The notes under the pieces are model-generated. The model was not told where the DNA came from and ran no database searches. It worked only from the letters and a program-made list of their open reading frames with translations. A stretch of 64,000 nucleotides of DNA from Chloroflexota bacterium (GTDB lineage: Bacteria > Chloroflexota > Anaerolineae > Anaerolineales > Villigracilaceae), in NCBI GenBank assembly GCA_024434165.1, contig QMIW01000034.1, forward strand, positions 1 through 64,000. Reading direction: 5' to 3'. The translations under genes and the position numbers were made by a program. This document shows positions 1 to 64,000 of the stretch, piece by piece. The number at the start of each line of letters is the position of its first letter. Position 1 is the first letter of the stretch.

Positions 1-1539
1 AGCGGCATAATCCAATACCTGCCGCACGCGCGCACCGCTCAATGCGTAGGTCGAGATACCATCTCGACCCACAGGCTTGTCATCAATGTAATAGAAATGC
101 GGATACCCGCTCTTCGTCGGCTTGAAATCAATCCCCGCCGATTCCGCCAGTTTGCGAACCTTTAACTTGGCGGAGTTCAACACGTTGAAATCCAGTTTCG
201 CGCGGCGCTGCCTCCCCTTGCGGACGGTATCCACCGAATGCGGCGCGCACGCCAGCAGCACGTCTGCAATGATGTCCGCCAACTGGCGCGACTTCTTTTC
301 GTCGAATCCGCGCTGGGTGATCCACGGCGTGCCGAGGCGGATGCCCGAAGGCGCCGCCGCGCTCTTATCGCCAGGAATCGTATTGCGGTTGACGACCACG
401 CCCACAATGTCCAGGATGCGAGCCGCCTGGTCGCCGCTGAGTTTTGTTCCATCTTCTCCAACAATCGAAGAACAGTCCACATTCAACATGTGGCAGTCCG
501 TCCCTCCAAACGGGACGCGCAGCCCGCGCTTCATGAATTGATCTGCCATCGCCGCCGCATTCCTGATCGTCTGTTCCTGCAGCTTCTTGAACTGTTTGGT
601 CTGCGCCAGTTTGAATGTCAGCGCCAAGCCAGCGAAAACATTGACGTGCGGACCGCCCTGCTCGCCTGGGAAGACAGCCTTGTCAATCTTTTTGGCGATG
701 TCGGCAAACGTGGTCAGCAGCACTGCCCCGCGCGGACCATCCAGACTCTTGTGCGTGGTGGACATGACCACGTGGGCGATGCCAATCGGCGAAGGCACAA
801 CTCCCGCCGCCACCAGCCCGCCAATGTGCGAAATATCCGCCAGGAAGTACGCGCCGACCTCATCGGCAATCTCGCGGAATTTCTTCCAATCGGGGACCCA
901 CGAATAGGATGAATAACCCGCGATGAGCAGTTTGGGCTTCGCCTCGTTCGCCAGTTTGCGGATGGCTTCATAATCCAGCCGTTCGTTTTCGTCCACGCTG
1001 TAATGCACGGCGTTGAACCACTTGCCGCTGCGGTTGACGGGCGAGCCGTGCGAGAGATGACCGCCGTGCAGCAGGTCGAGTCCCATCACGGTATCGCCCA
1101 CGTTGAGCAATGCCTGGTACACCGCATTGTTGGCGGGCGCGCCCGAAAGCGCCTGCACGTTGACGTAAATCTGGTCTGCCGTGAAGCCGTTGGCGGCGAA
1201 GGCTTCGGCGGCGCGGCGGCGAGCCAGCGACTCGACCACGTCCGCATATTCCACGCCTTTGTAGTAGCGCGGGTCGCCGTTGCGGCGGTAATCAGCAAGA
1301 CGCGCGGGATAATCGAGAATCTCCTCCTCAGTCATCCAGCGCGTCTCTTCGTCGGGGTAGCCTTCGGCGTAAATGTTCTGAAAAGCAGACATCAACGTCT
1401 CGCGCACCGCCATCGGCGCCGTGGATTCGGATGGAATCAAAATCAACTTACGGTATTGCCTTTCGGCTTCGAGTTGGGTCAATTCGTAAACGTCAGGGTC
1501 GAGATCGGCAAGTTTGCCGCGAACGAGAAAATCGGACAT
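1..1539 (-). CDS. glyA: serine hydroxymethyltransferase, C-terminally extended, truncated by window edge
   Basis: This is a PLP enzyme that interconverts serine and glycine while charging tetrahydrofolate with a one-carbon unit. The start is the ATG at 1539, with AGGAG upstream; the frame stays open to base 1 (513 codons). The PLP lysine is seen in STTHKSLDGPRGA (Lys264), and the family stretch GGTDCHMLNVD is present. Ordinary bacterial SHMTs are near 415-430 residues. Here a further stretch after the SHMT fold (about residue 445 on, ending GARVRQVLDY at the edge) continues without a stop. Some Chloroflexota are known to carry GlyA fused to a GcvT-like aminomethyltransferase domain. That would explain the extension, but the deciding part lies outside the window. 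SHMT identity is firm; the fusion is inference. Confidence 0.9.
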   Translation of the reverse strand, partial: MSDFLVRGKLADLDPDVYELTQLEAERQYRKLILIPSESTAPMAVRETLMSAFQNIYAEGYPDEETRWMTEEEILDYPARLADYRRNGDPRYYKGVEYADVVESLARRRAAEAFAANGFTADQIYVNVQALSGAPANNAVYQALLNVGDTVMGLDLLHGGHLSHGSPVNRSGKWFNAVHYSVDENERLDYEAIRKLANEAKPKLLIAGYSSYSWVPDWKKFREIADEVGAYFLADISHIGGLVAAGVVPSPIGIAHVVMSTTHKSLDGPRGAVLLTTFADIAKKIDKAVFPGEQGGPHVNVFAGLALTFKLAQTKQFKKLQEQTIRNAAAMADQFMKRGLRVPFGGTDCHMLNVDCSSIVGEDGTKLSGDQAARILDIVGVVVNRNTIPGDKSAAAPSGIRLGTPWITQRGFDEKKSRQLADIIADVLLACAPHSVDTVRKGRQRRAKLDFNVLNSAKLKVRKLAESAGIDFKPTKSGYPHFYYIDDKPVGRDGISTYALSGARVRQVLDYAA

Positions 1540-1555
1540 ATCTTTGGTCTCCTGG

Positions 1556-1660
1556 TTGGGTGGTCGAATAGCCGGACAGTCGAATGGTCGGGTGGTCTAT
1601 TGGTCGAATGGTCAAAGAGACGACGACCAGACTGGGCGACCATCAAACGACAAGACTAAC
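1556..1660. repeat. degenerate tggtcg-type low-complexity repeat
   Basis: The stretch in front of glyA is built from imperfect copies of words such as GGTCGAATGGTC and GGTGGTC. The same vocabulary reappears at 33702-33785 inside the P3 arm of the SAM riboswitch. No gene or promoter is obvious within it. Confidence 0.55.
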
Positions 1661-1720
1661 GGGAATTGTAGGACGGGACGGGGGATGGGTCAAGTGAAAA
1701 ATGACATAAACAGCCAAAGT

Positions 1721-2308
1721 CTACGTTGAACTGCTGTGTACCTTGATGATTTCCCTGCATTGCGGAAAATTCGGGCATCCCCAAAACCTTTCACCCGATT
1801 GTCTAGCCGTCCGAAGCAGCATTCTTACGCCATGTCGCGGGCAAAGGGGAGGATTGTCAACTGTATATTGATGAGCAGGCGCTTCTCGTTGATACGCCAT
1901 ATACTTCCCAATTGCTTCCTTGAACAGCACGCCCAGCTTTTCGGAATTGTAAGTATTCTGTACCCGGATACGAACCAAAGGGATTTTGACCTCTTCAAGA
2001 ATGTTCTCTACAAAGGCGTCTCTCTCCATCCGGTCAGGACGTTCATGAGACCTGTCGTCCAATTCAATGACAAATACGGGTTTTAGGGTCTTCGGGTCAC
2101 ATAGCACAAAATCTACCTGTTTTCTGTCAATTTTGTTGTAATACGCGAAGTATTGCGATTGGTCAACAACAATAGACACCAGGTCACGGAGAGCGACATG
2201 GGGAAAAATGACAAGGTGATCTTTGGTCATGCCTCGCAGTACATGAAAAAAGGAGGCTTCAGCATTCGTCAGCAGCGTCCCACGCGAGACAAATCGTGGG
2301 GGCGGCAA
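1721..2308 (-). CDS. DUF2726 protein with C-terminal topoisomerase-type zinc finger
   Basis: The protein is about 195 residues. Its core matches the DUF2726 (PD-(D/E)XK-like) pattern: YYNKIDRKQVDFVLCD, then VFVIELDDRSH, then a segment ending PLVRIRV. The D...E-x-D spacing suggests a nuclease-like fold. The C-terminus (CPRHGVRM...GERFWGCPNFPQC) resembles the four-cysteine zinc finger found behind topoisomerase I. Family members often begin with a membrane helix; here none is present because a TAG closes the frame at 2378-2380. The start is uncertain: a TTG at 2308 is used here, without a clear ribosome site. The gene stands alone, convergent with nothing. Function in the cell is unknown; DNA repair or processing is a guess from the fold. 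Confidence 0.7.
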   Translation of the reverse strand: MPPPRFVSRGTLLTNAEASFFHVLRGMTKDHLVIFPHVALRDLVSIVVDQSQYFAYYNKIDRKQVDFVLCDPKTLKPVFVIELDDRSHERPDRMERDAFVENILEEVKIPLVRIRVQNTYNSEKLGVLFKEAIGKYMAYQREAPAHQYTVDNPPLCPRHGVRMLLRTARQSGERFWGCPNFPQCREIIKVHSSST

Positions 2309-2640
2309 AACATGCTCTACGACCGGGTCGGGGGTAACTGACTCGTTTTTTGGAATAGCAAGTTTTTGCTTTGCTGGCTAGGTCTTCCTGGGTTTTATCC
2401 CAAACAACAAGGTGAGGCATCCTGGGTTTTGCGGCGGCATTATCCCTCCAAATTCGTCATGATAATCATGGGCACAAAATTTTATCAGCAAAGTGCAGCG
2501 CAATACAGGTCTTTCGGGGAAATTTATAAATTAACGGGATATCATCCCACTCCACGGCTCGCATTTCTAACCGCGATCCATTGCCGGGAACATGACCAAA
2601 GGGGCTTGAATTTCGCAGGCAAAAATTATACACTCAACCT
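2309..2640. other. intergenic region, no gene seen
   Basis: This is the divergent spacer between the DUF2726 gene (minus) and the histidine kinase (plus). I see no RNA or conserved ORF. A TATACA element at 2627-2632 lies eight bases before the kinase ATG and could drive a nearly leaderless transcript. Confidence 0.5.
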
Positions 2641-3897
2641 ATGACCGCCCCTACCAAGACCGGACAACTCAAAGCCCTGCAAGGCCGCAGTGATTTGCTG
2701 CTGCGCCTGGTGGAGTTGAGCGTCACGCTGAATTCCACGCTCGACCTCGACGCCCTGCTGCAATTGATCACCTCCACGGCAACCGAATATCTGGGTTGCG
2801 AGGCGGCGTCCATCCTGCTTTACGATGAGCGCCACCCGCGCCTGTATTTTGCCGCCGCCACCGGCTCCGACCCCAACCAGCTTGCCGAAATCCCCGTGCC
2901 GATTGATAACAGCATCGCGGGCACGATCTTCCGCACCAACCAGCCGCTCATCCTCAACGACGTGGAAGACGACCCGCGTCATTACCAGATCGTCTCCGAG
3001 CACGTCAAAATCAAAATCCACTCCCTGCTCGGCGTGCCCATGCCCATCAAGGACCGCGTGGTGGGCGTGCTGGAAGCCATCAACAAACGCAACGGCGATT
3101 TCGACGAAAGCGACAGCATCGCGTTTTCCGTTCTCGCTTCGCACGCCGCCATCGCCATCAACAACGCGCGCCTGCTCCGCGCCACCCAGCAGGCGCTCAA
3201 CAAAGTGCGCGAGACCAACCAGATCAAGACCAACTTCCTTTCGCTGGCTTCCCACGAACTGCGCACGCCGCTCGGCATCATCATCGGATACGCAACGTTT
3301 CTCCAGGAGGAATCCAAAGGCATCCTCTCGGAACACGCCAACCAGGTACTCGGCGCCGCCACTGAAATGCGCGCCCTGCTCGACCAGATGAACAACCTGA
3401 CCCTGCTCCAAACCGACGAGATGGAACTTCGCCCCGCGAAGATCTCCGTGCAGGATGTGCTGAATTTTGCGCTCGACGAAGTGAAATACCTCGCTTCGCG
3501 GCGGGACCTGAAGCTGGTCCTCGCGTTTCAAGAGGATCCAATCTTTGTGAACGTGGACCCCGAAAAGACCATCCTTGCATTCGTCAACCTGCTCAACAAC
3601 GCCGTGCGCTTTTCGAATGACGGCGGCGAGATCACCATCGGGGCGGTGCCGCAGGGCGAGCAAGTCCTCGCCTGGGTGCAGGATAAGGGCAAGGGCATCC
3701 CTGTGGACAAACTGCACAAGATCTTCGAGGAGTTCTATCAGATCGAACCGCCCAACACACGCAGTTACGGCGGCTTGGGCATCGGGCTTTCGATTGCAAA
3801 AGGACTCATCGAGGCGCAGGGCGGGAAGATCTGGGCGGAATCCGAAGGGCTGGGCAAGGGCGCCACACTCAAGGTGCTGCTCCCGCTCCACAAATAG
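2641..3897 (+). CDS. soluble GAF-domain sensor histidine kinase
   Basis: A 418-residue sensor kinase that autophosphorylates a histidine and passes phosphate to a response regulator. Order: a GAF domain (about residues 22-170, beginning near TLDLDALLQLI), a short linker helix, a HisKA dimerisation helix with SHELRTPLG (phospho-acceptor His205), then the HATPase_c domain with N-box NLLNNAVRFSND, G1 box QDKGKGIP and G2 box GGLGIGLSIAKG. There is no signal peptide or membrane helix, so it should sense a cytoplasmic ligand or partner. No response regulator gene lies beside it, so its target is encoded elsewhere. The start codon lacks a Shine-Dalgarno sequence and follows a possible -10 element, so leaderless translation is likely. 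Confidence 0.9.
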   Translation: MTAPTKTGQLKALQGRSDLLLRLVELSVTLNSTLDLDALLQLITSTATEYLGCEAASILLYDERHPRLYFAAATGSDPNQLAEIPVPIDNSIAGTIFRTNQPLILNDVEDDPRHYQIVSEHVKIKIHSLLGVPMPIKDRVVGVLEAINKRNGDFDESDSIAFSVLASHAAIAINNARLLRATQQALNKVRETNQIKTNFLSLASHELRTPLGIIIGYATFLQEESKGILSEHANQVLGAATEMRALLDQMNNLTLLQTDEMELRPAKISVQDVLNFALDEVKYLASRRDLKLVLAFQEDPIFVNVDPEKTILAFVNLLNNAVRFSNDGGEITIGAVPQGEQVLAWVQDKGKGIPVDKLHKIFEEFYQIEPPNTRSYGGLGIGLSIAKGLIEAQGGKIWAESEGLGKGATLKVLLPLHK

Positions 3898-3966
3898 CGC
3901 GGATATCGCGCTTCCTTATTGACATTCCCCCACCCCTCAGGTAGAATACAGACCGCTTTGACCTTG

Positions 3967-4039
3967 GGGCCTGTAGCGCAGTTGGGAGCGCGTCTCAATC
4001 GCACTGAGAAGGTCAGGGGTTCGAATCCCCTCAGGTCCA
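3967..4039 (+). tRNA. tRNA-Ala (anticodon CGC)
   Basis: A complete 73-nt cloverleaf. The acceptor GGGCCTG pairs with CAGGTCC and contains the G3:U70 pair that marks alanine tRNAs. The D-stem is GCGC/GCGC, the anticodon stem TCTCA/TGAGA with loop ATCGCAC, and the T-stem AGGGG/CCCCT with loop TTCGAAT. The discriminator is A. CCA is not encoded. The anticodon CGC reads GCG codons. Confidence 0.95.
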
Positions 4040-4040
4040 C

Positions 4041-4130
4041 CTGTTCAGTGACCAGTAAACAGTGATCAGTAAGCAGTTACTGAACAGACAAACTGGTCAC
4101 TGATTACTGAAGGCTGATCACTGGAAAACC
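4041..4130. repeat. short direct/inverted repeats between the two tRNA-Ala genes
   Basis: The spacer is made of words such as CAGTGATCAGTAAGCAG and ACTGGTCACTGATTACTG. CTGTTCAGT at its start is the exact inverse of ACTGAACAG further on. A matching CAGTGATCAGTGATCGG word sits in frame inside leuS at 5919-5937, suggesting a dispersed minisatellite-like repeat. Confidence 0.6.
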
Positions 4131-4203
4131 GGGCCCATAGCGCAGTTGGGAGCGCGTCTCAATGGCATTGAGAAGGCCGGGGGTTCGAATCCCCCTGGGT
4201 CCA
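4131..4203 (+). tRNA. tRNA-Ala (anticodon GGC)
   Basis: A complete 73-nt cloverleaf, nearly identical to the first alanine tRNA. The acceptor GGGCCCA pairs with TGGGTCC (again G3:U70). The anticodon loop ATGGCAT gives GGC, reading GCC/GCU codons. The T-stem is GGGGG/CCCCC. The two genes differ mainly in anticodon and acceptor, which is consistent with duplication. Confidence 0.95.
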
Positions 4204-4211
4204 CACAAAGC

Positions 4212-4232
4212 AGAGCAAGTCTCAGACTTGCT
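4212..4232 (+). other. perfect hairpin after tRNA-Ala
   Basis: GAGCAAGTCT and AGACTTGCTC form a ten-base stem with a one-base centre, directly after the second tRNA and before the T-box. It lacks a T-run, so it is more likely an RNA processing or stability element than an intrinsic terminator. Confidence 0.4.
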
Positions 4233-4239
4233 CAACAAA

Positions 4240-4511
4240 AGTCAGGACAGGAGTAGTAGGTCATCCCGCCAGCGAGAAGGGAGAGCGAGGTGGAAGCCCT
4301 TCAACGGCATCGAACGGGAATGCCGCTCAACAAGACCGAACTCGCCTGTCGCCCTGAACGAAGGGAACTGCGCTGGTGAATCAAGTAGTCAGCGACGGGG
4401 TTGCCCGTTATAGCAAATGAGTGGTAAGCCCAAATTAATTTGGACTTACAATTCGGGTGGTACCGCGGAGCGCATAGCGTCCTTCGTCCCTGAGTGGATG
4501 AAGGATTTTTT
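4240..4511 (+). promoter_or_regulatory. T-box riboswitch, leucine specifier CTC
   Basis: This leader binds tRNA-Leu and lets transcription into leuS proceed only when the tRNA is uncharged. Stem I can be drawn from the sequence. GACAGG (4246-4251) pairs with CCTGTC (4345-4350), and GGTC (4259-4262) pairs with GACC (4334-4337). Between them lies the specifier loop, with AGTAGTA on one side and GAACTCG on the other. The specifier triplet CTC at 4341-4343 is a leucine codon, matching the downstream gene. The antiterminator T-box motif GGGTGGTACCGCGG is at 4455-4468, and the competing terminator follows. The promoter was not identified. Confidence 0.95.
4480..4511 (+). terminator. T-box terminator hairpin
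   Basis: TCCTTCGTCC (4480-4489) pairs with GGATGAAGGA (4496-4505), followed by TTTTTTGTTTT. The 5' arm overlaps the region following the T-box motif, as expected for a terminator/antiterminator switch. Confidence 0.9.
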
Positions 4512-4527
4512 GTTTTATATCGGACGT

Positions 4528-4657
4528 TAAGTAGTCGGTCATAAGTTTTTAGAAAACAAATTCCTGCTCATGCCGCCGTCCTCGGCGGCGGGGACGCCGC
4601 CGGGAGCGTATTTTTGTAAAATTTATTTTTGTAAAATTTATTTCGACCGACTACTTA
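4528..4657 (+). mobile_element. MITE copy 1 (130 bp, terminal inverted repeats)
   Basis: The ends TAAGTAGTCGGTC and GACCGACTACTTA are perfect inverted repeats. The interior holds a GC-rich palindrome (CCGCCGTCCTCGGCGGCGG, about 4592-4610) and an A/T-rich arm. It matches copy 2 (27668-27782, opposite orientation) apart from one substitution and one extra tandem copy of the 15-base word TTTTTGTAAAATTTA. The outer TA dinucleotides could be a TA target duplication. The element sits between the T-box terminator and leuS. It has no coding capacity. Confidence 0.85.
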
Positions 4658-4735
4658 GACGATAGACCATGGAAATTGACCAGCCTTCATTGTCCGCCGT
4701 CAATGGTCCAAGGTCAGATTTGAAAGGAGACGCAA

Positions 4736-4810
4736 ATGAACATAAGAACGATGACTCGAATCGAGGCGGTGTCCTGCCTTCTCGCGCGCCTCCCTGCCGA
4801 AGCCGTCTAA
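4736..4810 (+). CDS. short leader ORF (24 codons) upstream of leuS
   Basis: The ATG at 4736 has a strong ribosome site (AAAGGAG, six bases away) and the frame ends at TAA 4808-4810. The peptide ends with CLLARLPAEAV and carries three leucine codons (CTT, CTC, CTC) within five codons. It lies between the MITE and leuS, downstream of the T-box. No clear attenuator hairpin follows it. It may be a translated leader, or part of an older leuS 5' region. No known family is recognised. Confidence 0.4.
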   Translation: MNIRTMTRIEAVSCLLARLPAEAV

Positions 4811-4846
4811 TATCAACAACAGAAGGTCAAACGTGGAACCTGCCGC

Positions 4847-4893
4847 CTGAAACTTGGAACTTGAAACTTGGAACCTGAAACTTGAAACCTGAA
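4847..4893. repeat. GAAACTTGGAACTTG minisatellite-like repeat
   Basis: Four to five imperfect copies of CTTGGAACTTGAAA-type words run right up to the leuS ribosome site. This resembles the other word-repeat patches scattered through the window. Confidence 0.6.
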
Positions 4894-4911
4894 ATTGATA
4901 AAGAGGTAAGA

Positions 4912-7704
4912 ATGGCTGAAACAATAAAGAAAATAAAGACAAAAAAGAAGACCAGGACAAAAACCACCGCAAAAGCGGTAAAGCCGGCAAAGGCGAAAGC
5001 CGTCAAGAAACCGGTCGTCACGCCGCCTGCAAAGACCAAAAAACCCGTCACCGCAAAAAAACCTGCGGTCAAAAAACCGATCGTCAAGAAAACGAAGACG
5101 CCGGCAAAACCAAAAGCGGTTGTCAGGCGCCCATCAGGGAAAGCCGCCGACGCCCGGATGCTCATGTCCGCGATGAGTGCGGCAGCCAGGCCCGCAAGGA
5201 GAGCGGCAAAAGCCCCCAGAGATATTTCCTACAACCCGCCGGGCATCGAGAAGAAATGGCAGGCAAAATGGGAAGCGGACAAGTTGTACCGCTCCGTGAT
5301 TGACAACAGCAAGCCCAAGCACTACGCGCTGACCATGCTGCCCTATCCCAGCGGCGACCTGCACATCGGTCACTGGTATGCGATGACGCCGTCCGACGCG
5401 CGCGCCCGCTTCAAACGGATGCAGGGCTACAACGTCCTGTTCCCGATGGGTTTCGATGCGTTCGGTTTGCCCGCTGAAAACGCCGCCATCAGGGACGGCA
5501 TCCACCCGATGAAACGAACCGCCGCGAACATCGAACGAATGCGCAAACAGTTGAAATCCATGGGCACCATGTTCGATTGGGAACGCGAGGCGGTTTCGTC
5601 CGATCCCAGATACTACAAGTGGACCGAGTGGTTCTTCGTCCAGTTGTACAGGGCAGGGCTGGCGTATCGCAAGATGTCGGCGGTGGATTTTTGCCCGAAC
5701 TGCAACACCACACTGGCGCGCGAACAGGTCATCGGCGAAAACCGCGTCTGCGAACGGTGCGGCACGCCTGTCATCAAGAAGGATTTGGAGCAGTGGTTTT
5801 TCAGAACCACCAAGTATGCCGACGAACTGTTGAACTTCGACGAACTGGACTGGCCCGAACGCGTCAAGACTCTGCAAACGAACTGGATTGGACGCTCCGA
5901 AGGCGCGGAAGTACGGTTTTCAGTGATCAGTGATCGGTTGTCCGTGGAGGAGTCGAAGGTCACTGTCTTCACCACCCGCCCCGACACGCTCTGGGGCGCG
6001 ACGTTCATGGTCTTTGCGCCGGAGCACCCGCTGGTGGATAAAGTCACCACGCCCGAACAGCGTGAAGCCGTCGAGGTATACAAGGCGCAAGCCGCGCGTC
6101 AATCGGACATCGAGCGCGAAGCCGCAGACAAGGAAAAGACAGGCGTCTTCACGGGCGGATACGCCATCAATCCCGTTAACAACGAACGCATCCCGATCTG
6201 GATCGCGGACTACGTGTTGATGAGTTACGGCACGGGTGCGATTATGGCTGTCCCGGCGCATGACGAACGCGACTTCGCGTTTGCGCGCAAGTACGGCTTG
6301 AAAGTGATTCCTGTCATTCAACCCGAAGGCGTCGAACTGAACGGCGAGACGATGGAACATGCCCACGAACACGAGGGCGTGATGATCAACAGCGGTCCGT
6401 TCAACGGGACGCGCGCAACCAACGACAAAGGTATGAAAAATCCCGCCATCAAAGCGGTGATCGAATGGCTGGAGGAACGAGGCATCGGAAAGCGCGCGGT
6501 CAATTATCGTTACCGCGATTGGCTGATCTCACGCCAGCGTTATTGGGGCGCGCCCATCCCGATGATCTATTGCGACAAACATGGCTGGAACCCCGTCCCC
6601 GAAGAGCAGCTGCCCGTGCTGCTGCCCGAAGACGTGGAATGGAAGCCGACGGGCGAGTCGCCGTTGAAGTTACACCCGACATGGAAGAATACAACGTGCC
6701 CTGTGTGCGGCGAACCTGCCGTACGCGAAACCGACACGATGGACACGTTCATGTGTTCGTCGTGGTATCACTTGCGCTATTTGAGTCCGCATTACGACAA
6801 AGGTCCTTTCGACGAAGCCGAGTACAACTATTGGATGCCCGTTGACACGTACACGGGCGGCATCGAGCACGCCACCATGCACCTGCTCTACACGCGCTTC
6901 TTCCACAAGGCATTGCGCGACATGGGTATCACCGAAGGCAACGAACCGATGATTCAACTGCGGAATCAGGGCATGGTGCTGGCGGAGGACAACAGCAAGA
7001 TGTCCAAGAGCCGCGGCAACGTGGTTGCGCCCGATGTGCTGGTGGAGAAATACGGCGCAGATACTGTGCGCGCCTACATCATGTTCTTCGCGCGTTGGGA
7101 AATGGGTGCGCCGTGGGATTCGCAAGGCATCGAAGGAACCGCCCGCTGGCTGCGCCGGGTTTGGACCCTGTTCACGGACTCCACCGAGAAAAAACCTTTG
7201 GAATCCCCGGAGACCCTAAAGGGCTTGAGACGAAAAGTCCACCAGACGCTGAAGCGCGTCACACGCGACTTCGAGAACTTCGAGTTCAACACGATTGTTT
7301 CCTCCCTGATGGAACTGCTCAACGAGATGTACAAGGCACGGGAGGCGGGAGCAGTTGGAAGTCTGGAATGGAGCGAGGCGCAGGAAATCTACCTGAAGAT
7401 GCTGGCTCCCGTCGCGCCGCACATCGCCGAAGAGTTATGGACCGCACAACTGGGCAAGCCGTATTCGATTCACCAACAATCCTGGTCCCGGGTGGATGAA
7501 GCCGCCGCGAAGGAAGATGTCATCGAAATCCCGGTTCAGATCAACGGCAAGGTGCGCGACCGCATCACGGTCCCGGCGGAGGCGGGCGAGGACGAAGTCA
7601 AGTCCGCCGCGCTGGCGAGCGGGATCGTCCAAAAGCACCTGGAGGGCAGGGAGCCCAGGAAGGTGATCGTGGTCAAGGGCAAGCTGGTGAGTCTGGTCGT
7701 GTAG
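4912..7704 (+). CDS. leuS: leucyl-tRNA synthetase with Lys/Ala/Pro-rich N-terminal tail
   Basis: A class Ia synthetase that charges tRNA-Leu. The ATG at 4912 is preferred because AGAGGT lies four bases upstream; an in-frame TTG at 4882 has no such site. The HIGH motif (His151-His154, DLHIGHW), the KMSKS loop (Lys696-Ser700), the editing-domain stretch TTRPDTLWGATFM and zinc-ribbon cysteines CPNC/CERCG are present. The length is 930 residues against about 860 in E. coli. The excess is an N-terminal tail of about 100 residues with repeated KKPAVKKPIVKK-like segments, like histone H1 or bacterial Lys-rich nucleoid proteins, before the core starts near YNPPGIEKKWQ. Residues 336-345 (SVISDRLSVE) are encoded by a dispersed repeat word. 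Expression is controlled by the upstream leucine T-box. Confidence 0.97.
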   Translation: MAETIKKIKTKKKTRTKTTAKAVKPAKAKAVKKPVVTPPAKTKKPVTAKKPAVKKPIVKKTKTPAKPKAVVRRPSGKAADARMLMSAMSAAARPARRAAKAPRDISYNPPGIEKKWQAKWEADKLYRSVIDNSKPKHYALTMLPYPSGDLHIGHWYAMTPSDARARFKRMQGYNVLFPMGFDAFGLPAENAAIRDGIHPMKRTAANIERMRKQLKSMGTMFDWEREAVSSDPRYYKWTEWFFVQLYRAGLAYRKMSAVDFCPNCNTTLAREQVIGENRVCERCGTPVIKKDLEQWFFRTTKYADELLNFDELDWPERVKTLQTNWIGRSEGAEVRFSVISDRLSVEESKVTVFTTRPDTLWGATFMVFAPEHPLVDKVTTPEQREAVEVYKAQAARQSDIEREAADKEKTGVFTGGYAINPVNNERIPIWIADYVLMSYGTGAIMAVPAHDERDFAFARKYGLKVIPVIQPEGVELNGETMEHAHEHEGVMINSGPFNGTRATNDKGMKNPAIKAVIEWLEERGIGKRAVNYRYRDWLISRQRYWGAPIPMIYCDKHGWNPVPEEQLPVLLPEDVEWKPTGESPLKLHPTWKNTTCPVCGEPAVRETDTMDTFMCSSWYHLRYLSPHYDKGPFDEAEYNYWMPVDTYTGGIEHATMHLLYTRFFHKALRDMGITEGNEPMIQLRNQGMVLAEDNSKMSKSRGNVVAPDVLVEKYGADTVRAYIMFFARWEMGAPWDSQGIEGTARWLRRVWTLFTDSTEKKPLESPETLKGLRRKVHQTLKRVTRDFENFEFNTIVSSLMELLNEMYKAREAGAVGSLEWSEAQEIYLKMLAPVAPHIAEELWTAQLGKPYSIHQQSWSRVDEAAAKEDVIEIPVQINGKVRDRITVPAEAGEDEVKSAALASGIVQKHLEGREPRKVIVVKGKLVSLVV

Positions 7705-7737
7705 CCCGCCGGCGGAGCGCATCTGCGCAGGATTGAC

Positions 7738-7780
7738 GAAAAGCCCCTGAGAGCCGCAAGGTTTTCAGGGGCTTTACATT
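7738..7780 (+). terminator. intrinsic terminator of leuS
   Basis: AAAGCCCCTGA pairs with TCAGGGGCTTT around a short loop, 33 bases after the leuS stop codon. Confidence 0.8.
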
Positions 7781-7839
7781 TGCCTCAAGCCGAATACAAT
7801 GAAATTAACTTCCAATCGTATACATAGATGGAGACGAAG

Positions 7840-8559
7840 ATGAACGATTGGCTGTACCATATTCTTGCTTTTGGGCTGCATGCCTGTCTTTGGGGTGGGG
7901 ATGTGACGGGGGAGGAACGCCTGCCCAAACGCGGACCGGCGGTGTTGGTCGCCAACCATCTTGGGGCATGGGGACCGATTGCAGCCGTCTCCAGCATGCC
8001 GCGCAGGTTGTATCCCTGGGTGATCGCAGACATGATGGACGCCAAACGCGCCCCGGACTACCTGCGCCTTGATTTTGTGGAACGCCAACTCCACCTGAAG
8101 AAACCGTTGAGTTCGTGGATTGCAAACGCCATTTCGAAACTCTCCGTCCCGCTGTTGACCGGCGCCGGGTGCATCCCGGTGCATTCCAACTTCGAAGAGA
8201 TGCTAATTCCCTTCCACCAAAGCGTTAACCGGCTGGTTCAGGGCGGGTTCATCCTGATCTTCCCCGAAGACCCCGCCCAGCCGCTGAACCCGGTATATCA
8301 AATGTCCCCGTTCAAAAAGGGATTTGTGCGTTTGGGAGAGTTTTACTTCCAACGCACGGGCAGGGCGCTGACATTTTATCCGCTGGCAGTGCATCGCCGG
8401 CGCCGTGAAGTACAGGTCGGCGCTCCGGTGACGCACAACCCCCGCGCCAACCCGGTCGGCGAAAGGCTGCGCGTCAAACACACGCTCGAACGCATGATTC
8501 ATGAAATGCTGGAGGGTACGAACCGGGATGTTTATCTTCATGTTCCCGCGCCGCGGTAG
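7840..8559 (+). CDS. PlsC-like 1-acyl-glycerol-3-phosphate acyltransferase family protein
   Basis: The likely start is the ATG at 7840, with GGAG six bases upstream; an in-frame ATG at 7828 has no ribosome site. The protein (239 residues) carries the acyltransferase block I-like segment VLVANHLGAWGPI and a block III-like FPEDPAQP. These correspond to the catalytic NH-x4-D and the glycerophosphate-binding FPEG motifs. Odd point: the aspartate of NH-x4-D appears to be glycine here, and FPEG is FPED. It may therefore be a divergent acyltransferase, or may use another substrate. One weakly hydrophobic N-terminal segment suggests peripheral membrane binding. It stands between leuS and lutA with no operon partner. 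Confidence 0.7.
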   Translation: MNDWLYHILAFGLHACLWGGDVTGEERLPKRGPAVLVANHLGAWGPIAAVSSMPRRLYPWVIADMMDAKRAPDYLRLDFVERQLHLKKPLSSWIANAISKLSVPLLTGAGCIPVHSNFEEMLIPFHQSVNRLVQGGFILIFPEDPAQPLNPVYQMSPFKKGFVRLGEFYFQRTGRALTFYPLAVHRRRREVQVGAPVTHNPRANPVGERLRVKHTLERMIHEMLEGTNRDVYLHVPAPR

Positions 8560-8591
8560 CAGGGCGCAAGCGGGGGATTTTCCATCGGGCG

Positions 8592-8597
8592 TATAAT
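8592..8597 (+). promoter_or_regulatory. -10 box of a leaderless lutA transcript
   Basis: TATAAT ends six bases before the lutA ATG, so transcription should begin at or next to the start codon. No Shine-Dalgarno sequence is present. Confidence 0.65.
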
Positions 8598-8603
8598 GGA
8601 TTT

Positions 8604-9329
8604 ATGCCCACCGTTCAACTTTTCATTACCTGTCTGATCGATTCCTTCTTCCCGAAAACCGGCGAAGCCGTTGTGGAGATTCTCCAGCACCTCGGCGTGG
8701 ACGTGGAGTTCGCGCCCGACCAGACCTGCTGCGGACAGCCGCAGTTCAATGCAGGCTTGCGCACGGACGCGCGCGCGATTGCGGAACACACCATCAGGGT
8801 ATTTGAAAAAACCAACGGGGAGATTGTCACGCCTTCGGGGTCGTGCGCCCATCATTTCAGGCACAACTACAAAGAGTTATTCGAAGGCGATCCGCTTTGG
8901 TATCCGCGCGCGGAGGCACTGGGCAGGCGCGTGTTCGAGTTCACGGAATACCTCGTGGACAGGCTGGGCGTTACCGATGTGGGCGCAAAATGGGATGGTG
9001 CGCTCGCCTATCATCCCTCCTGCCATACCCTGCGCGGCATCAACGTGGACAGGCAGCCGCGCATGCTGTTGGAGCATGTGCAGGGCGCAGCGCTGGCAGC
9101 ATTACCCAACGAACACGAATGCTGCGGTTTTGGGGGCGTTCTGTCTGTGGAACACCCCGAACTCTCGGCGGAGTGGCTGAAGCGCAAGATCAGCAGCCTG
9201 GAAGCCGCCCGGTCGCCCAGTCTGGTGGTGACCGATGCGGGATGTCTCATGCACATCGCAGGCGGGCTTCATCGTCTTGGAAAAAGCCCGCGAGTCATCC
9301 ACATCGCAGACGTGTTGAATCACAGATGA
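8604..9329 (+). CDS. lutA: LutA-type (Fe-S) oxidoreductase, lactate utilisation
   Basis: A 241-residue protein with two cysteine-rich CCG domains: TCCGQPQFN near residue 35 and HECCGFGGV near residue 175. These bind an iron-sulfur cluster in LutA/GlcF/HdrB proteins. LutA works with LutB and LutC to oxidise L-lactate to pyruvate in the cytoplasm. The partner genes lie nearby as a lutB-lutC fusion at 12016-14064, but a permease gene on the opposite strand separates them. The start is supported by a TATAAT six bases upstream. Its stop abuts the convergent permease stop at 9330 without a visible terminator. Confidence 0.88.
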   Translation: MPTVQLFITCLIDSFFPKTGEAVVEILQHLGVDVEFAPDQTCCGQPQFNAGLRTDARAIAEHTIRVFEKTNGEIVTPSGSCAHHFRHNYKELFEGDPLWYPRAEALGRRVFEFTEYLVDRLGVTDVGAKWDGALAYHPSCHTLRGINVDRQPRMLLEHVQGAALAALPNEHECCGFGGVLSVEHPELSAEWLKRKISSLEAARSPSLVVTDAGCLMHIAGGLHRLGKSPRVIHIADVLNHR

Positions 9330-11969
9330 TCAATGCTCGCGCAGGCGGGGGTTGAAGATGCGGTCGAGCGCAAACCCCAACAGGGCAAAGCCGAGACCCG
9401 TGACGAGCAGGAAAGCCAGCGGTTCGAGCACCCAGTGATAGTGACCGTTGATGAGCGCGTTGTTATCGTAGGCATCGCGCAGGATCTTTCCCCAGGTGGG
9501 CAGGCTCGGGTCGCCCAGACCCATCAACGCCAGCGATGTTTCGATGAAGACATATCCCGGAACGAGCGTCACCATCTGCGGGATGAGCGTGGGCAGGATG
9601 CGCGGCACGAGGTAACGGAAGATGATGCGCCAGCTGCCCGCGCCGTATGATTGCGCCGCTTCGATGTATGGCAGTTCCCTGAATTGCAGGAAGATGGCGC
9701 GGTAGTTTTTGATGGCGCTCCCGAAGATGCTCAGCAAAATGGTTACGCCAAGGATCAGCCAGATGCTGCGCGAATAGAACACCGCCACCATGACAAGGAC
9801 GGGCAGGAGCGGCAGGATCATGTTCACTTCCGTCAGGCGTTGGACGAGCGCATCCACCCAGCCGCCAAACCAGGTGCCGATGGCGGCAATGATCATGGTG
9901 ATGATGGTGGTGGCGGTGACTGCCAGCAGACCGAACAACAGCGCAATCGGCATCCCCCACAGGAGCGGAAGACCGAGGTCGCGCCGGCGCATGTCGGTGC
10001 CCGCCCAGCCGTGCACCTGTCCCTGCAGAATGGTGCGTATTTCCACATCGGCGTTCGGCTCGAAATGGACGACCTCCACCAGCAATTGATATGCGCCCAA
10101 ATTCGGCGCCGGGTTCTCAAGGTTGCCGTCGCTGAACAAAATCCGTTCGGGGTGCAGGGAGCCGAACTTCCTCTGCATCTTCTTATCCTGCGCCAGGTAA
10201 TAGGAGGTTTTCTTCTCCACGATGAAACTGGTCAGGGGCGTTTCTTTGCCGTCCGGGGCGATCAGGGTGAGCGATACAAACGACGGCTTGGATTCAAAAA
10301 CCGGAAACGCCACAACCAGCAGGTCCTGCGGGAAGCCGCCGGGCGAGTTGTAATGGATGAAGAACCGCATCTCCTCCCGGCGCATGCCTTGTTCGCTTGA
10401 GACGGTTTTTTCCTCCGCGCCGCCGTTCCGGCTGTCGAGGACAATCGTCTCGGGCAGGTCGTCTCTGCGGAAGAAGTTGATCCACGCCGGGGGCACCAAC
10501 TGCGGGTTTTCAGACCAGTCATAATCCTGTCCGCGCCAGATGCGGATGGACGCCTCGGACGAGGTGGTGGCTGAAATGTAGATCGAAATCGAGACAAGCA
10601 AAACGATGATCAGCAATCCCGCCACCGCAGACGGATAACTTGCGATCTCACGCATTGTTCTCACGAAGGCGCGCAAACTCTCCCGTATGTTCTCTCTCCA
10701 ATGGCGCAGGGAACGCGGCAGGTCCGGTTTGATGCGCGCGCGGGGCGCTTTCTCGACCCGGCCGGTCCGCGCAAAATTCCTGAGCGCCGCGCGAATCCCC
10801 CCGCCCTTTCGAACATCCCGCGCCCTGCCGGTAAAGTCAATTTTCACCCGGGGGTCCACCAGGGCATAGGCGATGTCCAAAAGCAATACGGTCAACGCCA
10901 GCAGGTAGGCGTAGATGATGGTAAACCCGACGATTACGGGCGTATCGAACAGGTGAATCGAGTTGAAGAATACAAGCCCCATGCCGGGCCAGTCGAAGAC
11001 CAGTTCCAGCAAGACCGAGCCCGACCAGCTGCCGATGAGCAGAAAGGCAAAACTTGTCAGCAAACTCGGCAGGGCGGGACGCAGCAGGTAACGCTGTTCC
11101 ACCACGCGGTTTGGCAGGCCGCGCGCGTACGCCATCTCCACATAATCGTCATGGGAATAGATGAGGAAGAAAGTGCGCCAGGCATACATGCTTTGAAAAA
11201 AACCGCTGAGAAAGATGGCGCTGACCGGCAGAATCATGTGCCGGAGGATGGTGAGGGCATAGCCGTATTCCTTCGTCTCGGCGGGATCGGTGCCGTACAT
11301 GCCGCCGTAAGGGAGCAGGCGCAGCTGCACGGCAAAGATGAGAATCAGGAAAATGCCGTAGAACCACGGCGGTGCGGAGGAGATGGGCGAAAGCGTGATG
11401 AAGACCTTATCGAGCAGGCTCCCGGGTCTGCGGCTGACGATCAACGCCGCCCACACGCTGCCCATGAAAAGAAGCACGTTGGCGGTGGCGAACAACAGCA
11501 AAGTGCGCGGCAGGTTGTCGAGGATAATATCCCTGACCAGGCTGCTGTCGTTGCCGTAGCGCAGGCTGACAAAGATGCGCGACTCGCCGAGGTTGAGCGT
11601 CAGCCCGTTTTTGAGCCAGCGCAGGGAACGCAGCAAAAAGGGCTGGGTCAGCCCTTCTGCTTCGTACATTGCCTGGCGCGTCTCGTCAATGATCCTTAAC
11701 TTTTCATCCGGGGGCACGTCCTTCAACCAACCCTCTTTGGTCATGAGCGTCAAATTCTCCTCGATCAGCCCCTTCATGATCTCGTCCACATATCCGCCCA
11801 TGTTGGCGATCAGGATGGTGATGTAAACCGCAATGGCTGCCGTGAGGAAAAGCGAAAAGCCTCTTGTCAGGGTGTATCTCAAAACACGGACGATGTTGCT
11901 TTGCCGGAGGGGGCGCGGTGTTGGCATTTCGTAGCTGGTTTCGGCGGTATATGTTGGCTCCTGAGACAT
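9330..11969 (-). CDS. fused DppB-DppC-type ABC transporter permease
   Basis: An 879-residue integral membrane protein containing two binding-protein-dependent permease domains of the oligopeptide/nickel class in one chain. The N-terminal half (about residues 60-370) is DppB-like, with the EAA-type loop YARGLPNRVVEQRYLL. The C-terminal half (about 440-879) is DppC-like, with EAAQSYGAGSWRIIFRY. Between the halves lies a first helix and then a large soluble segment (about residues 475-670). These permeases are normally two genes of about 300 residues each. The start is ATG 11969, preceded by TATAAT six bases away. No solute-binding protein or ATPase genes are adjacent, so substrate and partners are unknown. 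Confidence 0.85.
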   Translation of the reverse strand: MSQEPTYTAETSYEMPTPRPLRQSNIVRVLRYTLTRGFSLFLTAAIAVYITILIANMGGYVDEIMKGLIEENLTLMTKEGWLKDVPPDEKLRIIDETRQAMYEAEGLTQPFLLRSLRWLKNGLTLNLGESRIFVSLRYGNDSSLVRDIILDNLPRTLLLFATANVLLFMGSVWAALIVSRRPGSLLDKVFITLSPISSAPPWFYGIFLILIFAVQLRLLPYGGMYGTDPAETKEYGYALTILRHMILPVSAIFLSGFFQSMYAWRTFFLIYSHDDYVEMAYARGLPNRVVEQRYLLRPALPSLLTSFAFLLIGSWSGSVLLELVFDWPGMGLVFFNSIHLFDTPVIVGFTIIYAYLLALTVLLLDIAYALVDPRVKIDFTGRARDVRKGGGIRAALRNFARTGRVEKAPRARIKPDLPRSLRHWRENIRESLRAFVRTMREIASYPSAVAGLLIIVLLVSISIYISATTSSEASIRIWRGQDYDWSENPQLVPPAWINFFRRDDLPETIVLDSRNGGAEEKTVSSEQGMRREEMRFFIHYNSPGGFPQDLLVVAFPVFESKPSFVSLTLIAPDGKETPLTSFIVEKKTSYYLAQDKKMQRKFGSLHPERILFSDGNLENPAPNLGAYQLLVEVVHFEPNADVEIRTILQGQVHGWAGTDMRRRDLGLPLLWGMPIALLFGLLAVTATTIITMIIAAIGTWFGGWVDALVQRLTEVNMILPLLPVLVMVAVFYSRSIWLILGVTILLSIFGSAIKNYRAIFLQFRELPYIEAAQSYGAGSWRIIFRYLVPRILPTLIPQMVTLVPGYVFIETSLALMGLGDPSLPTWGKILRDAYDNNALINGHYHWVLEPLAFLLVTGLGFALLGFALDRIFNPRLREH

Positions 11970-11973
11970 ACAC

Positions 11974-11987
11974 GTATTATATAATAC
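11974..11987. promoter_or_regulatory. perfect palindrome in the divergent permease/lutBC promoter
   Basis: GTATTATATAATAC is a perfect 14-base palindrome between two divergent start codons, and contains the TATAAT used by the permease gene. It may be an operator or simply back-to-back -10 elements. Confidence 0.45.
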
Positions 11988-12015
11988 CTGGCGGAGGCAC
12001 AACCCAGGAATTAAA

Positions 12016-14064
12016 ATGAATCCACTCCGTCGAAGAATCCGCCAGTCCATTGCCAACGAGACCCTTCAACTCGCGCTGGATAACAACACCGAACGCCGTT
12101 TGAAAGGACGCGCCGCCGCTTTCGAATCCATCCCCGACTGGCGCGAACGGCGCCAGCGCGCACACCGCATCCGCGCCAAGGTGATCGAGCGGCTCGATGA
12201 TTACCTCGATCAATTCATCGCCAACGCCAAAAACAACGGCATCGTCGTCCATCATGCGAAGGATGCGGAAGAGGCGATTGGCATCGTGTTGGGGATCGCA
12301 AAAAACTTAACTCAAAGTACACCAAGTAAAAAAGAAGATTCCTTCGCGACCCTTTTTGACCTTCGTGGTGAAAAGGTTTTGATCGCCAAATCCAAGAGCA
12401 TGGTGTCGGAAGAAATCGGGTTGAACCACGCACTGGAAAAAGAAGGCATCCGCGTCGTCGAGACCGACCTCGGCGAATACATCGTCCAATTGCGGCGCGA
12501 GCGGCCCAGTCACATCATCACGCCCGCCGCGCATCTCACCCGCCAGCAGGTGGGGCAGCTCTTCCACGAAAAGCTTGGCATCCCCTACACCGAAGATATT
12601 CCCACGCTCACCGCCACCGCCCGCAAAGTTCTGCGCGAAGTTTTCCTCGCCGCCGACATCGGCTTGAGCGGGGTCAACTTCGGCGTGGCGGAAACGGGCG
12701 CGCTGTGCATCGTCACCAACGAAGGCAACGGGCGCATGGTCACCACCCTGCCCAAAATCCACATCGCGCTGATGGGCATGGAACGCCTCGTCCCCACCCT
12801 CGACGACCTCGCGCTCATGCTTTCCCTTCTGCCGCGTTCCGCCACCGGACAAAAACTCACCGTCTACACCCAGTTGCTGCACAAGCCGCTGCCCGGTCAA
12901 ACACGCCACCTCATCCTTCTCGACAACGGACGTTCGCGCCTGCGAAGTTCCCCACTCAAGGAAAGCCTGTATTGCATTCGATGCGGCGCATGTCTCAACG
13001 CCTGTCCCGTCTTTCGTGAACTCGGCGGGCACGCTTACATCGGGCGCGACCTTTCCATCGCGCCGTATCCGGGTCCCATCGGCTCGGTCGTCTCGCCGGG
13101 CTTGTTCGGAGAAAATTACGACCACCTCGCGCAAGCCTCATCCCTGTGCGGCGCGTGCAAGGAAGCCTGCCCGGTGGATATTGATTTACCGAAGCTGTTG
13201 ACGAGGGTTCGGGCGGGGCAATACCCCTCTCCCGCTGGGAGAGGGGGCAGGGGTGAGGGAGCGGGACTTTCACCTGTCACCAAGATCGGTTTGCGGATTT
13301 TCACCCGCCTCGCGACTCACCCAAAGTTGTTTGCCCTCGCCCAAACCTTCGCCTCGCTGACGTCTCATCTCCTCTCCCCCCGCTCCGGGTGGATGCGCCT
13401 GCCCGCGTTCACGGGCTGGGGGTACAGCAAGGATTTGCCGCGTTTTTCGGGGAAGACATTTCGAAGCCGTTGGAAGGGGAGGCGTGTTGAGAATGAGGTG
13501 AGATTGCATACGGGTAAACAGGTAGACACGTATACAGGTGAACAAGCAGGAGCAGATGCAGGTAAACAGGTCGAGCGGGATGCCGCGCCTGCTTCGCTTG
13601 TTTCCATGTTCGCGTCTGAACTCGGCGCGCTCTCCGGCAGCGTTTATCAGACAAACGACCCAACCCAATCCATCATCGAATTTCTGGCGTCGCGCAATAT
13701 CGGGAAAATCCATTTACAGCCAAACATCCTCGACGAAGGTCTCCTGCGCCGGGCGGGCATTGACTTCACCCATGAGCCGGATCCGGGGCTCACCGTCGGG
13801 GTGACGAAGGCTTGGGTCGGGCTGGCAGATACCGGGTCCGTGCTGGAGGCGGATGAGGAATTACCCGGTTCGCTGCTGCCGGAAATCCACATCGCGGTTT
13901 TGAAATCCAAAGATATTCTCCCCTCGCTGCCGGATGCCATGCCCCTGGTGAAGGGAAAAAATGCCGTCTTTGTCACCGGTCCTTCGCGCACGGCGGACAT
14001 CGAGATGACGCTCACCATCGGCGTGCACGGACCGAGAGAACTGCACGTTTTTCTTGTGCAATGA
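12016..14064 (+). CDS. lutB: LutB-LutC fusion, lactate utilisation Fe-S protein
   Basis: A 682-residue protein. The N-terminal LUD domain (about 60-310) includes ETGALCIVTNEGNGRMVTT. Two 4Fe-4S cysteine sets follow, CIRCGACLNACP near residue 320 and CGACKEACP near 378. The C-terminal third (about 525-682) looks like LutC, with KAWVGLADTGSVLEADEEL and ending HGPRELHVFLVQ. LutB is usually near 475 residues and LutC near 240, so this is a fusion. With LutA it should oxidise lactate. The start ATG has AGGA upstream. Two repeat patches enter the linker in frame: a palindromic GAGAGGG repeat at residues 403-415 and an ACAGGT-type word repeat at about 497-520. It is separated from lutA by the permease gene. 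Confidence 0.9.
   Translation: MNPLRRRIRQSIANETLQLALDNNTERRLKGRAAAFESIPDWRERRQRAHRIRAKVIERLDDYLDQFIANAKNNGIVVHHAKDAEEAIGIVLGIAKNLTQSTPSKKEDSFATLFDLRGEKVLIAKSKSMVSEEIGLNHALEKEGIRVVETDLGEYIVQLRRERPSHIITPAAHLTRQQVGQLFHEKLGIPYTEDIPTLTATARKVLREVFLAADIGLSGVNFGVAETGALCIVTNEGNGRMVTTLPKIHIALMGMERLVPTLDDLALMLSLLPRSATGQKLTVYTQLLHKPLPGQTRHLILLDNGRSRLRSSPLKESLYCIRCGACLNACPVFRELGGHAYIGRDLSIAPYPGPIGSVVSPGLFGENYDHLAQASSLCGACKEACPVDIDLPKLLTRVRAGQYPSPAGRGGRGEGAGLSPVTKIGLRIFTRLATHPKLFALAQTFASLTSHLLSPRSGWMRLPAFTGWGYSKDLPRFSGKTFRSRWKGRRVENEVRLHTGKQVDTYTGEQAGADAGKQVERDAAPASLVSMFASELGALSGSVYQTNDPTQSIIEFLASRNIGKIHLQPNILDEGLLRRAGIDFTHEPDPGLTVGVTKAWVGLADTGSVLEADEELPGSLLPEIHIAVLKSKDILPSLPDAMPLVKGKNAVFVTGPSRTADIEMTLTIGVHGPRELHVFLVQ
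13224..13260. repeat. palindromic CCTCTCCC/GGGAGAGG repeat inside lutBC
   Basis: CCCCTCTCCCGCTGGGAGAG plus GGGGCAGGGGTGAGGG inserts in frame as GQYPSPAGRGGRGEG. The same family occurs at 29931-30158, 31814-31896, 45458-45531 and 46759-46831. Confidence 0.8.
13505..13575. repeat. ACAGGT word repeat inside lutBC
   Basis: Words such as GGTAAACAGGTAGACACG and GGTGAACAAGCAGG recur, giving a Gly-Lys/Glu-Gln rich linker (TGKQVDTYTGEQAGADAGKQ). It lies between the Fe-S and LutC parts. Confidence 0.6.
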
Positions 14065-14065
14065 A

Positions 14066-14117
14066 GTACCGCAAGATAAATCTTGCGACGGATTGCGCGA
14101 ATTGAATTTCGGGGTAC
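14066..14117. repeat. REP/BIME-like double palindrome after lutBC
   Basis: GTACCGCAAGATAAATCTTGCG is split as GTAC plus CGCAAGAT-aa-ATCTTGCG. A second, weaker palindrome CGCGAATT-ga-ATTTCGGGGTAC follows in inverse orientation. The same two-part layout is seen at 21853-21906 and 28383-28437. Confidence 0.75.
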
Positions 14118-14163
14118 GAAGTTTGACGATTCAAAACCAGAGTGATAGAATACGCCCGCATTT

Positions 14164-14236
14164 GCCCCCATCGTCTAGCGGCCCAGGACGGAGCCCTCTC
14201 AAGGCTCAAACCGGAGTTCGAGTCTCCGTGGGGGCA
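14164..14236 (+). tRNA. tRNA-Glu (anticodon CTC)
   Basis: A complete 73-nt cloverleaf. The acceptor GCCCCCA pairs with TGGGGGC, the D-stem is GTCT/GGAC, the anticodon stem GAGCC/GGCTC with loop CTCTCAA (CTC at 14198-14200), and the T-stem CGGAG/CTCCG. The discriminator is A. It reads GAG codons. It is followed by repeated copies of its own 3' half. Confidence 0.95.
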
Positions 14237-14394
14237 CTCGCTCACTCGCGTAAGCCCCACTCATACCATCGAGGTACGCGAGGCTCAAACCGGAGTTCGA
14301 GTCTCCGTGGGGGCACTCGCTCACTCGCGTAAGCCCCACTCATACCATCGAGGTACGCGAGGCTCAAACCGGGATTCGAATTCCCGTGGGGGCA
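14202..14394 (+). repeat. 79-bp tandem repeat carrying the 3' half of tRNA-Glu
   Basis: The segment beginning AGGCTCAAACCGGAGTTCG starts at 14202 (inside the real tRNA), again at 14281 and again at 14360, a period of exactly 79 bp. Units 1 and 2 are identical over the compared bases. Unit 3 keeps the tRNA end but has altered T-stem bases on both sides (CGGGA/TCCCG), so pairing is preserved. The repeated tRNA halves lack the 5' half and cannot fold as full tRNAs. Confidence 0.9.
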
Positions 14395-14403
14395 CACTTA
14401 ATG

Positions 14404-14435
14404 ACAGTCACCTTTTGGGTGGCTGTTGTTTTTTG
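14404..14435 (+). terminator. intrinsic terminator after tRNA-Glu array
   Basis: ACAGTCACC pairs with GGTGGCTGT (one T-G pair) around TTTTG, followed by TGTTTTTTG. Confidence 0.85.
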
Positions 14436-14444
14436 AGGAGAAAC

Positions 14445-15356
14445 ATGGCGCAAAAATCACGCGGATACATGATCGCACTCATCGCCACCGTGCTTTGGTC
14501 AACCACGGGACCGTTCATCAGTTATTTGAGCAAAACCTATTCCCTGCCTTCGCTGGTGCTTGCCTTTTGGCGGGATTTGTTCGTTGCCATCGGCATGACA
14601 GCCGGTCTGTTGATCTTCAGCCGTTCGCGTTTTTCATTGGGGCGCAGCCATTGGGGATTTTTGATTTTGTACGGACTCACGCTGGCGGTCTTCAACTCGA
14701 TGTGGACGTTTTCGGTTCAATTTAACGGGGCGGCGGTTGCCACGGTGCTGGCATTTTCTTCCCCTGCAATGACTGCCGTGTTGAGCCGCCTCGTTTTCCG
14801 GGAGACCTTCAGCAAGGTCAAAATCGTTTCGATTGCCTTGAGTTTCGTCGGCACAATTCTGGTTTCCGGCGCGCACGACCCCGCAGCATGGAAACTCAAC
14901 CCGGCAGGCATCGTCTTCGGCTTGCTGACCGGGCTGTTCTTTGCTGTGTACAACCTCGAAGGCAAAGCCGCCGCGGATAGACGGATCGATTCATGGACGG
15001 CGCTCCTGTACAGTTTTGCCTCCGCCACATTCTTCTTGTTCCTCTTCAACATCGGCAACGACCTGTTCATCACGCAAAAGCCCCCGCTTTCGGATATGCT
15101 CTGGCTTGGAAATTCGATGATGGGATGGGGCGTGTTGTTTTTCCTCGGTGTCGCGCCCACACTGGGCGGCTTCGGGCTGTACACCCTGAGTATGCGTTTC
15201 CTTTCGCCAACGGCGGCAAACTTAATCGCCACGCTGGAGCCGGTCTTTACGGCGATCTGGGCGTATTTATTTCTCAGTGAAATGATGAGCGGGGTTCAAC
15301 TGGGCGGGAGTTTGTTGTTATTGTTCGGCGTGATTCTGCTGCGGTTCAGCGATTGA
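14445..15356 (+). CDS. EamA/DMT-family transporter
   Basis: A 303-residue inner-membrane protein with ten predicted helices in two EamA repeats. The first starts at YMIALIATVLWSTTGP and the second at LNPAGIVFGLLTGLFFAVYN; the end carries the typical PVFTAIWAYLFLSE. DMT transporters export amino acids or other small metabolites; the substrate cannot be read from the sequence. The ATG at 14445 follows a good ribosome site (GAGGAG). It may be read through from the tRNA region only if the preceding terminator leaks. It ends convergent with and overlapping coaX by 11 bases. Confidence 0.9.
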   Translation: MAQKSRGYMIALIATVLWSTTGPFISYLSKTYSLPSLVLAFWRDLFVAIGMTAGLLIFSRSRFSLGRSHWGFLILYGLTLAVFNSMWTFSVQFNGAAVATVLAFSSPAMTAVLSRLVFRETFSKVKIVSIALSFVGTILVSGAHDPAAWKLNPAGIVFGLLTGLFFAVYNLEGKAAADRRIDSWTALLYSFASATFFLFLFNIGNDLFITQKPPLSDMLWLGNSMMGWGVLFFLGVAPTLGGFGLYTLSMRFLSPTAANLIATLEPVFTAIWAYLFLSEMMSGVQLGGSLLLLFGVILLRFSD

Positions 15357-16110
15357 GTTCCCAGATCAACCGCAGCCCTTCGAGCGTGAGCCAGGGAGCG
15401 ATGACATCAATCACCTTTGTCTCTTTGGCGACCACCTCCGCCAGCCCGCCGGTGGCGACGACTTTCATGTCATTGCCGAGTTCGGCGCGGAAGCGGGATA
15501 CCATCCCTTCGACCATACTCACGTAACCGAACAACAGCCCCGACTGCATTGCATGGACGGTGTTGCGTCCGATGACGGAGGGCGGAACTTGCAGGTCAAT
15601 GCGCGGAAGTTTTGCCGCGCGGGTGTAAAGCGCTTCGGCGGCAAGGTTGATGCCGGCGGTGATCGCGCCGCCGAGATAGTCGCCGTCCCGGGTCAGGGCG
15701 TTGAAGGTGGTCGCGGTGCCGAAATCCACCACACAGGCGGGACCGCCATAGAGTTTCATCACCGCCACCGCATCACACACGCGGTCTGCGCCGACGGCTT
15801 TGGGGTCTTCGTAGCGGATCTTGATGCCGGTCTTGACGCCCGCATCCACCACCAGCGGTTCCTGTTTGAGATATTCGCGGCAGGCTTGGATGACGCGCCC
15901 GGTCAGCGGCGGGACGACCGAGGCGAGCGAAACGCCGTTGATGTCCTTGATCGTTTTCCCCGCGTTTTGCAGCAAACCCAGGAACTGCAAGCCGTATTCA
16001 TCGGGCATGCGGTTGTGATCGGTGGCAAGACGCCAGTGCGCGCCGAGTTTTTCGCCTTCGTACAAGCCGAGGGTGAGGTTGGTGTTGCCAACGTCAACGG
16101 TAAGGAGCAT
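15346..16110 (-). CDS. coaX: type III pantothenate kinase
   Basis: The first step of coenzyme A synthesis: phosphorylation of pantothenate by ATP. The 254-residue length is normal for CoaX. The ASKHA phosphate-1 motif LLTVDVGNTNLTLG is at the N-terminus. The segment AVGADRVCDAVA and the phosphate-2 stretch CVVDFGTATTFNAL hold the conserved aspartates and threonines, followed by LGGAITAGI. The gene is convergent with the EamA transporter. A weak GAGAAAA stretch precedes the ATG. No other CoA genes are nearby. Confidence 0.95.
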   Translation of the reverse strand: MLLTVDVGNTNLTLGLYEGEKLGAHWRLATDHNRMPDEYGLQFLGLLQNAGKTIKDINGVSLASVVPPLTGRVIQACREYLKQEPLVVDAGVKTGIKIRYEDPKAVGADRVCDAVAVMKLYGGPACVVDFGTATTFNALTRDGDYLGGAITAGINLAAEALYTRAAKLPRIDLQVPPSVIGRNTVHAMQSGLLFGYVSMVEGMVSRFRAELGNDMKVVATGGLAEVVAKETKVIDVIAPWLTLEGLRLIWELNR

Positions 16111-16195
16111 GGATTTTTTTCTCGATTCGTTTCAATGATTCTACCATGCAGGGCTATGGCGTTGGTTTTCCAAATCCGACGTTTGAGAACGCCGC

Positions 16196-17548
16196 TTACG
16201 TCTCTGTTGGGGATTTCACCCAAAGGAAAAACAGCAGCAGCGCCAGCGGGAAGACGTGCAGATACAGGCGGTCCAGCGAGGTGTTCAGGTGATAGGTCAA
16301 CTCCAACGGAGTGATCAGGTAAATGCAAAAGTAAACCGCCAATTGCAGGAAAATCACGGCGCCGATCGTCCACATGCCGGATGGAAAGTTCCTCGATCCG
16401 CCAACAAGGACCATCATTAAAATTATAAGCCCAGGCAGGCTGACGGGCGTCCCCCCAAGATTCCAGAGCACGATGCCTGCCTCTCGGAAGATAATCAAGT
16501 ACCGTTCAACGTTCAAAACTTTATCGAGCAGGCCGTCCCGCGCCGAGAGCAGGTCGTTGGGCGGGGCAAGAACCAGTTTGAAAACGACAATTATCAAAAA
16601 CGGGATCGCCAGTCCAATCGCGTACTTTCGGAACGCCATCCGTTCCGTTTTTTTCATGCCAAGCAAAAGCCAGACGAGCGAGAAACCGAATATCGCCGCC
16701 AGCCCCTCGTTTTTTGCCCACCCCCCCAAGCCGATCAGGAATCCAGCCAGCAGCGCAAAACGCCGCTCCTTCGTCTGGAAATACAGCAGCGTCATGCCGC
16801 CGGCAGCAAGGAGGAGGCAGGCAAGCAGCAGGTCGGCGTACTGCCTCATGCCCTGGTCAACGGTAAACGGCAGGGACATGAAAAGGACAGCCGCCAGCGA
16901 CGCCTGTTTGAAACCGCGGAAGTAGTTGACCAGCGAGAAGAGAAGCCCCGCTGTGAAAAGGGAAATCGCGAAGTGAAATGCGATCACTCCCCAGGTGGAT
17001 GTTTTACCCAGGAAAACCCAGGTGATGGCGTTCGTCACCGCCATGAAGAGAGGATAATCGGGGTGATCGAGCTGGCGCAAAAAGGTCGCCTGCCAGTCCG
17101 CGCCGCCGAGGTAGATGAAACGCGCCGCCACGTTCCAGTTGATCCATGCATCGGGGCGTCCGTGCGGGTATTGCAAACCGTAGAGCATGAGGTTCAACGT
17201 AAATAGAAAAAGGCTTACAGCGAGAATCAACATCCAGACGAGATTCGGCTTCTCGGTCCAATTTTGGAGGCGCAAGGCGGAAGCCCATTGCCGCCGGGTC
17301 GTGTAAAACATCCAGCCGGTCAGGGCAGCGGCGGCAATACTTTCCAAAACGACATACACTGGAAGCGGCAGACCAAGCCAGATCCACAAAAAACCGAGCA
17401 GGGAGGAAACGCCGAAACCCGCCGCCGCAGAAAGGAAGAACCTGACCAAAAGGGATTTTCCATCCATCGCGTTCCAGCAGAAATGGAGGAGGCAAAACCC
17501 CAACAGGATGCGCGGCAGGATTGCAGCGAACGACAGGGCAGGCGTCAT
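16196..17548 (-). CDS. multi-spanning membrane protein, glycosyltransferase-C-like
   Basis: A 450-residue protein with roughly ten to twelve hydrophobic helices. An acidic/aromatic loop (HGRPDAWINWNVAARF) follows an early helix pair, the region where GT-C enzymes of the ArnT/PMT type place their catalytic acid. Such enzymes transfer sugars from polyprenyl-phosphate donors on the outer face of the membrane. The ATG directly abuts the stop of the upstream 141-residue gene (TAG-ATG), so the two are translated from one message. Exact substrate and family are not resolved. Related membrane genes follow upstream at 18039 and 21865-27582. Confidence 0.6.
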   Translation of the reverse strand: MTPALSFAAILPRILLGFCLLHFCWNAMDGKSLLVRFFLSAAAGFGVSSLLGFLWIWLGLPLPVYVVLESIAAAALTGWMFYTTRRQWASALRLQNWTEKPNLVWMLILAVSLFLFTLNLMLYGLQYPHGRPDAWINWNVAARFIYLGGADWQATFLRQLDHPDYPLFMAVTNAITWVFLGKTSTWGVIAFHFAISLFTAGLLFSLVNYFRGFKQASLAAVLFMSLPFTVDQGMRQYADLLLACLLLAAGGMTLLYFQTKERRFALLAGFLIGLGGWAKNEGLAAIFGFSLVWLLLGMKKTERMAFRKYAIGLAIPFLIIVVFKLVLAPPNDLLSARDGLLDKVLNVERYLIIFREAGIVLWNLGGTPVSLPGLIILMMVLVGGSRNFPSGMWTIGAVIFLQLAVYFCIYLITPLELTYHLNTSLDRLYLHVFPLALLLFFLWVKSPTET

Positions 17549-17974
17549 CTAGTCTTCCAAATCGTGAATGAGATACAAACCGAATCCAAACCCCTGAACT
17601 TCATGCGCCCCAATTTGTTCATCGAGCCAGGAGCGGAAATCCACATCGTCTGCAAAGTTGCCGATGATCCATTCCTGCCCAATGCCGATCTCAAGCGCAA
17701 CGGGAGCAACGGAATACTGCATCAACTGGAACTCGTTTCCATCCAGGGATTTGGGATTGCCGCTGACAATGGAATCATCCACATAACCGGCTTGATTCAC
17801 ATCCCGAGGAAGCGCCTCACGCAGCGCCCGGACATGGTCCTCCCATTTGGTCACCATCTCGTCTGACGGGTTTTTCCATTCCCCGGAAGAATAGGTCAAT
17901 GCAAAGTGGCGCGCCGCGAAGACAGTGAACAAGACAGCGAAAGCAAGCGGGATCATCCCTCGAATGGGTCGCAT
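17549..17974 (-). CDS. small membrane-anchored protein, unrecognised
   Basis: A 141-residue protein with one N-terminal hydrophobic segment (MIPLAFAVLFTVFAARHF), then an extracytoplasmic domain rich in acidic and aromatic residues. The ATG follows TAAAAT by six bases, pointing to a leaderless transcript, and the stop touches the start of the GT-C-like gene. The pairing suggests a partner or substrate-handling subunit for that enzyme. I do not recognise a family. Confidence 0.55.
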   Translation of the reverse strand: MRPIRGMIPLAFAVLFTVFAARHFALTYSSGEWKNPSDEMVTKWEDHVRALREALPRDVNQAGYVDDSIVSGNPKSLDGNEFQLMQYSVAPVALEIGIGQEWIIGNFADDVDFRSWLDEQIGAHEVQGFGFGLYLIHDLED

Positions 17975-18038
17975 GGATTTATTTTACCCTTTTCAAAACG
18001 AAGAGCGCCCTGGAGGTATCCATCCCTTTGGGTACGCC

Positions 18039-19961
18039 CTACGGCGCTGCCGCGTAAAAGGGCGACAGCGCGCGCAGGATGCCCACGATGAACCCGAAGT
18101 TATTGACCATCAGAGCCAGCACGACAATCGCCGCGCTCCATTGAAACCAGGTTTTTCCCGCAAAATCGGATAATGCCAGCGCGGAGAGGAGGACGAGCGC
18201 ATACACCCAGTATGGCGTGTAGAGGAAGAGCTCCGTGCCGTAGAACAGGTGCATGAGAAAGTTGAAGCCGAGCGCGCCGAGCAGACCCAGCATCAGCGGC
18301 GTGTGCCTGGATGTTTTGAAATTTTTCACGAACATCAAGAATCCGCCTGCCAGAACAACCAGCCAGAGCGCAAGCGGGAGGTTGGCAAGTCCCTTGTAGG
18401 AGGCGAGACGCCCTGTGCGGACATCGAATGTCTTCATGTCAATGGTGGGAAAGGGCGGCTTTTCGGAAACGACTGCGAGGGGTTTGGGTCCGACCACGCC
18501 ATAAAGCAGCACCGAACGTGACACGACGTTCAGTTTGCGGGCAATGGACGCTGGCTCGGACAGGCGCATGGGGTCGGAGGTCGCTCCCGCCGAGGATTTC
18601 ACGAAGTTGAACTCGAAGGCAATGTCCGACGGTACGAAGAAGAAGGTTTGCTTGCCGGGGTGCAGGATGCCGGTGAACGTGGTCAGCAGGATGCCAAACG
18701 CAAGGAGCAAAACGCAATATTGGATCAGGCGGCGAAAGCCGAATTTATTGAAGAACAACGCGATGACGCCCTGCGCGAAGTTGGTGATGGTGATGCCGAA
18801 GAGCAGCAACCCCGCCGGGATGAGAACGGAAAATCGCTGTTCGTTTGCCTGGATCAACAGGAAGAAGAAAATCAGCGAAGCCGCGCCGAAGATGTAGTTT
18901 TCGGTCAGCGAGCCGAAGAGCAGGTGCGAGGCGGTCGAACCAAGCAGAACCGCAAAGAGGAAAGCGTAGGTTTTGGATTCGGTCGCGCGGTTGACGAAGA
19001 GCCAGGCCATGAAGACGCAAAGCCCGGCAACCGCGGAAACGACCAGCATTCCGCCGAGCGCGTAATGCTCGCCCATGAATCCCGCCGCCAGCCGGATCAG
19101 CGGGCGGACGATGATGAGGCTGAGCGGATGCACCGAGCGGTTGATTGCGCCGCTTTCGGGGCTGGCAAGGATTTCCATCCATGGACCCGCATCCGCTTCA
19201 AAGAGGACGCTGTTGTAACTCAAGGCGGGATGGTTCAACGAGCGCGCGAGGATGAGGTGAATGAGAAAGAACATTCCGGCGGCGAAAAGCCCAACCAGAT
19301 TTTGGGCTGCAAAATTATGGAGTCCGGCGGCTTGCCGCTGGATCAAACGGCTCGCTGTTTGCTCCCAAAATTCCAAAACGGGAAGGCTCCACACCCCCGC
19401 CGCCAGCGCGGTGATGATGAACAACGCCATCCATTTTTGCGGGACGACGATGTAATCCCGAACGAACATTTCAGGCAGTTGCAGGCTGGCGAAAACCACA
19501 GCAGCCAAAAATAAAGGCAGGGAAAGCGCGAGAAGGACATTTATTGGCTTGCTGAGAAAACCATCACGGAAAGATTGTGCAGCGCGGCGAACGAGAAAAT
19601 ATCCACTCGCGCTGCCGAGGGTGACGGAGATTGCCGTAAACAAAACCATGTTGAACGGCGTGCGGAGCGGCTCATGGAAAAAGCCGACTGCGGCGAAAGC
19701 AATGACGAAACTGAATACGAAGGCGGCAAGATAATGCGAGATGGAGAATTGAGGGAATTGGGTCCGCAGGCGCTCCGTCCATACAGAGAGGGAGGGAAAA
19801 CTTTGGTGGAGGAAAAGGCTGATGGCGAGCGCAGGCACGAGGACGAGGAAGAGGCGGTCTATGGGGGAGGTGAAGGTCGAATAGCCGAAGAAGGTCACAG
19901 CCAGGAACAGGCTGGCGGCGAGTCCGATGGTCAAACTGAAAAGAAGGCGGGGGAGTTTCAT
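18039..19961 (-). CDS. large multi-spanning membrane protein, GT-C-like
   Basis: A 640-residue protein with about twelve or more hydrophobic helices, ending in FGFIVGILRALSPFYAAAP. The start is ATG 19961, with a weak GGAAAA ribosome site; longer open frame upstream overlaps the neighbouring gene and is unlikely to be used. A large loop (residues about 280-330; FEADAGPWMEILASPESGA) may be the extracellular acidic loop of a lipid-linked sugar transferase. It belongs to the same run of minus-strand membrane genes as 16196-17974. Function is unknown beyond likely cell-envelope glycan or glycolipid synthesis. Confidence 0.6.
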   Translation of the reverse strand: MKLPRLLFSLTIGLAASLFLAVTFFGYSTFTSPIDRLFLVLVPALAISLFLHQSFPSLSVWTERLRTQFPQFSISHYLAAFVFSFVIAFAAVGFFHEPLRTPFNMVLFTAISVTLGSASGYFLVRRAAQSFRDGFLSKPINVLLALSLPLFLAAVVFASLQLPEMFVRDYIVVPQKWMALFIITALAAGVWSLPVLEFWEQTASRLIQRQAAGLHNFAAQNLVGLFAAGMFFLIHLILARSLNHPALSYNSVLFEADAGPWMEILASPESGAINRSVHPLSLIIVRPLIRLAAGFMGEHYALGGMLVVSAVAGLCVFMAWLFVNRATESKTYAFLFAVLLGSTASHLLFGSLTENYIFGAASLIFFFLLIQANEQRFSVLIPAGLLLFGITITNFAQGVIALFFNKFGFRRLIQYCVLLLAFGILLTTFTGILHPGKQTFFFVPSDIAFEFNFVKSSAGATSDPMRLSEPASIARKLNVVSRSVLLYGVVGPKPLAVVSEKPPFPTIDMKTFDVRTGRLASYKGLANLPLALWLVVLAGGFLMFVKNFKTSRHTPLMLGLLGALGFNFLMHLFYGTELFLYTPYWVYALVLLSALALSDFAGKTWFQWSAAIVVLALMVNNFGFIVGILRALSPFYAAAP

Positions 19962-19990
19962 TGATTTTCCAAGCGGGCCGCCGCTACGCT

Positions 19991-21832
19991 TTATTCTTTC
20001 ACCGCCACAATGATCTCGGAAACCATGTCGTAGCGGTGGAACTGCGGCATGATGTAAACGCCGTTCGCCCAACTTTTAATGCTTTGAATTAATTCCACCG
20101 CCAGTTCCACGCCGACCTTTGCCGCGCCCTCGCCTGCGGCTTCGATGCGCCTGCGGGCTTCGTCGGGGATGAAGATGCCCGGCACTTCATTGTGCAGGAA
20201 GTTTGCATGTTTGGTGCTAACCAGCGGGAGGATGCCTGCCAGAATGGGCTTGTCGAGTTTGCCGTGTTTCGCTTCGTACGCCTCGATGAGTTTGGGACCG
20301 TCGTCGGGACGGTAAATGGGCTGGGTGAGGAAGAAGTCCGCGCCTGCCTTGATTTTGCGATGGAGGTTCTTGATTTCGGCATCCACGTCCTGCGGGCAGA
20401 GGTTGAGCGCCGCACCGACGAAGAAATTTGTGGGCTGTCCGATGCTTGTGCCGGAATGATCCACACCCATATTGAAGCCCTGCTTGATGAGCTTGATCAA
20501 GCCCGACGGCACGAGGTCGTAGTTGTCGGTGGCTTCGGGATAATCGCCGATGGAGGTCGGGTCGCCCATCACGACGAAAACATTCCGCAGACCGATGGCA
20601 TGCGCAGCAAGCAGGTCGCCCTGCACGCGCAGCAGGTTGCGCCCGCGTGTCGGGAAGTGGAGGGTGGTTTCCACGCCGATCTGACGCTGCACCACGTCGC
20701 ACACCGCCCACGCGGACATTCTCATGCGCGCCATGGGACTGTCTGCCACGTTGATCACATCCGCGCCCGAGTCGTGCAGCAGCGATGCGCCCGCCAGCAG
20801 TTTGTGGGTCGAAAGCCCGCGCGGCGGATCCATCTCAACCGAGATGCAGAATTTTCCGCTGGCAAGTTTTTGGGCAAACTGCGTCGGCAGTTCGGCAGGC
20901 TCGGCGGAGATTTCATCCACCGGCAGGACGGTGATATCGGTAACAGGAATGGCGGGAGCGGAATCCAACACCTTTTTCATTGCAGCGATATGATGGGGCG
21001 TGGTGCCGCAGCAGCCGCCGACGATGTTCGCGCCCGCCTCGCGGAACGACAGCGCATACTCGCCGAAGTAATCTGCATCGGCGGGGTACATGATGCGTCC
21101 GCTCACCTGCTGGGGCCAGCCCGCATTCGGCTTCACCCAGAACTTTCCATTTGGCACAGTCTGCCGCATCTGCTTCAAGATCCGCAGCAGCTGCGAAGGT
21201 CCGCCGGAACAGTTGACCCCGATCACATCCGCGCCCGCCTCGGAAATTCTTCGCGCCACTTTGATCGGGTCATCGCCAAGCAAGGTGCGGTCGTCGCGGG
21301 TGAACGTCACCGAGGCGACAACGGGCAGGGAACAATTTTCCTTTGCCGCTGTGATCGCTTCCTTGATTTCGTACAAATCGGACATGGTTTCGATGACGAT
21401 CAAATCCGCGCCCGCTTCCGCCAACGCCTTGATTTGCTCCGCAAACGCCTCACGCGCCTCCTCCAGCTTGACTCGGCCGTAGGGAGCGATTCTCACCCCC
21501 AGCGGACCCACGTCGCCCGCGATCAACACATCCTTGAACGACGCGGCAACGACCCGTTTGGCGAGTTCCACGCCCGCGCGGTTGATTTCCACGACATCGT
21601 CCTGCAAGCCGTGTTTGCTCAATTTGTAGCGGTTCGCGCCGAAGGTGTTGGTGATGATCAACTCCGCGCCCGCTTCGATGTATTCGCGGTGGATCTCCGC
21701 CACCGCCGCGGGGTCGGTCAGGTTCAATTCATCGAACGATTTGTCGAAGCCGACGCCGCGCGCGTGCAGCATGGTGCCCATTGCGCCATCGGCAAGGAGA
21801 GTCTTTTGGGAAAGTTTTTCAAGAAGGTTCAT
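19991..21832 (-). CDS. bifunctional homocysteine S-methyltransferase / methylenetetrahydrofolate reductase
   Basis: A 613-residue YitJ-type enzyme. The N-terminal homocysteine methyltransferase domain (1-290) has DGAMGTMLHARG, and zinc ligands in GVNCSGG and GGCCGTTPHHI. The C-terminal MTHFR domain (about 310-613) starts at FCISVEMDPPRG and contains VFVVMGDPTSIGDYP and FFLTQPIY. It should reduce methylene-THF to methyl-THF and transfer methyl groups to homocysteine. The ATG at 21832 follows AAAGAGA. It interrupts a row of membrane glycosyltransferase-like genes. A second, cobalamin-dependent enzyme (MetH) is encoded 7 kb away. Confidence 0.93.
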   Translation of the reverse strand: MNLLEKLSQKTLLADGAMGTMLHARGVGFDKSFDELNLTDPAAVAEIHREYIEAGAELIITNTFGANRYKLSKHGLQDDVVEINRAGVELAKRVVAASFKDVLIAGDVGPLGVRIAPYGRVKLEEAREAFAEQIKALAEAGADLIVIETMSDLYEIKEAITAAKENCSLPVVASVTFTRDDRTLLGDDPIKVARRISEAGADVIGVNCSGGPSQLLRILKQMRQTVPNGKFWVKPNAGWPQQVSGRIMYPADADYFGEYALSFREAGANIVGGCCGTTPHHIAAMKKVLDSAPAIPVTDITVLPVDEISAEPAELPTQFAQKLASGKFCISVEMDPPRGLSTHKLLAGASLLHDSGADVINVADSPMARMRMSAWAVCDVVQRQIGVETTLHFPTRGRNLLRVQGDLLAAHAIGLRNVFVVMGDPTSIGDYPEATDNYDLVPSGLIKLIKQGFNMGVDHSGTSIGQPTNFFVGAALNLCPQDVDAEIKNLHRKIKAGADFFLTQPIYRPDDGPKLIEAYEAKHGKLDKPILAGILPLVSTKHANFLHNEVPGIFIPDEARRRIEAAGEGAAKVGVELAVELIQSIKSWANGVYIMPQFHRYDMVSEIIVAVKE

Positions 21833-21852
21833 GGGTTCTCTTTCAGGATTCG

Positions 21853-21906
21853 GTACCGCGAGATTTATCTCGCACCGCAAGGAGCGCAAAATGAATTTTG
21901 CGGTAC
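21853..21906. repeat. REP/BIME-like double palindrome
   Basis: GTAC then CGCGAGAT-tt-ATCTCGC, a short spacer, then CGCAAAAT-ga-ATTTTGCGGTAC in inverse orientation. It overlaps the 3' end of the adjacent membrane gene, encoding its last residues (NSFCAPCGAR). Confidence 0.75.
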
Positions 21907-23688
21907 AGGTTTTTTGATCACGGTCAACACCGCGCCGCCGCGGATGATTTTGTGGATGACCTTTGCATCGGTGAACACGGTTTTATCGAAATCAAAGCGG
22001 GTGGTGACCACCACGTAATCGGGCGTTTCTGTCATCTGGTCCCTGCTCCACGAATACACCGCCAGGTCTTCCCGCGCAAAGATCGAGTACACGTGCCCGG
22101 GTCCCTCCACCCATACGGATGCCTCCTGCGGCGCGACGGCGTTCACATATTCCGCCGCTTCGCGGTAGGAGGTCAGCCAGTAATCGGTCTCGAACCGTCC
22201 CTGCACATTGCCCACACCGCCGATAAACGAGTTGTAATAAATGTACTCGTATGGATGCAGTGAGACGATTCCGATCAAGCCCGGCAGCAGCGAGAGCGCG
22301 ACCAACGCGGCTTGCCATTTTACATTCTTTACCGCCTCAAATGCAACGCCTGCCATCAAAAAGATCGGCGGCAGGATGAAGAGCACCTGGCGGAAGTTAT
22401 CGTACAACGCAACCCGCAAGCCGATAAATGCAAGCAGCGGGATGACAAACCACAGCAGCGAGATTTCGATCAGCCCCCGCCTCTTTTCCCAGCCCAAGCC
22501 TGCCACGACCCATCCAGCCAGGGACAACGCCCAGACTGGTTCGGTCAACTGAATGGCGAACAGGACGGGCAGGTAAGAACGCGGCAGGTCGGCAGCGGGG
22601 AACTTTGCGCCGTTGAACAGCACTTCCCCCAGCCAGGGATAGGAGGACATCTCCATCACGCTGCCATAAAATCGCAGAACGGGGTTCATCCACAAGTAGG
22701 GCCAGGAAATGTAAGTTGCCATCAGAGCAACAACAGCGTACATGCCGAGCGCGGGCAGGGTTTGTTTTCCTTTGGTGCGCAGCGTGTAATACGCGACCAG
22801 CAAGCCCGCGAACGGTCCGAGGATGCGGGTGGAAGTGGTGAAGCCCAGCAGGAGGGCGGGGAAAAAAACGGTAATTAGAGTAATTGGTAATTGGGGCTTG
22901 AGTTTATGCCAGGCGAAAAGGAGGAGGAAAGAGGAAAGCAGAAAGAAGATTGCGCGCGCTTGCAGAAAGAGGAGGAAGTAACGCTGGATGTACGTCTCTG
23001 CGGGGACCTGATGAATCTTGGAGGCGATAAAGGTGACGATGTTGGTGTTTCCATCCCACGCGGAATGCACCAGGCTGGCGATGTAGTTGTGAATCGCTTC
23101 GGTGAAGATAAAGGACGGGAAAACAGTCACAAGCCACCCCGTCGTCAGAAGCGCGAGGATTCGCCGGGAGCGTGGATTCGGTTCAGTGGGTGGATTCGGC
23201 TGGAGCGAGTCAAAGGCTCGGATTCCCAAAGATAAGGAAAGCAGAAAGAGGGAAAGGAAGGGTGTGTCTTTGGGGTTGATGAAAGCGTGCCCCCAGAAGA
23301 CGGGCTGGGCAGCGAAAAGCAGGGTTGCGCCGAGGGCTGGGATTTGACTCAGCCAGCGTTTGGCAAGCGAGTGAAAAGCGAGGATGCCCGCAAACCAGGT
23401 GAGGAAATAGACAAGATGACGCAGGTCGGGCAGGCTGACGGGCAGGATCGCGCCGAGCGATTGTGAAAGCCATGCGGTGAGCATCACGTAGAAAGGACCG
23501 TAATACCCCAGGTCCTGCGGCAGGATTTCGACCACGCCCTGCTCGCGCCAGACAGCGTATGCTCTGATGGAAAGGTCGGCGTATTTTTGCAGCGAGCGGT
23601 CGTCCCAACTTTCGCCGTAGTGGTCGAAGGTGAGCAAGCCTGCGGCGAAAACACAGGCAAGGATGATGGCTGAAAAATATTTCTGCAT
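21865..23688 (-). CDS. glycosyltransferase family 39/PMT-like membrane protein
   Basis: A 607-residue protein with about eleven hydrophobic helices. The first luminal loop, FDHYGESWDDRSLQKYAD, holds the paired acidic residues expected of PMT/ArnT-type GT-C enzymes. The C-terminal soluble part follows the helices. The start ATG at 23688 avoids the overlap that an upstream TTG would cause with the neighbouring gene. Residues 265-275 are encoded by a TAATTGG word repeat, and the last residues by a REP-like palindrome, so the native C-terminus was probably replaced. It lies five bases downstream of a GT87-like gene and is likely co-transcribed with it. Confidence 0.72.
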   Translation of the reverse strand: MQKYFSAIILACVFAAGLLTFDHYGESWDDRSLQKYADLSIRAYAVWREQGVVEILPQDLGYYGPFYVMLTAWLSQSLGAILPVSLPDLRHLVYFLTWFAGILAFHSLAKRWLSQIPALGATLLFAAQPVFWGHAFINPKDTPFLSLFLLSLSLGIRAFDSLQPNPPTEPNPRSRRILALLTTGWLVTVFPSFIFTEAIHNYIASLVHSAWDGNTNIVTFIASKIHQVPAETYIQRYFLLFLQARAIFFLLSSFLLLFAWHKLKPQLPITLITVFFPALLLGFTTSTRILGPFAGLLVAYYTLRTKGKQTLPALGMYAVVALMATYISWPYLWMNPVLRFYGSVMEMSSYPWLGEVLFNGAKFPAADLPRSYLPVLFAIQLTEPVWALSLAGWVVAGLGWEKRRGLIEISLLWFVIPLLAFIGLRVALYDNFRQVLFILPPIFLMAGVAFEAVKNVKWQAALVALSLLPGLIGIVSLHPYEYIYYNSFIGGVGNVQGRFETDYWLTSYREAAEYVNAVAPQEASVWVEGPGHVYSIFAREDLAVYSWSRDQMTETPDYVVVTTRFDFDKTVFTDAKVIHKIIRGGAVLTVIKKPVPQNSFCAPCGAR

Positions 23689-23692
23689 GGAT

Positions 23693-25060
23693 TCAGTCCG
23701 CAAGTTTCGCCAGCCATTGATCGGCAGATGCGATGAAGGGAGGTTGTTCTTTGTGTTTGGCGGTTGCGTACATCAGCCAGAGGACGATCAGCGGCGCGAT
23801 GAGACGACCATAAGACCAGGGGAAGAAGTCGAAGGACGGCAGGACGAATTCGAGGAAATAAGCGGCTAGGAAAATCATCCAATGCGCGGGAGATTGGATG
23901 CGCTTGAGCAGGAGCAGAAAGGAAAGCGTGACGAAGATGCCGTGATGATCCCAAACGATGGGCGAGCCAAGCGTCATGAAGATGAACAAGGCAGGGGCGG
24001 CGTTGAGCAGGCGGTTCTCCTTCGAAAAGGATTGGGCGCGGACATTTTGCGTCACCGTGTAAAGCGCGGCGATAAGCAGGAGGAGCTTCGCGGCGAATGC
24101 CATGATGCGCGTTGGTTCGATTTGAATCCCAAAGAAGGGGTTGAGGAAGCGCAGGAAGGAATCAAAGGAGGTATCGTGGAAATTCGTGTCGGGGATTTGC
24201 GTGAGAAGAACAGCGTTGTTGACGTATTGGAAATAAGGCTCGACCCCGTTCACCGCAATGGGAAAAAGCCCGATGACGAGAAAAGCCGCTGCGAACCAGA
24301 CCAGCCAGCGCCAGTTGAATTCCAGTAAAAAAGCCAGCACGATGACGACGGGGGAGGTTTTGAGGTGAACCGCAAGCGCAAGCGCCAATGCAGAGAGGAA
24401 GGTGTTTTTTGGGAAAGCGAGCAGGCTGAGGAGAATCAAGTCCATGACCAGCAGGTTGACCTGGATGAATCCCAGCGTCCGCATGAGAGGTGTGTTGACA
24501 AGGAGGAAGAGGAGGGTGATGATGACCGAAAGGCGGTGAGGGAAGTCGTAACGCTGAAGAACCTGAACAAGCAGAAAATAGAAAGCGGAAAGGGCGATGA
24601 TGTTGACAAGCCATAAGACGATCATCACGCCCTGGTCGCCGAGCGGGACAATGAACTGAATCAGCGTTGCCCAGAGCGGGAGATAAAGGTAGGTGTCGGG
24701 AAGGGGCTGCCCGTTGGCGAGGGCGGTGGCGGCTTCGAGATAGTAATGATAGTCGCCGTAGCGGAAGCGTTCGCGCAGAATTTGCAGGTACACGAACATC
24801 ACGAGGAAGAAACCAGCCGTGAGCCATACGTTGGCTTTGTTGATCTTTTCATTGGCGAGCAGGTACAGCAGAGCGCCCGCCAACAACCAGGTGAGGGCGG
24901 TCGAAGCGAGGGTGACGGCGAGATTGGAAAGGGGCCATTCCTGGATGAAGAGGTTGAGTCCCGCTGTGCCGTTGCGAAGGTAAATGACGGCAAGGCTGGC
25001 GATGACCAGCAGGGTCAACACAACCCAGGCGCGGAATGTATTTTGCAGGGCAATTTTCAT
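23693..25060 (-). CDS. DUF2029/GT87-like membrane glycosyltransferase
   Basis: A 455-residue protein with ten or more helices and an early loop, RFRYGDYHYYLEAATAL, of the kind seen in GT87 mannosyltransferase-like proteins (acidic residue after an arginine/tyrosine patch). It also shows SFDSFLRFLNPFFG and a C-terminal helical bundle. Its ATG overlaps the upstream gene's stop by four bases (ATGA), so the 25057-27582, 23693 and 21865 genes form one operon. Substrate unknown; polyprenyl-phosphate-linked sugar transfer at the membrane is inferred from the family. Confidence 0.7.
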   Translation of the reverse strand: MKIALQNTFRAWVVLTLLVIASLAVIYLRNGTAGLNLFIQEWPLSNLAVTLASTALTWLLAGALLYLLANEKINKANVWLTAGFFLVMFVYLQILRERFRYGDYHYYLEAATALANGQPLPDTYLYLPLWATLIQFIVPLGDQGVMIVLWLVNIIALSAFYFLLVQVLQRYDFPHRLSVIITLLFLLVNTPLMRTLGFIQVNLLVMDLILLSLLAFPKNTFLSALALALAVHLKTSPVVIVLAFLLEFNWRWLVWFAAAFLVIGLFPIAVNGVEPYFQYVNNAVLLTQIPDTNFHDTSFDSFLRFLNPFFGIQIEPTRIMAFAAKLLLLIAALYTVTQNVRAQSFSKENRLLNAAPALFIFMTLGSPIVWDHHGIFVTLSFLLLLKRIQSPAHWMIFLAAYFLEFVLPSFDFFPWSYGRLIAPLIVLWLMYATAKHKEQPPFIASADQWLAKLAD

Positions 25061-27582
25061 GGGTTATCCTGAAGCGTCTTATTATCCCTTAAAAACGCAA
25101 ATTGAAGAACCAACGCAAGCAGGATGAGCGCAGGCGGCAGGAACGACCAGCTATAACGCGGAAAGTACCCGATGGGCTTCAACACGACGTAGACCGGCAG
25201 CATGCTGAGCAGGAACAGGCTGAGGCGCAAATCCAGTTTTTCAAAAATGCCTTTGCGATAAACCAGCGAGATTAACGCCGCAAGAAGCCCGAACAAAATG
25301 GGGAGCGTGATCAGAACAAGGTCCAGCGGGTTTCTTTGAATCTGATTCCGAAGGAACTCCTCGTCGCCGCCCACGATCACGCTTCCCAGACTCATCAACA
25401 CAGACCAGAGCGAGGTCTGGTCGTTCATCTCGTGAGTCAACGTATAGCCGGGATGAAAACGGGAGTAGACGGATGCGATCAGGAGCGATGGGAGCGGAAT
25501 CGCAATGAGGTAGGAAACCCAGCGCTTCCAATCGGACCTCAGCCAGTGAATGAAAGAACCCCAGGCTTGAGAGAACCCGCCGGCAAATGCAGGCGCAAGG
25601 AAGGTAATCGCCGTGAAAATGGCGCCTGCAAAGTTCAAGCGCAGCATTCCGGTGATGACGCCGGCGGCGAACATGGCGGCGAATTTACCCTCCTTTGCAA
25701 AGTACGCCGTCAGAAGCAGGGTCAAAATCGCCACCGGTTCGATCAGCCCGAAGCGGTAGAAGTACGTGAAACTGACCGGCAGCATGGTGAGAAGGAGGAA
25801 CAAACCGGCGGCAGCGAACGCATTGCGTCTGGATAAGCCAAAATACGCCGCCAACTCTGCCATCAGGATGACGCTCAATACCGCGCTCCAGACATTCAGG
25901 AAAAACTGCGCGGCGAGCGACTGCCCAAACAGAACGTGCAATAAACCGATGACATACGGGAAAAGCACTTTGTACGCCCAGGGCGGGGATTGCAGCAGGA
26001 AAACGTCGCCTCCGACGTAGATGTTCCGCGCCAGCATTTGATATTCCAACGCATCCTGATATTGGGGCAGGATCGTCACGCTTTGCAAGTTGGGCACATC
26101 CAGCGGAAGGAACATCAGCAGAATGGGCAAACCAACAGAGAATAAGTATCCCTTGAACGAATAGGTTCTGGAACGAAGGACAAGATCCAGCAGTTTCACG
26201 ATGGAAAGCCCGCCGACAGCAGCAATGATTAAAAGGTGGATGCGGGGTTTGTCGGCAATATTGGCGATGGAATACAGGACAAATCCCGTCAGCGCAAGAT
26301 ACAGGTCTGGAGAGTCCAGCCCGCCCGCACGCTGAAAGGCATACAACCCGTCGAACAGACTGTAAAGGACGACAGCCAGCAGGATCAGGGCAATCAGGTT
26401 TTGAATTGACTGCAGCCCGCCGGTGGGAAGGTCGAGCGTGGAGGAGGAAAGCCATATCTGCGGAAGGGCGGAGCGTGTGGAGCCGTCTGAACTGAGAATC
26501 AGAGGCTCGAAGCGCCCGTTCCCGTAACTCTCGAAGACAAGGACACCCTCCAACCAGGCTTTCCCAACGTAGGGTATCTCATCGGAGAGCCCTGCATCCA
26601 ACTCGCCGGCAGATTTGGCGGTTGCAACATCCAGGACTTCCCCGGTTTTCATATCCGTCAATTCGATTTGCCGCCGGCTCGCCCCTTGAACCAGAATGAC
26701 CAGCCGTTCGTCTTCATCCATCGAAATCGCGCCGCTGAATTTCAGCGCCATCCAGAAATCGTTTTTATTAAAGCCGTGACGATTAATGGATTCAACGGGC
26801 AGTTCATTGAACGAACGATAAGGGCGCTGCATCACCTGCGAAGGGGTCGGCGCGAGGAAGGATTCGTAGGTACGCTCCCATTTGCCGGAGACAAGCGCTT
26901 CTTCGCTGAAGTAGATGTGAACTCCCAATCCCGCCTGAGGGAGGAAAAAGGTCAGGGCGAGCCTGGCAGCCAGCAAAAGGGTGAGAAGAAGCGTCACCGC
27001 TTTTTTGGAAAGAAAATCCCGCCCGAAGAAAAAGGCAAAGGGCAGAAGCACAGTCGCGGTGATGAATTCAAAAGGCGTATTCCAGGGGAAACCGTCAATC
27101 AGCGAAGGGACGCGGGATGGAACGAGCAGGACGCCATAGCAGGATGCAAGAGCGAGGAATGCAAAACGGCGCGGGGACTTTGTCTCAAGATCTGCCTTGC
27201 GGGGTTTCTGAAAAAAGAACAGGACTTCGACGCCGATCAACCAGAGACAGGCGAAAAGCGCCCCGATGGCTTGCAGCGCCTCCACGCCGGGACTGCGAAG
27301 AAACAAAAACGCCGAAAGCAGAACGGGGACGGCAAGCGCGCCGAACTGCCCAACCCTGCCGCTCAAAACCGAACCGACACGGACTGCGTGAGACTTCAAG
27401 AAGAACGGGGCAGCCGCACAACCCATGCCGAGCAACATCACGGTTACTGCAAGCAAAGTAGTGGTACGCAGGTTTTGTGTCAGCGCGGCGGCAAGCGTCC
27501 ATGCCCCTGCAAGGATGAGTTCAGCGCCGGCAAGGTAGAGGAAACGGGAAAGACGGGAGGCGGGATCGGAATACGGGATCAT
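25057..27582 (-). CDS. very large multi-spanning membrane protein with soluble middle domain
   Basis: An 841-residue protein. About eight N-terminal helices are followed by a soluble domain (about residues 225-400, with LFFREALVSGK-like segments replaced here by YFSEEALVSGKWERTY). About ten C-terminal helices follow, in which ARNIYVGGDVFLLQSPPWAY resembles a GT-C catalytic loop. The likely start is ATG 27582; a REP-like palindrome lies just upstream. It is the first gene of the three-gene membrane operon. I do not recognise a named family. Confidence 0.6.
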   Translation of the reverse strand: MIPYSDPASRLSRFLYLAGAELILAGAWTLAAALTQNLRTTTLLAVTVMLLGMGCAAAPFFLKSHAVRVGSVLSGRVGQFGALAVPVLLSAFLFLRSPGVEALQAIGALFACLWLIGVEVLFFFQKPRKADLETKSPRRFAFLALASCYGVLLVPSRVPSLIDGFPWNTPFEFITATVLLPFAFFFGRDFLSKKAVTLLLTLLLAARLALTFFLPQAGLGVHIYFSEEALVSGKWERTYESFLAPTPSQVMQRPYRSFNELPVESINRHGFNKNDFWMALKFSGAISMDEDERLVILVQGASRRQIELTDMKTGEVLDVATAKSAGELDAGLSDEIPYVGKAWLEGVLVFESYGNGRFEPLILSSDGSTRSALPQIWLSSSTLDLPTGGLQSIQNLIALILLAVVLYSLFDGLYAFQRAGGLDSPDLYLALTGFVLYSIANIADKPRIHLLIIAAVGGLSIVKLLDLVLRSRTYSFKGYLFSVGLPILLMFLPLDVPNLQSVTILPQYQDALEYQMLARNIYVGGDVFLLQSPPWAYKVLFPYVIGLLHVLFGQSLAAQFFLNVWSAVLSVILMAELAAYFGLSRRNAFAAAGLFLLLTMLPVSFTYFYRFGLIEPVAILTLLLTAYFAKEGKFAAMFAAGVITGMLRLNFAGAIFTAITFLAPAFAGGFSQAWGSFIHWLRSDWKRWVSYLIAIPLPSLLIASVYSRFHPGYTLTHEMNDQTSLWSVLMSLGSVIVGGDEEFLRNQIQRNPLDLVLITLPILFGLLAALISLVYRKGIFEKLDLRLSLFLLSMLPVYVVLKPIGYFPRYSWSFLPPALILLALVLQFAFLRDNKTLQDNP

Positions 27583-27596
27583 TAATGGCTCAGGCA

Positions 27597-27620
27597 GAAC
27601 GAGATAGTATCTTGCGCTAC
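27597..27620. repeat. single REP-like palindrome
   Basis: GAACGAGATAGTATCTTGCG is followed by CTAC. Read on the minus strand this is GTAG next to an AGATA/TATCT hairpin, the layout of classical REP elements. It lies upstream of the 841-residue membrane gene and near the RAYT. Confidence 0.6.
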
Positions 27621-27667
27621 ATATCAAACTTAGAGTAGGTCCATTTCCACTTCGTCCAATCGTCGGT

Positions 27668-27782
27668 TAAGTAGTCGGTCGAAATAAATTTTACAAAAAT
27701 ACGCTCCCGGCGGCGTCCCCGCCGCCGAGGATGGCGGCATGAGCAGGAATTTGTTTTCTAAAAACTTATGACCGACTACTTA
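27668..27782 (-). mobile_element. MITE copy 2 (115 bp), abutting the RAYT gene
   Basis: A complete copy with perfect terminal inverted repeats TAAGTAGTCGGTC/GACCGACTACTTA, inverted relative to copy 1. It differs by one substitution in the GC-rich centre and lacks the 15-base tandem duplication. Its right end overlaps the last codons of the RAYT (27766-27782), so the transposase C-terminus (LSSRS) is read from the element. Confidence 0.88.
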
Positions 27783-28374
27783 GACCGGCTTTTACCGGAT
27801 TAAAAAGTACGTATTTTATTATTCGCTCAAGTTCTTTTTCGTCGCGCGCGAAATGGTCGTAACTTTCACGCTGCCAAAATGCGCCGGTCCTGCCTAAAAC
27901 TCTGTTTGCGTGATTTGCAGAATTTCGCTTGATGTTGTGCATGATTTTTGTCAGGCTGTAATCCGCCGTATCCGAACTTGCATAAGGCGTCAAAACCACA
28001 TGTCCATGATTGGGCATGATGCAATATGCCAACACATCAAACCAATCACCATTGTGGTAAAGAATCGAATCGGCGGCGATTTGGGCGATTCGATCATCCT
28101 TCAGCCAGAAGGGTCCAGTCCGGCTCTTGTGGAGAGCGTCATCCCATTTCCCGAAAAGTTTACGCTGTTCCCTGTCGCGCAAGAGCAGCCTCTCTTTTGG
28201 GTCTTCAACGGTCAGGAGTTTCTTTTCCACTTGCTCCGCCTCTGCGCGAAGCTGCTCCACAACATCCTTCGGAAGCGAGCCTGCTAAACGAAAATTGATC
28301 AGAAAAGTCGCTCCGCGCGGCTGGATGTGAGGCAGGTTTCGACGGTAGTATTCGCGGTAATTGAGATTGTTCAT
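27766..28374 (-). CDS. REP-associated tyrosine transposase (RAYT, Y1_Tnp)
   Basis: A 202-residue single-stranded-DNA transposase of the IS200/REP family. Seen: the N-terminal family block YYRRNLPHIQPRGATFL; the metal-binding HUH-type motif in IMPNHGHVVLTP (HGH rather than the more common HVH); and the catalytic tyrosine in FWQRESYDHFARDE, followed by the family ending YVLFNPVKAGL. Such proteins cut REP hairpins at a GTAG tetranucleotide. REP-like palindromes with GTAG/CTAC feet lie on both sides (27597-27620, 28383-28437), and a MITE with GTAG near both ends overlaps its 3' end. The ATG at 28374 lies nine bases from the upstream palindrome. Probably active or recently active. Confidence 0.92.
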   Translation of the reverse strand: MNNLNYREYYRRNLPHIQPRGATFLINFRLAGSLPKDVVEQLRAEAEQVEKKLLTVEDPKERLLLRDREQRKLFGKWDDALHKSRTGPFWLKDDRIAQIAADSILYHNGDWFDVLAYCIMPNHGHVVLTPYASSDTADYSLTKIMHNIKRNSANHANRVLGRTGAFWQRESYDHFARDEKELERIIKYVLFNPVKAGLSSRS

Positions 28375-28382
28375 GGCAGTTC

Positions 28383-28437
28383 GTAGAGCGAGATAATATC
28401 TCGCTCCACCATTGCACAAAATACTACTTCGTGCTAC
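28383..28437. repeat. BIME-like pair of REP palindromes upstream of RAYT
   Basis: GTAG is followed by AGCGAGAT-aat-ATCTCGCT, a spacer, then GCACAAAATACTACTTCGTGC ending in CTAC. The pair is head to head with GTAG at the left foot and CTAC at the right. It overlaps the stop codon of metH (28434-28436). Confidence 0.78.
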
Positions 28438-31400
28438 TTCATCAACTGCTCGACTCTCGACTCGCCGACACTGTAATACTTCGCGTCCTTGTGATGCACG
28501 ATGATCGCCGCGGTGGATTGTTCGGGAATCAATTGATACGCCGCGCTCAGGCTCATGCCGAGTTCGCTCGTGACAGCGGGCAGCAGCTCGAACACCTTCT
28601 TGTGGTCTTCGAGTTCGGGAATGGCGGGATAGCCCCACGAATAACGTTTGCCCTGTCCCTCCGGGATTCCCAATTCGCGGCGGATGTGTTCGTGCAGATA
28701 GTTCGCCGTCGCTTCGGCGGCTTGAACGGCGAGCCCGTGCGTGAAGTAGGCTTCGGTGTAATCGTTCGCGGCTTGCAGTTTGTCGAAGCGTTCGGTGGCT
28801 TCCTGCCCAACGGTCACAACCTGGAATGCGACCACATCCAATTTGCCCGAATCAACAGGGGCAAAATAATCGGACAGTGCAAGGTGTTCATCATACGGCT
28901 GGCGCGGGAAGGTCAAGCGCGTCAATTCATCAGGCGAGGCGGAGTTGACAGTTTCGGGGTCGTAAATGATCAAATCATCGCCATCCGACTGGCAGGGGAA
29001 GTAGCCGTACACGCCCTGCGGTTTAAGCCATTTCTCGCGCAAAGCGTCCCTGGTCATGCGCGCCAGACGTTCATCGAACTCGGCTTTGAGTTTTTCCCAT
29101 TCTGCCCCGTGCGCGTTCTTTGCGCCCCACGACAGGCGGTACAACTCATTGAGGCTGAGGTGCTTCAGGACGATCTCCAGCGGCATGTCTTTGACGACGC
29201 GCTGTCCCCACTTCAGCGGATGGTTAATCGCCTCAGGCTGGACCTGGGAGCGGGTCCCCGTTTTGCGATGTTCCGGCACCTGGGAGGCGCGTCCCATCTC
29301 CGCCTCCGCTTCGCGGCGGATGCGGGCAAGCAGTTCTTCGCGCTTCTCCGGGACGATGAGTTGGTCCATCGTTTCGAGACCCTCAAAAGCGTCCTTGCAG
29401 TAGAAGACGCCAGGCTCGTGAATGTTGCCATCTTCGGCGAACAGGATTCTCCTGCCAAAGCGGCGGTTGATCGCCGCGCCGCCGACCAGCACAGGGAAGT
29501 CGAGTTCGCGGCGGTGCAGTTCATTGACGATGAGCGGCATCTGCTTGGAGGTCGAGACCAGAAGCGCGGAAAGCCCGATGGCAGTGGCATTGACCTCCAC
29601 GGCTTTGGTGATGATCGTCTCGGCGGGGACCTGCTTGCCGAGATCAATCACGTCGTAGCCGTTGTTGGAGAGAATCGTCTTGACGAGATTCTTTCCGATG
29701 TCATGCACATCGCCATAGACGGTCGCCAGCACAACCAGACCTTTGCTGACACCCTCTTTCTTTTCAAGATAGTTTTCCAGATGCGCGACGGTTTTCTTCA
29801 TCACCTCGGCGGATTGCAGCACGAACGGCAAAATCAATTCGCCTGCGCCAAACTTGTCACCCACCTCCTTCATGGCGGGGAGGAGGACGGTGTTGAGGAT
29901 GGTGACGGCGATTTCGTGTTGCCGTGCCTTCACCCCAACCCTCTCCTGAGGGGAGAGGGAGTCGTCCCTCATCCCCGACCCCTCTCCCGAGGGGAGAGGG
30001 GATTCACCCTCATCCCCAACTCTTCCCCCATCGGGGGAAGGGAGCAAGCCCCCCTCTTCCGAGGGGAGAGGGGATTCACCCTCATCCCCAACTCTTCCCC
30101 CGACGGGGGAAGGGAGCGAGTCCCCCTCTCCAACGGGAGAGGGGTTAGGGGTGAGGGAGCGATTGATGATCTCATCAATATCCGCTTCCACGCCGTCTTT
30201 ATGGCGGTGCAGGATTTTCCAGTGCAGGCGCTGTTCAGGGGTCATGCCTGCGGTGGGGTCTGCGACATTGGAGCCTGTGGAGATTTCCACATTTTCAAAG
30301 TGCTGGATGAAACGCTGCAATGCGTCTTCGCGGCGGTTGAAGATGAGGTCTTCGCACAGTTCGCGTTCTTCGGGGTCAATTTCGGCGTAGGGCTTGACGT
30401 GCGCGGCATTGACGATTGCCATATCCAAGCCCGCCTGCACACAGTGATAGAGCATGACGGAGTTGAGCGCGGGGCGCGCCTGCGGGGCGAGACCGAACGA
30501 GAGGTTGCTCACACCCAGCGAAGCCATCACGCCAGGCAGGTTTTGTTTGATCAGCCGAATGCCCTCGATGGTTTCCTTTGCGGAATCCACAAATTCGGGG
30601 TCGCCTGTGGCGAGGGTAAAGGTCAGGTCGTCGAAGACGAGGTCTTCGGGTTTGAGTCCGTGATCGTTGACGGCGATGTCATAGATGCGCTTCGCCACTT
30701 CCAGTTTGCGCTGGGCGGTCTTTGCCATGCCGCTTTCGTCAATGGTGAGACAGATCACCGCGGCGTTGTATTTTTTGGCAAGACCGAACACTTTATCGGC
30801 TTTCTCGCGTCCCGCTTCGAGATGCGTAGAGTTGATCAAACACCGCCCAGGCGCGGTCTGCAAAGCGATTTCGAGAACATCGGGTTCGGTGGTGTCAATC
30901 ACGAGCGGAACATCCACGCCCATTTGCAATTTCTTGACCACCTTGCGCATCAGTTCGCCTTCGTCCGCGCGCTCGGTGACGGCGACGGAAATGTCGAGGG
31001 CATGCGCGCCGCCCGCCACCTGTTCGCGCGCGATGTCGAGGATGCCGTCGTAATCTTCTTCGAGCAGGAGCCGCTTGAACTTGCGCGATCCCTGCGCGTT
31101 GCAGCGCTCGCCGATGAGGGTGGGCGGAGGGTCCTGCCGCATGGCAATCGCCGACATGGCAGAGGCAAGCTGGGGCGTGGAGCGACGCGGGGCGTCGGTC
31201 ATTGGTAATTGGTAATCGGAGAGTCGGTCAACAAGTAATTTGAGATGCGCTGGAGTCGTTCCGCAACAGCCGCCGACAACTCGCACATTATGTTTCGTCA
31301 CGAACTCATACATGTCATTCGCGTACGGCTCGGGTTCGAGCGGGTACACGGCTTGACCATCCACGTTGAGCGGCAGACCCGCGTTGGGGATGCACGAAAC

Positions 31401-32246
31401 GGGAAGCGTTGAATTTTCTCCCAGAAAACGAATCGGCTCGCGCATGTGTTCGGGTCCCGTCGAGCAGTTGAGACCGATGACGTCAATGCCCATGCCTTCG
31501 AGGATGGCAAGGGAGGCGTTGATGTCGGTGCCGAGTAACATACGTCCCGTCGTATCGAGCGTGACCTGAGCCTGGATCGGCAAATAAACATTCGTTTCGC
31601 TGAAGGCTTTATGAATGCCCGTGATGGCGGCTTTGACTTCGAGGATATCCTGCGAGGTTTCGATGAGCAGGACGTCCACGCCGCCTTTGATAAGACCGAC
31701 CGCCTGTTCGCGGAACACATCCACCAATTCATCGTAGGCGATGTTCGAGAGTTCGGGGTCGTTGGTGGACGGCAGTTTGCCGCTTGGACCGATCGAACCT
31801 GCGACGAATCTTTCCCTCACCCCTAACCCCTCTCCCGCGGGGAGAGGGGGATTCTGGCTCCCTTCTCCCAATGGGAGAAGGGCTGGGGATGAGGGTGGTT
31901 GCGAGTACTCGTCGGCGAGTCGTCTTGCCAGGCGTGCGGCTGTTTCATTGATTTCAAGTACTCTATCTTGCAAGCCATATTCCTTCATCGTGATGCGGTT
32001 GGAGCGGAACGTGCAAGTCTCGATGACGTCCACGCCGACCTCGAGGAAGGAACGGTGGACTTTTTCCACGGCTTCGGGATACGAGATGACGAGGTAGTCG
32101 TTGCATCCGTTGTACTGTTCGCCGCCGAAATGCTCGGCGGTCAGGTTTTGCTGCTGCAGGCTGGTTCCCATCGCGCCATCGAAGATGAGGACTTTCTTTT
32201 CGAGGGCGTCGAGGTAACGGCGGTTGGTGTATTTGCGAGGGGTCAT
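28434..32246 (-). CDS. metH: cobalamin-dependent methionine synthase with in-frame repeat insertions
   Basis: A 1270-residue enzyme that moves methyl groups from methyl-THF to homocysteine through cobalamin. Domains in order: homocysteine-binding (DGAMGTSLQQQN; zinc ligands in LNCSTGP and GGCCGTTPAHL), pterin-binding (about 375-680, GERCNAQGSRKFK), cap, B12-binding (VYGDVHDIGKNLV with the cobalt-ligand histidine) and AdoMet activation domain (ending near YYSVGESRVEQLMK). It is slightly longer than usual because two patches of a palindromic repeat are read through in frame at about residues 117-145 and 697-772, both in loops or linkers. A TAATTGG word lies at 341-349. A ribosome site (AAGGAAAC) precedes ATG 32246. 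A SAM riboswitch lies upstream beyond two unrelated genes. Confidence 0.97.
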   Translation of the reverse strand: MTPRKYTNRRYLDALEKKVLIFDGAMGTSLQQQNLTAEHFGGEQYNGCNDYLVISYPEAVEKVHRSFLEVGVDVIETCTFRSNRITMKEYGLQDRVLEINETAARLARRLADEYSQPPSSPALLPLGEGSQNPPLPAGEGLGVRERFVAGSIGPSGKLPSTNDPELSNIAYDELVDVFREQAVGLIKGGVDVLLIETSQDILEVKAAITGIHKAFSETNVYLPIQAQVTLDTTGRMLLGTDINASLAILEGMGIDVIGLNCSTGPEHMREPIRFLGENSTLPVSCIPNAGLPLNVDGQAVYPLEPEPYANDMYEFVTKHNVRVVGGCCGTTPAHLKLLVDRLSDYQLPMTDAPRRSTPQLASAMSAIAMRQDPPPTLIGERCNAQGSRKFKRLLLEEDYDGILDIAREQVAGGAHALDISVAVTERADEGELMRKVVKKLQMGVDVPLVIDTTEPDVLEIALQTAPGRCLINSTHLEAGREKADKVFGLAKKYNAAVICLTIDESGMAKTAQRKLEVAKRIYDIAVNDHGLKPEDLVFDDLTFTLATGDPEFVDSAKETIEGIRLIKQNLPGVMASLGVSNLSFGLAPQARPALNSVMLYHCVQAGLDMAIVNAAHVKPYAEIDPEERELCEDLIFNRREDALQRFIQHFENVEISTGSNVADPTAGMTPEQRLHWKILHRHKDGVEADIDEIINRSLTPNPSPVGEGDSLPSPVGGRVGDEGESPLPSEEGGLLPSPDGGRVGDEGESPLPSGEGSGMRDDSLSPQERVGVKARQHEIAVTILNTVLLPAMKEVGDKFGAGELILPFVLQSAEVMKKTVAHLENYLEKKEGVSKGLVVLATVYGDVHDIGKNLVKTILSNNGYDVIDLGKQVPAETIITKAVEVNATAIGLSALLVSTSKQMPLIVNELHRRELDFPVLVGGAAINRRFGRRILFAEDGNIHEPGVFYCKDAFEGLETMDQLIVPEKREELLARIRREAEAEMGRASQVPEHRKTGTRSQVQPEAINHPLKWGQRVVKDMPLEIVLKHLSLNELYRLSWGAKNAHGAEWEKLKAEFDERLARMTRDALREKWLKPQGVYGYFPCQSDGDDLIIYDPETVNSASPDELTRLTFPRQPYDEHLALSDYFAPVDSGKLDVVAFQVVTVGQEATERFDKLQAANDYTEAYFTHGLAVQAAEATANYLHEHIRRELGIPEGQGKRYSWGYPAIPELEDHKKVFELLPAVTSELGMSLSAAYQLIPEQSTAAIIVHHKDAKYYSVGESRVEQLMK
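29931..30158. repeat. cluster of palindromic CCTCTCCC/GGGAGAGG repeats inside metH
   Basis: Several units of the form CTCTCC-x-GGGGAGAGGG and CTTCCCCC-x-GGGGGAAGGGAG alternate across 228 bp. A block of about 69 bp is almost exactly repeated (GGGGATTCACCCTCATCCCC occurs twice, near 29999 and 30070). All are read in frame as a Pro/Gly/Ser-rich insert between the pterin and cap domains. Confidence 0.9.
31814..31896. repeat. palindromic repeat inside the homocysteine domain of metH
   Basis: CCCTCACCCCTAACCCCTCT then GGGAGAGGG and CTTCTCCC-aat-GGGAGAAGG. It encodes a Pro/Leu/Gly-rich loop between ARRLADEY and RFVAGSIGP. Confidence 0.85.
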
Positions 32247-32306
32247 GTAATTTGTTTCCTTCTGAAATTTGAATTCACTACAGATAAATAATGTAGATGA
32301 ATTGAA

Positions 32307-32810
32307 TTATCTCGAATGTAAGACTAATTCTGCGATTTCCTGGACTCTCTCCCAGGAAATTCCATTTCTTTGTTCAATTGCCAAAGGATGGTCCGTTGGT
32401 TCAAGCTCAATGTATGGTCGCTCACCAACCGGGCGGGTATGAAGCATGGTTTTTAAATTAATCGTATCTGGATAGATTGGCAACGATGTGCTTAGCCATC
32501 CAAAATAGGGAGGTTCTTTTTCTCTTCCAACTGTATTCCATAGTTCAGAGACTCTTTTGTAACTACTGTCACTCAAAGAAATCCAAACAGACCAACTGAA
32601 TACTTGCTCTGTACCAATGATGGGAATGTCAATGTTTCCAACTATGAAAAAATATTGGTTATCAATTTCACATTGGTCAGATGAAAGCAATGCTCGCTTG
32701 TTACGCTCGAATTCTGGAATTCCATACCAATATGCGGGAGCAGGAGACCCATAACTTAGAGGTAGTTCCTCATGATATTGACCACAAATACGACAAGTGT
32801 ATCCTTTCAT
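32307..32810 (-). CDS. DUF2199 domain protein
   Basis: A 167-residue protein starting MKGYTCRICGQYHEELPL, the CxxCG-x2-H start typical of DUF2199, followed by YGIPEFERN and VWISLSDSSY. The ATG at 32810 has AGGA upstream. Base composition is clearly more AT-rich than metH and DinB on either side, and a palindromic repeat lies upstream, so recent acquisition is plausible. It sits in the same direction between DinB and metH, possibly within the S-box transcript. Function unknown. Confidence 0.78.
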   Translation of the reverse strand: MKGYTCRICGQYHEELPLSYGSPAPAYWYGIPEFERNKRALLSSDQCEIDNQYFFIVGNIDIPIIGTEQVFSWSVWISLSDSSYKRVSELWNTVGREKEPPYFGWLSTSLPIYPDTINLKTMLHTRPVGERPYIELEPTDHPLAIEQRNGISWERVQEIAELVLHSR

Positions 32811-32879
32811 AATCAATTCCTGTTTTTCTTTCAATATTCAGAATTCCATTCCTTGCACATCTTCCAGCGCGGGATTCGG

Positions 32880-32997
32880 CAGGGCTAAAGCCCCGCCTCA
32901 GCACATGAAAGTCGAATGAATTCGACTCGCGTCCGCCAGCCCGAAGGGGCTTCCATGCACTGAGCAGGCGGCTCGTGCCCTGTGGGTTAGCCCTGCT
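32880..32997. repeat. imperfect palindromic repeat element between DUF2199 and DinB
   Basis: The left end GCAGGGCTAAAGCCCCGCCT and the right end GCGGCTCGTGCCCTGTGGG plus TTAGCCCTGC share inverted GCAGGGCTAA ends. Inside, AGTCGAAT-ga-ATTCGACT is a perfect hairpin. It is MITE-like and non-coding; its edge touches the DinB stop. Confidence 0.6.
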
Positions 32998-33473
32998 CAT
33001 TTCCTGCCCCGCAGCCAAATAATAAAATCCTGGTCGAACGTCGGCGCGCCAAGTTCCGTTAGTCTCTGCAAAACCGTCGAGCGATGATCGGTTCCGTGAT
33101 TGACCAGATGCAGCAGAACGGTCCAGCGCGGGGCGGGGATGTTTTCCGCGTGCTGCGTCAATTCCTCCGCAGTCAAGGTATGGACGTACTCGGATAACTC
33201 TTTCGCCACGTTCTCGAAGGTCTCTCGCGCGGCGGCGCGGGTTGGATAATCTTCAAATTTCAGATGACCGACATCGGGCAGGTTTTTCAGCCCTGCCAGC
33301 CAGCGGCGATCCGTGCTGGCGAGATGCACCATCAGGTTGCGGATGGAGCCGCGCGAGTAGGCGTCGTCCGCGAGGAATTGTTCTTCGGTGATGTGATTGA
33401 TCGAATCCCAGACGCGGCGGGCCATGTCAATGTGATATTCGATAAAGGTTTTGACGAGCTCGAGTTCCATCAT
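32997..33473 (-). CDS. DinB family protein
   Basis: A 158-residue four-helix-bundle protein. The family histidines appear in LMVHLASTDRRW, near residue 50, and LLHLVNHGTDHRSTV, near residue 120, the triad that usually binds a metal in DinB/YfiT proteins. Most members are thiol-S-transferases or uncharacterised stress proteins. The ATG at 33473 follows AAAGGTG. It is the first gene after the SAM riboswitch and therefore the direct recipient of that control, although DinB proteins are not usual S-box targets. Confidence 0.82.
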   Translation of the reverse strand: MMELELVKTFIEYHIDMARRVWDSINHITEEQFLADDAYSRGSIRNLMVHLASTDRRWLAGLKNLPDVGHLKFEDYPTRAAARETFENVAKELSEYVHTLTAEELTQHAENIPAPRWTVLLHLVNHGTDHRSTVLQRLTELGAPTFDQDFIIWLRGRK

Positions 33474-33527
33474 TTTGCACCTTTGTGAATTGAAACTTCC
33501 GATAAACGTCAGTGCTTCTGCTACAAG

Positions 33528-33571
33528 GTGGTCTCGATACGAGCGGGAAAACGCCCGCTCTACTCGACCAC
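33528..33571. repeat. REP-like palindrome in the S-box/DinB spacer
   Basis: GTGGTCTCGATACGAGCGGG and CCCGCTCTACTCGACCAC are near-perfect inverses around AAAACG. On the minus strand it contains GTAG at the foot. It is similar in design to REP elements known from many actinobacteria. Confidence 0.7.
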
Positions 33572-33585
33572 CGCATTCCTTGAGC

Positions 33586-33830
33586 AATAAAAACGCCTCT
33601 CAGGGCGAGAGGCGACATGCGAAGCACATATCATCTCTCATCTCCCGGATGTACGGGCGATATACATCGCCCGACGATCCGCCGAAGTTGGCACCGTAAT
33701 TGGTCGCGTGGCCTGCTGGTCGTTTGGTTGTGTGGTCGGTTGGCTACAAGACCACTTGACCATCAGATTGTTCGACGAACACCGGTTGCCGAGGCGTCAC
33801 AGGGTCGGTCCCTCAGCCTCTCTGGATGAG
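33586..33830 (-). promoter_or_regulatory. SAM-I (S-box) riboswitch with expanded P3 arm and terminator
   Basis: Read on the minus strand: P1 5' CTCATC (33830-33825), AGAGAGG, CTGAGGGACC, GACCCTGTGA, CGGCAACC (to 33784), then GGTGCCAACTTCGG (33695 on) and the P1 3' strand GATGAG (33642-33637). All are S-box consensus blocks. The terminator CGCCTCTC/GAGAGGCG with a T-run is at 33614-33586. Normally 10-20 bases join GGCAACC to GGTGC; here about 88 bases intervene, filled with TGGTC/GACCA word repeats. High S-adenosylmethionine should favour the terminator and reduce expression of DinB, DUF2199 and possibly metH. Confidence 0.93.
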
Positions 33831-33944
33831 CACAGATTTTCAAACTTTGGCGTTTTATATCATAGCAAAAAGCGTCTGTCAATCGAAAAAGCAAGCGGGC
33901 GGCGCTGCTCTTCACGCCCCGGCTTTTGTTGAGTACGCGCGTTA

Positions 33945-33986
33945 AATACAGGAAGCGACGATCATCCCGCGATGACCGTCACTTCC
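33945..33986 (-). terminator. hairpin downstream of nirS
   Basis: GGAAGCGACGATCATC and GATGACCGTCACTTCC pair imperfectly; on the minus strand TGTATTTAAC follows. It is a probable nirS terminator. Confidence 0.6.
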
Positions 33987-33999
33987 TCGATCGCAAGGT

Positions 34000-36033
34000 T
34001 TAGTAAATGTCGTGCACCGTGTTGTACACGTTGAACTTGCCGGTGGGGGTGACCAAGTCCTTGATGCGGGTGATCTCTTCCAGCGTTTCATCGTTGTAGA
34101 TGACGATCTCACCGGTCTTGCCGGGCTGGTCGGCGCTGCCCCAAATGCTGACCCAGACCTCGGTGCCGTCTTCGTTGTACTCAAAGTGAACGGCACGGCC
34201 GTAATCGGCGGCTTCCCAGCATTTGTAGGTTTTGGTCGGGTCTTCCTTGGCAATGACGCAGATGGTGCGCTGGAGTTTTTCGTCTGAGTTCAGCACGAAG
34301 TCAACCCAGATCCATTTGCTCTTCGGGTGCGTTTTGATGAAGAGGCTGCCCGCGCCGGGGAGTTCGATGTTGCGAACGACTTTCCACGCGCTGTCGGGGT
34401 GACCTTCGGGGTCGGTGCCGATGGCGATCATCGAGTTGGCGCTCAGGTGTGGTGTGCTCCACACGGGACCGAATTCGGGATCAATCCAGTTCGCGCCGCG
34501 TCCGGGATGCGGGACATCGGGCGTGTCCACCAGGGCAATCAACGCCTCGTTTTCGGCATCCACCACTGCGATCTTGTTGGATTTGTTCGCCGCCACGAGG
34601 AAGTAACGTTTGGTGGCATCCCAGCCGCCGTCATGCAGGTACAGGGCGGAGCTAATCATCTTGATGGTCGGGTTCATCGGGTCGGTGTAATTGACCAGCC
34701 ACACCTGCCCGGTCTCCTTCACGTTAACGATCCATTCCGGCTCGAATTCGGAGGCGACGATTGCCGCCACGCGCGGATCGCCGACATAGGTGTTGGTGTC
34801 CGCTGTGTAACCGCGCACGCTGACCACTTTGAAGGGTTCGAGAGTCTGACCGTCGAGAATGGTGAAGTGCGAGGGCCAGTAACAGCCGACGATGGCATAT
34901 TTATCGGTGAAGTCACCCAGTTCGCCTTCGTATTTGCTCACTTCCACCGAGCGGGCGTCGTAACAGGTTTGCACTTCGGCGACTTTGGCGGGGGTTTCCA
35001 TCCACAGATCCACCAGGGCGAGTTTGCCGTCGCGTCCGATCACATAAACGTACCGCCCCGTCGCGGAGAAACGCGAGATATGCACCGCGTAGCCGGTATC
35101 CACCTTGGCGACGACCTCGTAGGTATCGCCATCAATGATGGCGACCTGTCCCGCATCGCGCAGGGTGACGGAGAAGAAGTTCTCCCAATTGCGTGTGGTT
35201 TGCGGCTCGGTGGGACGGTCTTCCGGTTCCACGAACACTTTCCACGTGGCTTTCATTTGTTCGAGCGACATCTCCGGCGGAGCAGGCGGTTCGTTTTGCA
35301 GGTACTTCGCCATGATATCGGTCTGTTCCTGCGTGAAGAAGCCCTGCTTGCCCCAATCGGGCATGCCCTTGGGGGTGCCGTTGAAAATGATCGAAGAGAG
35401 TGCCAACGTTCCCTTTTGCAGGGTCAGGTCCGGGGTCAGGGCGGGACCCGTGGCGCCGTTTCGCATGGTTCCATGGCAGCCCGCGCAGCGTTCAAAGAAG
35501 GTCTGCTTTGCCCAAGCGAAGTCTTCTTCGCTGAGGGAAATGTCCGCAGTGGAGGTATCCACGCTCACTTCGGCATCCGCCATGATGGACTCGCCGCCGG
35601 GCAGGGTGGAGAGGTAACCAACGATCATGTTGATTTCATCTTCTGTGAGCGTTTCCGTGAGGGTGGCGGGCATCAAACCAGGCTGGCACATGCCAGTGGG
35701 ACAGTTTTGCGCGATGAACGCCTCCGGATCAACGACTGATTCGAAGATGTATTCCTGGGCGGTTTTTGCCTTCCCCGTATAGGCGCTGTCCACCAAGTGG
35801 GTTTCCGCGACTGTGGAAATGCTGGAAAGGTCGGGACCGATCGTCCCAACCGCACCGGGGATTCCTGGCACGGCATGGCACGCGCCACAACCGCCCTTGG
35901 TGAAGGCATCCACCACTGCTTGCGGTTCCAGTGTAACCTGCTCCACTTCGAGCGGCTCTGCCGCAGGGGCACATGCCCACAATAGCATAATCAAGCCCCA
36001 AAATAACAGGGCTAAGCTAAACTTATTTCTCAT
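34000..36033 (-). CDS. nirS: cytochrome cd1 nitrite reductase with extra N-terminal cytochrome c domain
   Basis: Reduces nitrite to nitric oxide in denitrification. The 677-residue protein begins with a lipoprotein signal (lipobox LLWAC, Cys21), so it should be anchored outside the membrane. Two haem-c sites follow: CGACH (49-53) and CAGCH (183-187). The C-terminal d1-haem eight-bladed propeller (about 260-677) includes RDGKLALVDLWME, LYLHDGGWDATKRYF with a conserved active-site histidine, HPGRGANWIDPEFGPVW, IGTDPEGHPDSAWKV, GAGSLFIKTHPKS and the ending TPTGKFNVYNT, all typical of NirS. Classical NirS has only one c-type domain. The start ATG 36033 has no strong ribosome site. A CRP/FNR-type site lies 58 bases upstream. 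No haem d1 synthesis genes are in the window. Confidence 0.95.
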   Translation of the reverse strand: MRNKFSLALLFWGLIMLLWACAPAAEPLEVEQVTLEPQAVVDAFTKGGCGACHAVPGIPGAVGTIGPDLSSISTVAETHLVDSAYTGKAKTAQEYIFESVVDPEAFIAQNCPTGMCQPGLMPATLTETLTEDEINMIVGYLSTLPGGESIMADAEVSVDTSTADISLSEEDFAWAKQTFFERCAGCHGTMRNGATGPALTPDLTLQKGTLALSSIIFNGTPKGMPDWGKQGFFTQEQTDIMAKYLQNEPPAPPEMSLEQMKATWKVFVEPEDRPTEPQTTRNWENFFSVTLRDAGQVAIIDGDTYEVVAKVDTGYAVHISRFSATGRYVYVIGRDGKLALVDLWMETPAKVAEVQTCYDARSVEVSKYEGELGDFTDKYAIVGCYWPSHFTILDGQTLEPFKVVSVRGYTADTNTYVGDPRVAAIVASEFEPEWIVNVKETGQVWLVNYTDPMNPTIKMISSALYLHDGGWDATKRYFLVAANKSNKIAVVDAENEALIALVDTPDVPHPGRGANWIDPEFGPVWSTPHLSANSMIAIGTDPEGHPDSAWKVVRNIELPGAGSLFIKTHPKSKWIWVDFVLNSDEKLQRTICVIAKEDPTKTYKCWEAADYGRAVHFEYNEDGTEVWVSIWGSADQPGKTGEIVIYNDETLEEITRIKDLVTPTGKFNVYNTVHDIY

Positions 36034-36090
36034 AAAAAAACCTTTCTTGTGATGTTTCGCGCAAATATACAAAAGAAACGGGGTTATCTC

Positions 36091-36106
36091 CGTGATAAAA
36101 GTCACA
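36091..36106 (-). promoter_or_regulatory. CRP/FNR-family binding site upstream of nirS
   Basis: CGTGATAAAAGTCACA fits the TGTGA-N6-TCACA consensus at nine of ten defined positions. On the minus strand a TATATT -10-like element (36066-36071) lies downstream at a distance suited to a class II activator site. An oxygen- or NO-sensing CRP/FNR regulator is the likely ligand protein. Confidence 0.6.
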
Positions 36107-36241
36107 TGCAATTTTGAAAACTGGTGATGTGCAACATGTGCAAGTGGAATGAAACACGAACACATCCCCGTGCCGATTTCTCTCACTCCATGGGGCGGGT
36201 GGCAAACGTATTGCGAAACGGTTTGGAATATGCTACACTGA

Positions 36242-36251
36242 CAATTAAGTT
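36242..36251 (+). promoter_or_regulatory. half operator in the regulator promoter
   Basis: CAATTAAGTT here is identical to one arm of the full palindrome at 37270-37291. It lies 15 bases before the regulator start, next to a TACACT -10-like box, and suggests autoregulation. Confidence 0.55.
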
Positions 36252-36266
36252 TTTCTTTATTCGATA

Positions 36267-37241
36267 ATGAAAACCGTCACCCCGGTCAACTCGTTCGATA
36301 AGATCAAACTGCTGGCGGATTCGCGCCGCATGGATATTTTGCGCCTGCTGATGGCTTCCCCCGCCACACTCACGCTTCTCGCGCGGACCTTGAAGCAGTC
36401 CCCCGCCTGGGTGCGTCACCACATCCTTGCGCTTGAGTCTGCCGGTCTGGTCGAGATGAGTGAAACGCGTCGAACCGGCAAGGTGACGGAAAAGTTCTAC
36501 CACGCCAAAGGAGACGCCTTCCTTTTGCAGGAAATCATTCTGCCGAAGAGCAGGCACCCTTCGGTCATCTTCTCCGGCAGCCACGATCTTGCCCTCGAAG
36601 AAATCGCAGACCGCCTCGCCAAACACCTCAACCTGCTCAGCCTGCCCGTCGGCTCGCTGGATGGATTGGTGAACCTGCGGCAGGGATTGTGCCAGATCAG
36701 CGGCTCGCACCTCCTCGATGAAAACGGCGAATACAACACCCCCTTCGTTAAACATTTCTTCCCCGACCGCAAGGTGGAAATCGTCACTCTCGCACACCGC
36801 ACGCAGGGTCTCATCCTGGCGGCGGGAAATAAAAAGGGGATAAAAAAACTCGCGGACCTGGCGCGTTCCGAGGTCCGCTTTGTGAACCGCAACCCCGGCT
36901 CGGGCACGCGCCTCTGGCTGGATGCGGAACTCCGCAGGCAAAACATCCCCGCAGGGCACATCAATGGGTATGACAAATCGGTAAAGACCCACAGCGAAGC
37001 CGCCGCCCTGATCGAGACCGGCAAAGCGGATGCCTCGCTTGGTCTGCAAGCCGCCGCGCACCGGCACGGGTTGGATTTCATTCCGCTGTTCGAGGAACGC
37101 TACGACCTCGTCCTGCCGCGCGAGCAGGAGAAGATTCTCAACCCGCTGTTGGATTTCATCCAGAGCGCGGATTTCCGCGTCATGCTTGGGTCGCTGACCG
37201 GCTATAACGCCCGTCACAGCGGCGAACAGGTGGGCTTGTAG
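36267..37241 (+). CDS. HTH regulator with periplasmic-binding-protein-like sensor domain (tungstate/molybdate type)
   Basis: A 324-residue protein. An N-terminal ArsR-like winged helix (about 8-80; MDILRLLMASPATLTLLART, SPAWVRHHILALESAGLVEM) precedes a type II binding-protein fold of the TupA/ModA class (about 100-324) with FVNRNPGSGTRLWLD and GKADASLGLQAAA. Cytoplasmic proteins of this build sense the imported oxyanion and repress transport genes. It lies directly upstream of tupABC in the same direction and divergent from nirS. A perfect-arm palindrome sits between it and tupA, and a half site before its own start. The ligand (tungstate or molybdate) is inferred from context. Confidence 0.82.
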   Translation: MKTVTPVNSFDKIKLLADSRRMDILRLLMASPATLTLLARTLKQSPAWVRHHILALESAGLVEMSETRRTGKVTEKFYHAKGDAFLLQEIILPKSRHPSVIFSGSHDLALEEIADRLAKHLNLLSLPVGSLDGLVNLRQGLCQISGSHLLDENGEYNTPFVKHFFPDRKVEIVTLAHRTQGLILAAGNKKGIKKLADLARSEVRFVNRNPGSGTRLWLDAELRRQNIPAGHINGYDKSVKTHSEAAALIETGKADASLGLQAAAHRHGLDFIPLFEERYDLVLPREQEKILNPLLDFIQSADFRVMLGSLTGYNARHSGEQVGL

Positions 37242-37269
37242 TTCCGCATAATTTATTTTTTGTGTCTTT

Positions 37270-37291
37270 CAATTAAGTTAAAACTTAATTG
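37270..37291. promoter_or_regulatory. palindromic operator upstream of tupA
   Basis: CAATTAAGTT and AACTTAATTG are perfect inverse arms of ten bases around AA. It lies 30 bases before tupA. The left arm is repeated alone at 36242-36251. It is the likely binding site of the regulator encoded just upstream. Confidence 0.7.
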
Positions 37292-37321
37292 AGATAAAAA
37301 ATTCATTTTAAGAATAAACTC

Positions 37322-38209
37322 ATGAAGCAAATAAAACACAATCTCCCGTTATCGCTTCTGTTGCCAGCAGCCCTGGCGTTAGCCGCCTGCGGGTTGCCCG
37401 CCCCCACAGAGGCTGCTGTTGCCAAAGCGCCTGAGAGCCCAACCATCCTCCTAGCCACCACCACCTCCACGCAGGATTCCGGTTTGCTCGATGTGCTCGT
37501 CCCCATGTTCGAGGAACAGAGCGGCTATACGGTGCAGACCATCGCCGTCGGTTCGGGCGAAGCGATGAAGATGGGCGAAGAAGGCAATGCGGATGTCCTG
37601 CTCGTCCATGCGCCCGCCTCTGAGAAAGATTTCATGGCGGCTGGCAACGGCACAGACCGCTTCCTCGTCATGCACAACGACTTCATCATCGTCGGTCCCG
37701 CCGCTGATCCGGCTGGCATCAAAGGCATGACCTCCGCGGCGGATGCGTTCAAAGCCATCTTTGAAGCAGGCGCTCCGTTTATCACCCGCGGCGACGACTC
37801 CGGCACGCATAAAAAGGAACTGGCGCTCTGGAAAGCCGCCGAACTCGACCCTGCCGGTCAGGCATGGTACATTGAGACCGGTCAGGGTATGGGCGCTTCC
37901 ATGACCGTCGCCTCGGAAAAGGAAGCCTGCATCCTCACCGACCGCGCCACCTATCTCGCCAACAAGGATAACTATCAACTCGAAATTTTGGTGGAAGGCG
38001 ATACGAACTTGTTGAATGTGTATCACGTCATCACGGTCAACCCTGAAAAATGGCCCGATGTCAACTACGAAGGCGCGCTCGCCTTCGCCAACTTCATGAT
38101 TGACCCCGAGACGCAGAAAGTCATCGGCAAATACGGCAAAGATAAATTCGGTCAGCCGCTCTTCTTCCCCGATGCCGATAAGACCGACGCCGATCTCGGC
38201 TTGGATTAG
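37322..38209 (+). CDS. tupA: tungstate ABC transporter, substrate-binding lipoprotein
   Basis: A 295-residue exported lipoprotein (signal ending LALAACG). The ligand loop TTTSTQDSGLLDVL is the hallmark of TupA proteins that bind tungstate. Further conserved segments are VHAPASEKDF, FITRGDDSGTHKKEL and ILTDRATYLA. It delivers the oxyanion to TupB. It is followed by a hairpin and then tupB and tupC, so the binding protein is likely made in excess over the membrane parts. The upstream palindrome suggests repression by the adjacent sensor protein. Molybdate or chromate affinity cannot be excluded from sequence. Confidence 0.93.
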   Translation: MKQIKHNLPLSLLLPAALALAACGLPAPTEAAVAKAPESPTILLATTTSTQDSGLLDVLVPMFEEQSGYTVQTIAVGSGEAMKMGEEGNADVLLVHAPASEKDFMAAGNGTDRFLVMHNDFIIVGPAADPAGIKGMTSAADAFKAIFEAGAPFITRGDDSGTHKKELALWKAAELDPAGQAWYIETGQGMGASMTVASEKEACILTDRATYLANKDNYQLEILVEGDTNLLNVYHVITVNPEKWPDVNYEGALAFANFMIDPETQKVIGKYGKDKFGQPLFFPDADKTDADLGLD

Positions 38210-38221
38210 AACCATTTTGCC

Positions 38222-38246
38222 GGGGCGGGGTCATCCCGCCCCTTTT
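38222..38246 (+). terminator. attenuating hairpin between tupA and tupB
   Basis: GGGGCGGG pairs with CCCGCCCC around GTCAT, then TTTT. A short T-run suggests partial termination or 3'-end protection of the tupA message. Confidence 0.6.
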
Positions 38247-38249
38247 CAC

Positions 38250-38897
38250 ATGACGCTGGAAATCTTCCAAATCACCGTCCTTTCCCTGCAAATCTCAGCC
38301 CTGGCAACCGGCTTGAGTTTGGTCATTGGGCTGCCGTTCGGCACACTGCTTGCACTGGGCAGGTTCCCCGGGCGCTCGTTCTTATTGAGCGTCGTCAACA
38401 CCGGCATGGGACTGCCGCCCGTCGTTGTCGGCTTGTTCGTGGCGATGATGCTGTGGCGTTCCGGTCCGTTGGGGGATTTGCGGCTGATCTACACCCCCGC
38501 CGCCATCGTCATTGCGCAGGTGGTGATTTCCTTCCCCGTGGTCACCGGTCTCACCGCCGCCGCGCTTCAAGCCCTGGACCCGAGACTGCGCCTGCAACTC
38601 TACGGCTTGGGAGCAACCCGAATGCAGATGATTTGGATGCTGTGGCGCGAGGCGCGCCTGCCCCTGCTGGCGGCGTTGATGGCGGGCTTCGGCTCGGTCA
38701 TCTCAGAGGTGGGCGCATCCATGATGGTGGGAGGCAACATCCGCCACCAGACGCGCGTGCTGACGACCGCCATCGTCCTCGAAACCAGCAAGGGGCAATT
38801 CGATAACGCCATTGGGCTTGCCATCCTGCTGCTTGCCATCACCTTCCTTGTCAACTGGGCGCTGACGTGGATTCAGCAAAGGGGCGCGCGCAAATGA
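38250..38897 (+). CDS. tupB: tungstate ABC transporter permease
   Basis: A 215-residue permease with about five helices. The ATP-ase-contacting EAA loop is recognisable in LYGLGATRMQMIWMLWREAR. The helix-rich segments FGSVISEVGASMMVGGNI and TTAIVLETSKGQFDNAI are typical of TupB/ModB-type permeases. The ATG at 38250 fits between the hairpin and the coding start; longer open frame upstream overlaps tupA. The stop overlaps the tupC start by four bases (ATGA), so the two are translationally coupled. Confidence 0.92.
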   Translation: MTLEIFQITVLSLQISALATGLSLVIGLPFGTLLALGRFPGRSFLLSVVNTGMGLPPVVVGLFVAMMLWRSGPLGDLRLIYTPAAIVIAQVVISFPVVTGLTAAALQALDPRLRLQLYGLGATRMQMIWMLWREARLPLLAALMAGFGSVISEVGASMMVGGNIRHQTRVLTTAIVLETSKGQFDNAIGLAILLLAITFLVNWALTWIQQRGARK

Positions 38898-39628
38898 AGC
38901 CGCTGGTCGAGATCCGCGACCTGCTGGTGAGACGCGGCGAACACCCCGCTTTACTGCTTGAGCGTCTGACGATCCAACACGGCGAGGTGCTGGCGGTCGT
39001 CGGACCGAACGGCGCGGGCAAAAGCACCCTGCTGTTGACGCTGGCTCGTCTGCTCAAGCCTGAGCGTGGAGAAATTCAATTCAACGGTCAACAGGCGCGG
39101 GCGGAGTCGGATGCGGTCTATCGCCGCCGCATCGCGCTCGTGATGCAGGATCCGCTTTTGTTCGATATGTCCGTCTTCGACAACGTCGCAGCCGGTTTGA
39201 GGTTTCGGGGAATGTCAAAAAATGAAGTGCAGAGCAAAGTCCCGCTCTGGCTGGAAAGGCTGGGCGTGGGGCATCTTGCAAAGCGCAAGGCAGACCAACT
39301 CTCCGGCGGGGAGGCGCAGCGCGTCAGCCTGGCGCGGGCGCTGGCGCTCGAACCGCAGCTGCTCCTGCTCGATGAACCGTTCTCCGCGCTCGACCCGCCT
39401 ACCCGCAGCAGCCTGCTCGAAGACCTGGGTGCGCTGCTGAAGGAGACCGGCACCACCACCGTTTTTGTGACGCACGACCTGCCCGAAGCCGCGCAACTCG
39501 CGGGGCGCATCGCGGTCATCATCGGCAGTCGTCTGCATCAGATTGGCAAACCGGAAGAGGTCTTCGCTTCCCCCGCCGATAATGATGTGGCGCGGTTCGT
39601 GAATTATAGGAGGGGTGGACGGCGGTAA
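38894..39628 (+). CDS. tupC: tungstate ABC transporter ATP-binding protein
   Basis: A 244-residue ABC ATPase with Walker A GPNGAGKST, Q-loop VMQDPLLF, signature LSGGEAQRVSLARAL, Walker B LLLLDEPFSALD and the switch histidine in FVTHDLPEA. The ATG at 38894 overlaps the tupB stop (ATGA) and has AAGGGG upstream. It lacks the C-terminal MOP domain that ModC usually carries, which favours the tungstate-type assignment. Confidence 0.94.
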   Translation: MKPLVEIRDLLVRRGEHPALLLERLTIQHGEVLAVVGPNGAGKSTLLLTLARLLKPERGEIQFNGQQARAESDAVYRRRIALVMQDPLLFDMSVFDNVAAGLRFRGMSKNEVQSKVPLWLERLGVGHLAKRKADQLSGGEAQRVSLARALALEPQLLLLDEPFSALDPPTRSSLLEDLGALLKETGTTTVFVTHDLPEAAQLAGRIAVIIGSRLHQIGKPEEVFASPADNDVARFVNYRRGGRR

Positions 39629-39781
39629 ATGATATGGAGCGGGATGCCTCCGCTTCACAAGCCGCCGCGACCAGGCACTCTCCCAATTTAACGGCATACA
39701 CCGCGTTCGCACGCGGTGCAGCCAATAGACCAACTCAGAGGGAGGAGAGAGAGTTTGGAGGAGCAACTTGCGGTTGCTCGA

Positions 39782-40000
39782 TTACACCATATCCATGTCA
39801 GGGTTCGTGCCGCACAGGGCGCAAGCCGGCTTATCCGTCAGGTTACATTCGAGCGAATGGGAACAGCGGCGCGCAGTCACTCGTGGAGGCTGGTCCGGCA
39901 GATGCTCGGCAGGATAAACCACCTCGGTTTCGATGGCGATTTCCTGCCCCAGAAGTTCGCAGTATTTCACTTTCTCAACCTGCCAAACTTTCTTCGTCAT
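39782..40000 (-). CDS. small Cys-rich hypothetical protein (72 aa)
   Basis: The ATG at 40000 follows GGGAGG at five bases. The peptide starts MTKKVWQVEKVKYCELLG, and ends with a cysteine-rich part (RRCSHSLECNL, ACALCGTNPD) that could bind zinc. The charge pattern and good ribosome site argue that it is real. It lies downstream of the sugar dehydrogenase gene and its terminator, so it probably has its own promoter. No known family; similar short proteins probably exist in related genomes, but this is not verified. Confidence 0.55.
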   Translation of the reverse strand: MTKKVWQVEKVKYCELLGQEIAIETEVVYPAEHLPDQPPRVTARRCSHSLECNLTDKPACALCGTNPDMDMV

Positions 40001-40060
40001 GTCTGCCTCCCGCCGCAATCCAGCGGCACTTTCTGACTCTGACGCTCCAAAGTGTACGGG

Positions 40061-40091
40061 AAAAACGCCTGCCACACCAGTGACAGGCGTC
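40061..40091 (-). terminator. terminator of the sugar dehydrogenase operon
   Basis: On the minus strand ACGCCTGTCAC pairs with GTGGCAGGCGT, followed by TTTT. It lies 45 bases beyond the stop at 40136. Confidence 0.85.
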
Positions 40092-40135
40092 ATAAACCCG
40101 CATGACGAACCGCCTATTTAGGATGTGATAAGTCT

Positions 40136-41365
40136 TTATTTTCTTGCAAAGATGTAAAGACTTCCGTTATCGCTGGCAAGATAGACTTCCCCGGCTTCAT
40201 CCTCGCCGAAGGATGTGATCGTCCCCCCCGCTTCAAACAGGACCCGGGACTGCCACTGACCATTTGAGCGAATCAACCCCCAAATGATCCCCGAACAATA
40301 ATCGCCATAGAGATAAACTCCGTTCCACTCCGGCATCGAGCCGCGATAGACGTACCCGCCCGTGACCGAACACCCAAACTCGTGGCTGTATTCCGCTACA
40401 GGCAAGGTCAGGCTTGGGTCGGGATCGCCGTCGTACCCGCGCGAGCCTTCCATGATGCTCCAGCCGAAATTGACGCCGCCCGGCGAGCCGGCTGGCAGGA
40501 GGTCAATTTCTTCCAGGGCGTTCTGCCCCACGTCGCCGATCCACAGGTCGCCGGTGGCTCTGTCGAACGAGATGCGCCAGGGGTTGCGCAAGCCATACGC
40601 CCAGACTTCATTGCCGAAAGGGTTATCGGCTGGAATGGCATACGGGTCGCCGTTGTTTACGTCAATCCGCAGAATCTTGCCGAGCAGGGAGCGGGTGTTC
40701 TGACCGTTCTTGAAGGGGTCCCCCGCCGCGCCGCCGTCGCCCAAGCCGAGGTAAAGATAGCCGTCCGGTCCAAAGACCACTGCCCCGCCGTTGTGATTTG
40801 GGAAAGGCTGGTCAACGATCAACAAGACCTTTTCGCTGTTCGGGTCGGCGGTATCCCCGTTCGCCTGGAAACGCGAGATGCGCGTGTGTCCGCCGCTGCC
40901 GGTGTAATTGACGTAGAAAAAGCCGTTCCGTTCGAAATCGGGATGAAACGCCAGACCCAGCAGCCCCATTTCATTGCTCGTATCGTTCACGCGGTCGTCA
41001 ATGTTGAGGAAGGGCTGCGGGAGGAGCGTACCGTCCTTGAAGATGCGAATCGCGCCGTATTTCTCGATGACGAACAGCCTGCCCGAGCCGTCGCGCGCGG
41101 ACTGTATGTCCACGGGGCGGGTGAGTCCGCTGGCGATGAGCCGCCATTCGTAATCATCGGGGTTGGGGAACTGACTCGCGCCAACGGTGGGAGTCGCTGT
41201 CGGCGGCGGGGTGGCGGTATCCGGCGGAGGCGGGGATTCGGTCCGGGTCGCCGGAACAGCCGTCGGCGGAGAAGGAAGCGCAGCCGTCGGTGTGATCGTG
41301 TCCGAAAATCCCCCGCAGGCGAGAAGCGCCGGCAGGGTCAGAAAAATCAAAACCCGTTTCATCAT
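40136..41365 (-). CDS. PQQ-dependent aldose/sorbosone-type sugar dehydrogenase, lipoprotein
   Basis: A 409-residue exported protein. The lipobox LPALLACG is followed by a Pro/Thr-rich spacer to about residue 65, then a six-bladed glucose/sorbosone dehydrogenase propeller. Family segments include LTRPVDIQSARDGSGRLFV, EMGLLGLAFHPDFERNG, PNHNGGAVVFGPDGYLYLG, YGLRNPWRISFD and GDVGQNALEEIDLL. Such enzymes oxidise sugars outside the cytoplasm using PQQ; some members lack activity. The start overlaps the stop of the DUF1232 gene by four bases (ATGA), so both form an operon. Confidence 0.88.
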   Translation of the reverse strand: MMKRVLIFLTLPALLACGGFSDTITPTAALPSPPTAVPATRTESPPPPDTATPPPTATPTVGASQFPNPDDYEWRLIASGLTRPVDIQSARDGSGRLFVIEKYGAIRIFKDGTLLPQPFLNIDDRVNDTSNEMGLLGLAFHPDFERNGFFYVNYTGSGGHTRISRFQANGDTADPNSEKVLLIVDQPFPNHNGGAVVFGPDGYLYLGLGDGGAAGDPFKNGQNTRSLLGKILRIDVNNGDPYAIPADNPFGNEVWAYGLRNPWRISFDRATGDLWIGDVGQNALEEIDLLPAGSPGGVNFGWSIMEGSRGYDGDPDPSLTLPVAEYSHEFGCSVTGGYVYRGSMPEWNGVYLYGDYCSGIIWGLIRSNGQWQSRVLFEAGGTITSFGEDEAGEVYLASDNGSLYIFARK

Positions 41366-41721
41366 TCCTTGACTTCGGTGGTCTCGCCATCTATCACGTC
41401 GTCCTGCGAACCGCCCGGTTTGGTGTTGGCAGCCAGCGCCTTCATGTGCTCGGCAACCACCTCCGGCGGGCAGAGTTCGGTGAAAACATAGGAGCCCAGC
41501 CAGAGCAGAGCGGCGTCGTCCACCGCGCCGATGATGGGGAGCGACACCGCGTCAATGGGCGAGATCAAGTACACGAGCGTGCCGATTGGAATCAGTTTGG
41601 CAAAGATATTTACGCGAGGATCGCCCATCAGCCGGAGGATGAGTTTGAGCTGGTTGAGGATGTTTCGCACCACGCCGCCCTGCTGGGTGACGATGATCTC
41701 GGATGGTTTTTTCTCGGTCAT
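41362..41721 (-). CDS. DUF1232 (YkvA-like) small membrane protein
   Basis: A 119-residue protein. The DUF1232 core LRLMGDPRVNIFAKLIP, then LVYLISPIDAVSLPIIGAVD, forms a short hydrophobic hairpin. The ATG at 41721 follows AAGGAG. It is translated together with the sugar dehydrogenase. YkvA-like proteins have no established biochemical role. Confidence 0.82.
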   Translation of the reverse strand: MTEKKPSEIIVTQQGGVVRNILNQLKLILRLMGDPRVNIFAKLIPIGTLVYLISPIDAVSLPIIGAVDDAALLWLGSYVFTELCPPEVVAEHMKALAANTKPGGSQDDVIDGETTEVKE

Positions 41722-41948
41722 AAGTATCTCCTTCGATTTGGTCTGTTCATTATATTCGGAATTGCCTGTGGAATAATTTCTCGCATCGAAAATTAAGGGA
41801 GGGGATTCACACATCCATATACGAAACCGGAGTAAACAGGGTGCATTTGCGCGCAGCGATGAATGTCACCCCTCAAATCCGACAATCGTTTGCAACTTCC
41901 GGCGGCGTTCCGCATCCAATCAACGACATCAAATTGGAGGATCTACTC

Positions 41949-42341
41949 ATGGAAATGATCATTGACTTCCCCGGCGGCTTGAAGGTGGACGCGCATTTTC
42001 GAGGGCACACGTTCAAGACCGACCAGCCGCCCGCCGATACCGCGCCGATGCCGTTCGAACTGTTCCTGGCTTCCATAGGCACCTGCGCCGGAATCTATGT
42101 GCTGGGCTTCTGCCGCCAGCGCAGTCTGCCCACGGAGGGCATCCGCATCGTTCAGCGCAACCACCCGAATCCGGCAACCGGGTTGATGGACCTGATCGAA
42201 CTCGAAATCCAGGTCCCGCCCACCTTCCCCGAACAATATCACGCCGCGCTCGTGCGCTCCGCCGAGTTGTGCAAGGTGAAAAAGACGCTGGAAAACCCGC
42301 CCGCCTTCGATGTGAAGACGAAAGTGGTGGAAACCGCTTGA
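41949..42341 (+). CDS. OsmC family protein
   Basis: A 130-residue protein of the OsmC/Ohr fold. The first cysteine region FELFLASIGTCAGIYVLGFC and the later SAELCKVKKTLEN correspond to the two redox cysteine sites of peroxiredoxin-like OsmC proteins. The ATG at 41949 has GGAGGA eight bases upstream; longer open frame before it lacks a ribosome site. It is followed by a strong terminator. It probably detoxifies organic hydroperoxides or acts in sulfur metabolism. Confidence 0.85.
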   Translation: MEMIIDFPGGLKVDAHFRGHTFKTDQPPADTAPMPFELFLASIGTCAGIYVLGFCRQRSLPTEGIRIVQRNHPNPATGLMDLIELEIQVPPTFPEQYHAALVRSAELCKVKKTLENPPAFDVKTKVVETA

Positions 42342-42345
42342 GCAA

Positions 42346-42380
42346 ACGACGGTCATCTTGAAGATGACCGTCGTTTTTTA
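42346..42380 (+). terminator. strong terminator of the OsmC gene
   Basis: AACGACGGTCATCTT pairs with AGATGACCGTCGTT around GA, followed by TTTT. It ends two bases before the -10 box of the next gene. Confidence 0.92.
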
Positions 42381-42381
42381 G

Positions 42382-42387
42382 TACAAT
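42382..42387 (+). promoter_or_regulatory. -10 box of leaderless NYN gene
   Basis: TACAAT ends six bases before the ATG at 42394. It immediately follows the OsmC terminator, so the gene must be transcribed from here. Confidence 0.65.
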
Positions 42388-42393
42388 GACGTC

Positions 42394-42858
42394 ATGCCCT
42401 ACCTGATTGACGGCCATAACCTGATTCCCAAACTGGGGCTGCGACTCGACAACCCCGACGATGAAATGGAACTGGTGCGCCTCCTTCAGGACTTTGTGCG
42501 GGTCAGACGCCAGCAGGTCGAAGTCTACTTTGACGGCGCTCCAGCGGGCGCGGCTGGGAGCCGCAAACTGGGAACCGTAAAAGCGCATTTCATCCCCCTC
42601 ACACGGACGGCTGATTCCGCCATTCGTACGCGGTTGAACAACATGGGCAAAGCGGCAAAGAACTGGACGGTGGTTTCATCCGACCGGGAGGTGCAGGGAG
42701 CGGCAAAGGTCAACGGAGCGGCGGCGCTTTCCGCCGAGGAGTTTGTGAAACTTCTGCGAGCGGCGCTGGCTTCCACGTCGAAAACCGGGGCGGACGAGAA
42801 ACGCATCTCTCCCAAAGAAGTGGATGAATGGCTGAAAATCTTCGGGGGAAAAGAGTAG
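42394..42858 (+). CDS. NYN domain (YacP-like) predicted ribonuclease
   Basis: A 154-residue PIN-like protein. MPYLIDGHNLIPKLG carries the first metal-binding aspartate and VEVYFDGAPAG the second acidic strand. ADSAIRTRLN and TVVSSDREVQGAAK complete the YacP/NYN pattern. YacP proteins degrade RNA and are often linked to ribosomal RNA maturation. It has no Shine-Dalgarno sequence, consistent with the leaderless promoter. Confidence 0.85.
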   Translation: MPYLIDGHNLIPKLGLRLDNPDDEMELVRLLQDFVRVRRQQVEVYFDGAPAGAAGSRKLGTVKAHFIPLTRTADSAIRTRLNNMGKAAKNWTVVSSDREVQGAAKVNGAAALSAEEFVKLLRAALASTSKTGADEKRISPKEVDEWLKIFGGKE

Positions 42859-43198
42859 TACTTTTGTCTTATATGTTTTTAATGCAATTTGGACAAATAA
42901 GGTGTATATTGTCAGTAACGACACCTGCCCTCCCTTTTACTGGTATTTTGGTGTCTCCCGCCGCCCTGACCAACATGTCCCCCCCATGCTGGCAGGCGGC
43001 GGATCCTTTTAAGTGCATGAATTTGCCCGCCTTGTGCGGCAGGGGGAACATCGCCTACGAACGGAGTGCAGCGCAAAGTTATCGGCGATCTGCGTCGTAC
43101 CACTTCGTGACACTTTCCCCGGCGCAGGGAGCAAACTGCCTGACATGTTTTGCGTGCGCACACAGACGGTGTGCAGCAACACCACAGACCAAAAAGGC
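42859..43198. other. intergenic region with one doubtful small ORF
   Basis: No RNA structure of a known class was recognised. On the minus strand a 49-codon frame with Cys/His motifs is listed separately. Short inverted words (GTGTGC/GCACAC near 43157-43172) are present. The promoter of the deacetylase-like gene lies at the right end. Confidence 0.4.
42869..43018 (-). CDS. candidate 49-aa protein with CQHGG and CPNC motifs
   Basis: The ATG at 43018 is preceded by AAGGCGG. The peptide has ACQHGGDML near the start, a Val/Gly/Thr-rich middle (IPVKGRAGVVTDN) and ends ICPNCIKNI. The spacing resembles short PAAR-like CxHGG...D...GCP proteins, and could form a small zinc fold. It is short and unsupported by neighbours. 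Confidence 0.35.
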   Translation of the reverse strand: MHLKGSAACQHGGDMLVRAAGDTKIPVKGRAGVVTDNIHLICPNCIKNI

Positions 43199-43204
43199 TA
43201 TAAT
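43199..43204 (+). promoter_or_regulatory. -10 box of leaderless deacetylase-like gene
   Basis: TATAAT ends six bases before the GTG start at 43211. This supports the GTG as the true start. Confidence 0.7.
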
Positions 43205-43210
43205 TTATTT

Positions 43211-44221
43211 GTGAATACCATCCACACCTTCGTCCCCGCCCGCGGTCATGAATATCCCGACCACCCCGAACGCCCGGGCAGGCTGACCCTGCTCGAGCCG
43301 CGGCTGGATTCGTTCGGGACGGAACGCATCGAAGCAACCCGCGCGAGGGAGGAGGAGATTGCGCGAGTGCATTCGCCAGAGATGATTCGCGCCATCGAGG
43401 AGGTATGCCGGCAGGGGGCGGAAATCATTGATTACGCGCCCACCTACGTGACCGAAACTTCCTATGAAGACGCCCTGCTCGCCGCGGGCGGCGTCATCGC
43501 CTGCACGCGGGCGGTGTTGAACGGCGAGGCGGGGAACGGGTTTGCCATCGTCCGCCCGCCGGGACATCACGCCGAACCGCACCGCGCCATGGGTTTTTGC
43601 ATCTTCAACAACATCGCCGTCGCCGCGCTGGACGCGCTGGCGCATGGCATGAAACGGGTGATGGTCATTGACTACGATGCGCATCACGGCAATGGCACGC
43701 AGGCGGCATTCATGGACAATGAACGCGCGGGGTTCGTTTCCACACACCAGTGGGGGATTTATCCCGGCACCGGCTGGATCAACGAAGCGCCGCACGCGAA
43801 GAAACGCATTGCCAATGTGCCGCTCCACGCTTTTGCGGGCGACGCCACCCTTGCGCGCATCGCCGATGAAATCTTCCAGCCGATGGTGGAGGCGTTCCGC
43901 CCGGAGGTGCTCCTGATCTCGGCGGGGTTCGACGCCCACTGGAACGACCCCATCACCTCGCTGGGGCTTTCCACGCAGGGATTTTTCGACATCTCCAGAA
44001 AACTGGTCGGGCTTGCCGAGGAATACTGCAACGGGAAGATCGTCTTCGTATTGGAAGGCGGCTACGACCCGGAGAACGTCGCCAACGGGGCGGCGGCGGT
44101 TTTCGGCGCATTGACCAACTCCCCGGTCCGAAATGATGCGAACGATCTTTCGCCATACCCGGAGCCGGATCATGAGCCGCGCATCGAAGAAATCCGCAGG
44201 TGGCATGGATTCGCATCGTAG
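43211..44221 (+). CDS. histone deacetylase superfamily protein
   Basis: A 336-residue arginase-fold zinc hydrolase. HEYPDHPERPGRLTLLEPRL opens the family pattern. RPPGHHAEPHRAMGFCIFNN has the catalytic histidine pair, VIDYDAHHGNGTQ the zinc-binding Asp and His, ISAGFDAHWND the third ligand Asp, and LEGGYD the C-terminal loop. Bacterial members act on acetylpolyamines, acetoin-related targets or acetyl-lysine. The GTG at 43211 is preferred because a TATAAT ends six bases before it and no ribosome site exists; longer open frame upstream is not supported. Confidence 0.93.
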   Translation: MNTIHTFVPARGHEYPDHPERPGRLTLLEPRLDSFGTERIEATRAREEEIARVHSPEMIRAIEEVCRQGAEIIDYAPTYVTETSYEDALLAAGGVIACTRAVLNGEAGNGFAIVRPPGHHAEPHRAMGFCIFNNIAVAALDALAHGMKRVMVIDYDAHHGNGTQAAFMDNERAGFVSTHQWGIYPGTGWINEAPHAKKRIANVPLHAFAGDATLARIADEIFQPMVEAFRPEVLLISAGFDAHWNDPITSLGLSTQGFFDISRKLVGLAEEYCNGKIVFVLEGGYDPENVANGAAAVFGALTNSPVRNDANDLSPYPEPDHEPRIEEIRRWHGFAS

Positions 44222-44291
44222 GACGCCGGTACCCTACATGCCGTTTCGGTTCTGTTGTACACTCATCGAGATAACCACCAAGGAGTAATAG

Positions 44292-45344
44292 ATGCAAAGA
44301 AGAAGCAAAGGCTTTGTGCAATTGGAGTGGGTTTGCCCAAACTGCGACGGGCGCAATCCCGGTCCGGCAAAGACCTGCCAGCAATGCGGCGCGCCCCAGC
44401 CGGAGAATGTCCAGTTTCAGCGCGCGGCGGATGAAAAACTGATCACCGACGAAAAGGCAAAAGCGGCGGCAAGCGCGGGGGCAGATATCCACTGCGGGTT
44501 TTGCGGCACGCGCAACCCGGCGGCGGCGGCGACCTGTTCGCAGTGCGGCGCGGATTTGAAGGAAGGCAAGGCGCGGCAGGCGGGACGAGCGTTGGAAGCG
44601 CCTCCGACTCCGCCGAAAGTTGTGAAGTGTACCAATTGCGGTTTTGAGAACCCGGGAGCGGCTTCGACTTGCTCGCAATGCGGCGCGCCCCTGCCCAAAG
44701 CGGTTTCGCCGCAACCCGCGCCTGTGAAGACGGGCGCCGCCCCCTCTGCCAAGCCAAAATCAAAGGGACTCAACTGGCTGGTGTTCGGCGGCATTGGCGC
44801 ATTTCTGGTCGTGTGTTGTGTGGCGCTCCTTTTCCTGTTCGTGCTCCCCTCCCGCACTGTGGAAGGGACGGTCGCCAGCGTCTACTGGCAGACGTCCGTC
44901 CCGGTGCAGGAGGTTCAACCGGTCAATTACACAAACGAGCGCGGCAGCCCGCCTTCGGATGCGTACAACGTGTCCTGCCGCACCGAGAGCCAGGAAATCT
45001 GCGAGGAGAAAACGATTGACCGCGGCAACGGGTATGCCGAGGTGGTGCAGGAGTGCCGCACGGAGACCGAGCAATATTGCAGTTACACCGTGGATGAATG
45101 GAAGACCATCCAGACCTACGACTTGAGCGGCGATGACCTGTATCCCGTCTATGCCGAGCCGACGATTTTTGCGGACCAGCGGGTGGGCACGGCTTCGCAA
45201 ACCCTGAACGTGTATTTCGATACCGCGGACGGACAGATCACCTATTCGCCGGGTTCTGTGGATGAGTTTCAGCAGTTCCAGATCGGCAGTACGTGGACGT
45301 TGAAATTGAACGCGCTGGGCGGGGTGGTAGGCGTGGAGAGATAG
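44292..45344 (+). CDS. membrane protein with three zinc ribbons
   Basis: A 350-residue protein. Three four-cysteine ribbons occupy the first 140 residues (WVCPNC...CQQCG, HCGFCG...CSQCG, KCTNCGF...CSQCG). A Pro/Ala/Lys linker, one transmembrane helix (WLVFGGIGAFLVVCCVALLF, about 157-178) and an extracytoplasmic domain with several cysteines (CRTESQEICEEK, CRTETEQYCSY) follow. The RNA- or protein-binding ribbons face the cytoplasm. The ATG follows AAGGAG. A terminator follows the gene. No known family for the outer domain. Confidence 0.8.
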   Translation: MQRRSKGFVQLEWVCPNCDGRNPGPAKTCQQCGAPQPENVQFQRAADEKLITDEKAKAAASAGADIHCGFCGTRNPAAAATCSQCGADLKEGKARQAGRALEAPPTPPKVVKCTNCGFENPGAASTCSQCGAPLPKAVSPQPAPVKTGAAPSAKPKSKGLNWLVFGGIGAFLVVCCVALLFLFVLPSRTVEGTVASVYWQTSVPVQEVQPVNYTNERGSPPSDAYNVSCRTESQEICEEKTIDRGNGYAEVVQECRTETEQYCSYTVDEWKTIQTYDLSGDDLYPVYAEPTIFADQRVGTASQTLNVYFDTADGQITYSPGSVDEFQQFQIGSTWTLKLNALGGVVGVER

Positions 45345-45365
45345 AAATAAGTGACGAGCAAAGAG

Positions 45366-45393
45366 AAACTCCCGGCTGGTTCGGGAGTTTTCT
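45366..45393 (+). terminator. terminator of the zinc-ribbon gene
   Basis: AAACTCCCG pairs with CGGGAGTTT around GCTGGTT, then TCTG. Confidence 0.75.
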
Positions 45394-45457
45394 GTTGTCA
45401 CACATAAACTACCCGAGTTGCTACCTTCCAATAGATTTTCTAGGTTCCCCGCCAAAA

Positions 45458-45531
45458 GCCCTCACCCTGCCCTCTCCCATCGGGAGAGGGGGAAGTCATC
45501 CCGGAAGATATAACCTTGTTTGGGGTGAGGG
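45458..45531. repeat. palindromic repeat overlapping the 3' end of the DUF1501 gene
   Basis: CCCTCACCCTGCCCTCTCCC, then GGGAGAGGG and, after a spacer, GGGGTGAGGG. It supplies the last codons of the DUF1501 gene (LPSPQTRLYLPG). Confidence 0.8.
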
Positions 45532-46743
45532 AAGCCTCTTAATATTCCTCATCACGGGCTGATAATCGGGGAAGACGTCGCTCACGGCGGGGTTATTCAA
45601 GCGCTTGACCAGAATCTCGGACAGCACATCGCGGTAATCGGTGGTGGCGGCGAGGTCGCCAGGCGCAATGAGTTGACCTTCCTCCAAGCCGGGCCACTGC
45701 CCGTGGACTTTGCCGCCGTCCACGCTGCCGCCGAGGACCATCATCATGCTGCCGTGACCGTGATCCGTGCCGAGGCTGCCGTTTTCGTAAGCCCGCCGCC
45801 CAAACTCAGACATGGTGACAGCGGTGAGTTTGTTCATGTGGTCTGCCATATCGGCATGGAAGGCGGCGAGACCTTCGGCGAGGTCTTTCATCAGGTTCGG
45901 CATCAGTCCGGTCGTCGAGCCTTGCGTGAAGTGCGTGTCCCAGCCGCCGAGGTCAATGGCAGAGACTTCGAGCCCCACTTCGGCTTTGATGAGCATGGCG
46001 GTTTGTTTGAGTGCGAGACCGAATTCGGTATCGGGATATTGGAGATTAGCGGGTTGATAATTGGCGGGGTCGAGTTTTTGGAGGGTATCCATGATGGACA
46101 GGGTATCTTGTCCGAGTTCATCTCCTTGATAGATGTAATCGAGCGCGGCGCGCATTTGCTGGAGGGCGCGCTGGTCGCCGCCGAGATGGAAGTCTGCGAT
46201 GGAGCGCAGGGCAGAGACGGGGACCGAGCCGCTCAAACTGCGCTGCGGGCGGGTGCCCATGCCCACGGCTCGCAATGGCGATGAGTTGCCGGTGTTCAAG
46301 GTGGCGAGGTGACGTCCGATCCAACCCGAGGCGGGACCGCGCTCATCATCCACGCCGCGCTCCATGAGTTCCATCGCCTTGAAGTGGCTGCGTGATTCGT
46401 CCGGTGCGCCGCAGGCATGGATGATGGCGAGCTGCTGGCTTTGCCAGGCTTCGAGCAGGGGACTCAAATTTGGATGAAAGCCAAAGAAGCCGTCCAAGTC
46501 TACGGTTCTTTCTTCTTTCATCTTTCTTAAATCATCAGGTCTTGCAATTCCCAACGTCGGGCGCAGTTGATAGTAGGCTTCTTCGCCGTGCGGCACGACC
46601 ATGTTGAGCACGTCCGCTGCGCCGCGCAGGAAGACGACCACGAGCGTGTCGCCGCGGGGGGCGGTGTTCTTGGGCGCGAAGGAGAGGCGCGGCATCCAGG
46701 TCTTGGTTGGGATTTGGTGAAGCATGGGTAAGGTTTCTAGCAT
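45496..46743 (-). CDS. DUF1501 family exported protein
   Basis: A 415-residue alkaline-phosphatase-fold protein of the DUF1501 type: VVVFLRGAADVLNMVVPHG near the start, then GFHPNLSPLLEAW, ACGAPDESRSHFKAME, IDLGGWDTHFTQGS, TMSEFGRRAYENGS and GTDHGHGSMMMVLGG. DUF1501 and DUF1800 proteins are nearly always adjacent, as here, and are thought to act on the cell surface. There is no Tat signal on this one. The ATG 46743 follows GGAG. The C-terminal end lies inside a palindromic repeat. Function unknown. Confidence 0.88.
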   Translation of the reverse strand: MLETLPMLHQIPTKTWMPRLSFAPKNTAPRGDTLVVVFLRGAADVLNMVVPHGEEAYYQLRPTLGIARPDDLRKMKEERTVDLDGFFGFHPNLSPLLEAWQSQQLAIIHACGAPDESRSHFKAMELMERGVDDERGPASGWIGRHLATLNTGNSSPLRAVGMGTRPQRSLSGSVPVSALRSIADFHLGGDQRALQQMRAALDYIYQGDELGQDTLSIMDTLQKLDPANYQPANLQYPDTEFGLALKQTAMLIKAEVGLEVSAIDLGGWDTHFTQGSTTGLMPNLMKDLAEGLAAFHADMADHMNKLTAVTMSEFGRRAYENGSLGTDHGHGSMMMVLGGSVDGGKVHGQWPGLEEGQLIAPGDLAATTDYRDVLSEILVKRLNNPAVSDVFPDYQPVMRNIKRLPSPQTRLYLPG

Positions 46744-46758
46744 AAGGTCTCCGATTCG

Positions 46759-46831
46759 CCCTCATCCCCAACCCTTCCCCCGAAGGGGAAGGGAGTCCCC
46801 CCTCCCAAAGGGAGAGGGGTAGGGTGAGGGA
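46759..46831. repeat. palindromic repeat between DUF1800 and DUF1501
   Basis: CCCTCATCCCCAACCCTTCC, then CCCCGAAGGGGAAGGG, then CCTCCCAAAGGGAGAGG and GGGTGAGGG. It is non-coding here and ends four bases before the DUF1800 stop. Confidence 0.8.
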
Positions 46832-46834
46832 AAG

Positions 46835-48316
46835 TTATCTCCACTGAAATGCAGGGGACGCGATGAGACTCGCGGCGATGATTTGCAGGGTCTCTTCCTC
46901 GGTGGCGCCCGCTGAATGGACAGTATCAAGCATCCCGTCGCGGGTGAGGCGGTCTAACGGCGCGCCCAAAAGCAATGAGGCGAGGGAATCCACATCAGTG
47001 TGTAAACTGCCGCTAGAGACGACATCCAATAAAGCATTGAGGTTGTGAGTGGTCTTCGGAATTTCGTTGCGGATCAATTCAAATGCGAACTGCCAGCGCG
47101 GCATGAGGCTGCCCTGCCAGGCGTCGCTTGTGTCGGGATAGCCATCAGGAGTGGGCAGGTTGAAAGCGAGCTGCCCCATTTGCGAGAGATGCTCCTGCAA
47201 TGCCGCGCCATCGGTTTCGGCGTTGAGCATGCGCAGCGCGGAAAGCACGAAGTTGAGCGGGCGTTTGTATTTGGGCTGTGCGAGAGCAAGACCATCGAAC
47301 AGGATGACGCGCAGCACAGATTTGATGTCGCCCTGGGTGGAAAGAAATGTTTGTGCAGCTTTCTCGATAATTTCCTGCGGCGGGTCATCGGCGATGAAGC
47401 GGCGCGCGAGTTTGGTGGAAATAAATTTCGCGGTGGATGGATGCGATGCGAGGTATTCGATGACTTGCTCCGCTTCACGCTGACCCGATTCCTGAATCGC
47501 GAGACCCAGAACCTTTTTCCCGCCGGGTTCGTGCTGATCTTCCTTGAAGACGAAATCGCCCAGCCAAAAATGTTCCTTGACCGACCAGCCCGTGAGACAA
47601 CGCGCGAGCTGCATGACGTCGTTTTGAGTATAGCCGCCGTCTACGCCGAGGGTGTGGAGTTCCATCAGTTCGCGGGCGTAATTTTCGTTGGGCGTACCTT
47701 TGACGTTGACTTGATTGTCGAGATAGACCAACATGGCAGGTGAATGCGCGGACGCCCAGACGAGGTCGCGGAAATTTCCGAGCGCATGCTTGCGAATCAC
47801 TTCGCGGTCATCCACAGGCTTGAGATAGAAGCATGGTTCTTTCTCGATGAAGATGTTGAAGTGGTCGCTCCAGAAATCCACCATCACTTCGTAGAGTTGG
47901 CGCTTGCTGTAGTGCTGCCGCAGGAAGGCGGCTTGACGCAGTTCGTTGATGGGACGCTGGCGGTCGTAACCGTCGAAGAGTTGGTTGGTGACGGCTTCGA
48001 TCTCGTTGGCTGCCATGGTTAAAGTGTTGAAGGTTGAAAGTTGAAGGTCTAAAGTTAGGTCGTTGATGGTTTCGTAGTCGAGTTGTTCTTCGATGTAATT
48101 TGCCAAGCCGATCTCTGCCAGGCGGGCGCGTTCCGCCACTCTCGCGCCGAAGGTGATGCGGTTGAGCGCGGTGAAGTCTGCGGCGCTGAGCGGACTCCAC
48201 GGCACGGCGGGCAGGTCGTCCGTGAGTCGCCGCAGGGCGGGGGCGCAGGCGTTGAGCGCGGCGCTGCCGGAGAGGAGGGCGGTGAGTTTGAGGAAGTCTC
48301 TACGGGATAAGGTCAT
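46835..48316 (-). CDS. DUF1800 family Tat-exported protein
   Basis: A 493-residue protein with a twin-arginine signal (LSRRDFLKLTALLSGSAAL, with an alanine-rich end and a cysteine at ALNACAP). DUF1800 core segments: LNRITFGARVAERARL, MVDFWSDHFNIFI, NENYARELMELHTLGVDGG and YTQNDVMQLARCLTGW. The ATG 48316 lies in a word repeat and has no clear ribosome site. Residues 87-100 are encoded by a TTGAAGGTTGAAAG repeat in frame. It is probably co-transcribed with DUF1501 and the upstream sigma/anti-sigma cluster. Role at the cell surface unknown. Confidence 0.88.
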   Translation of the reverse strand: MTLSRRDFLKLTALLSGSAALNACAPALRRLTDDLPAVPWSPLSAADFTALNRITFGARVAERARLAEIGLANYIEEQLDYETINDLTLDLQLSTFNTLTMAANEIEAVTNQLFDGYDRQRPINELRQAAFLRQHYSKRQLYEVMVDFWSDHFNIFIEKEPCFYLKPVDDREVIRKHALGNFRDLVWASAHSPAMLVYLDNQVNVKGTPNENYARELMELHTLGVDGGYTQNDVMQLARCLTGWSVKEHFWLGDFVFKEDQHEPGGKKVLGLAIQESGQREAEQVIEYLASHPSTAKFISTKLARRFIADDPPQEIIEKAAQTFLSTQGDIKSVLRVILFDGLALAQPKYKRPLNFVLSALRMLNAETDGAALQEHLSQMGQLAFNLPTPDGYPDTSDAWQGSLMPRWQFAFELIRNEIPKTTHNLNALLDVVSSGSLHTDVDSLASLLLGAPLDRLTRDGMLDTVHSAGATEEETLQIIAASLIASPAFQWR

Positions 48317-48317
48317 G

Positions 48318-48362
48318 GTGAATAGGGAATTGTGAATAGTGAATGGTAAATAGTGATTAGTT
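48318..48362. repeat. TAGTGAATGG word repeat before the DUF1800 start
   Basis: GTGAATAGGGAATTGTGAAT, AGTGAATGG and TAAATAGTGATTAG repeat imperfectly, replacing a normal ribosome site. Confidence 0.5.
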
Positions 48363-48453
48363 GAACCGCTACCCTCATACTGAGGGCTTAGCACGCGAAG
48401 GTCGCAAAGAAAACTTTTTTATCCTGGCGTTCTTGGCGCTCTTCGCGGTTAAT

Positions 48454-48972
48454 TTATGCCTGGGTTGGCAACGGATTTGCAGAGGGTTGAGTCTTTTCGC
48501 GGGGTGACCAATTGAGCAAGGCGAAACCTGTCGCACCAAAAGAAATCAGGATGATGGGAATCCACACGAAGAGCCAGCCGATGAGCGGGAAGAAGGCGGC
48601 GAGTTCGAGGATGACGGCGCCGCGAATGAATCCATTCAGCGGGGTGACGTTGCTGTGCCTGGAGAGTCTCGCGCCGAGGTGGGCGGCAATGCCCGCCGAG
48701 CCGATGGTGGAGATGGCGAGTGATGCGCCAAGCAAAATCCAGCCGATGAATTTGGCGGGTCCGAAGGGCAGGGCAAGCAGGATGATGATGGGAATGGTCG
48801 CAGCGATGACGAGGATGAGACCCAGCCAGAGGGTTTGCCATGGCGTCTTTTCCACACGGATTTGGGCGCGGGTGATGAGGGATGGAAACAACAGCCACCA
48901 TGCAGTGAGCATGGCAGGGAAGGCGGTTCCGATAATGAGCAGGATGAAGAAGATGGCAGAGATGTCAGCCAT
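48454..48972 (-). CDS. four-helix membrane protein A
   Basis: A 172-residue protein with about four transmembrane helices and no large soluble domain. The ATG 48972 follows AAAGGA. The ends of the second and third helices (GPAKFIGWILLGASLAIST, GAVILELAAFFPLIGW) resemble the sister protein at 49204-49689 in layout, suggesting duplication. It lies downstream of an ECF sigma/anti-sigma pair, where membrane proteins of unknown role are common. Confidence 0.65.
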   Translation of the reverse strand: MADISAIFFILLIIGTAFPAMLTAWWLLFPSLITRAQIRVEKTPWQTLWLGLILVIAATIPIIILLALPFGPAKFIGWILLGASLAISTIGSAGIAAHLGARLSRHSNVTPLNGFIRGAVILELAAFFPLIGWLFVWIPIILISFGATGFALLNWSPREKTQPSANPLPTQA

Positions 48973-49041
48973 GGGTAATGTCCTTTCGTGTTTGGTTGAT
49001 GTAAGGGATACAGGGATGATGGGTGGAAAGTTGCAGGTAAC

Positions 49042-49148
49042 TTATTTATGTCATTGCGAGGGCGATGCTTTTCGCCAGAAACAATCTCATACGTCGTAGA
49101 GGGGATTGCTTCGTCGGGCTGACGCCCTCCTCGCAATGACATAAATAA
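49042..49148. repeat. GTCATTGCGAGG-type inverted-repeat element (107 bp)
   Basis: TTATTTATGTCATTGCGAGG at the left and CCTCGCAATGACATAAATAA at the right are perfect inverses. The interior includes a GGGGATTGCTTCGTCGGGCT stretch. This family of small non-coding repeats is known from many unrelated bacterial genomes. The T-rich right end doubles as the T-run of a terminator. Confidence 0.88.
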
Positions 49149-49172
49149 AAAGACGCGGGGTGAGCGCGTCTT
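49145..49172 (-). terminator. terminator downstream of membrane protein B
   Basis: On the minus strand AAGACGCG and CGCGTCTT pair around CTCACCC, followed by TTTATTTATG. Confidence 0.75.
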
Positions 49173-49203
49173 GGATGAAAGAGGAAAGAAGAAAGGGATG
49201 TGG

Positions 49204-49689
49204 TTAACTTTTTTGGAAGAATCCCAGGATCGTGGCACCGATGCCGGTGAAGGCGACATAAGGCAATAGCAGGAACCAGCCGATGAAGGGCAAGGCGCAG
49301 GCGATGCATAAGATGACAGCGCTCCACAGATTGCGTTTCCAATTTGACATGTTCGGGAAGAGGCGCTCGGCAAGGTGTTGGACGGTGGCGGTCAGCCCAA
49401 CACTGAGGAGGGCGGAGAGAAAAGCAAGGATGAGCAAGGCGGGGATGGTGAGTATCCCTTTGACAAAGGAGCCTGCATTCTCGGCAAGCGAGAGCATGAC
49501 GAAGGCGATCAAGCCGAAGAAGAAAAAGTTGACCATGCCCAAGCCGAAGGAGCGCCCCGGTGTGAGGTTGAGGCTGGTTTGAGTCTTGGCGACGCGGTTG
49601 GTGAAGAGTGCGCCAATGACGAGGAAGTAGGCGGCAAGGGTGATGGTCAGCAGGAGGATGGCGAGGGTGAGGCGAAGGATGTCGGTCAT
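49204..49689 (-). CDS. four-helix membrane protein B
   Basis: A 161-residue protein with four helices: ILRLTLAILLLTITLAAYFL, GMVNFFFFGLIAFVMLSL, ILTIPALLILAFLSALLSVG and SAVILCIACALPFIGWFLLL. The ATG 49689 follows AGGAG. It is similar in size and helix order to protein A. It sits between the anti-sigma factor and protein A in the same direction, although a terminator and repeat separate A from B. Function unknown. Confidence 0.68.
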   Translation of the reverse strand: MTDILRLTLAILLLTITLAAYFLVIGALFTNRVAKTQTSLNLTPGRSFGLGMVNFFFFGLIAFVMLSLAENAGSFVKGILTIPALLILAFLSALLSVGLTATVQHLAERLFPNMSNWKRNLWSAVILCIACALPFIGWFLLLPYVAFTGIGATILGFFQKS

Positions 49690-49721
49690 ATATTCTCCTA
49701 TTTGGAGTCAGCCAGCTATGT

Positions 49722-49742
49722 GCCACGAAGTAGTATGCTGGC
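49722..49742. repeat. REP-like palindrome fragment
   Basis: GCCACGAAGTAGTATGCTGGC shares CACGAAGTAGTAT with the right half of the element at 28383-28437. Confidence 0.5.
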
Positions 49743-49776
49743 GTATTTGCAGGAACAATCTCCCGCACTCCAAAAA

Positions 49777-50304
49777 TTATTTCGTTTGATTTCTCAACAA
49801 CAAGCCGTTTCCGAAGATCCAGAAAACGGAAACGATGGCAAGGGCGACGAAGAGAGTAGACAATTCAACGGGGTAGGTTGGGAGATTGGCAAATTGGTAA
49901 TTGGGTAATTGGGAGTTGGATAGTGCATCCAGCCACGAAGCCCAGAGGGATTGGATTTCGAAAAACCAGGCGGTGAAGGATGGTGTTTCCACTTGAGGCA
50001 GCATGATGGAGAAGAATGGGATGGCAAGGATGAGCGCAGCCAGCGCGGCAGCAGCTTGCAGAGACGCTGTCAGCGTGAGCCAGCGCGGGAGTTGTGGAAC
50101 CAGTTTTCGGTCAGGGGTGAAGCGGGCGGCGAGGTTGGTGGATAAGGTCACTTCAGGCAGAGAGCCCAACTCCGTGAACAAGGCTTGGAGGGCAGAGAGT
50201 CTCGCCGCGCATTCGCCGCATGAGTCGAGATGCGTTTCGATCTCCGCGCGGTTCGCGGTTTCGTTGTCGAGGTATTCGTTGAGCTGTTCGTCAGTCAGGT
50301 GCAT
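49777..50304 (-). CDS. anti-sigma factor with zinc-finger (zf-HC2)
   Basis: A 175-residue membrane protein. The N-terminal H-x3-C-x2-C motif (HLDSCGECAARL) is the anti-sigma zinc site that binds the cognate ECF factor. Two transmembrane helices follow (AAAALAALILAIPFFSIML and TLFVALAIVSVFWIFG). Its start overlaps the sigma gene by 14 bases, the usual sign of a sigma/anti-sigma pair. Residues 127-142 (NSQLPNYQFANLPTYP) are encoded by a TTGGTAATTGG word repeat, in the stretch between the helices. Confidence 0.88.
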   Translation of the reverse strand: MHLTDEQLNEYLDNETANRAEIETHLDSCGECAARLSALQALFTELGSLPEVTLSTNLAARFTPDRKLVPQLPRWLTLTASLQAAAALAALILAIPFFSIMLPQVETPSFTAWFFEIQSLWASWLDALSNSQLPNYQFANLPTYPVELSTLFVALAIVSVFWIFGNGLLLRNQTK

Positions 50305-50836
50305 GGAGTTTCTCCGCGAGAAGTTTGCGCGCGCGGAAGAGATGGCTCTTCACGTCGCTGAGGGGGATGTTCAGTTCGTGTGCGATCTCGCCGTAGGATA
50401 GTTCTTGATAATGCCGCAGTTCGACGACGACGCGATAATGCGGCGGCAGGGACGCGAGCGCGCTGCGAATCTGCTCGCTTCTTTCTTTGACCTCGACCTG
50501 TTCGCTCGGACTTTGAGTTTTATCTTCGTCCCGTTCTTCGTCGAGCGCAACCGGACGGGTGAGATACCCATCCCTACTGATGTGGTTCAGGCACAAGTTG
50601 GCGGCAACGCGGCGAATCCACGGGGTGAATTCGCGTTCGAGGTCGAAGGTGTGCAGACGGTCGAACGCGCGGATGAAGGTCTCCTGGGCGAGATCTTCGG
50701 CATCGGCGCGGTTGTGCAGAATGCGGTAGCAGACGTTGAAGACGCCCGTTTGGTGGCGGGCGACGAGGCTGCCGTAGGCTTCAGTGTCGCCGCGACGGGC
50801 TCGCAGGATCAGGTCGCGGTCGGTGGGCGCATTCAT
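50291..50836 (-). CDS. ECF-type RNA polymerase sigma factor
   Basis: A 181-residue sigma-70 factor of the extracytoplasmic-function class. Region 2 has YRILHNRADAEDLAQETFI and FTPWIRRVAANLCLNHI; region 4 has ASLPPHYRVVVELRHYQELS and IAHELNIPLSDVKSHLFRAR. The ATG 50836 lies six bases after TACACT, so the transcript is likely leaderless. It overlaps the anti-sigma gene. Likely targets include its own operon, with the membrane proteins and the DUF1800/DUF1501 pair. Confidence 0.93.
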   Translation of the reverse strand: MNAPTDRDLILRARRGDTEAYGSLVARHQTGVFNVCYRILHNRADAEDLAQETFIRAFDRLHTFDLEREFTPWIRRVAANLCLNHISRDGYLTRPVALDEERDEDKTQSPSEQVEVKERSEQIRSALASLPPHYRVVVELRHYQELSYGEIAHELNIPLSDVKSHLFRARKLLAEKLHAPD

Positions 50837-50884
50837 GGCTAGAGTGTAATACAGACGGGGTGGGGGAAAAGTTGCAGGAGGAAG

Positions 50885-50928
50885 GAGATTGGAGATTAGA
50901 GACTGGAGATTGGAGGATTCACGAAAAA
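50885..50928. repeat. GGAGATTGGAGATTAGAG word repeat
   Basis: Four imperfect copies of GGAGATT/AGAGACT words in the divergent spacer between the sigma and methyltransferase genes. Confidence 0.5.
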
Positions 50929-50961
50929 AGAGATTTTGATATTTTGCTGTAAAATATCCAC

Positions 50962-52398
50962 ATGGCTACCGACCTGACTTTGGACATAAAATTTCAACCC
51001 TCCACTACAGATAGTCTTGAGGAGATTGAACGTCTGGACTCGGCGCTTGAAATTCATTTCAAGAACAGATTTCGTGTTCAACCCTCGCTTACCCGATCTT
51101 TAGTCAGTTTTCAAGCGAACAAGAATCGCCCAATTTATCGCTGGTACAAGTATAAAGAGGGGTTTTCTGCAAGTTTGGTTGAATACTTTCTTCAGAAATA
51201 CAGCATTACAAGCGGCAAGATACTTGATCCCTTTGCGGGCAGCGGGACCGCGCTCTTTACAGCCAGTGCAATGGGGCTGGATGCCGATGGAATCGAACTC
51301 TTGCCAATCGGTCAGCAAATCATTAACACAAAGCGCCTCCTTGAAAGCGAATTCTCATCTTCGGATTTCGGCGAATTGGAGAATTGGTCAAGATCGCCGG
51401 TCTGGCAAAGCGTTCAATCCCGCATTCCAATAAACGAATTGCGCATTACAGCGGGGGCATATCCAGAAGACACGAAAGAACAAATAGAAAAATATCTCGC
51501 TGCCATCCAGCAGGAAAATGAGCGCGTTCAAGCTGTTCTTTTCTTTGCATTGCTTTGTGTTCTGGAAATCATCAGTTACACCCGCAAAGATGGTCAATAC
51601 CTGCGCTGGGATTATCGCTCCGGGCGCAAACAAGGGAAAAAACAATTCGATAAAGGTGAAATTGCAGATTTTGAGAGGGCAATTTCGAGCAAAATCAACG
51701 AAATCCTGGAGGATTTACGACCAGTTACCCCAATTCAAAAAAAACTTTTTGACTCCAAAGCAGCCCAAGGCAAAATCCACCTTTTTAATGGCTCGAGTCT
51801 GGATGTAATGCCCGCTTTAGCCGAAGGGGAGTACGATGCAATCATTACTTCACCACCCTATTGCAATCGTTATGACTACACCAGAACCTATGCACTTGAA
51901 CTGGCTTTGCTGGGAACGGACGAAAAGGGATTAACCAATTTACGTCAGACCATGCTGAGTTGCACTGTCGAAAACCGCGCCAAAGACCTTCTGAAAATCA
52001 ATCCGAAATGGGCAGGAGCAATTGCCGCGGCGGACGAACAGGAACTCTTGCAGAAAATTTTACAGTATTTGGAGGCTCAAAAAACACAGGGGCTTTTGAA
52101 CAACAACGGCATTCCCCGTATGATACGCGGCTACTTCTATGAAATGGCATGCATCATTGCAGAATGCGCCAGAGTCTTGAAGCCCAATGCACCCTTGATC
52201 ATGGTGAACGACAATGTGCGATATGCAGGCGCAAGCATTTCGGTTGACATGATCCTTTCATCTCTTGCAGAAAAGCTTGGTTTTCGCGTGGAAAACATCC
52301 TTGTGCTTCCAAGCGGAAAGGGAAACAGCAGCCAGCAGATGGGAGAACACGGACGCGATGAATTACGCAAGTGTATTTATGTTTGGAGAAAAAATTGA
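50962..52398 (+). CDS. type II DNA methyltransferase (AvaI/BsoBI system partner)
   Basis: A 478-residue AdoMet-dependent amino-methyltransferase. The AdoMet-binding motif [14 protein letters not shown] (about residue 88) precedes the catalytic motif [18 protein letters not shown] (about residue 295). TSPPY is typical of N4-cytosine or N6-adenine enzymes. The start ATG follows TAAAAT by six bases. The gene is clearly more AT-rich than the neighbouring chromosome, and overlaps the next gene as TGATG. Its partner is an AvaI/BsoBI-like nuclease, so it should protect CYCGRG sites. This specificity is inferred from the partner. Confidence 0.88.
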
Positions 52399-53345
52399 TG
52401 CCGCCGAAACTGTCTTTTCATCGCCACCTGCGTTCAAGCTCGGATTTGGAAACAACCTATGAAGCCACCCGGGCGGGGTTTGTTGCGCTTGCGCTGGAAA
52501 AGAGCCGCCGTGCAATCCCTTTTGTTGACGACGCCAGAACTTTACAGGAAGCAGCCTCACAAGCAGCCGCTCCCAACGAATTACTCGCAATAGGAGGAAT
52601 TGAAAACGGTTTATTAACGGCGGCGGGGCTTTCAGACAAAGCCATTAATCACTTGCAGCCGGAGGACAAAATACGAGCCGTCAACGAACTCATCAAAAAC
52701 TATTTGGAGCCTGCAGGCGCAAAATTTGTTGAAGAACTCGTTTTTCGTTTTCTATTAACGCGGGGTGATGCGCTTGGCGGTTCGATGAGAAACGTTGGCG
52801 GAGCAATGGCGCAGAGAAAATTAACCAGGGCTGTTCTCTCAACGCTCAGAATTGCCGGGATTTCATACTCTCTGCAAAAGGCTAAAAACAGCGAATGGTT
52901 TGAAAGTAACGACGAACATGATATTGACTTATCTTTGCGAGGGGTCGCCTGGAAAAACGGAAGAAAGAAACGCACACTGATCTACAACTTGACCGTTCCT
53001 CTGGTCAAGAATAATGTTGACCTGTGTCTATTCGACGCCGCTCCAGATGTCCTTGATGAGGCAGATCCAAAAAGGTATATTGCATTGGGGGAATTAAAAG
53101 GCGGTATTGACCCGGCAGGCGCGGACGAGCACTGGAAGACGGCAAAATCAGCACTTGATCGCATCCGCAAAGCGTTTGCGCGCATGAAGCACAATCCGCA
53201 TACGTTCTTCATTGGGGCGGCAATCGAGAAGAAGATGGCGGCTGAGATTTGGGATGAACTTCAACGGGGAATTTTAAGCAATGCCGCTAATCTCAATGAG
53301 GATAATCAGGTCGCTTCCTTATCGCGTTGGCTTTGCAATTTGTAA
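52398..53345 (+). CDS. AvaI/BsoBI family type II restriction endonuclease
   Basis: A 315-residue nuclease, close to BsoBI (323). The conserved central block includes [34 protein letters not shown] (acidic active-site residue) and [18 protein letters not shown], which combines the E-x-K metal site and the histidine known to be catalytic in BsoBI. The end matches the family ([19 protein letters not shown]). Family enzymes cut C^YCGRG. The ATG overlaps the methyltransferase stop (TGATG) so the pair is co-translated. Low GC suggests horizontal acquisition. Confidence 0.93.
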
Positions 53346-53366
53346 CCCACTTTCTACTTTTCATTT

Positions 53367-54419
53367 TCATTTCCCCCATCTTGGCTGCCAATCCGAAATG
53401 GGACTATTCGTCAGGCGAGTCAGCCCTGTGCCGTCGGGGTGGATGATGTAGAGTTCGTTGTTGCCGTCTCGGAAGGAGGTGAAGACGATCCAGTTGCCGT
53501 CGGGTGACCAGGAGGGACCAAGATTGTCGCCGCCATCGGTGAGACGAACCAAACCAGTGCCGTCCACGTTGATGACGAAGATATTGCGGTCGCCTTGCGG
53601 TCCGCGATAGAAGGCGAGTTTCGTGCCATCGGGTGACCAAGTGTTGCGTCCGCCCATGTTATTGAGGTCGGTGACCTGGCGGATGTTCGAGCCGTCTGCG
53701 TTCATGACGAAGAGTTGACGAGCGCCCGCGCGCGAGGAAGCAAACGAGATCATCGAGCCGTCAGGCGACCAGGAGGGGTCGATATCGTCTTTGTTGGTGA
53801 TGCGTTTGATGTCCGAGCCGTCGGGACGCATCTTCCAAAGCCCGTCGCCGTGTTTGGTGAAGACGATCCACTCGCCGTTGGGGGAAAGTTCGGGGGCGTA
53901 GAGCGCGCCGATTCCGTCCGTGAGTTTTTGCAGGTTGTTTCCGAAGATGTCAATCGAGTAGATTTCGTAATTGCCGCTTTCGCGCGAGGAGAAGAGGACC
54001 ATCTGCCCATCGGGTGAAACGGAGGGATAAAATGCCGTCGCTTTGAGATTGGTGAGCCGCATACGCCCGCTGCCGTCGGCGTTGAGCAGGCAGATCTGGT
54101 CAATTTGTTTGACGTAGCAGGTGAAGGCGATTTTGCCGGTGGGCGGCGGAGTGTCGTTGTAGGTCGGCTGCGGAGTTGGAATCAGTTCGATGGTGGGAAG
54201 CAGGCTAAGGGTAGGGGGAAGCGTTGCAAATTCGGTAGGGGAGAAAACAGTTTCGGCGGTGGGAGAGGCTGGGAGGGGCAGGCTCGTTTCGGGAGTCGGT
54301 GTTCCCACAGGTTCGTTGGCAACGACGAGGACGGCATAGCCGATGAGCAAACACAGAATGAGAAAGCCGAGCGCCAAACCAATAAGAAGAGTTGACTCAA
54401 TAAAAGTGGGTTTACGCAT
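53367..54419 (-). CDS. membrane-anchored TolB-like beta-propeller (PD40/WD40-like)
   Basis: A 350-residue protein. An N-terminal transmembrane helix (ALGFLILCLLIGYAVLVVA) is followed by a Thr/Pro-rich spacer and six or so propeller blades with the repeat core SPDGxxIxFxS: VSPDGQMVLFSSRESGNYEI, LSPNGEWIVFTKHGDG, WSPDGSMISFASSRAG, WSPDGTKLAFYRGPQG, WSPDGNWIVFTSFRDGNNEL. The domain should lie outside the membrane. PD40 proteins bind partners or peptidoglycan; here no Tol/Pal genes are near. The gene stands alone. Confidence 0.85.
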   Translation of the reverse strand: MRKPTFIESTLLIGLALGFLILCLLIGYAVLVVANEPVGTPTPETSLPLPASPTAETVFSPTEFATLPPTLSLLPTIELIPTPQPTYNDTPPPTGKIAFTCYVKQIDQICLLNADGSGRMRLTNLKATAFYPSVSPDGQMVLFSSRESGNYEIYSIDIFGNNLQKLTDGIGALYAPELSPNGEWIVFTKHGDGLWKMRPDGSDIKRITNKDDIDPSWSPDGSMISFASSRAGARQLFVMNADGSNIRQVTDLNNMGGRNTWSPDGTKLAFYRGPQGDRNIFVINVDGTGLVRLTDGGDNLGPSWSPDGNWIVFTSFRDGNNELYIIHPDGTGLTRLTNSPISDWQPRWGK

Positions 54420-54476
54420 ACAAGTTTGTAGGTCACGCTAAGTACCCAGCATGGGTATCAAACGTAACCTGCGTGG

Positions 54477-56555
54477 TTATTTCAAAATGATTCGATTCCA
54501 ATCCATGAGCGGTTTGAGATTTTCCAATGGAACTTTCCCTTCCGGCGCGTACCCGACGAACGAACGGTTGTAGTTGTCTTCCGTGCCATCGTCGAGGTTC
54601 CAGCGCAGGGTGTTGCGGAAGACGCCCAGGCAGGACGTGCCACGGAAGTCGTCGGGCAGGGAGGTTTCGAAGGTGTACACATACGTGCCGTCGGCGGTAT
54701 CCACCACTTCGATGACGGTGGCTTCGTGAATCCAACGCAGCCATTGGGTTTGCGTGACTTTCTTTTTCTCGGCGTCGAGCGTGGTGCGGGTACGGGTCAT
54801 GCCGCCGCCTTTGTATTCCCACGGCGCAGTCGGAGTCGGCGCGTTCTTCCCGGCTTTTGGCTGGGGGCGTTTGCCTATGAATTCGGCGGGGACCAGCCCG
54901 ACGCCGTTCGAGTCTTCGGTGGGCTTGGGGATTTGCCACTGGCTTGGTTCGCTGTTGACATAACGCAGCCAGAAGATGCTCGCGCCCTGTGTGTAGTGCT
55001 TTGCTTCGGTAGGCTTGATGAAGTATGTGCCGGGCGCTTTCTCGGCGGCGAGTTTGACGTAACGCGCGGCGTTATCGGTCAGCCCGCCGGGCGGCAGATG
55101 CCCGCGAATGTGCTGGATGTGTTCGGCGGTCTCGTTGCAGACGGCGCGTGTGACGATGATCTCCTGCGTACGCCCGTGTTCGGGCCGCCACATGCCGGTG
55201 TTGTCGCTCGCCCATTTGCTGAAGATGGGATACAGCGCCGTATCGGCAAAACGGATTTTATCTTCTTCGGGCGTGAACGTTTCCCAGCCTTCGGCGTTGA
55301 CGTGGTTGATTCTCAGCGGCGTGAGCATGACGATCCACTTCCATGCCCAGGCTGGGAGTTGGGATTTCATCGCCTCCAACTTGACCAGAGCCTGGTCGGT
55401 CGTCATCGTCATGAACTCGTACCGAGCCTCTTCTTCTACCAACGCGGCAAGACCGGCGCGTTTGGTCTTGGGTCCGTTGGCTTTGACGCTCTGCATGTGC
55501 AAGGCAACCTTGTCCTTCCATGCCTTTTCGGTCGCTTTAGCGAGACCGGGTTTATTCGCGGCGGTCCCTTCGTATTGGGCGATCTTTTCCTGGCATTTCG
55601 CCGCCACATCGGCGTCGCTGAGCGCGAGCTGTTCCTTTTGCAGGTCGGCGAGGCGCAGGCGCACGAGCAGGTCCTTCGGATCTGCCCACGAGCCGTGCGC
55701 CGACTTGTACCGCATCCCCGAAAAATGGACGATCATGTATTGCAGCCAGAGCGGGAAGCGCTTCGGCTCCTTTTCGAAGCGCGCGCGGATGTCTGCCAGC
55801 AGTTGATATTGGTCCTTGCCTTCGAGTGTTTTGGTATATTGCTCCACTTTCAGGCGCACGATATCTTTCACCGTCACGGGAATCTTCGGATCATAGTTGA
55901 CGAGGAATTCTTCTTCAGTGACCTTATAGTTGGGGTCGGCTTTACTGAGCTTGTACCACTCCAACTTGGGACCTTCGAGCTTGTTATAGGTCTCGTCAAA
56001 CTGACGCAGCTTTTCCATTTCCTCCAGCACCATCGGCAAAGCGGACTCGTTCTTGAGCTTGAATTCCGCTTCGACCTTCGGACGGTTCGGATGCTCGGGC
56101 AGCATCCCTTCGAGCTGGCGCTGCAAATAGCGGACGCGGTCGCGTAGGAAACCCAGCTGGGTCTTGAACGACTCGATGCGGCTCTGGATGAAGGTCCGCT
56201 CGCCGCGAATGTCCTTGGGCCAGGAGGCGATGAACAGGTCGTGATTTTTCTGGATGAGCGCCATGGCTTCCGGTTCGACGGGCTTGTATTTGACGAAGAA
56301 CCCGCTCACATCTTTGGTGAGGAAATAATTTTTGAACGTGGAATATTTCTTGAATTCGGCGGCGCGCGCATTATCCATCCCTTTTTCGTATTCCGCCACA
56401 TCCGCCGCAAGGGTGGAAATATCCTTGTTCCTGTATTCCGCCCAGAGATCCGCTTCCTTGTAAAAGACCAGAAAATCGCGCAGTTTTTGCAGGCGCATGG
56501 GATAGATGTCTTTGAGCAATTGCGGGTTTTGCCATTGGAAATTGTAAGCCGCCAT
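54477..56555 (-). CDS. uncharacterised 692-aa soluble protein
   Basis: The ATG at 56555 has a strong ribosome site (AAGAGGAGAG). The chain is highly charged with no signal peptide or membrane helix. The first half is helical and coiled-coil-prone (IQSRIESFKTQLGFLRDRVR, LQRQLEGMLPEHPNRPKVEA, MVLEEMEKLRQFDETYNKLE). The second half has aromatic-rich segments (FPLWLQYMIVHFSGMRYKSA, WAWKWIVMLTPLRINHVNAE) and an Arg/His-rich stretch (RAVCNETAEHIQHIRGHLPP), then a beta-rich C-terminus (TYVYTFETSLPDDFRGTS). I do not recognise a family. It follows a zinc-ribbon gene in the same direction across a perfect 24-base palindrome, so the two probably act together. Confidence 0.75.
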   Translation of the reverse strand: MAAYNFQWQNPQLLKDIYPMRLQKLRDFLVFYKEADLWAEYRNKDISTLAADVAEYEKGMDNARAAEFKKYSTFKNYFLTKDVSGFFVKYKPVEPEAMALIQKNHDLFIASWPKDIRGERTFIQSRIESFKTQLGFLRDRVRYLQRQLEGMLPEHPNRPKVEAEFKLKNESALPMVLEEMEKLRQFDETYNKLEGPKLEWYKLSKADPNYKVTEEEFLVNYDPKIPVTVKDIVRLKVEQYTKTLEGKDQYQLLADIRARFEKEPKRFPLWLQYMIVHFSGMRYKSAHGSWADPKDLLVRLRLADLQKEQLALSDADVAAKCQEKIAQYEGTAANKPGLAKATEKAWKDKVALHMQSVKANGPKTKRAGLAALVEEEARYEFMTMTTDQALVKLEAMKSQLPAWAWKWIVMLTPLRINHVNAEGWETFTPEEDKIRFADTALYPIFSKWASDNTGMWRPEHGRTQEIIVTRAVCNETAEHIQHIRGHLPPGGLTDNAARYVKLAAEKAPGTYFIKPTEAKHYTQGASIFWLRYVNSEPSQWQIPKPTEDSNGVGLVPAEFIGKRPQPKAGKNAPTPTAPWEYKGGGMTRTRTTLDAEKKKVTQTQWLRWIHEATVIEVVDTADGTYVYTFETSLPDDFRGTSCLGVFRNTLRWNLDDGTEDNYNRSFVGYAPEGKVPLENLKPLMDWNRIILK

Positions 56556-56580
56556 GATGTACTCTCCTCTTAATAAATCA

Positions 56581-56604
56581 CAAGGCAGGATGCATCCTGC
56601 CTTG
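56581..56604. other. perfect 24-base palindrome between the unknown pair
   Basis: CAAGGCAGGATG is followed immediately by its inverse CATCCTGCCTTG. It lies between the zinc-ribbon stop (56617) and the 692-residue gene start (56555). No T-run follows on the minus strand, so it is more likely a regulator site or RNA processing hairpin than a terminator. Confidence 0.6.
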
Positions 56605-56616
56605 TCTGGATATTTG

Positions 56617-57156
56617 TTATTCTTTCTTCTTGTTCGATGCGATACGCATGGCAACCTTTTGAACGAGGGTCGTTACGCCGCTGGCAGGGTTAATTAGGGT
56701 GTTGATGGCAACCTCGGCAACATCCGGCGCATACTCGACCACGTTATGGATGATGCCCTCGACGGCGGTTTCATCGCCGTCATCGGTTTGAGTTTCGAGG
56801 GCTTTGAGGTTTTCGATCAGTTTGGTCTTGGCATCCGAATCCGGCAGGGCGTTGATTTTGGCGTATAGATCCGCCAGTCCGGCGGCGCTCACTGCGGCGG
56901 CTACAGCCGCTTCTGCGGGTGGAGCTGCCTGGGCGGCGGCAGTTTCTACGGACACAGCCGCCGCCGGGGCGGGAACGGCATTAGAGGGGACAGCAGCGGG
57001 TTCCTGGGGCGCTGCCTGAGTTCCAGCCGCGTGTTCCTGCAAAATAGACTGGCGCGTCACCCCCTCTTCAAGGAATTCATTGCAAAAACGGCATTTCTTC
57101 GCGGTGGATTTGATCATTTCGCCGCAGAACGGACAAGGAATTTCGGTTGCAGTCAT
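56617..57156 (-). CDS. zinc-ribbon protein with Ala/Pro linker, partner of the 692-aa protein
   Basis: A 179-residue protein starting MTATEIPCPFCGEMIKSTAK; with CRFC further on it forms a CPFCG-x10-CRFC zinc ribbon of the kind that tethers to RNA or protein. An Ala/Pro/Val-rich low-complexity linker (about 45-95) leads to a helical C-terminal domain (LADLYAKINALPDSDAKTK, VEYAPDVAEVAINTLI). The ATG 57156 follows GGAG; the open frame upstream runs into a MITE and is not used. Family unknown. Confidence 0.72.
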   Translation of the reverse strand: MTATEIPCPFCGEMIKSTAKKCRFCNEFLEEGVTRQSILQEHAAGTQAAPQEPAAVPSNAVPAPAAAVSVETAAAQAAPPAEAAVAAAVSAAGLADLYAKINALPDSDAKTKLIENLKALETQTDDGDETAVEGIIHNVVEYAPDVAEVAINTLINPASGVTTLVQKVAMRIASNKKKE

Positions 57157-57171
57157 GCCATTCTCCAGAGT

Positions 57172-57245
57172 TAAGTAGTCGGTCATAAGTTTTTAGAAAA
57201 CAAATTCCTGCTCATGCCGCCGTCCTCGGCGGCGGGGACGCCGCC
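57172..57245 (+). mobile_element. MITE copy 3, truncated
   Basis: The first 74 bases match copies 1 and 2 from TAAGTAGTCGGTCATAAG through the GC-rich palindrome GACGCCGCC; the A/T-rich right arm is missing and replaced by TTGAGCAGGG. It lies just upstream of the zinc-ribbon gene and may contribute to its promoter. Confidence 0.8.
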
Positions 57246-57306
57246 TTGAGCAGGGTAAAAAGTGACTTTTGCAAGAAGTTTATTATACACCCGCGATTGA
57301 GGAACC

Positions 57307-57400
57307 TTAACTCACCTTACGCGGCAGGGGCGACCCAGACATGGTTTTGTCAAATGTCTAGGTCGCCCCTGCGACGAAATCGCGTAAAGTGAGACCTTAA
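57307..57400. repeat. 94-bp imperfect hairpin element
   Basis: TTAACTCACCTTACGCG, then GCAGGGGCGACCCAGACAT on the left, match the inverse of ATGTCTAGGTCGCCCCTGC, then CGCGTAAAGTGAGACCTTAA on the right, with one small internal gap. It is a probable non-autonomous repeat; not coding. Confidence 0.75.
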
Positions 57401-57404
57401 AAAG

Positions 57405-57437
57405 AAAAACCCCAATGACTACGGTCATTGGGGTTTC
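57405..57437 (-). terminator. terminator of phhA
   Basis: AAACCCCAATGAC pairs with GTCATTGGGGTTT around TACG. It is followed on the minus strand by T-rich bases. Confidence 0.88.
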
Positions 57438-57450
57438 CTGCACAATCGCT

Positions 57451-58458
57451 CTACGCCCGCATCGCGATCGGTTTCAGGTACGAATCGAGCAGGGCGTCCA
57501 TCTGCTCCAGCGACTCGCACACGAAGAGCATTGGGTTGAAGGCATACACCGTCTTGGGGATGCGCCCGATCGTTTCCACGTCGAACGGCGCAATGATCAC
57601 CTCGCCGCCGAACATGCCCTCCTGCCTGATGCCCAGTTTCTTGTACAAGCCCAGCACCACGTTCCAGCCTTCATCGGCGGAGGACATTTGTCCCTGGCGG
57701 TGCAGGTCGTTCACGCCGTCAATGATGCGGTGCAGGTCCGTTTTGTTGGCGAGGAAATGCTCGTTCAACTGCGGGAAGACCGGTTTGGTGTAATCAATCA
57801 CGTTGTCGCGCCCGAGGCGGTAGAACTCCATGATGGTGCGCGTCAGCTCCTTGCGCCCAGAGATGATCCCCGCGCCGAAGACCGTAAAGCGGTTGTTCTG
57901 CACCACCAGCCCGAACTCCGTGCTGTACCACGCCAGCCGCTTGATGACCTCCCTTTCGTCCTGCGTCGCCTTCATGTAGGCGGGCGCAAACTTGTCCTCG
58001 ATATCGGCGTAGAACTTTTGCGTGAGGAACGGCAGGTGACCGAAAATGTCGTGGAACATGTCGGGTTCGGGCGTGAATTCCATCTGGTCGCGCGTGCGCA
58101 GATAATCGGTGATCAGGAAAACGCGCTGGGCAAATTTTTTATACCAGTCGTCCGCAAGGGTGTAGCGCACCACCGTCCGCTCGATGGTCCAGCCCGTGCG
58201 CGGCGTAATGTGGTCAATCAGGTGCTTTACGGTTGGAATCCTCTTCGGGTCCAATTCCAGCAGCGCCATCCCCGTCTTCCATTCCTGGCAGATATGTTCC
58301 AGCAGGTAGGGCTGATGCACCCCGTTGAACAGGTCCGACCAAATGGCGTGCTGCTCCGCGGAAAATACGATCTCCTGGTTTTCGGCGGAATACTCCTGCG
58401 AGGGGTCAATATGTTGTTCGGCGATATCGCCTGTATAACTTGGAACGTTTTGGGTCAT
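57451..58458 (-). CDS. phhA: phenylalanine 4-monooxygenase
   Basis: Hydroxylates phenylalanine to tyrosine with oxygen and a reduced pterin. The 335-residue chain carries the iron site PDMFHDIFGHLP (two histidines) and the third ligand glutamate in WYSTEFGLV, and a pterin-binding VFGAGIISGR region. It is slightly longer than proteobacterial PhhA (about 262) because of N- and C-terminal extensions. A ribosome site (AAAGGTG) precedes ATG 58458, and a strong terminator follows. It is divergent from a pteridine-reductase/folate cluster, which could make its cofactor. Confidence 0.93.
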   Translation of the reverse strand: MTQNVPSYTGDIAEQHIDPSQEYSAENQEIVFSAEQHAIWSDLFNGVHQPYLLEHICQEWKTGMALLELDPKRIPTVKHLIDHITPRTGWTIERTVVRYTLADDWYKKFAQRVFLITDYLRTRDQMEFTPEPDMFHDIFGHLPFLTQKFYADIEDKFAPAYMKATQDEREVIKRLAWYSTEFGLVVQNNRFTVFGAGIISGRKELTRTIMEFYRLGRDNVIDYTKPVFPQLNEHFLANKTDLHRIIDGVNDLHRQGQMSSADEGWNVVLGLYKKLGIRQEGMFGGEVIIAPFDVETIGRIPKTVYAFNPMLFVCESLEQMDALLDSYLKPIAMRA

Positions 58459-58606
58459 TGGTCACCTTTTACACCTTTCTTATCTGGGATTGGAAGCGCG
58501 CGGCATCGGCAATATCTGCATTGTGTGAATCATATTATCACCACCAAAAATGGGAGTCAAGAATTGGAGAAAGCCTGCCTTTTTTGGAAATGATAAAATC
58601 AACCCG

Positions 58607-59374
58607 ATGACCAGCCTGAAAGGCAGGACAATTCTCGTCACCGGAGCCGCCCGCCGCGTGGGGCGTCTCTTTGCCCTCGCCTGCGGACGCGCCGGCGCAA
58701 ACGTGATTATCCATCACGGACATTCTCCCGCCGAAGCCCAGACCCTCCGGGATGAAATCGCCTCCCTCGGACCCCGCGCCTGGGTACTCGCTGCGGACCT
58801 TTCCCAACCCGAAAGCGTTTTGCAATTATTGGACGAAGCCAGCGCGCTTTCGCCGTTGTATGGGCTGGTCAACAGTGCATCCATTTTCGAATCGCTGACC
58901 GTCCATGACACCACACTCGACGATTGGAATCGTCATCTCGCCATCAACCTCACCGCCCCGTTTTTGTTGAGCCAGGCATTTGCAAAGCACATCCTTGCTC
59001 AAACCTCCACGTCCGCCGGGGACGGCGGCGGGAGCAGTGTTGCAGGGCGCATCGTCAACATTCTCGACTGGCGCGCTCTGCGTCCCGGCGCGGACCACTT
59101 CCCTTACACCGTCACCAAAGCCGCGCTCGCCGCCATGACCAAATCCTTGGCGGTTGCCTTCGCGCCGCACATCCCCGTCAACGGGCTGGCGCTGGGAGCG
59201 ATCCTCCCGCCTGCGGATGATCTTTCTGCAAGCGAAAAGGTCATAGCAAGCGTGCCAGCCAAACGCTGGAGCGAGGCGGGCGAAGTCGAAGAGGCATTGC
59301 TGTTTTTGTTATCCGGTCCCGCCTACATCACCGGCGAGATCATCCACCTGGACGGCGGCAGGCATCTTATATAA
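58607..59374 (+). CDS. short-chain dehydrogenase of the pteridine reductase (PTR1/FolM) type
   Basis: A 255-residue NADP-dependent reductase. The nucleotide loop TGAARRVG matches the T-G-x3-R-x-G variant of pteridine reductases, rather than the usual glycine-rich T-G-x3-G-x-G. The catalytic set is Asp (in NILDWRA), Tyr and Lys (in PYTVTKAAL), spaced D-x12-Y-x3-K exactly as in PTR1. Such enzymes reduce dihydro-pterins to tetrahydro-pterins. The ATG 58607 lies seven bases after a TAAAAT box. Divergent from phhA and followed by folB and folK, so it likely supplies a tetrahydropterin (for example tetrahydromonapterin) to phenylalanine hydroxylase. A plain dihydrofolate role is also possible. Confidence 0.85.
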   Translation: MTSLKGRTILVTGAARRVGRLFALACGRAGANVIIHHGHSPAEAQTLRDEIASLGPRAWVLAADLSQPESVLQLLDEASALSPLYGLVNSASIFESLTVHDTTLDDWNRHLAINLTAPFLLSQAFAKHILAQTSTSAGDGGGSSVAGRIVNILDWRALRPGADHFPYTVTKAALAAMTKSLAVAFAPHIPVNGLALGAILPPADDLSASEKVIASVPAKRWSEAGEVEEALLFLLSGPAYITGEIIHLDGGRHLI

Positions 59375-59383
59375 TTTGGAGTC

Positions 59384-59427
59384 GAGCGGCAAGCCGCTCA
59401 TTTCATAGTCCATCGGCAAGCCGATGG
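59384..59427. repeat. two short perfect hairpins before folB
   Basis: GAGCGGCAAGCCGCTC (59384-59399) and CCATCGGCAAGCCGATGG (59410-59427) share the GGCAAGCC loop. They lie between the reductase stop and the folB ribosome site. Confidence 0.6.
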
Positions 59428-59443
59428 AGTCCAAAGGAGCATC

Positions 59444-59800
59444 ATGGACAAAGTCTTCATCAAGGATTTGCTCGTACGGGGCATCATCGGCATCCGCGAT
59501 TGGGAGCGGAAGCGGGCGCAGGATATTTTGATCAACGTGACGGTGTTTACCGACACGACCCGCGCCGGGGAGACCGACGAGATCGAATACTGCGTGGATT
59601 ACAGCACACTCTCGAAAAAGATCCAATCGCACGCCGAGACCGCCGCGCGATTCACGGTGGAGGCGCTGGCAAACGACCTGGCAAAGTTGTGTCTCGAAGA
59701 CCCGCTGGTGAAAAAGGTCATCGTGCGCGTGGAGAAGCCCGGCGCGGTGCGCTTTGCAAAATCCGTCGGCGTGGAGGTGGAACGCAAACGCGATGAATAG
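59444..59800 (+). CDS. folB: dihydroneopterin aldolase
   Basis: Cleaves dihydroneopterin (and may epimerise it to the monapterin form) in folate/pterin synthesis. The 118-residue chain opens MDKVFIKDLLVRGIIGIRDW, and contains the conserved aldolase segment with CVDYSTLSKKI; the catalytic lysine lies in VEKPGAVRFAKSVGVEV. AAAGGAGC precedes the ATG. The stop overlaps the start of folK by eight bases. Confidence 0.93.
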   Translation: MDKVFIKDLLVRGIIGIRDWERKRAQDILINVTVFTDTTRAGETDEIEYCVDYSTLSKKIQSHAETAARFTVEALANDLAKLCLEDPLVKKVIVRVEKPGAVRFAKSVGVEVERKRDE

Positions 59801-60263
59801 CCTGTATCTCAGCCTCGGTTCGAACATCGAGCCGGAGGTCAATCTTCCCAAAGCCGTTCAAATGCTGCGGGAGGTCGGGAAGGTGGAAGCCATCTCTTCG
59901 GTGTGGGAAACGGAATCGGTCGGGTTCGACGGACCGAATTTTCTGAACGCCTGCGTCATATTCCTCTCTCCGCTCGAACCCGTTGAATTCAAGGAAAAAA
60001 TCATCCGCCCGATCGAAGCGAGGCTGGAGCGTGTGCGCAGTTCGGAAAAGAACGCGCCGCGCACAATAGACATTGACATCGTGCTGTGCGGCAGCCAGCC
60101 GCTCAACACGGATTTCTGGGAATACGCCTTCGTCGTCGTCCCGCTGGCGGAATTGATTCCCGATTTTGCGCACCCAGCCAGAGGGGAGGCAATTGCCCGG
60201 GTTGCTGCGCAGGTTCGAGGTCAGGTGTGGATGCGGAAACGGGGTGATGTATCCCTTCAATGA
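59793..60263 (+). CDS. folK: 2-amino-4-hydroxy-6-hydroxymethyldihydropteridine pyrophosphokinase
   Basis: Activates the pterin with pyrophosphate in folate synthesis. The 156-residue chain has the N-terminal LYLSLGSNIEPEVNL, the middle VWETESVGFDGPNFLNAC and the catalytic PRTIDIDIVL. The ATG 59793 overlaps folB, so translation is coupled. No folP or folC is nearby. Confidence 0.93.
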   Translation: MNSLYLSLGSNIEPEVNLPKAVQMLREVGKVEAISSVWETESVGFDGPNFLNACVIFLSPLEPVEFKEKIIRPIEARLERVRSSEKNAPRTIDIDIVLCGSQPLNTDFWEYAFVVVPLAELIPDFAHPARGEAIARVAAQVRGQVWMRKRGDVSLQ

Positions 60264-60358
60264 ATTACGTCATGGAGTCAGCCTGCTTGCCGGCAAATTT
60301 CAGGAGAAAATGCCGCCACGCGACGCTCCCAGAGCCCATAGTTATTACGGCAGTCTCC

Positions 60359-61000
60359 TTATATCCGCAATGGTTCCGCGCCGCGGTCGAGATGGTCCAG
60401 AAATTCCTGGCGGGTGTTGATGCTCTTGCGGAAACTTCCAAGCATCGAAGAGGTGGTCATGCGGGCGTCGTGCTTTTTCACGCCGCGCATCATGGCGCAC
60501 AGATGCAAGCCCTCCACCACCACCCCTACGCCCTGCGGTTGGAGCAGGTCCATGAGGAAATCTGCGATCTGGCGCGTCATGCGTTCCTGCACTTGCAGGC
60601 GGCGCGCGTACATATCCACAATGCGCGGAATCTTCGAGAGCCCAATGACCTGCCCGCTGGGGATATATGCCACATGGGCGCGCCCCATGAACGGCAGCAT
60701 GTGATGCTCGCACAGGCTGAAAAATTCGATGTCGCGCACAATGACCATGTCGTCATAGGTCACGTTGAAGATCGCGCCGTTGACGAGTTTTTTCACGTCC
60801 GCGCGGTAGCCGCTCAGCAGTTCGGGGTACATGCGCGCCACCCGCCTGGGCGTGTTGACCAGCCCCTCACGGTTCGGGTCTTCGCCAAACGCGGCAAGCA
60901 TCGAGCGAACGGCTTCCTCAATGGAGCTCGTGTCAATTTCCTCGTTGAAGGTTGGGCGCTCGTCGAAATCTTCGTTCATTTCGGGGTTTTGCATGTTCAT
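60359..61000 (-). CDS. folE: GTP cyclohydrolase I
   Basis: Opens pterin synthesis by converting GTP to dihydroneopterin triphosphate. The 213-residue chain includes the zinc/catalytic segment [39 protein letters not shown] and [17 protein letters not shown]. The ATG 61000 follows CGGAGA. It is convergent with folK and completes a local set for pterin supply (FolE, FolB, FolK and the PTR1-like reductase). Confidence 0.95.
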
Positions 61001-61097
61001 CTCCGGCGATCAAGGTGGTCGGCATGATTTTATCTGATTTGAGGGAAGGGATGACAGGGTAAAATAGCGGGCAAATCCCTTACGAACAGGAAACCAG

Positions 61098-61550
61098 ATG
61101 ACGGAGAACAAGGAACTTTATGTGAAGAGCGGACTCTTTGGGGGCGCGCTGGGCGGAATTTTTGGAGCGGTCCTCGGCGCCGCCACCGGCGCTTTGAGCG
61201 GCATGTGGAGCGGCGTGCAATTGACAGCGCTGGCTGGGGTGATTCTCGGCGCAGTGACCGGGGCGCTCACCGGCGCGTTGACCGTCCGCACGGCGGGCGC
61301 AACGGGCGGGGTCAGCGTAGGCGCATATACGGGCATGGCGCTGGGCGCGTTCGCCGGGCTGCTCGCGGGCATTTTCATCCCGGAATCGTTCCGCGTGAAT
61401 GTGCTTGCGCTCGATGTGCTGATTTTGAACGTGATCATGCAGGGGCGTTTTGAGATGATCACCCTGGGCGGTTTTCTGCTTTCGATCCTCGGAACGGCGG
61501 TGGGCGCATGGGTGGGCGGACGCAACCTTAAGCCGCGCGAATTGCAGTAA
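61098..61550 (+). CDS. glycine/alanine-rich multi-helix membrane protein
   Basis: A 150-residue protein built of glycine-zipper-like helices (GGALGGIFGAVLGAATGALS, GVILGAVTGALTGALTV, AYTGMALGAFAGLLAGIF) plus a last helix pair. The ATG follows AGGAAA. Glycine-zipper proteins can form oligomeric membrane assemblies. No family name or partner is recognised. Confidence 0.7.
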   Translation: MTENKELYVKSGLFGGALGGIFGAVLGAATGALSGMWSGVQLTALAGVILGAVTGALTGALTVRTAGATGGVSVGAYTGMALGAFAGLLAGIFIPESFRVNVLALDVLILNVIMQGRFEMITLGGFLLSILGTAVGAWVGGRNLKPRELQ

Positions 61551-62019
61551 CCCTTCAAACGTTCCCGAAATTCCATCCCGCCCGATGGAAACAAAAAGGC
61601 ATCGCCGCCAGAGACAGCGATGCCTTTTATCTTTTTGGCTCTCCCGTAATTAACGGGAAAGAGCCTAACCACAAAGGGCACCAAATATACAAAGGAGGGA
61701 AAAGGCGTCCACTTTACAGGCGTTTTTCCTTCGTGATCGTCGTGTCCTTAGTGTTTAAGAGAGTGTTTTATAAATCACAATTCACCACAGACACCGCACA
61801 CTGCGTTCGGTGCAAGTGTAAACGCGGATGAATGTTGATTTTTGACGGAAACGTCAATTTAAGTGCTTTAAATCCAATTTATCTGTGTTCATCTGTGGTT
61901 ATAAACGAATTTCAAAACACTTTCTAAAAGAGTTTTCCCGTTAAAAACGGTAGAACCTTCTTTTTTCAAACAGGTTGTCATCTCAACCGGCGATCATCGC
62001 CGTCCAGGATCATCGTTTC
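61551..62019. other. intergenic region with terminators and repeat words
   Basis: It holds two hairpins (61593-61640 and about 61697-61733), then AT-rich sequence with words such as ATCTGTGTTCATCTGTGG and CACAGACACC that form a dispersed low-complexity repeat. I see no ORF or RNA of a known class. Confidence 0.5.
61593..61640 (+). terminator. terminator of the glycine-rich membrane gene
   Basis: AAAAGGCATCGC and GCGATGCCTTTT pair perfectly, then ATCTTTTT. Confidence 0.85.
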
Positions 62020-63282
62020 CTACGGCGTCGGCGTGGATGTGACGGTTGGCGGGATGGACGTATCCGTAATGGTGGGCGCTGCCGTGGGCGTCTCCAGGGT
62101 CGGCATCGTGGTGACCGTCGCTGTAAACGTGACAGTCGGCGGAAGGGGCGTATCGGCAAAGGTGGGCGCTGCCGTGGGCGTTTCCAGCGTCGGCAGTGTG
62201 GCGGCTGTCGCCGTTTCGGTAAATGCGGGTGAGTCTACGGAAGCGGCGGGCGCGCTTGTTTCGATGATGTTGCCGATCAGAGTCACGCCTGCGCGGTTGC
62301 GGATCCACGGTTCGTTGAAATAGGTGTTCCTCTTGATGACGACATTCGAATTTTTATTATTATCCAGCGAAACGCCCTTCGCCTGACCGGACGGGATATA
62401 GTTGTTACTGATCTCCACATTCGTCAGCGTCCCGCCGACGTAACTGGCAAACACGATGACGCCGTCCGAGCAATTCTTGACCGTGTTGCCGGAAACGACG
62501 ATGTCGCGCAGCTGCGCGCCCCAGCCCGAATAGTATTCCTCACCCAGGGCAATTCCCTTGGGATTCCCATGCGGCTTTGTGCAATAGGAGTTGTTGTCCA
62601 GCACCTGCACATAACTTGAGTTATCAACATAGATGTTCACGTTCTTGTTGTCGTACACCGTATTACCCTGGATGAGGACGTTTCGGCTCATCGTGGCGGC
62701 GATGCCCTCGCCGCAGTTTTTATACACCTTGTTGTTGCGGATGATCACATTCGACGAGCCTCTTTCCGCCTTGATGGCGGAGCCCCAGCGCCCATTGCCG
62801 CACGTAATCACGCCGTCTGAGATCGTGCCGTTCTCCAAAATGGAGTGGTGGACAACGTTTTTCTCGATGGTGACGTATTTCCCCGCGACAAAAATGGCGT
62901 GCGACCACGTGCGGGTCACGGTAAACCCGCGCACCACCACATTTTGCACCGTTGCCGGAATTGTGATTCCGCTATGCGCGGTTGTTTTAATGACCGCCTT
63001 CCGCCCTTCGAGGGTGATGCCGCTCTTCGACACCACCACCTGCTCTTTGTAGGTCCCCGCCAGGGCGACGATCACATCGCCGGCAGACGCCCGGCTAATG
63101 GCTCTTTTGAAAGTCTTGCACGGAGCCGAAAGAGTGCAGGGATTGAGGTTGCTGCCCGTCGGGCTGACGTAATAGGTTTTCGGAGCCAGCCCCGAAGCAG
63201 TTGCATAGACGCTGCGATAACTCACAAGCGTCATGACCATCGCAACGAACACGCTTATGAATTGCACTGTCCTTTTCATCAT
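62020..63282 (-). CDS. secreted right-handed beta-helix protein with Thr/Pro-rich tail
   Basis: A 420-residue exported protein. A signal peptide (about 1-27, ending SVYATASG) is followed by an opening motif (YYVSPTGSNLNPCTLSAPCK) and then repeated parallel-beta-helix coils with Asn ladders (GFTVTRTWSHAIFV, NVVHHSILENGTI, NNKVYKNCGEG, GNTVYDNKNVNIYVDNSS). A C-terminal Thr/Pro-rich tail carries a 30-residue tandem repeat (LPTLETPTAAPTFADTPLPP). This fold is typical of polysaccharide lyases/epimerases and surface adhesins; no catalytic residues are clear. The start is ATG 63282 with AAAGGA. Confidence 0.82.
   Translation of the reverse strand: MMKRTVQFISVFVAMVMTLVSYRSVYATASGLAPKTYYVSPTGSNLNPCTLSAPCKTFKRAISRASAGDVIVALAGTYKEQVVVSKSGITLEGRKAVIKTTAHSGITIPATVQNVVVRGFTVTRTWSHAIFVAGKYVTIEKNVVHHSILENGTISDGVITCGNGRWGSAIKAERGSSNVIIRNNKVYKNCGEGIAATMSRNVLIQGNTVYDNKNVNIYVDNSSYVQVLDNNSYCTKPHGNPKGIALGEEYYSGWGAQLRDIVVSGNTVKNCSDGVIVFASYVGGTLTNVEISNNYIPSGQAKGVSLDNNKNSNVVIKRNTYFNEPWIRNRAGVTLIGNIIETSAPAASVDSPAFTETATAATLPTLETPTAAPTFADTPLPPTVTFTATVTTMPTLETPTAAPTITDTSIPPTVTSTPTP
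62041..62220. repeat. 90-bp tandem repeat encoding the Thr/Pro-rich tail
   Basis: GGTGGGCGCTGCCGTGGGCG and neighbours recur with a 90-base period (62041 and 62131), giving two in-frame 30-residue copies. It is a size-variable surface-protein tail type. Confidence 0.75.
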
Positions 63283-63576
63283 CTTATTCCTTTCAGAGCG
63301 AAGATTGCCGCATGTTGGGCGGCACATCAGATTGTTCCCCCGCAGGGTAACATTTTGGTCGTTAAAAAACGGGGTTTTCGACCATGACCGGAGTACTACT
63401 CCCGTTCGCACTTCTGTAAGGCTTTCAAATCGGCAAGGATTCGATTGGAATTCCCCGCAGGTTCGTTTTTCAAAAATCAGGATACGCGAAATTTAATCCA
63501 ACTCTTACAACCGCTGAAAGGCGGGGAACCGCGCAATTGCCTCGAAAAATACGGTAAGATAGGCAGACAAAAACCG

Positions 63577-64000
63577 ATGAACCCATCCATGCTTGAACTT
63601 TCCAACACCCGCTTTGCATTTCTGGATGTCGAAACCACGGGACTTTCCCCCTGGTTTGGAGACCGCATCTGCCAGACAGCCATCATCCTCACCGAGGGCA
63701 GGCGCATCAAACGGACCCTTGACCTGCTCATCAACCCCGAGCGTGAGCTTTCGCCGTCGGCGGTTCACGTCAACGGATTGAACGAGGACGAGCTGCAGAC
63801 CGCGCCGCGCTTTGCCGAGGTCGCCAGCCAATTGGACGAAGCGTTGAAAGATTGCGTGGTGGTCTGTCACAACGCCAAATTCGACCTTCAATTTCTCGAT
63901 AACGAATACCGCAAACTGGGACGCACCATCGAATTCCCCAACCTGATAGACACCCTCCTGCTGGCGCGGGATTATTACGACCTGCCCTCCTACAGCCTGA
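63577..64000 (+). CDS. DEDDh (DnaQ-like) 3'-5' exonuclease, truncated by window edge
   Basis: Open from the ATG at 63577 to the end of the window (141 codons). Exo I motif FLDVETTGL and Exo II region VCHNAKFDLQFLDNEY match the epsilon-subunit/RNase T family that proofreads or trims 3' ends. The Exo III motif lies beyond the window. The full gene may be a stand-alone exonuclease or part of a larger fusion. Confidence 0.88.
   Translation, partial: MNPSMLELSNTRFAFLDVETTGLSPWFGDRICQTAIILTEGRRIKRTLDLLINPERELSPSAVHVNGLNEDELQTAPRFAEVASQLDEALKDCVVVCHNAKFDLQFLDNEYRKLGRTIEFPNLIDTLLLARDYYDLPSYSL

Follow-up and report, generated by a model that had tools for sequence, protein, structure and literature searches.

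A probable REPtron beside a metH-like gene in a Chloroflexota genome, with REPs that mostly carry a foot at both ends

Organization of the locus

The window, that is, the whole stretch of 64,000 nucleotides analyzed here, comes from an Anaerolineales-related genome of the Chloroflexota (G000). It holds three consecutive genes in the order metH, RAYT (REP-associated tyrosine transposase), membrane protein, the first of which we take to be metH from its sequence. The RAYT lies between two REPs of one family, and a MITE overlaps its 3' end. The features are listed by position, with the strand where one is assigned.

46-72: dispersed REP of the same family, not present at the orthologous spot in the related genome G017
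25057-27583, minus strand: membrane protein gene, whose homolog in three relatives follows metH at a distance of only 1-2 bp, the RAYT being absent from that junction
27594-27620, minus strand: downstream REP of the RAYT, degenerate, with its GTAG foot at 27617-27620
27617-27667, minus strand: what is left of the native RAYT 3' end, 16 codons with KFDM as the last residues, followed by a TAG (27617-27619) inside the GTAG foot
27668-27782: MITE, 27670-27780 (111 bp) with TA on each side, an apparent passenger in the RAYT
27766-28374, minus strand: RAYT open reading frame as it stands, 202 amino acids, HuH motif H123-x-H125, candidate catalytic tyrosine Y172
28383-28409, plus strand: upstream REP of the RAYT, an almost perfect palindrome that is footed on either side (GTAG, GTGG)
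28410-28437, minus strand: further GTAG-footed hairpin that matched no family; its GTAG contains the metH stop
28434-32246, minus strand: metH-like gene, upstream neighbor of the RAYT in six related loci

Identity and fold of the RAYT

The open reading frame at 27766-28374 is a RAYT, as judged from its protein family, its fold and the GTAG palindromes on its flanks, and the Y1-type assignment made in a preliminary description of this DNA holds. The protein matches Y1_Tnp of Pfam (1.8e-6) and REP_Tyr_transpos of NCBIfam (NF047646, E 1.8e-20), the latter at 73.3 bits against a cut-off of 80. The intact relatives L071 (89.3 bits) and L188 (86.9 bits) pass this cut-off, and a second RAYT of the genome, L049, falls under it at 65.4 bits. 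H123, H125 and Y172 are invariant in 22 RAYT sequences, giving an HuH motif and a single tyrosine in a Y1 fold. A profile of 22 relatives searched against the PDB found TnpAREP (4er8) as the sole sequence at E <= 0.01, with 2.3e-8. The AlphaFold model, which was built from the truncated protein, has a mean pLDDT of 85.2. Its best Foldseek match is 4er8 (1.3e-7), and VIA-align also places 4er8 first (Z 11.7, rmsd 2.8, 127 residues aligned); the IS608 and ISDra2 transposases rank behind it in the fold comparisons. A PHROGs search returned one family only, with function unknown.

Fold and catalytic motifs are like those of TnpAREP 4er8 and of the group 2 and 3 enzymes described in the accessible part of PMC8266576. 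Over the aligned range, the window protein exceeds 4er8 in length by about 60 residues (11-201 against 1-128), and in the model the extra length probably comes from helices 36-54 and 59-83. Unlike 4er8, it is without its native C-terminus. The Y1 HuH fold is shared with the transposases of IS200/IS605 elements (IS608, ISDra2), but unlike those elements there is no multicopy element here, and the palindromes are dispersed alone. The RAYT is single-copy in its own genome, where the sole other match, the second RAYT L049, is 39% identical. As a side observation, another RAYT, L039 (G000:C7:15062-15469), is the only one in the genome over the family cut-off, and by eye it adjoins palindrome-bearing tandem repeats, each about 70 bp long.

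A MITE in the RAYT frame

When the MITE and one TA are removed, the RAYT frame reads through 214 amino acids ending in GLTDDWTKWKWTYSKFDM. The stop of this restored frame is the TAG of the GTAG foot in the palindrome 27594-27620, and the same arrangement is found in several intact relatives. The RAYT of L070/L187, which is 81% identical, has the C-terminus GLVTDWKSWKWTYCKYEM and its stop at the same place; the C-terminus of L188 is also similar. In the window copy, the codon of residue L198 ends with the TA of the MITE, and the residues SSRS and a new stop, both derived from the MITE, replace the final 16 native residues. The overlap reported in the preliminary description is real. G035 has a broken RAYT at this locus, and no MITE interrupts the equivalent stretch there. 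Since the frame is restored without the MITE and the G035 stretch is free of it, the MITE came later and from outside, as a passenger with TA flanks that landed in the RAYT frame.

A query over the MITE region gave 45 matches in the genome, the first being the region itself and the others parts of the MITE. The arrangement TA, AGTAGTCGGTC...GACCGACTACT, TA is present at eight distinct places, one of which differs by a base at one MITE end; these are the places with both ends and both flanks readable (nine rows, one of them twice, from the window and 12 loci), not all 45 matches. The GTAG noted earlier near the MITE ends is present as part of the terminal repeat. TA on both flanks fits a DDE-type element, and such flanks are common to other DDE families besides IS630/Tc1. 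TA-flanked MITEs of DDE elements have a terminal inverted repeat, TA on both flanks and many copies, as here; their autonomous partner was not found here. A DDE_3 search of the draft genome (173 contigs) gave one fragment below the cut-off, and the stretch around this fragment had no MITE ends. Among the loci examined by eye, no longer element lay between two MITE-type ends. In G058, the RAYT is split by an IS5-family element (L114, about 1965-2820). This element has TTAAGTAGTCGG near its end, as at the end of the window MITE, where three of these bases are flank; the likeness is a hint to the partner of the MITE, or chance. Two further observations concern MITE copies: the one at 4528 of the window is not present in G017, and at L059 a REP lies within a MITE copy.

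The window RAYT is probably weakened or dead, because its C-terminus is cut off by the MITE and its downstream REP has decayed. In the available text of PMC8266576, the E. coli TnpAREP is impaired when 21 or 34 C-terminal residues are lost, but gains activity when 13 are lost, and by this analogy loss of function after losing 16 residues is only likely. RAYT decay has occurred in three ways, through the MITE in the window, the IS5-family element in G058 and stop codons in G035.

The REP family in the genome

The family pattern is GTAGnGCGAGATnnTATCTCGC, allowed up to three mismatches, and the family is called A. It has 92 matches in the whole genome (49 forward and 43 reverse), which merge by hand into 54 places; the reversed pattern has none. 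The genome search for GTAG palindromes that the preliminary description had proposed bears out a dispersed family. In the window, six matches fall at three places, 46-72, 27594-27620 and 28383-28409, and none of 100 shuffles has any. The last two places flank the RAYT, as previously proposed, and the first is new. One more family place lies just past the window at C101:64433. Since the REP is symmetric, an inverted orientation of the flanking REPs is not distinguishable. Folding as single-stranded DNA divides the two flanks. The upstream REP folds at -9.2 kcal/mol, as good as none of 200 shuffles, and the degenerate downstream REP at -1.3 kcal/mol, with 111 of 200 shuffles as good. A generic scan of the window for GTAG plus any hairpin gave five hits, and shuffled sequences gave 4, 9, 3, 0 and 7; significance is thus confined to the family pattern.

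Three other palindromes had been assigned to the same family, and none matches the pattern. The one at 49722-49742 overlaps long open reading frames. At 14066-14117 and 21853-21906 there are double hairpins whose feet read GTACC. They form a second repeat type that also occurs, single or double, in L016 and L017 and is not present at either place in G017. Similar GTACC hairpins were seen in loci of another RAYT clade, in G019, G050, G022 and G058 (L085, L100, L101, L106). Near the first double hairpin, the 3' part of a tRNA-Glu gene (14164-14237) is repeated in tandem at 14202-14395, with one unit at 14281 that has 79 identical bases and another at 14360 that is 86% identical over 36 bases.

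Some REPs are central in a larger imperfect palindrome (L016, L017, L026, L034, L036, L038, L057, L059, L062), with arms like GGGTCAAAATAAATGA and TCATTTACGCAAACCC. Among the loci examined, no larger palindrome without a REP core was seen; ten of 11 distinct contexts have the core, and the eleventh is without both core and right arm.

REP families across genomes

Over 121 genomes, family A counts are high in seven: G017 (66), G000 (63), G058 (54), G062 (53), G050 (49), G052 (30) and G057 (28). The other 114 have at most seven matches each, and the reversed control has two in all 121. A RAYT match of at least 54% identity over at least 150 residues was found in four of the 121 genomes only, G000, G017, G052 and G058, all of them among the seven with at least 28 family A matches. 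G062, G050 and G057 have their matches without such a RAYT.

The RAYTs of G017 and G052 have a different REP downstream, family B (GCAAATTG), and a GCAAGAT stem upstream. Yet G017 holds 15 family B matches and 66 of family A, which counts against the RAYT-REP reading; the family B counts elsewhere are 0 in G000, 35 in G052, 68 in G062, 60 in G113 and 45 in G075, where many of the matches in G075, and in G060, are variants at two mismatches. No RAYT with the family B stem was seen in G062, G113 or G075, and G075 is without any match to the window RAYT. The REP of this genome's second RAYT, L049 (G000:C110:13867-14466), is family C (ACAAGTC); this RAYT has its own flanking palindromes, the downstream one being GTAGAACAAGTCTATAGACTTGTTCTAC. 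With up to two mismatches, family C has 30 matches in G000 and up to 40 elsewhere, including 22 in G005 and 19 in G072; in these last two no family C RAYT was seen, and the RAYTs seen there have other stems. For the reading that RAYTs spread their own REPs, the copies of families B and C, and some of family A, in genomes without a matching RAYT also count against it.

Orthologous sites were compared for 16 REP sites, 11 of them with alignable orthologs. The G017 site alignment left out L009, L020, L024 and L064, and one repeat-like place (L185) was included for L020. Five of seven sites compared with G017, the closest genome in the comparison, have the same REP, so much of the REP set is old, which also speaks against the RAYT-REP reading. 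At L018, G017 has family B instead of A, and at L012 it has one REP against two in G000. G021, G026 and G032 were compared by eye in 19 cases, and family A was present in none of them. Several of these sites carry other hairpins; at L009, G032 has a somewhat similar stem with no GTAG feet.

Covariation of the palindromes with the RAYT

Forty-four RAYT loci were examined, and 37 were counted after seven partial, broken or duplicate ones were dropped. With a palindrome finder and cut-off that were set after a first look at the data, a two-footed palindrome was found upstream in 27 and downstream in 29 of the 37, against 4 of 148 control windows. The palindrome starts before the end of the stop codon in 22 of 37 loci, and in 16 of 37 the stop coincides exactly with the TAG or TAA in that foot. 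The finder missed the degenerate downstream REP of the window, which was added by hand to the Mantel comparison of stem and RAYT distances. The downstream correlation is r 0.517 (n = 30) and the upstream one r 0.438 (n = 27), with none of 5000 permutations as high in either case. The two stems of a locus differ by 0.113 on average, compared with 0.479 between loci (24 loci, 0 of 5000). Across related loci, a change of RAYT goes with a change of the flanking palindrome. Joint inheritance accounts for part of the Mantel result. The vertical inheritance of RAYTs is in print (PMC8049555, in its accessible part).

The finder was also run on 65 named loci from other phyla and Chloroflexota, of which 57 remained after eight broken or partial ones were dropped. 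Here a two-footed palindrome was found upstream in 12 and downstream in 12, some of these palindromes, by eye, without GTAG-like feet. The stop is exactly at the foot in two loci, one of which is the G058 contig again. By eye, the RAYTs of L212, L221, L223, L227, L230 and L245 have gTAG at their end, and the hairpin that follows is one-footed.

Two-footed architecture of the REPs

The detailed site analysis covered 45 of the 54 places; the nine left out are C66, C88, C98, C100, C102, C135 and others that lay outside the loci analyzed or were merged because their contexts were identical. If a site matched in both readings, the one nearer the full consensus was taken, which introduces a mild bias. 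Stem positions 5 to 12 form a Watson-Crick pair in at least 38 of 45 sites each. Position 5, which the pattern leaves unspecified, is paired in 40 of the 45 (C-G 17, A-T 17, G-C 6). The feet pair less strictly, in 29-34 of 45 sites per position. GTAG-like feet, with at least three of four bases, are present at both ends in 32 sites, at one end in 11 and at neither in two. The feet are identical in 18 of 45 sites, against a shuffled mean of 10.95 (p 0.0012), and five of these 18 are not GTAG (GCAG...CTGC in three, GTAA...TTAC in two). Positions 24-25 are CT in 26 of the 45 sites and TT in ten.

Most REPs of this clade are two-footed (GTAG...CTAC, with covarying feet). Because the feet are at both ends, both strands look alike. 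The GTAG REP of PMC3733652, as defined in the available text, has an unpaired GTAG at one end only, whereas most sites here have paired feet at both ends and fall outside that definition. In a limited search of the REP/RAYT literature, partly accessible, we did not meet the two-footed form as a clade-wide rule.

Position of the RAYT beside metH

The RAYT adjoins metH in G000, G017, G050, G052, G058 and L188, and a RAYT pseudogene lies behind metH in G035. In L073 and L074, which belong to the same part of the tree, and in the other tested loci, no metH was found in the stretch examined. Among 28 genomes with the metH end read, a RAYT match behind metH was found only in G000, G017 and G035; in G025, G030 and G032, just 1-2 bp separate metH from the membrane protein gene, and no RAYT lies between them. 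For G017, DNA identity at the metH end is 94% and the last 92 residues encoded by metH are 99% identical, against 53% identity for the RAYT. The RAYT thus diverges much faster than the metH it adjoins, a pattern described for RAYTs at a fixed place by Nunvar 2010 (PMC2817692, in its accessible part). The metH stop lies inside a palindrome foot in G017 and G035 too.

Alternative explanations

The RAYT and its palindromes could together be a mobile IS200-like insertion sequence instead of a fixed gene. The RAYT-less junctions of G025, G030 and G032 and the mere three RAYT matches behind metH among 28 genomes would fit such mobility. This explanation is nonetheless unlikely. The genome has one copy of this RAYT, the only other match being 39% identical, and the presence of the RAYT beside metH in several genomes, with a pseudogene in G035, favors an old position with losses, although no metH was found in the stretches examined of L073 and L074. 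A slightly less probable alternative is that the palindromes are host RNA elements, terminators or stabilizers of mRNA ends, which recur by selection and among which the RAYT merely landed. Other hairpins do often occupy the orthologous spots of G021, G026 and G032 (by eye), and also of G017, both sides of the pairs differ together at one site (L066 against G017), and copies exist in genomes without a close RAYT. A common terminator, however, would match neither the feet and stem that flank one RAYT nor the change of these with the RAYT clade. An RNA role of the palindromes may have been added later.

The suggestion that the MITE is itself a RAYT substrate, with the GTAG near its ends as the cleavage guide, fares worst and is very improbable. 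Its terminal repeat contains GTAG, it adjoins the RAYT and it has many copies in the genome. Against this stand the TA on both sides at the eight distinct places, which fits a DDE-type element, and the RAYT frame that it splits and that is whole again without it and one TA. The orthologous remnant in G035 is free of the MITE, and MITE matches of 87-89% occur in G024, which has no match to the window RAYT, and in G032, which has one weak match (36% over 87 residues).

The locus as a REPtron and its proposed mechanism

The locus is with good confidence a REPtron of this genome, a single-copy RAYT between two cognate REPs and the probable source of the REPs at about 50 places, with the window copy damaged. 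This reading, which the preliminary description had put forward as a candidate, is supported by the protein family, the fold, the flanking palindromes, the genome-wide counts of dispersed REPs and the covariation of RAYT and palindromes. It also resembles the REPtrons of other bacteria in the accessible text of PMC2817692 and PMC3733652, where a RAYT at a fixed place lies between REPs with a GTAG foot, the stems covary with the RAYT, the RAYT diverges faster than its neighbors, and REPs supply TAG stops to open reading frames and lie inside larger palindromes. GTAG REPs were described by Di Nocera 2013, which in its available part already reports GTAG repeats in Chloroflexi (PMC3733652), the phylum in which the preliminary description held REP/RAYT pairs to be little described. 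Our search, which covered few subscription papers, found no work on REPs with their transposase in Anaerolineae. As far as the accessible sources go, REPtrons, GTAG REPs, TAG stops supplied by REPs, coevolution and fast RAYT change are already known, and the two-footed rule is the unusual part.

In the proposed mechanism, a REP would fold into a hairpin in single-stranded DNA, and the RAYT, an HuH/Y1 single-strand DNA nuclease, would bind the stem and the GTAG foot. It would then cut near the hairpin and join the ends, by which REPs could spread and be replaced between genes. According to the available text of PMC8266576, TnpAREP-type enzymes cut at CT or CA, and in a proposed model the site is chosen by a GTAG guide. 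By analogy, the window RAYT should recognize its REP as a folded single strand and cut at the same dinucleotides. The TnpAREP and group 2 and 3 enzymes of the same source process one strand and do not process an inverted REP, whereas a two-footed REP forms nearly the same hairpin on both strands. Since most REPs have a foot at both ends, the enzyme could bind either strand, and we infer that the enzymes of this clade may act on both.

Implications for REP recognition and replacement

Strand choice is a central property of REP recognition in the accessible part of PMC8266576. A tentative possibility is that two-footed REPs are strand-symmetric. The 3' foot CTAC would mirror the GTAG guide and put its own CT cleavage dinucleotide in register, the RAYT could process either strand, and the mobile unit would be the 27-nt palindrome. 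If this is true, the presence of family A in G000 and family B in G017 at one orthologous site would be the replacement of a REP at a fixed address. The REPs of this clade, which look alike from both strands, would be a natural test of the role of the GTAG foot and of the choice of cut site. G017, with aligned blocks that are 69-96% identical and with shared, missing and exchanged REPs, would make it possible to follow gains and replacements at individual sites.
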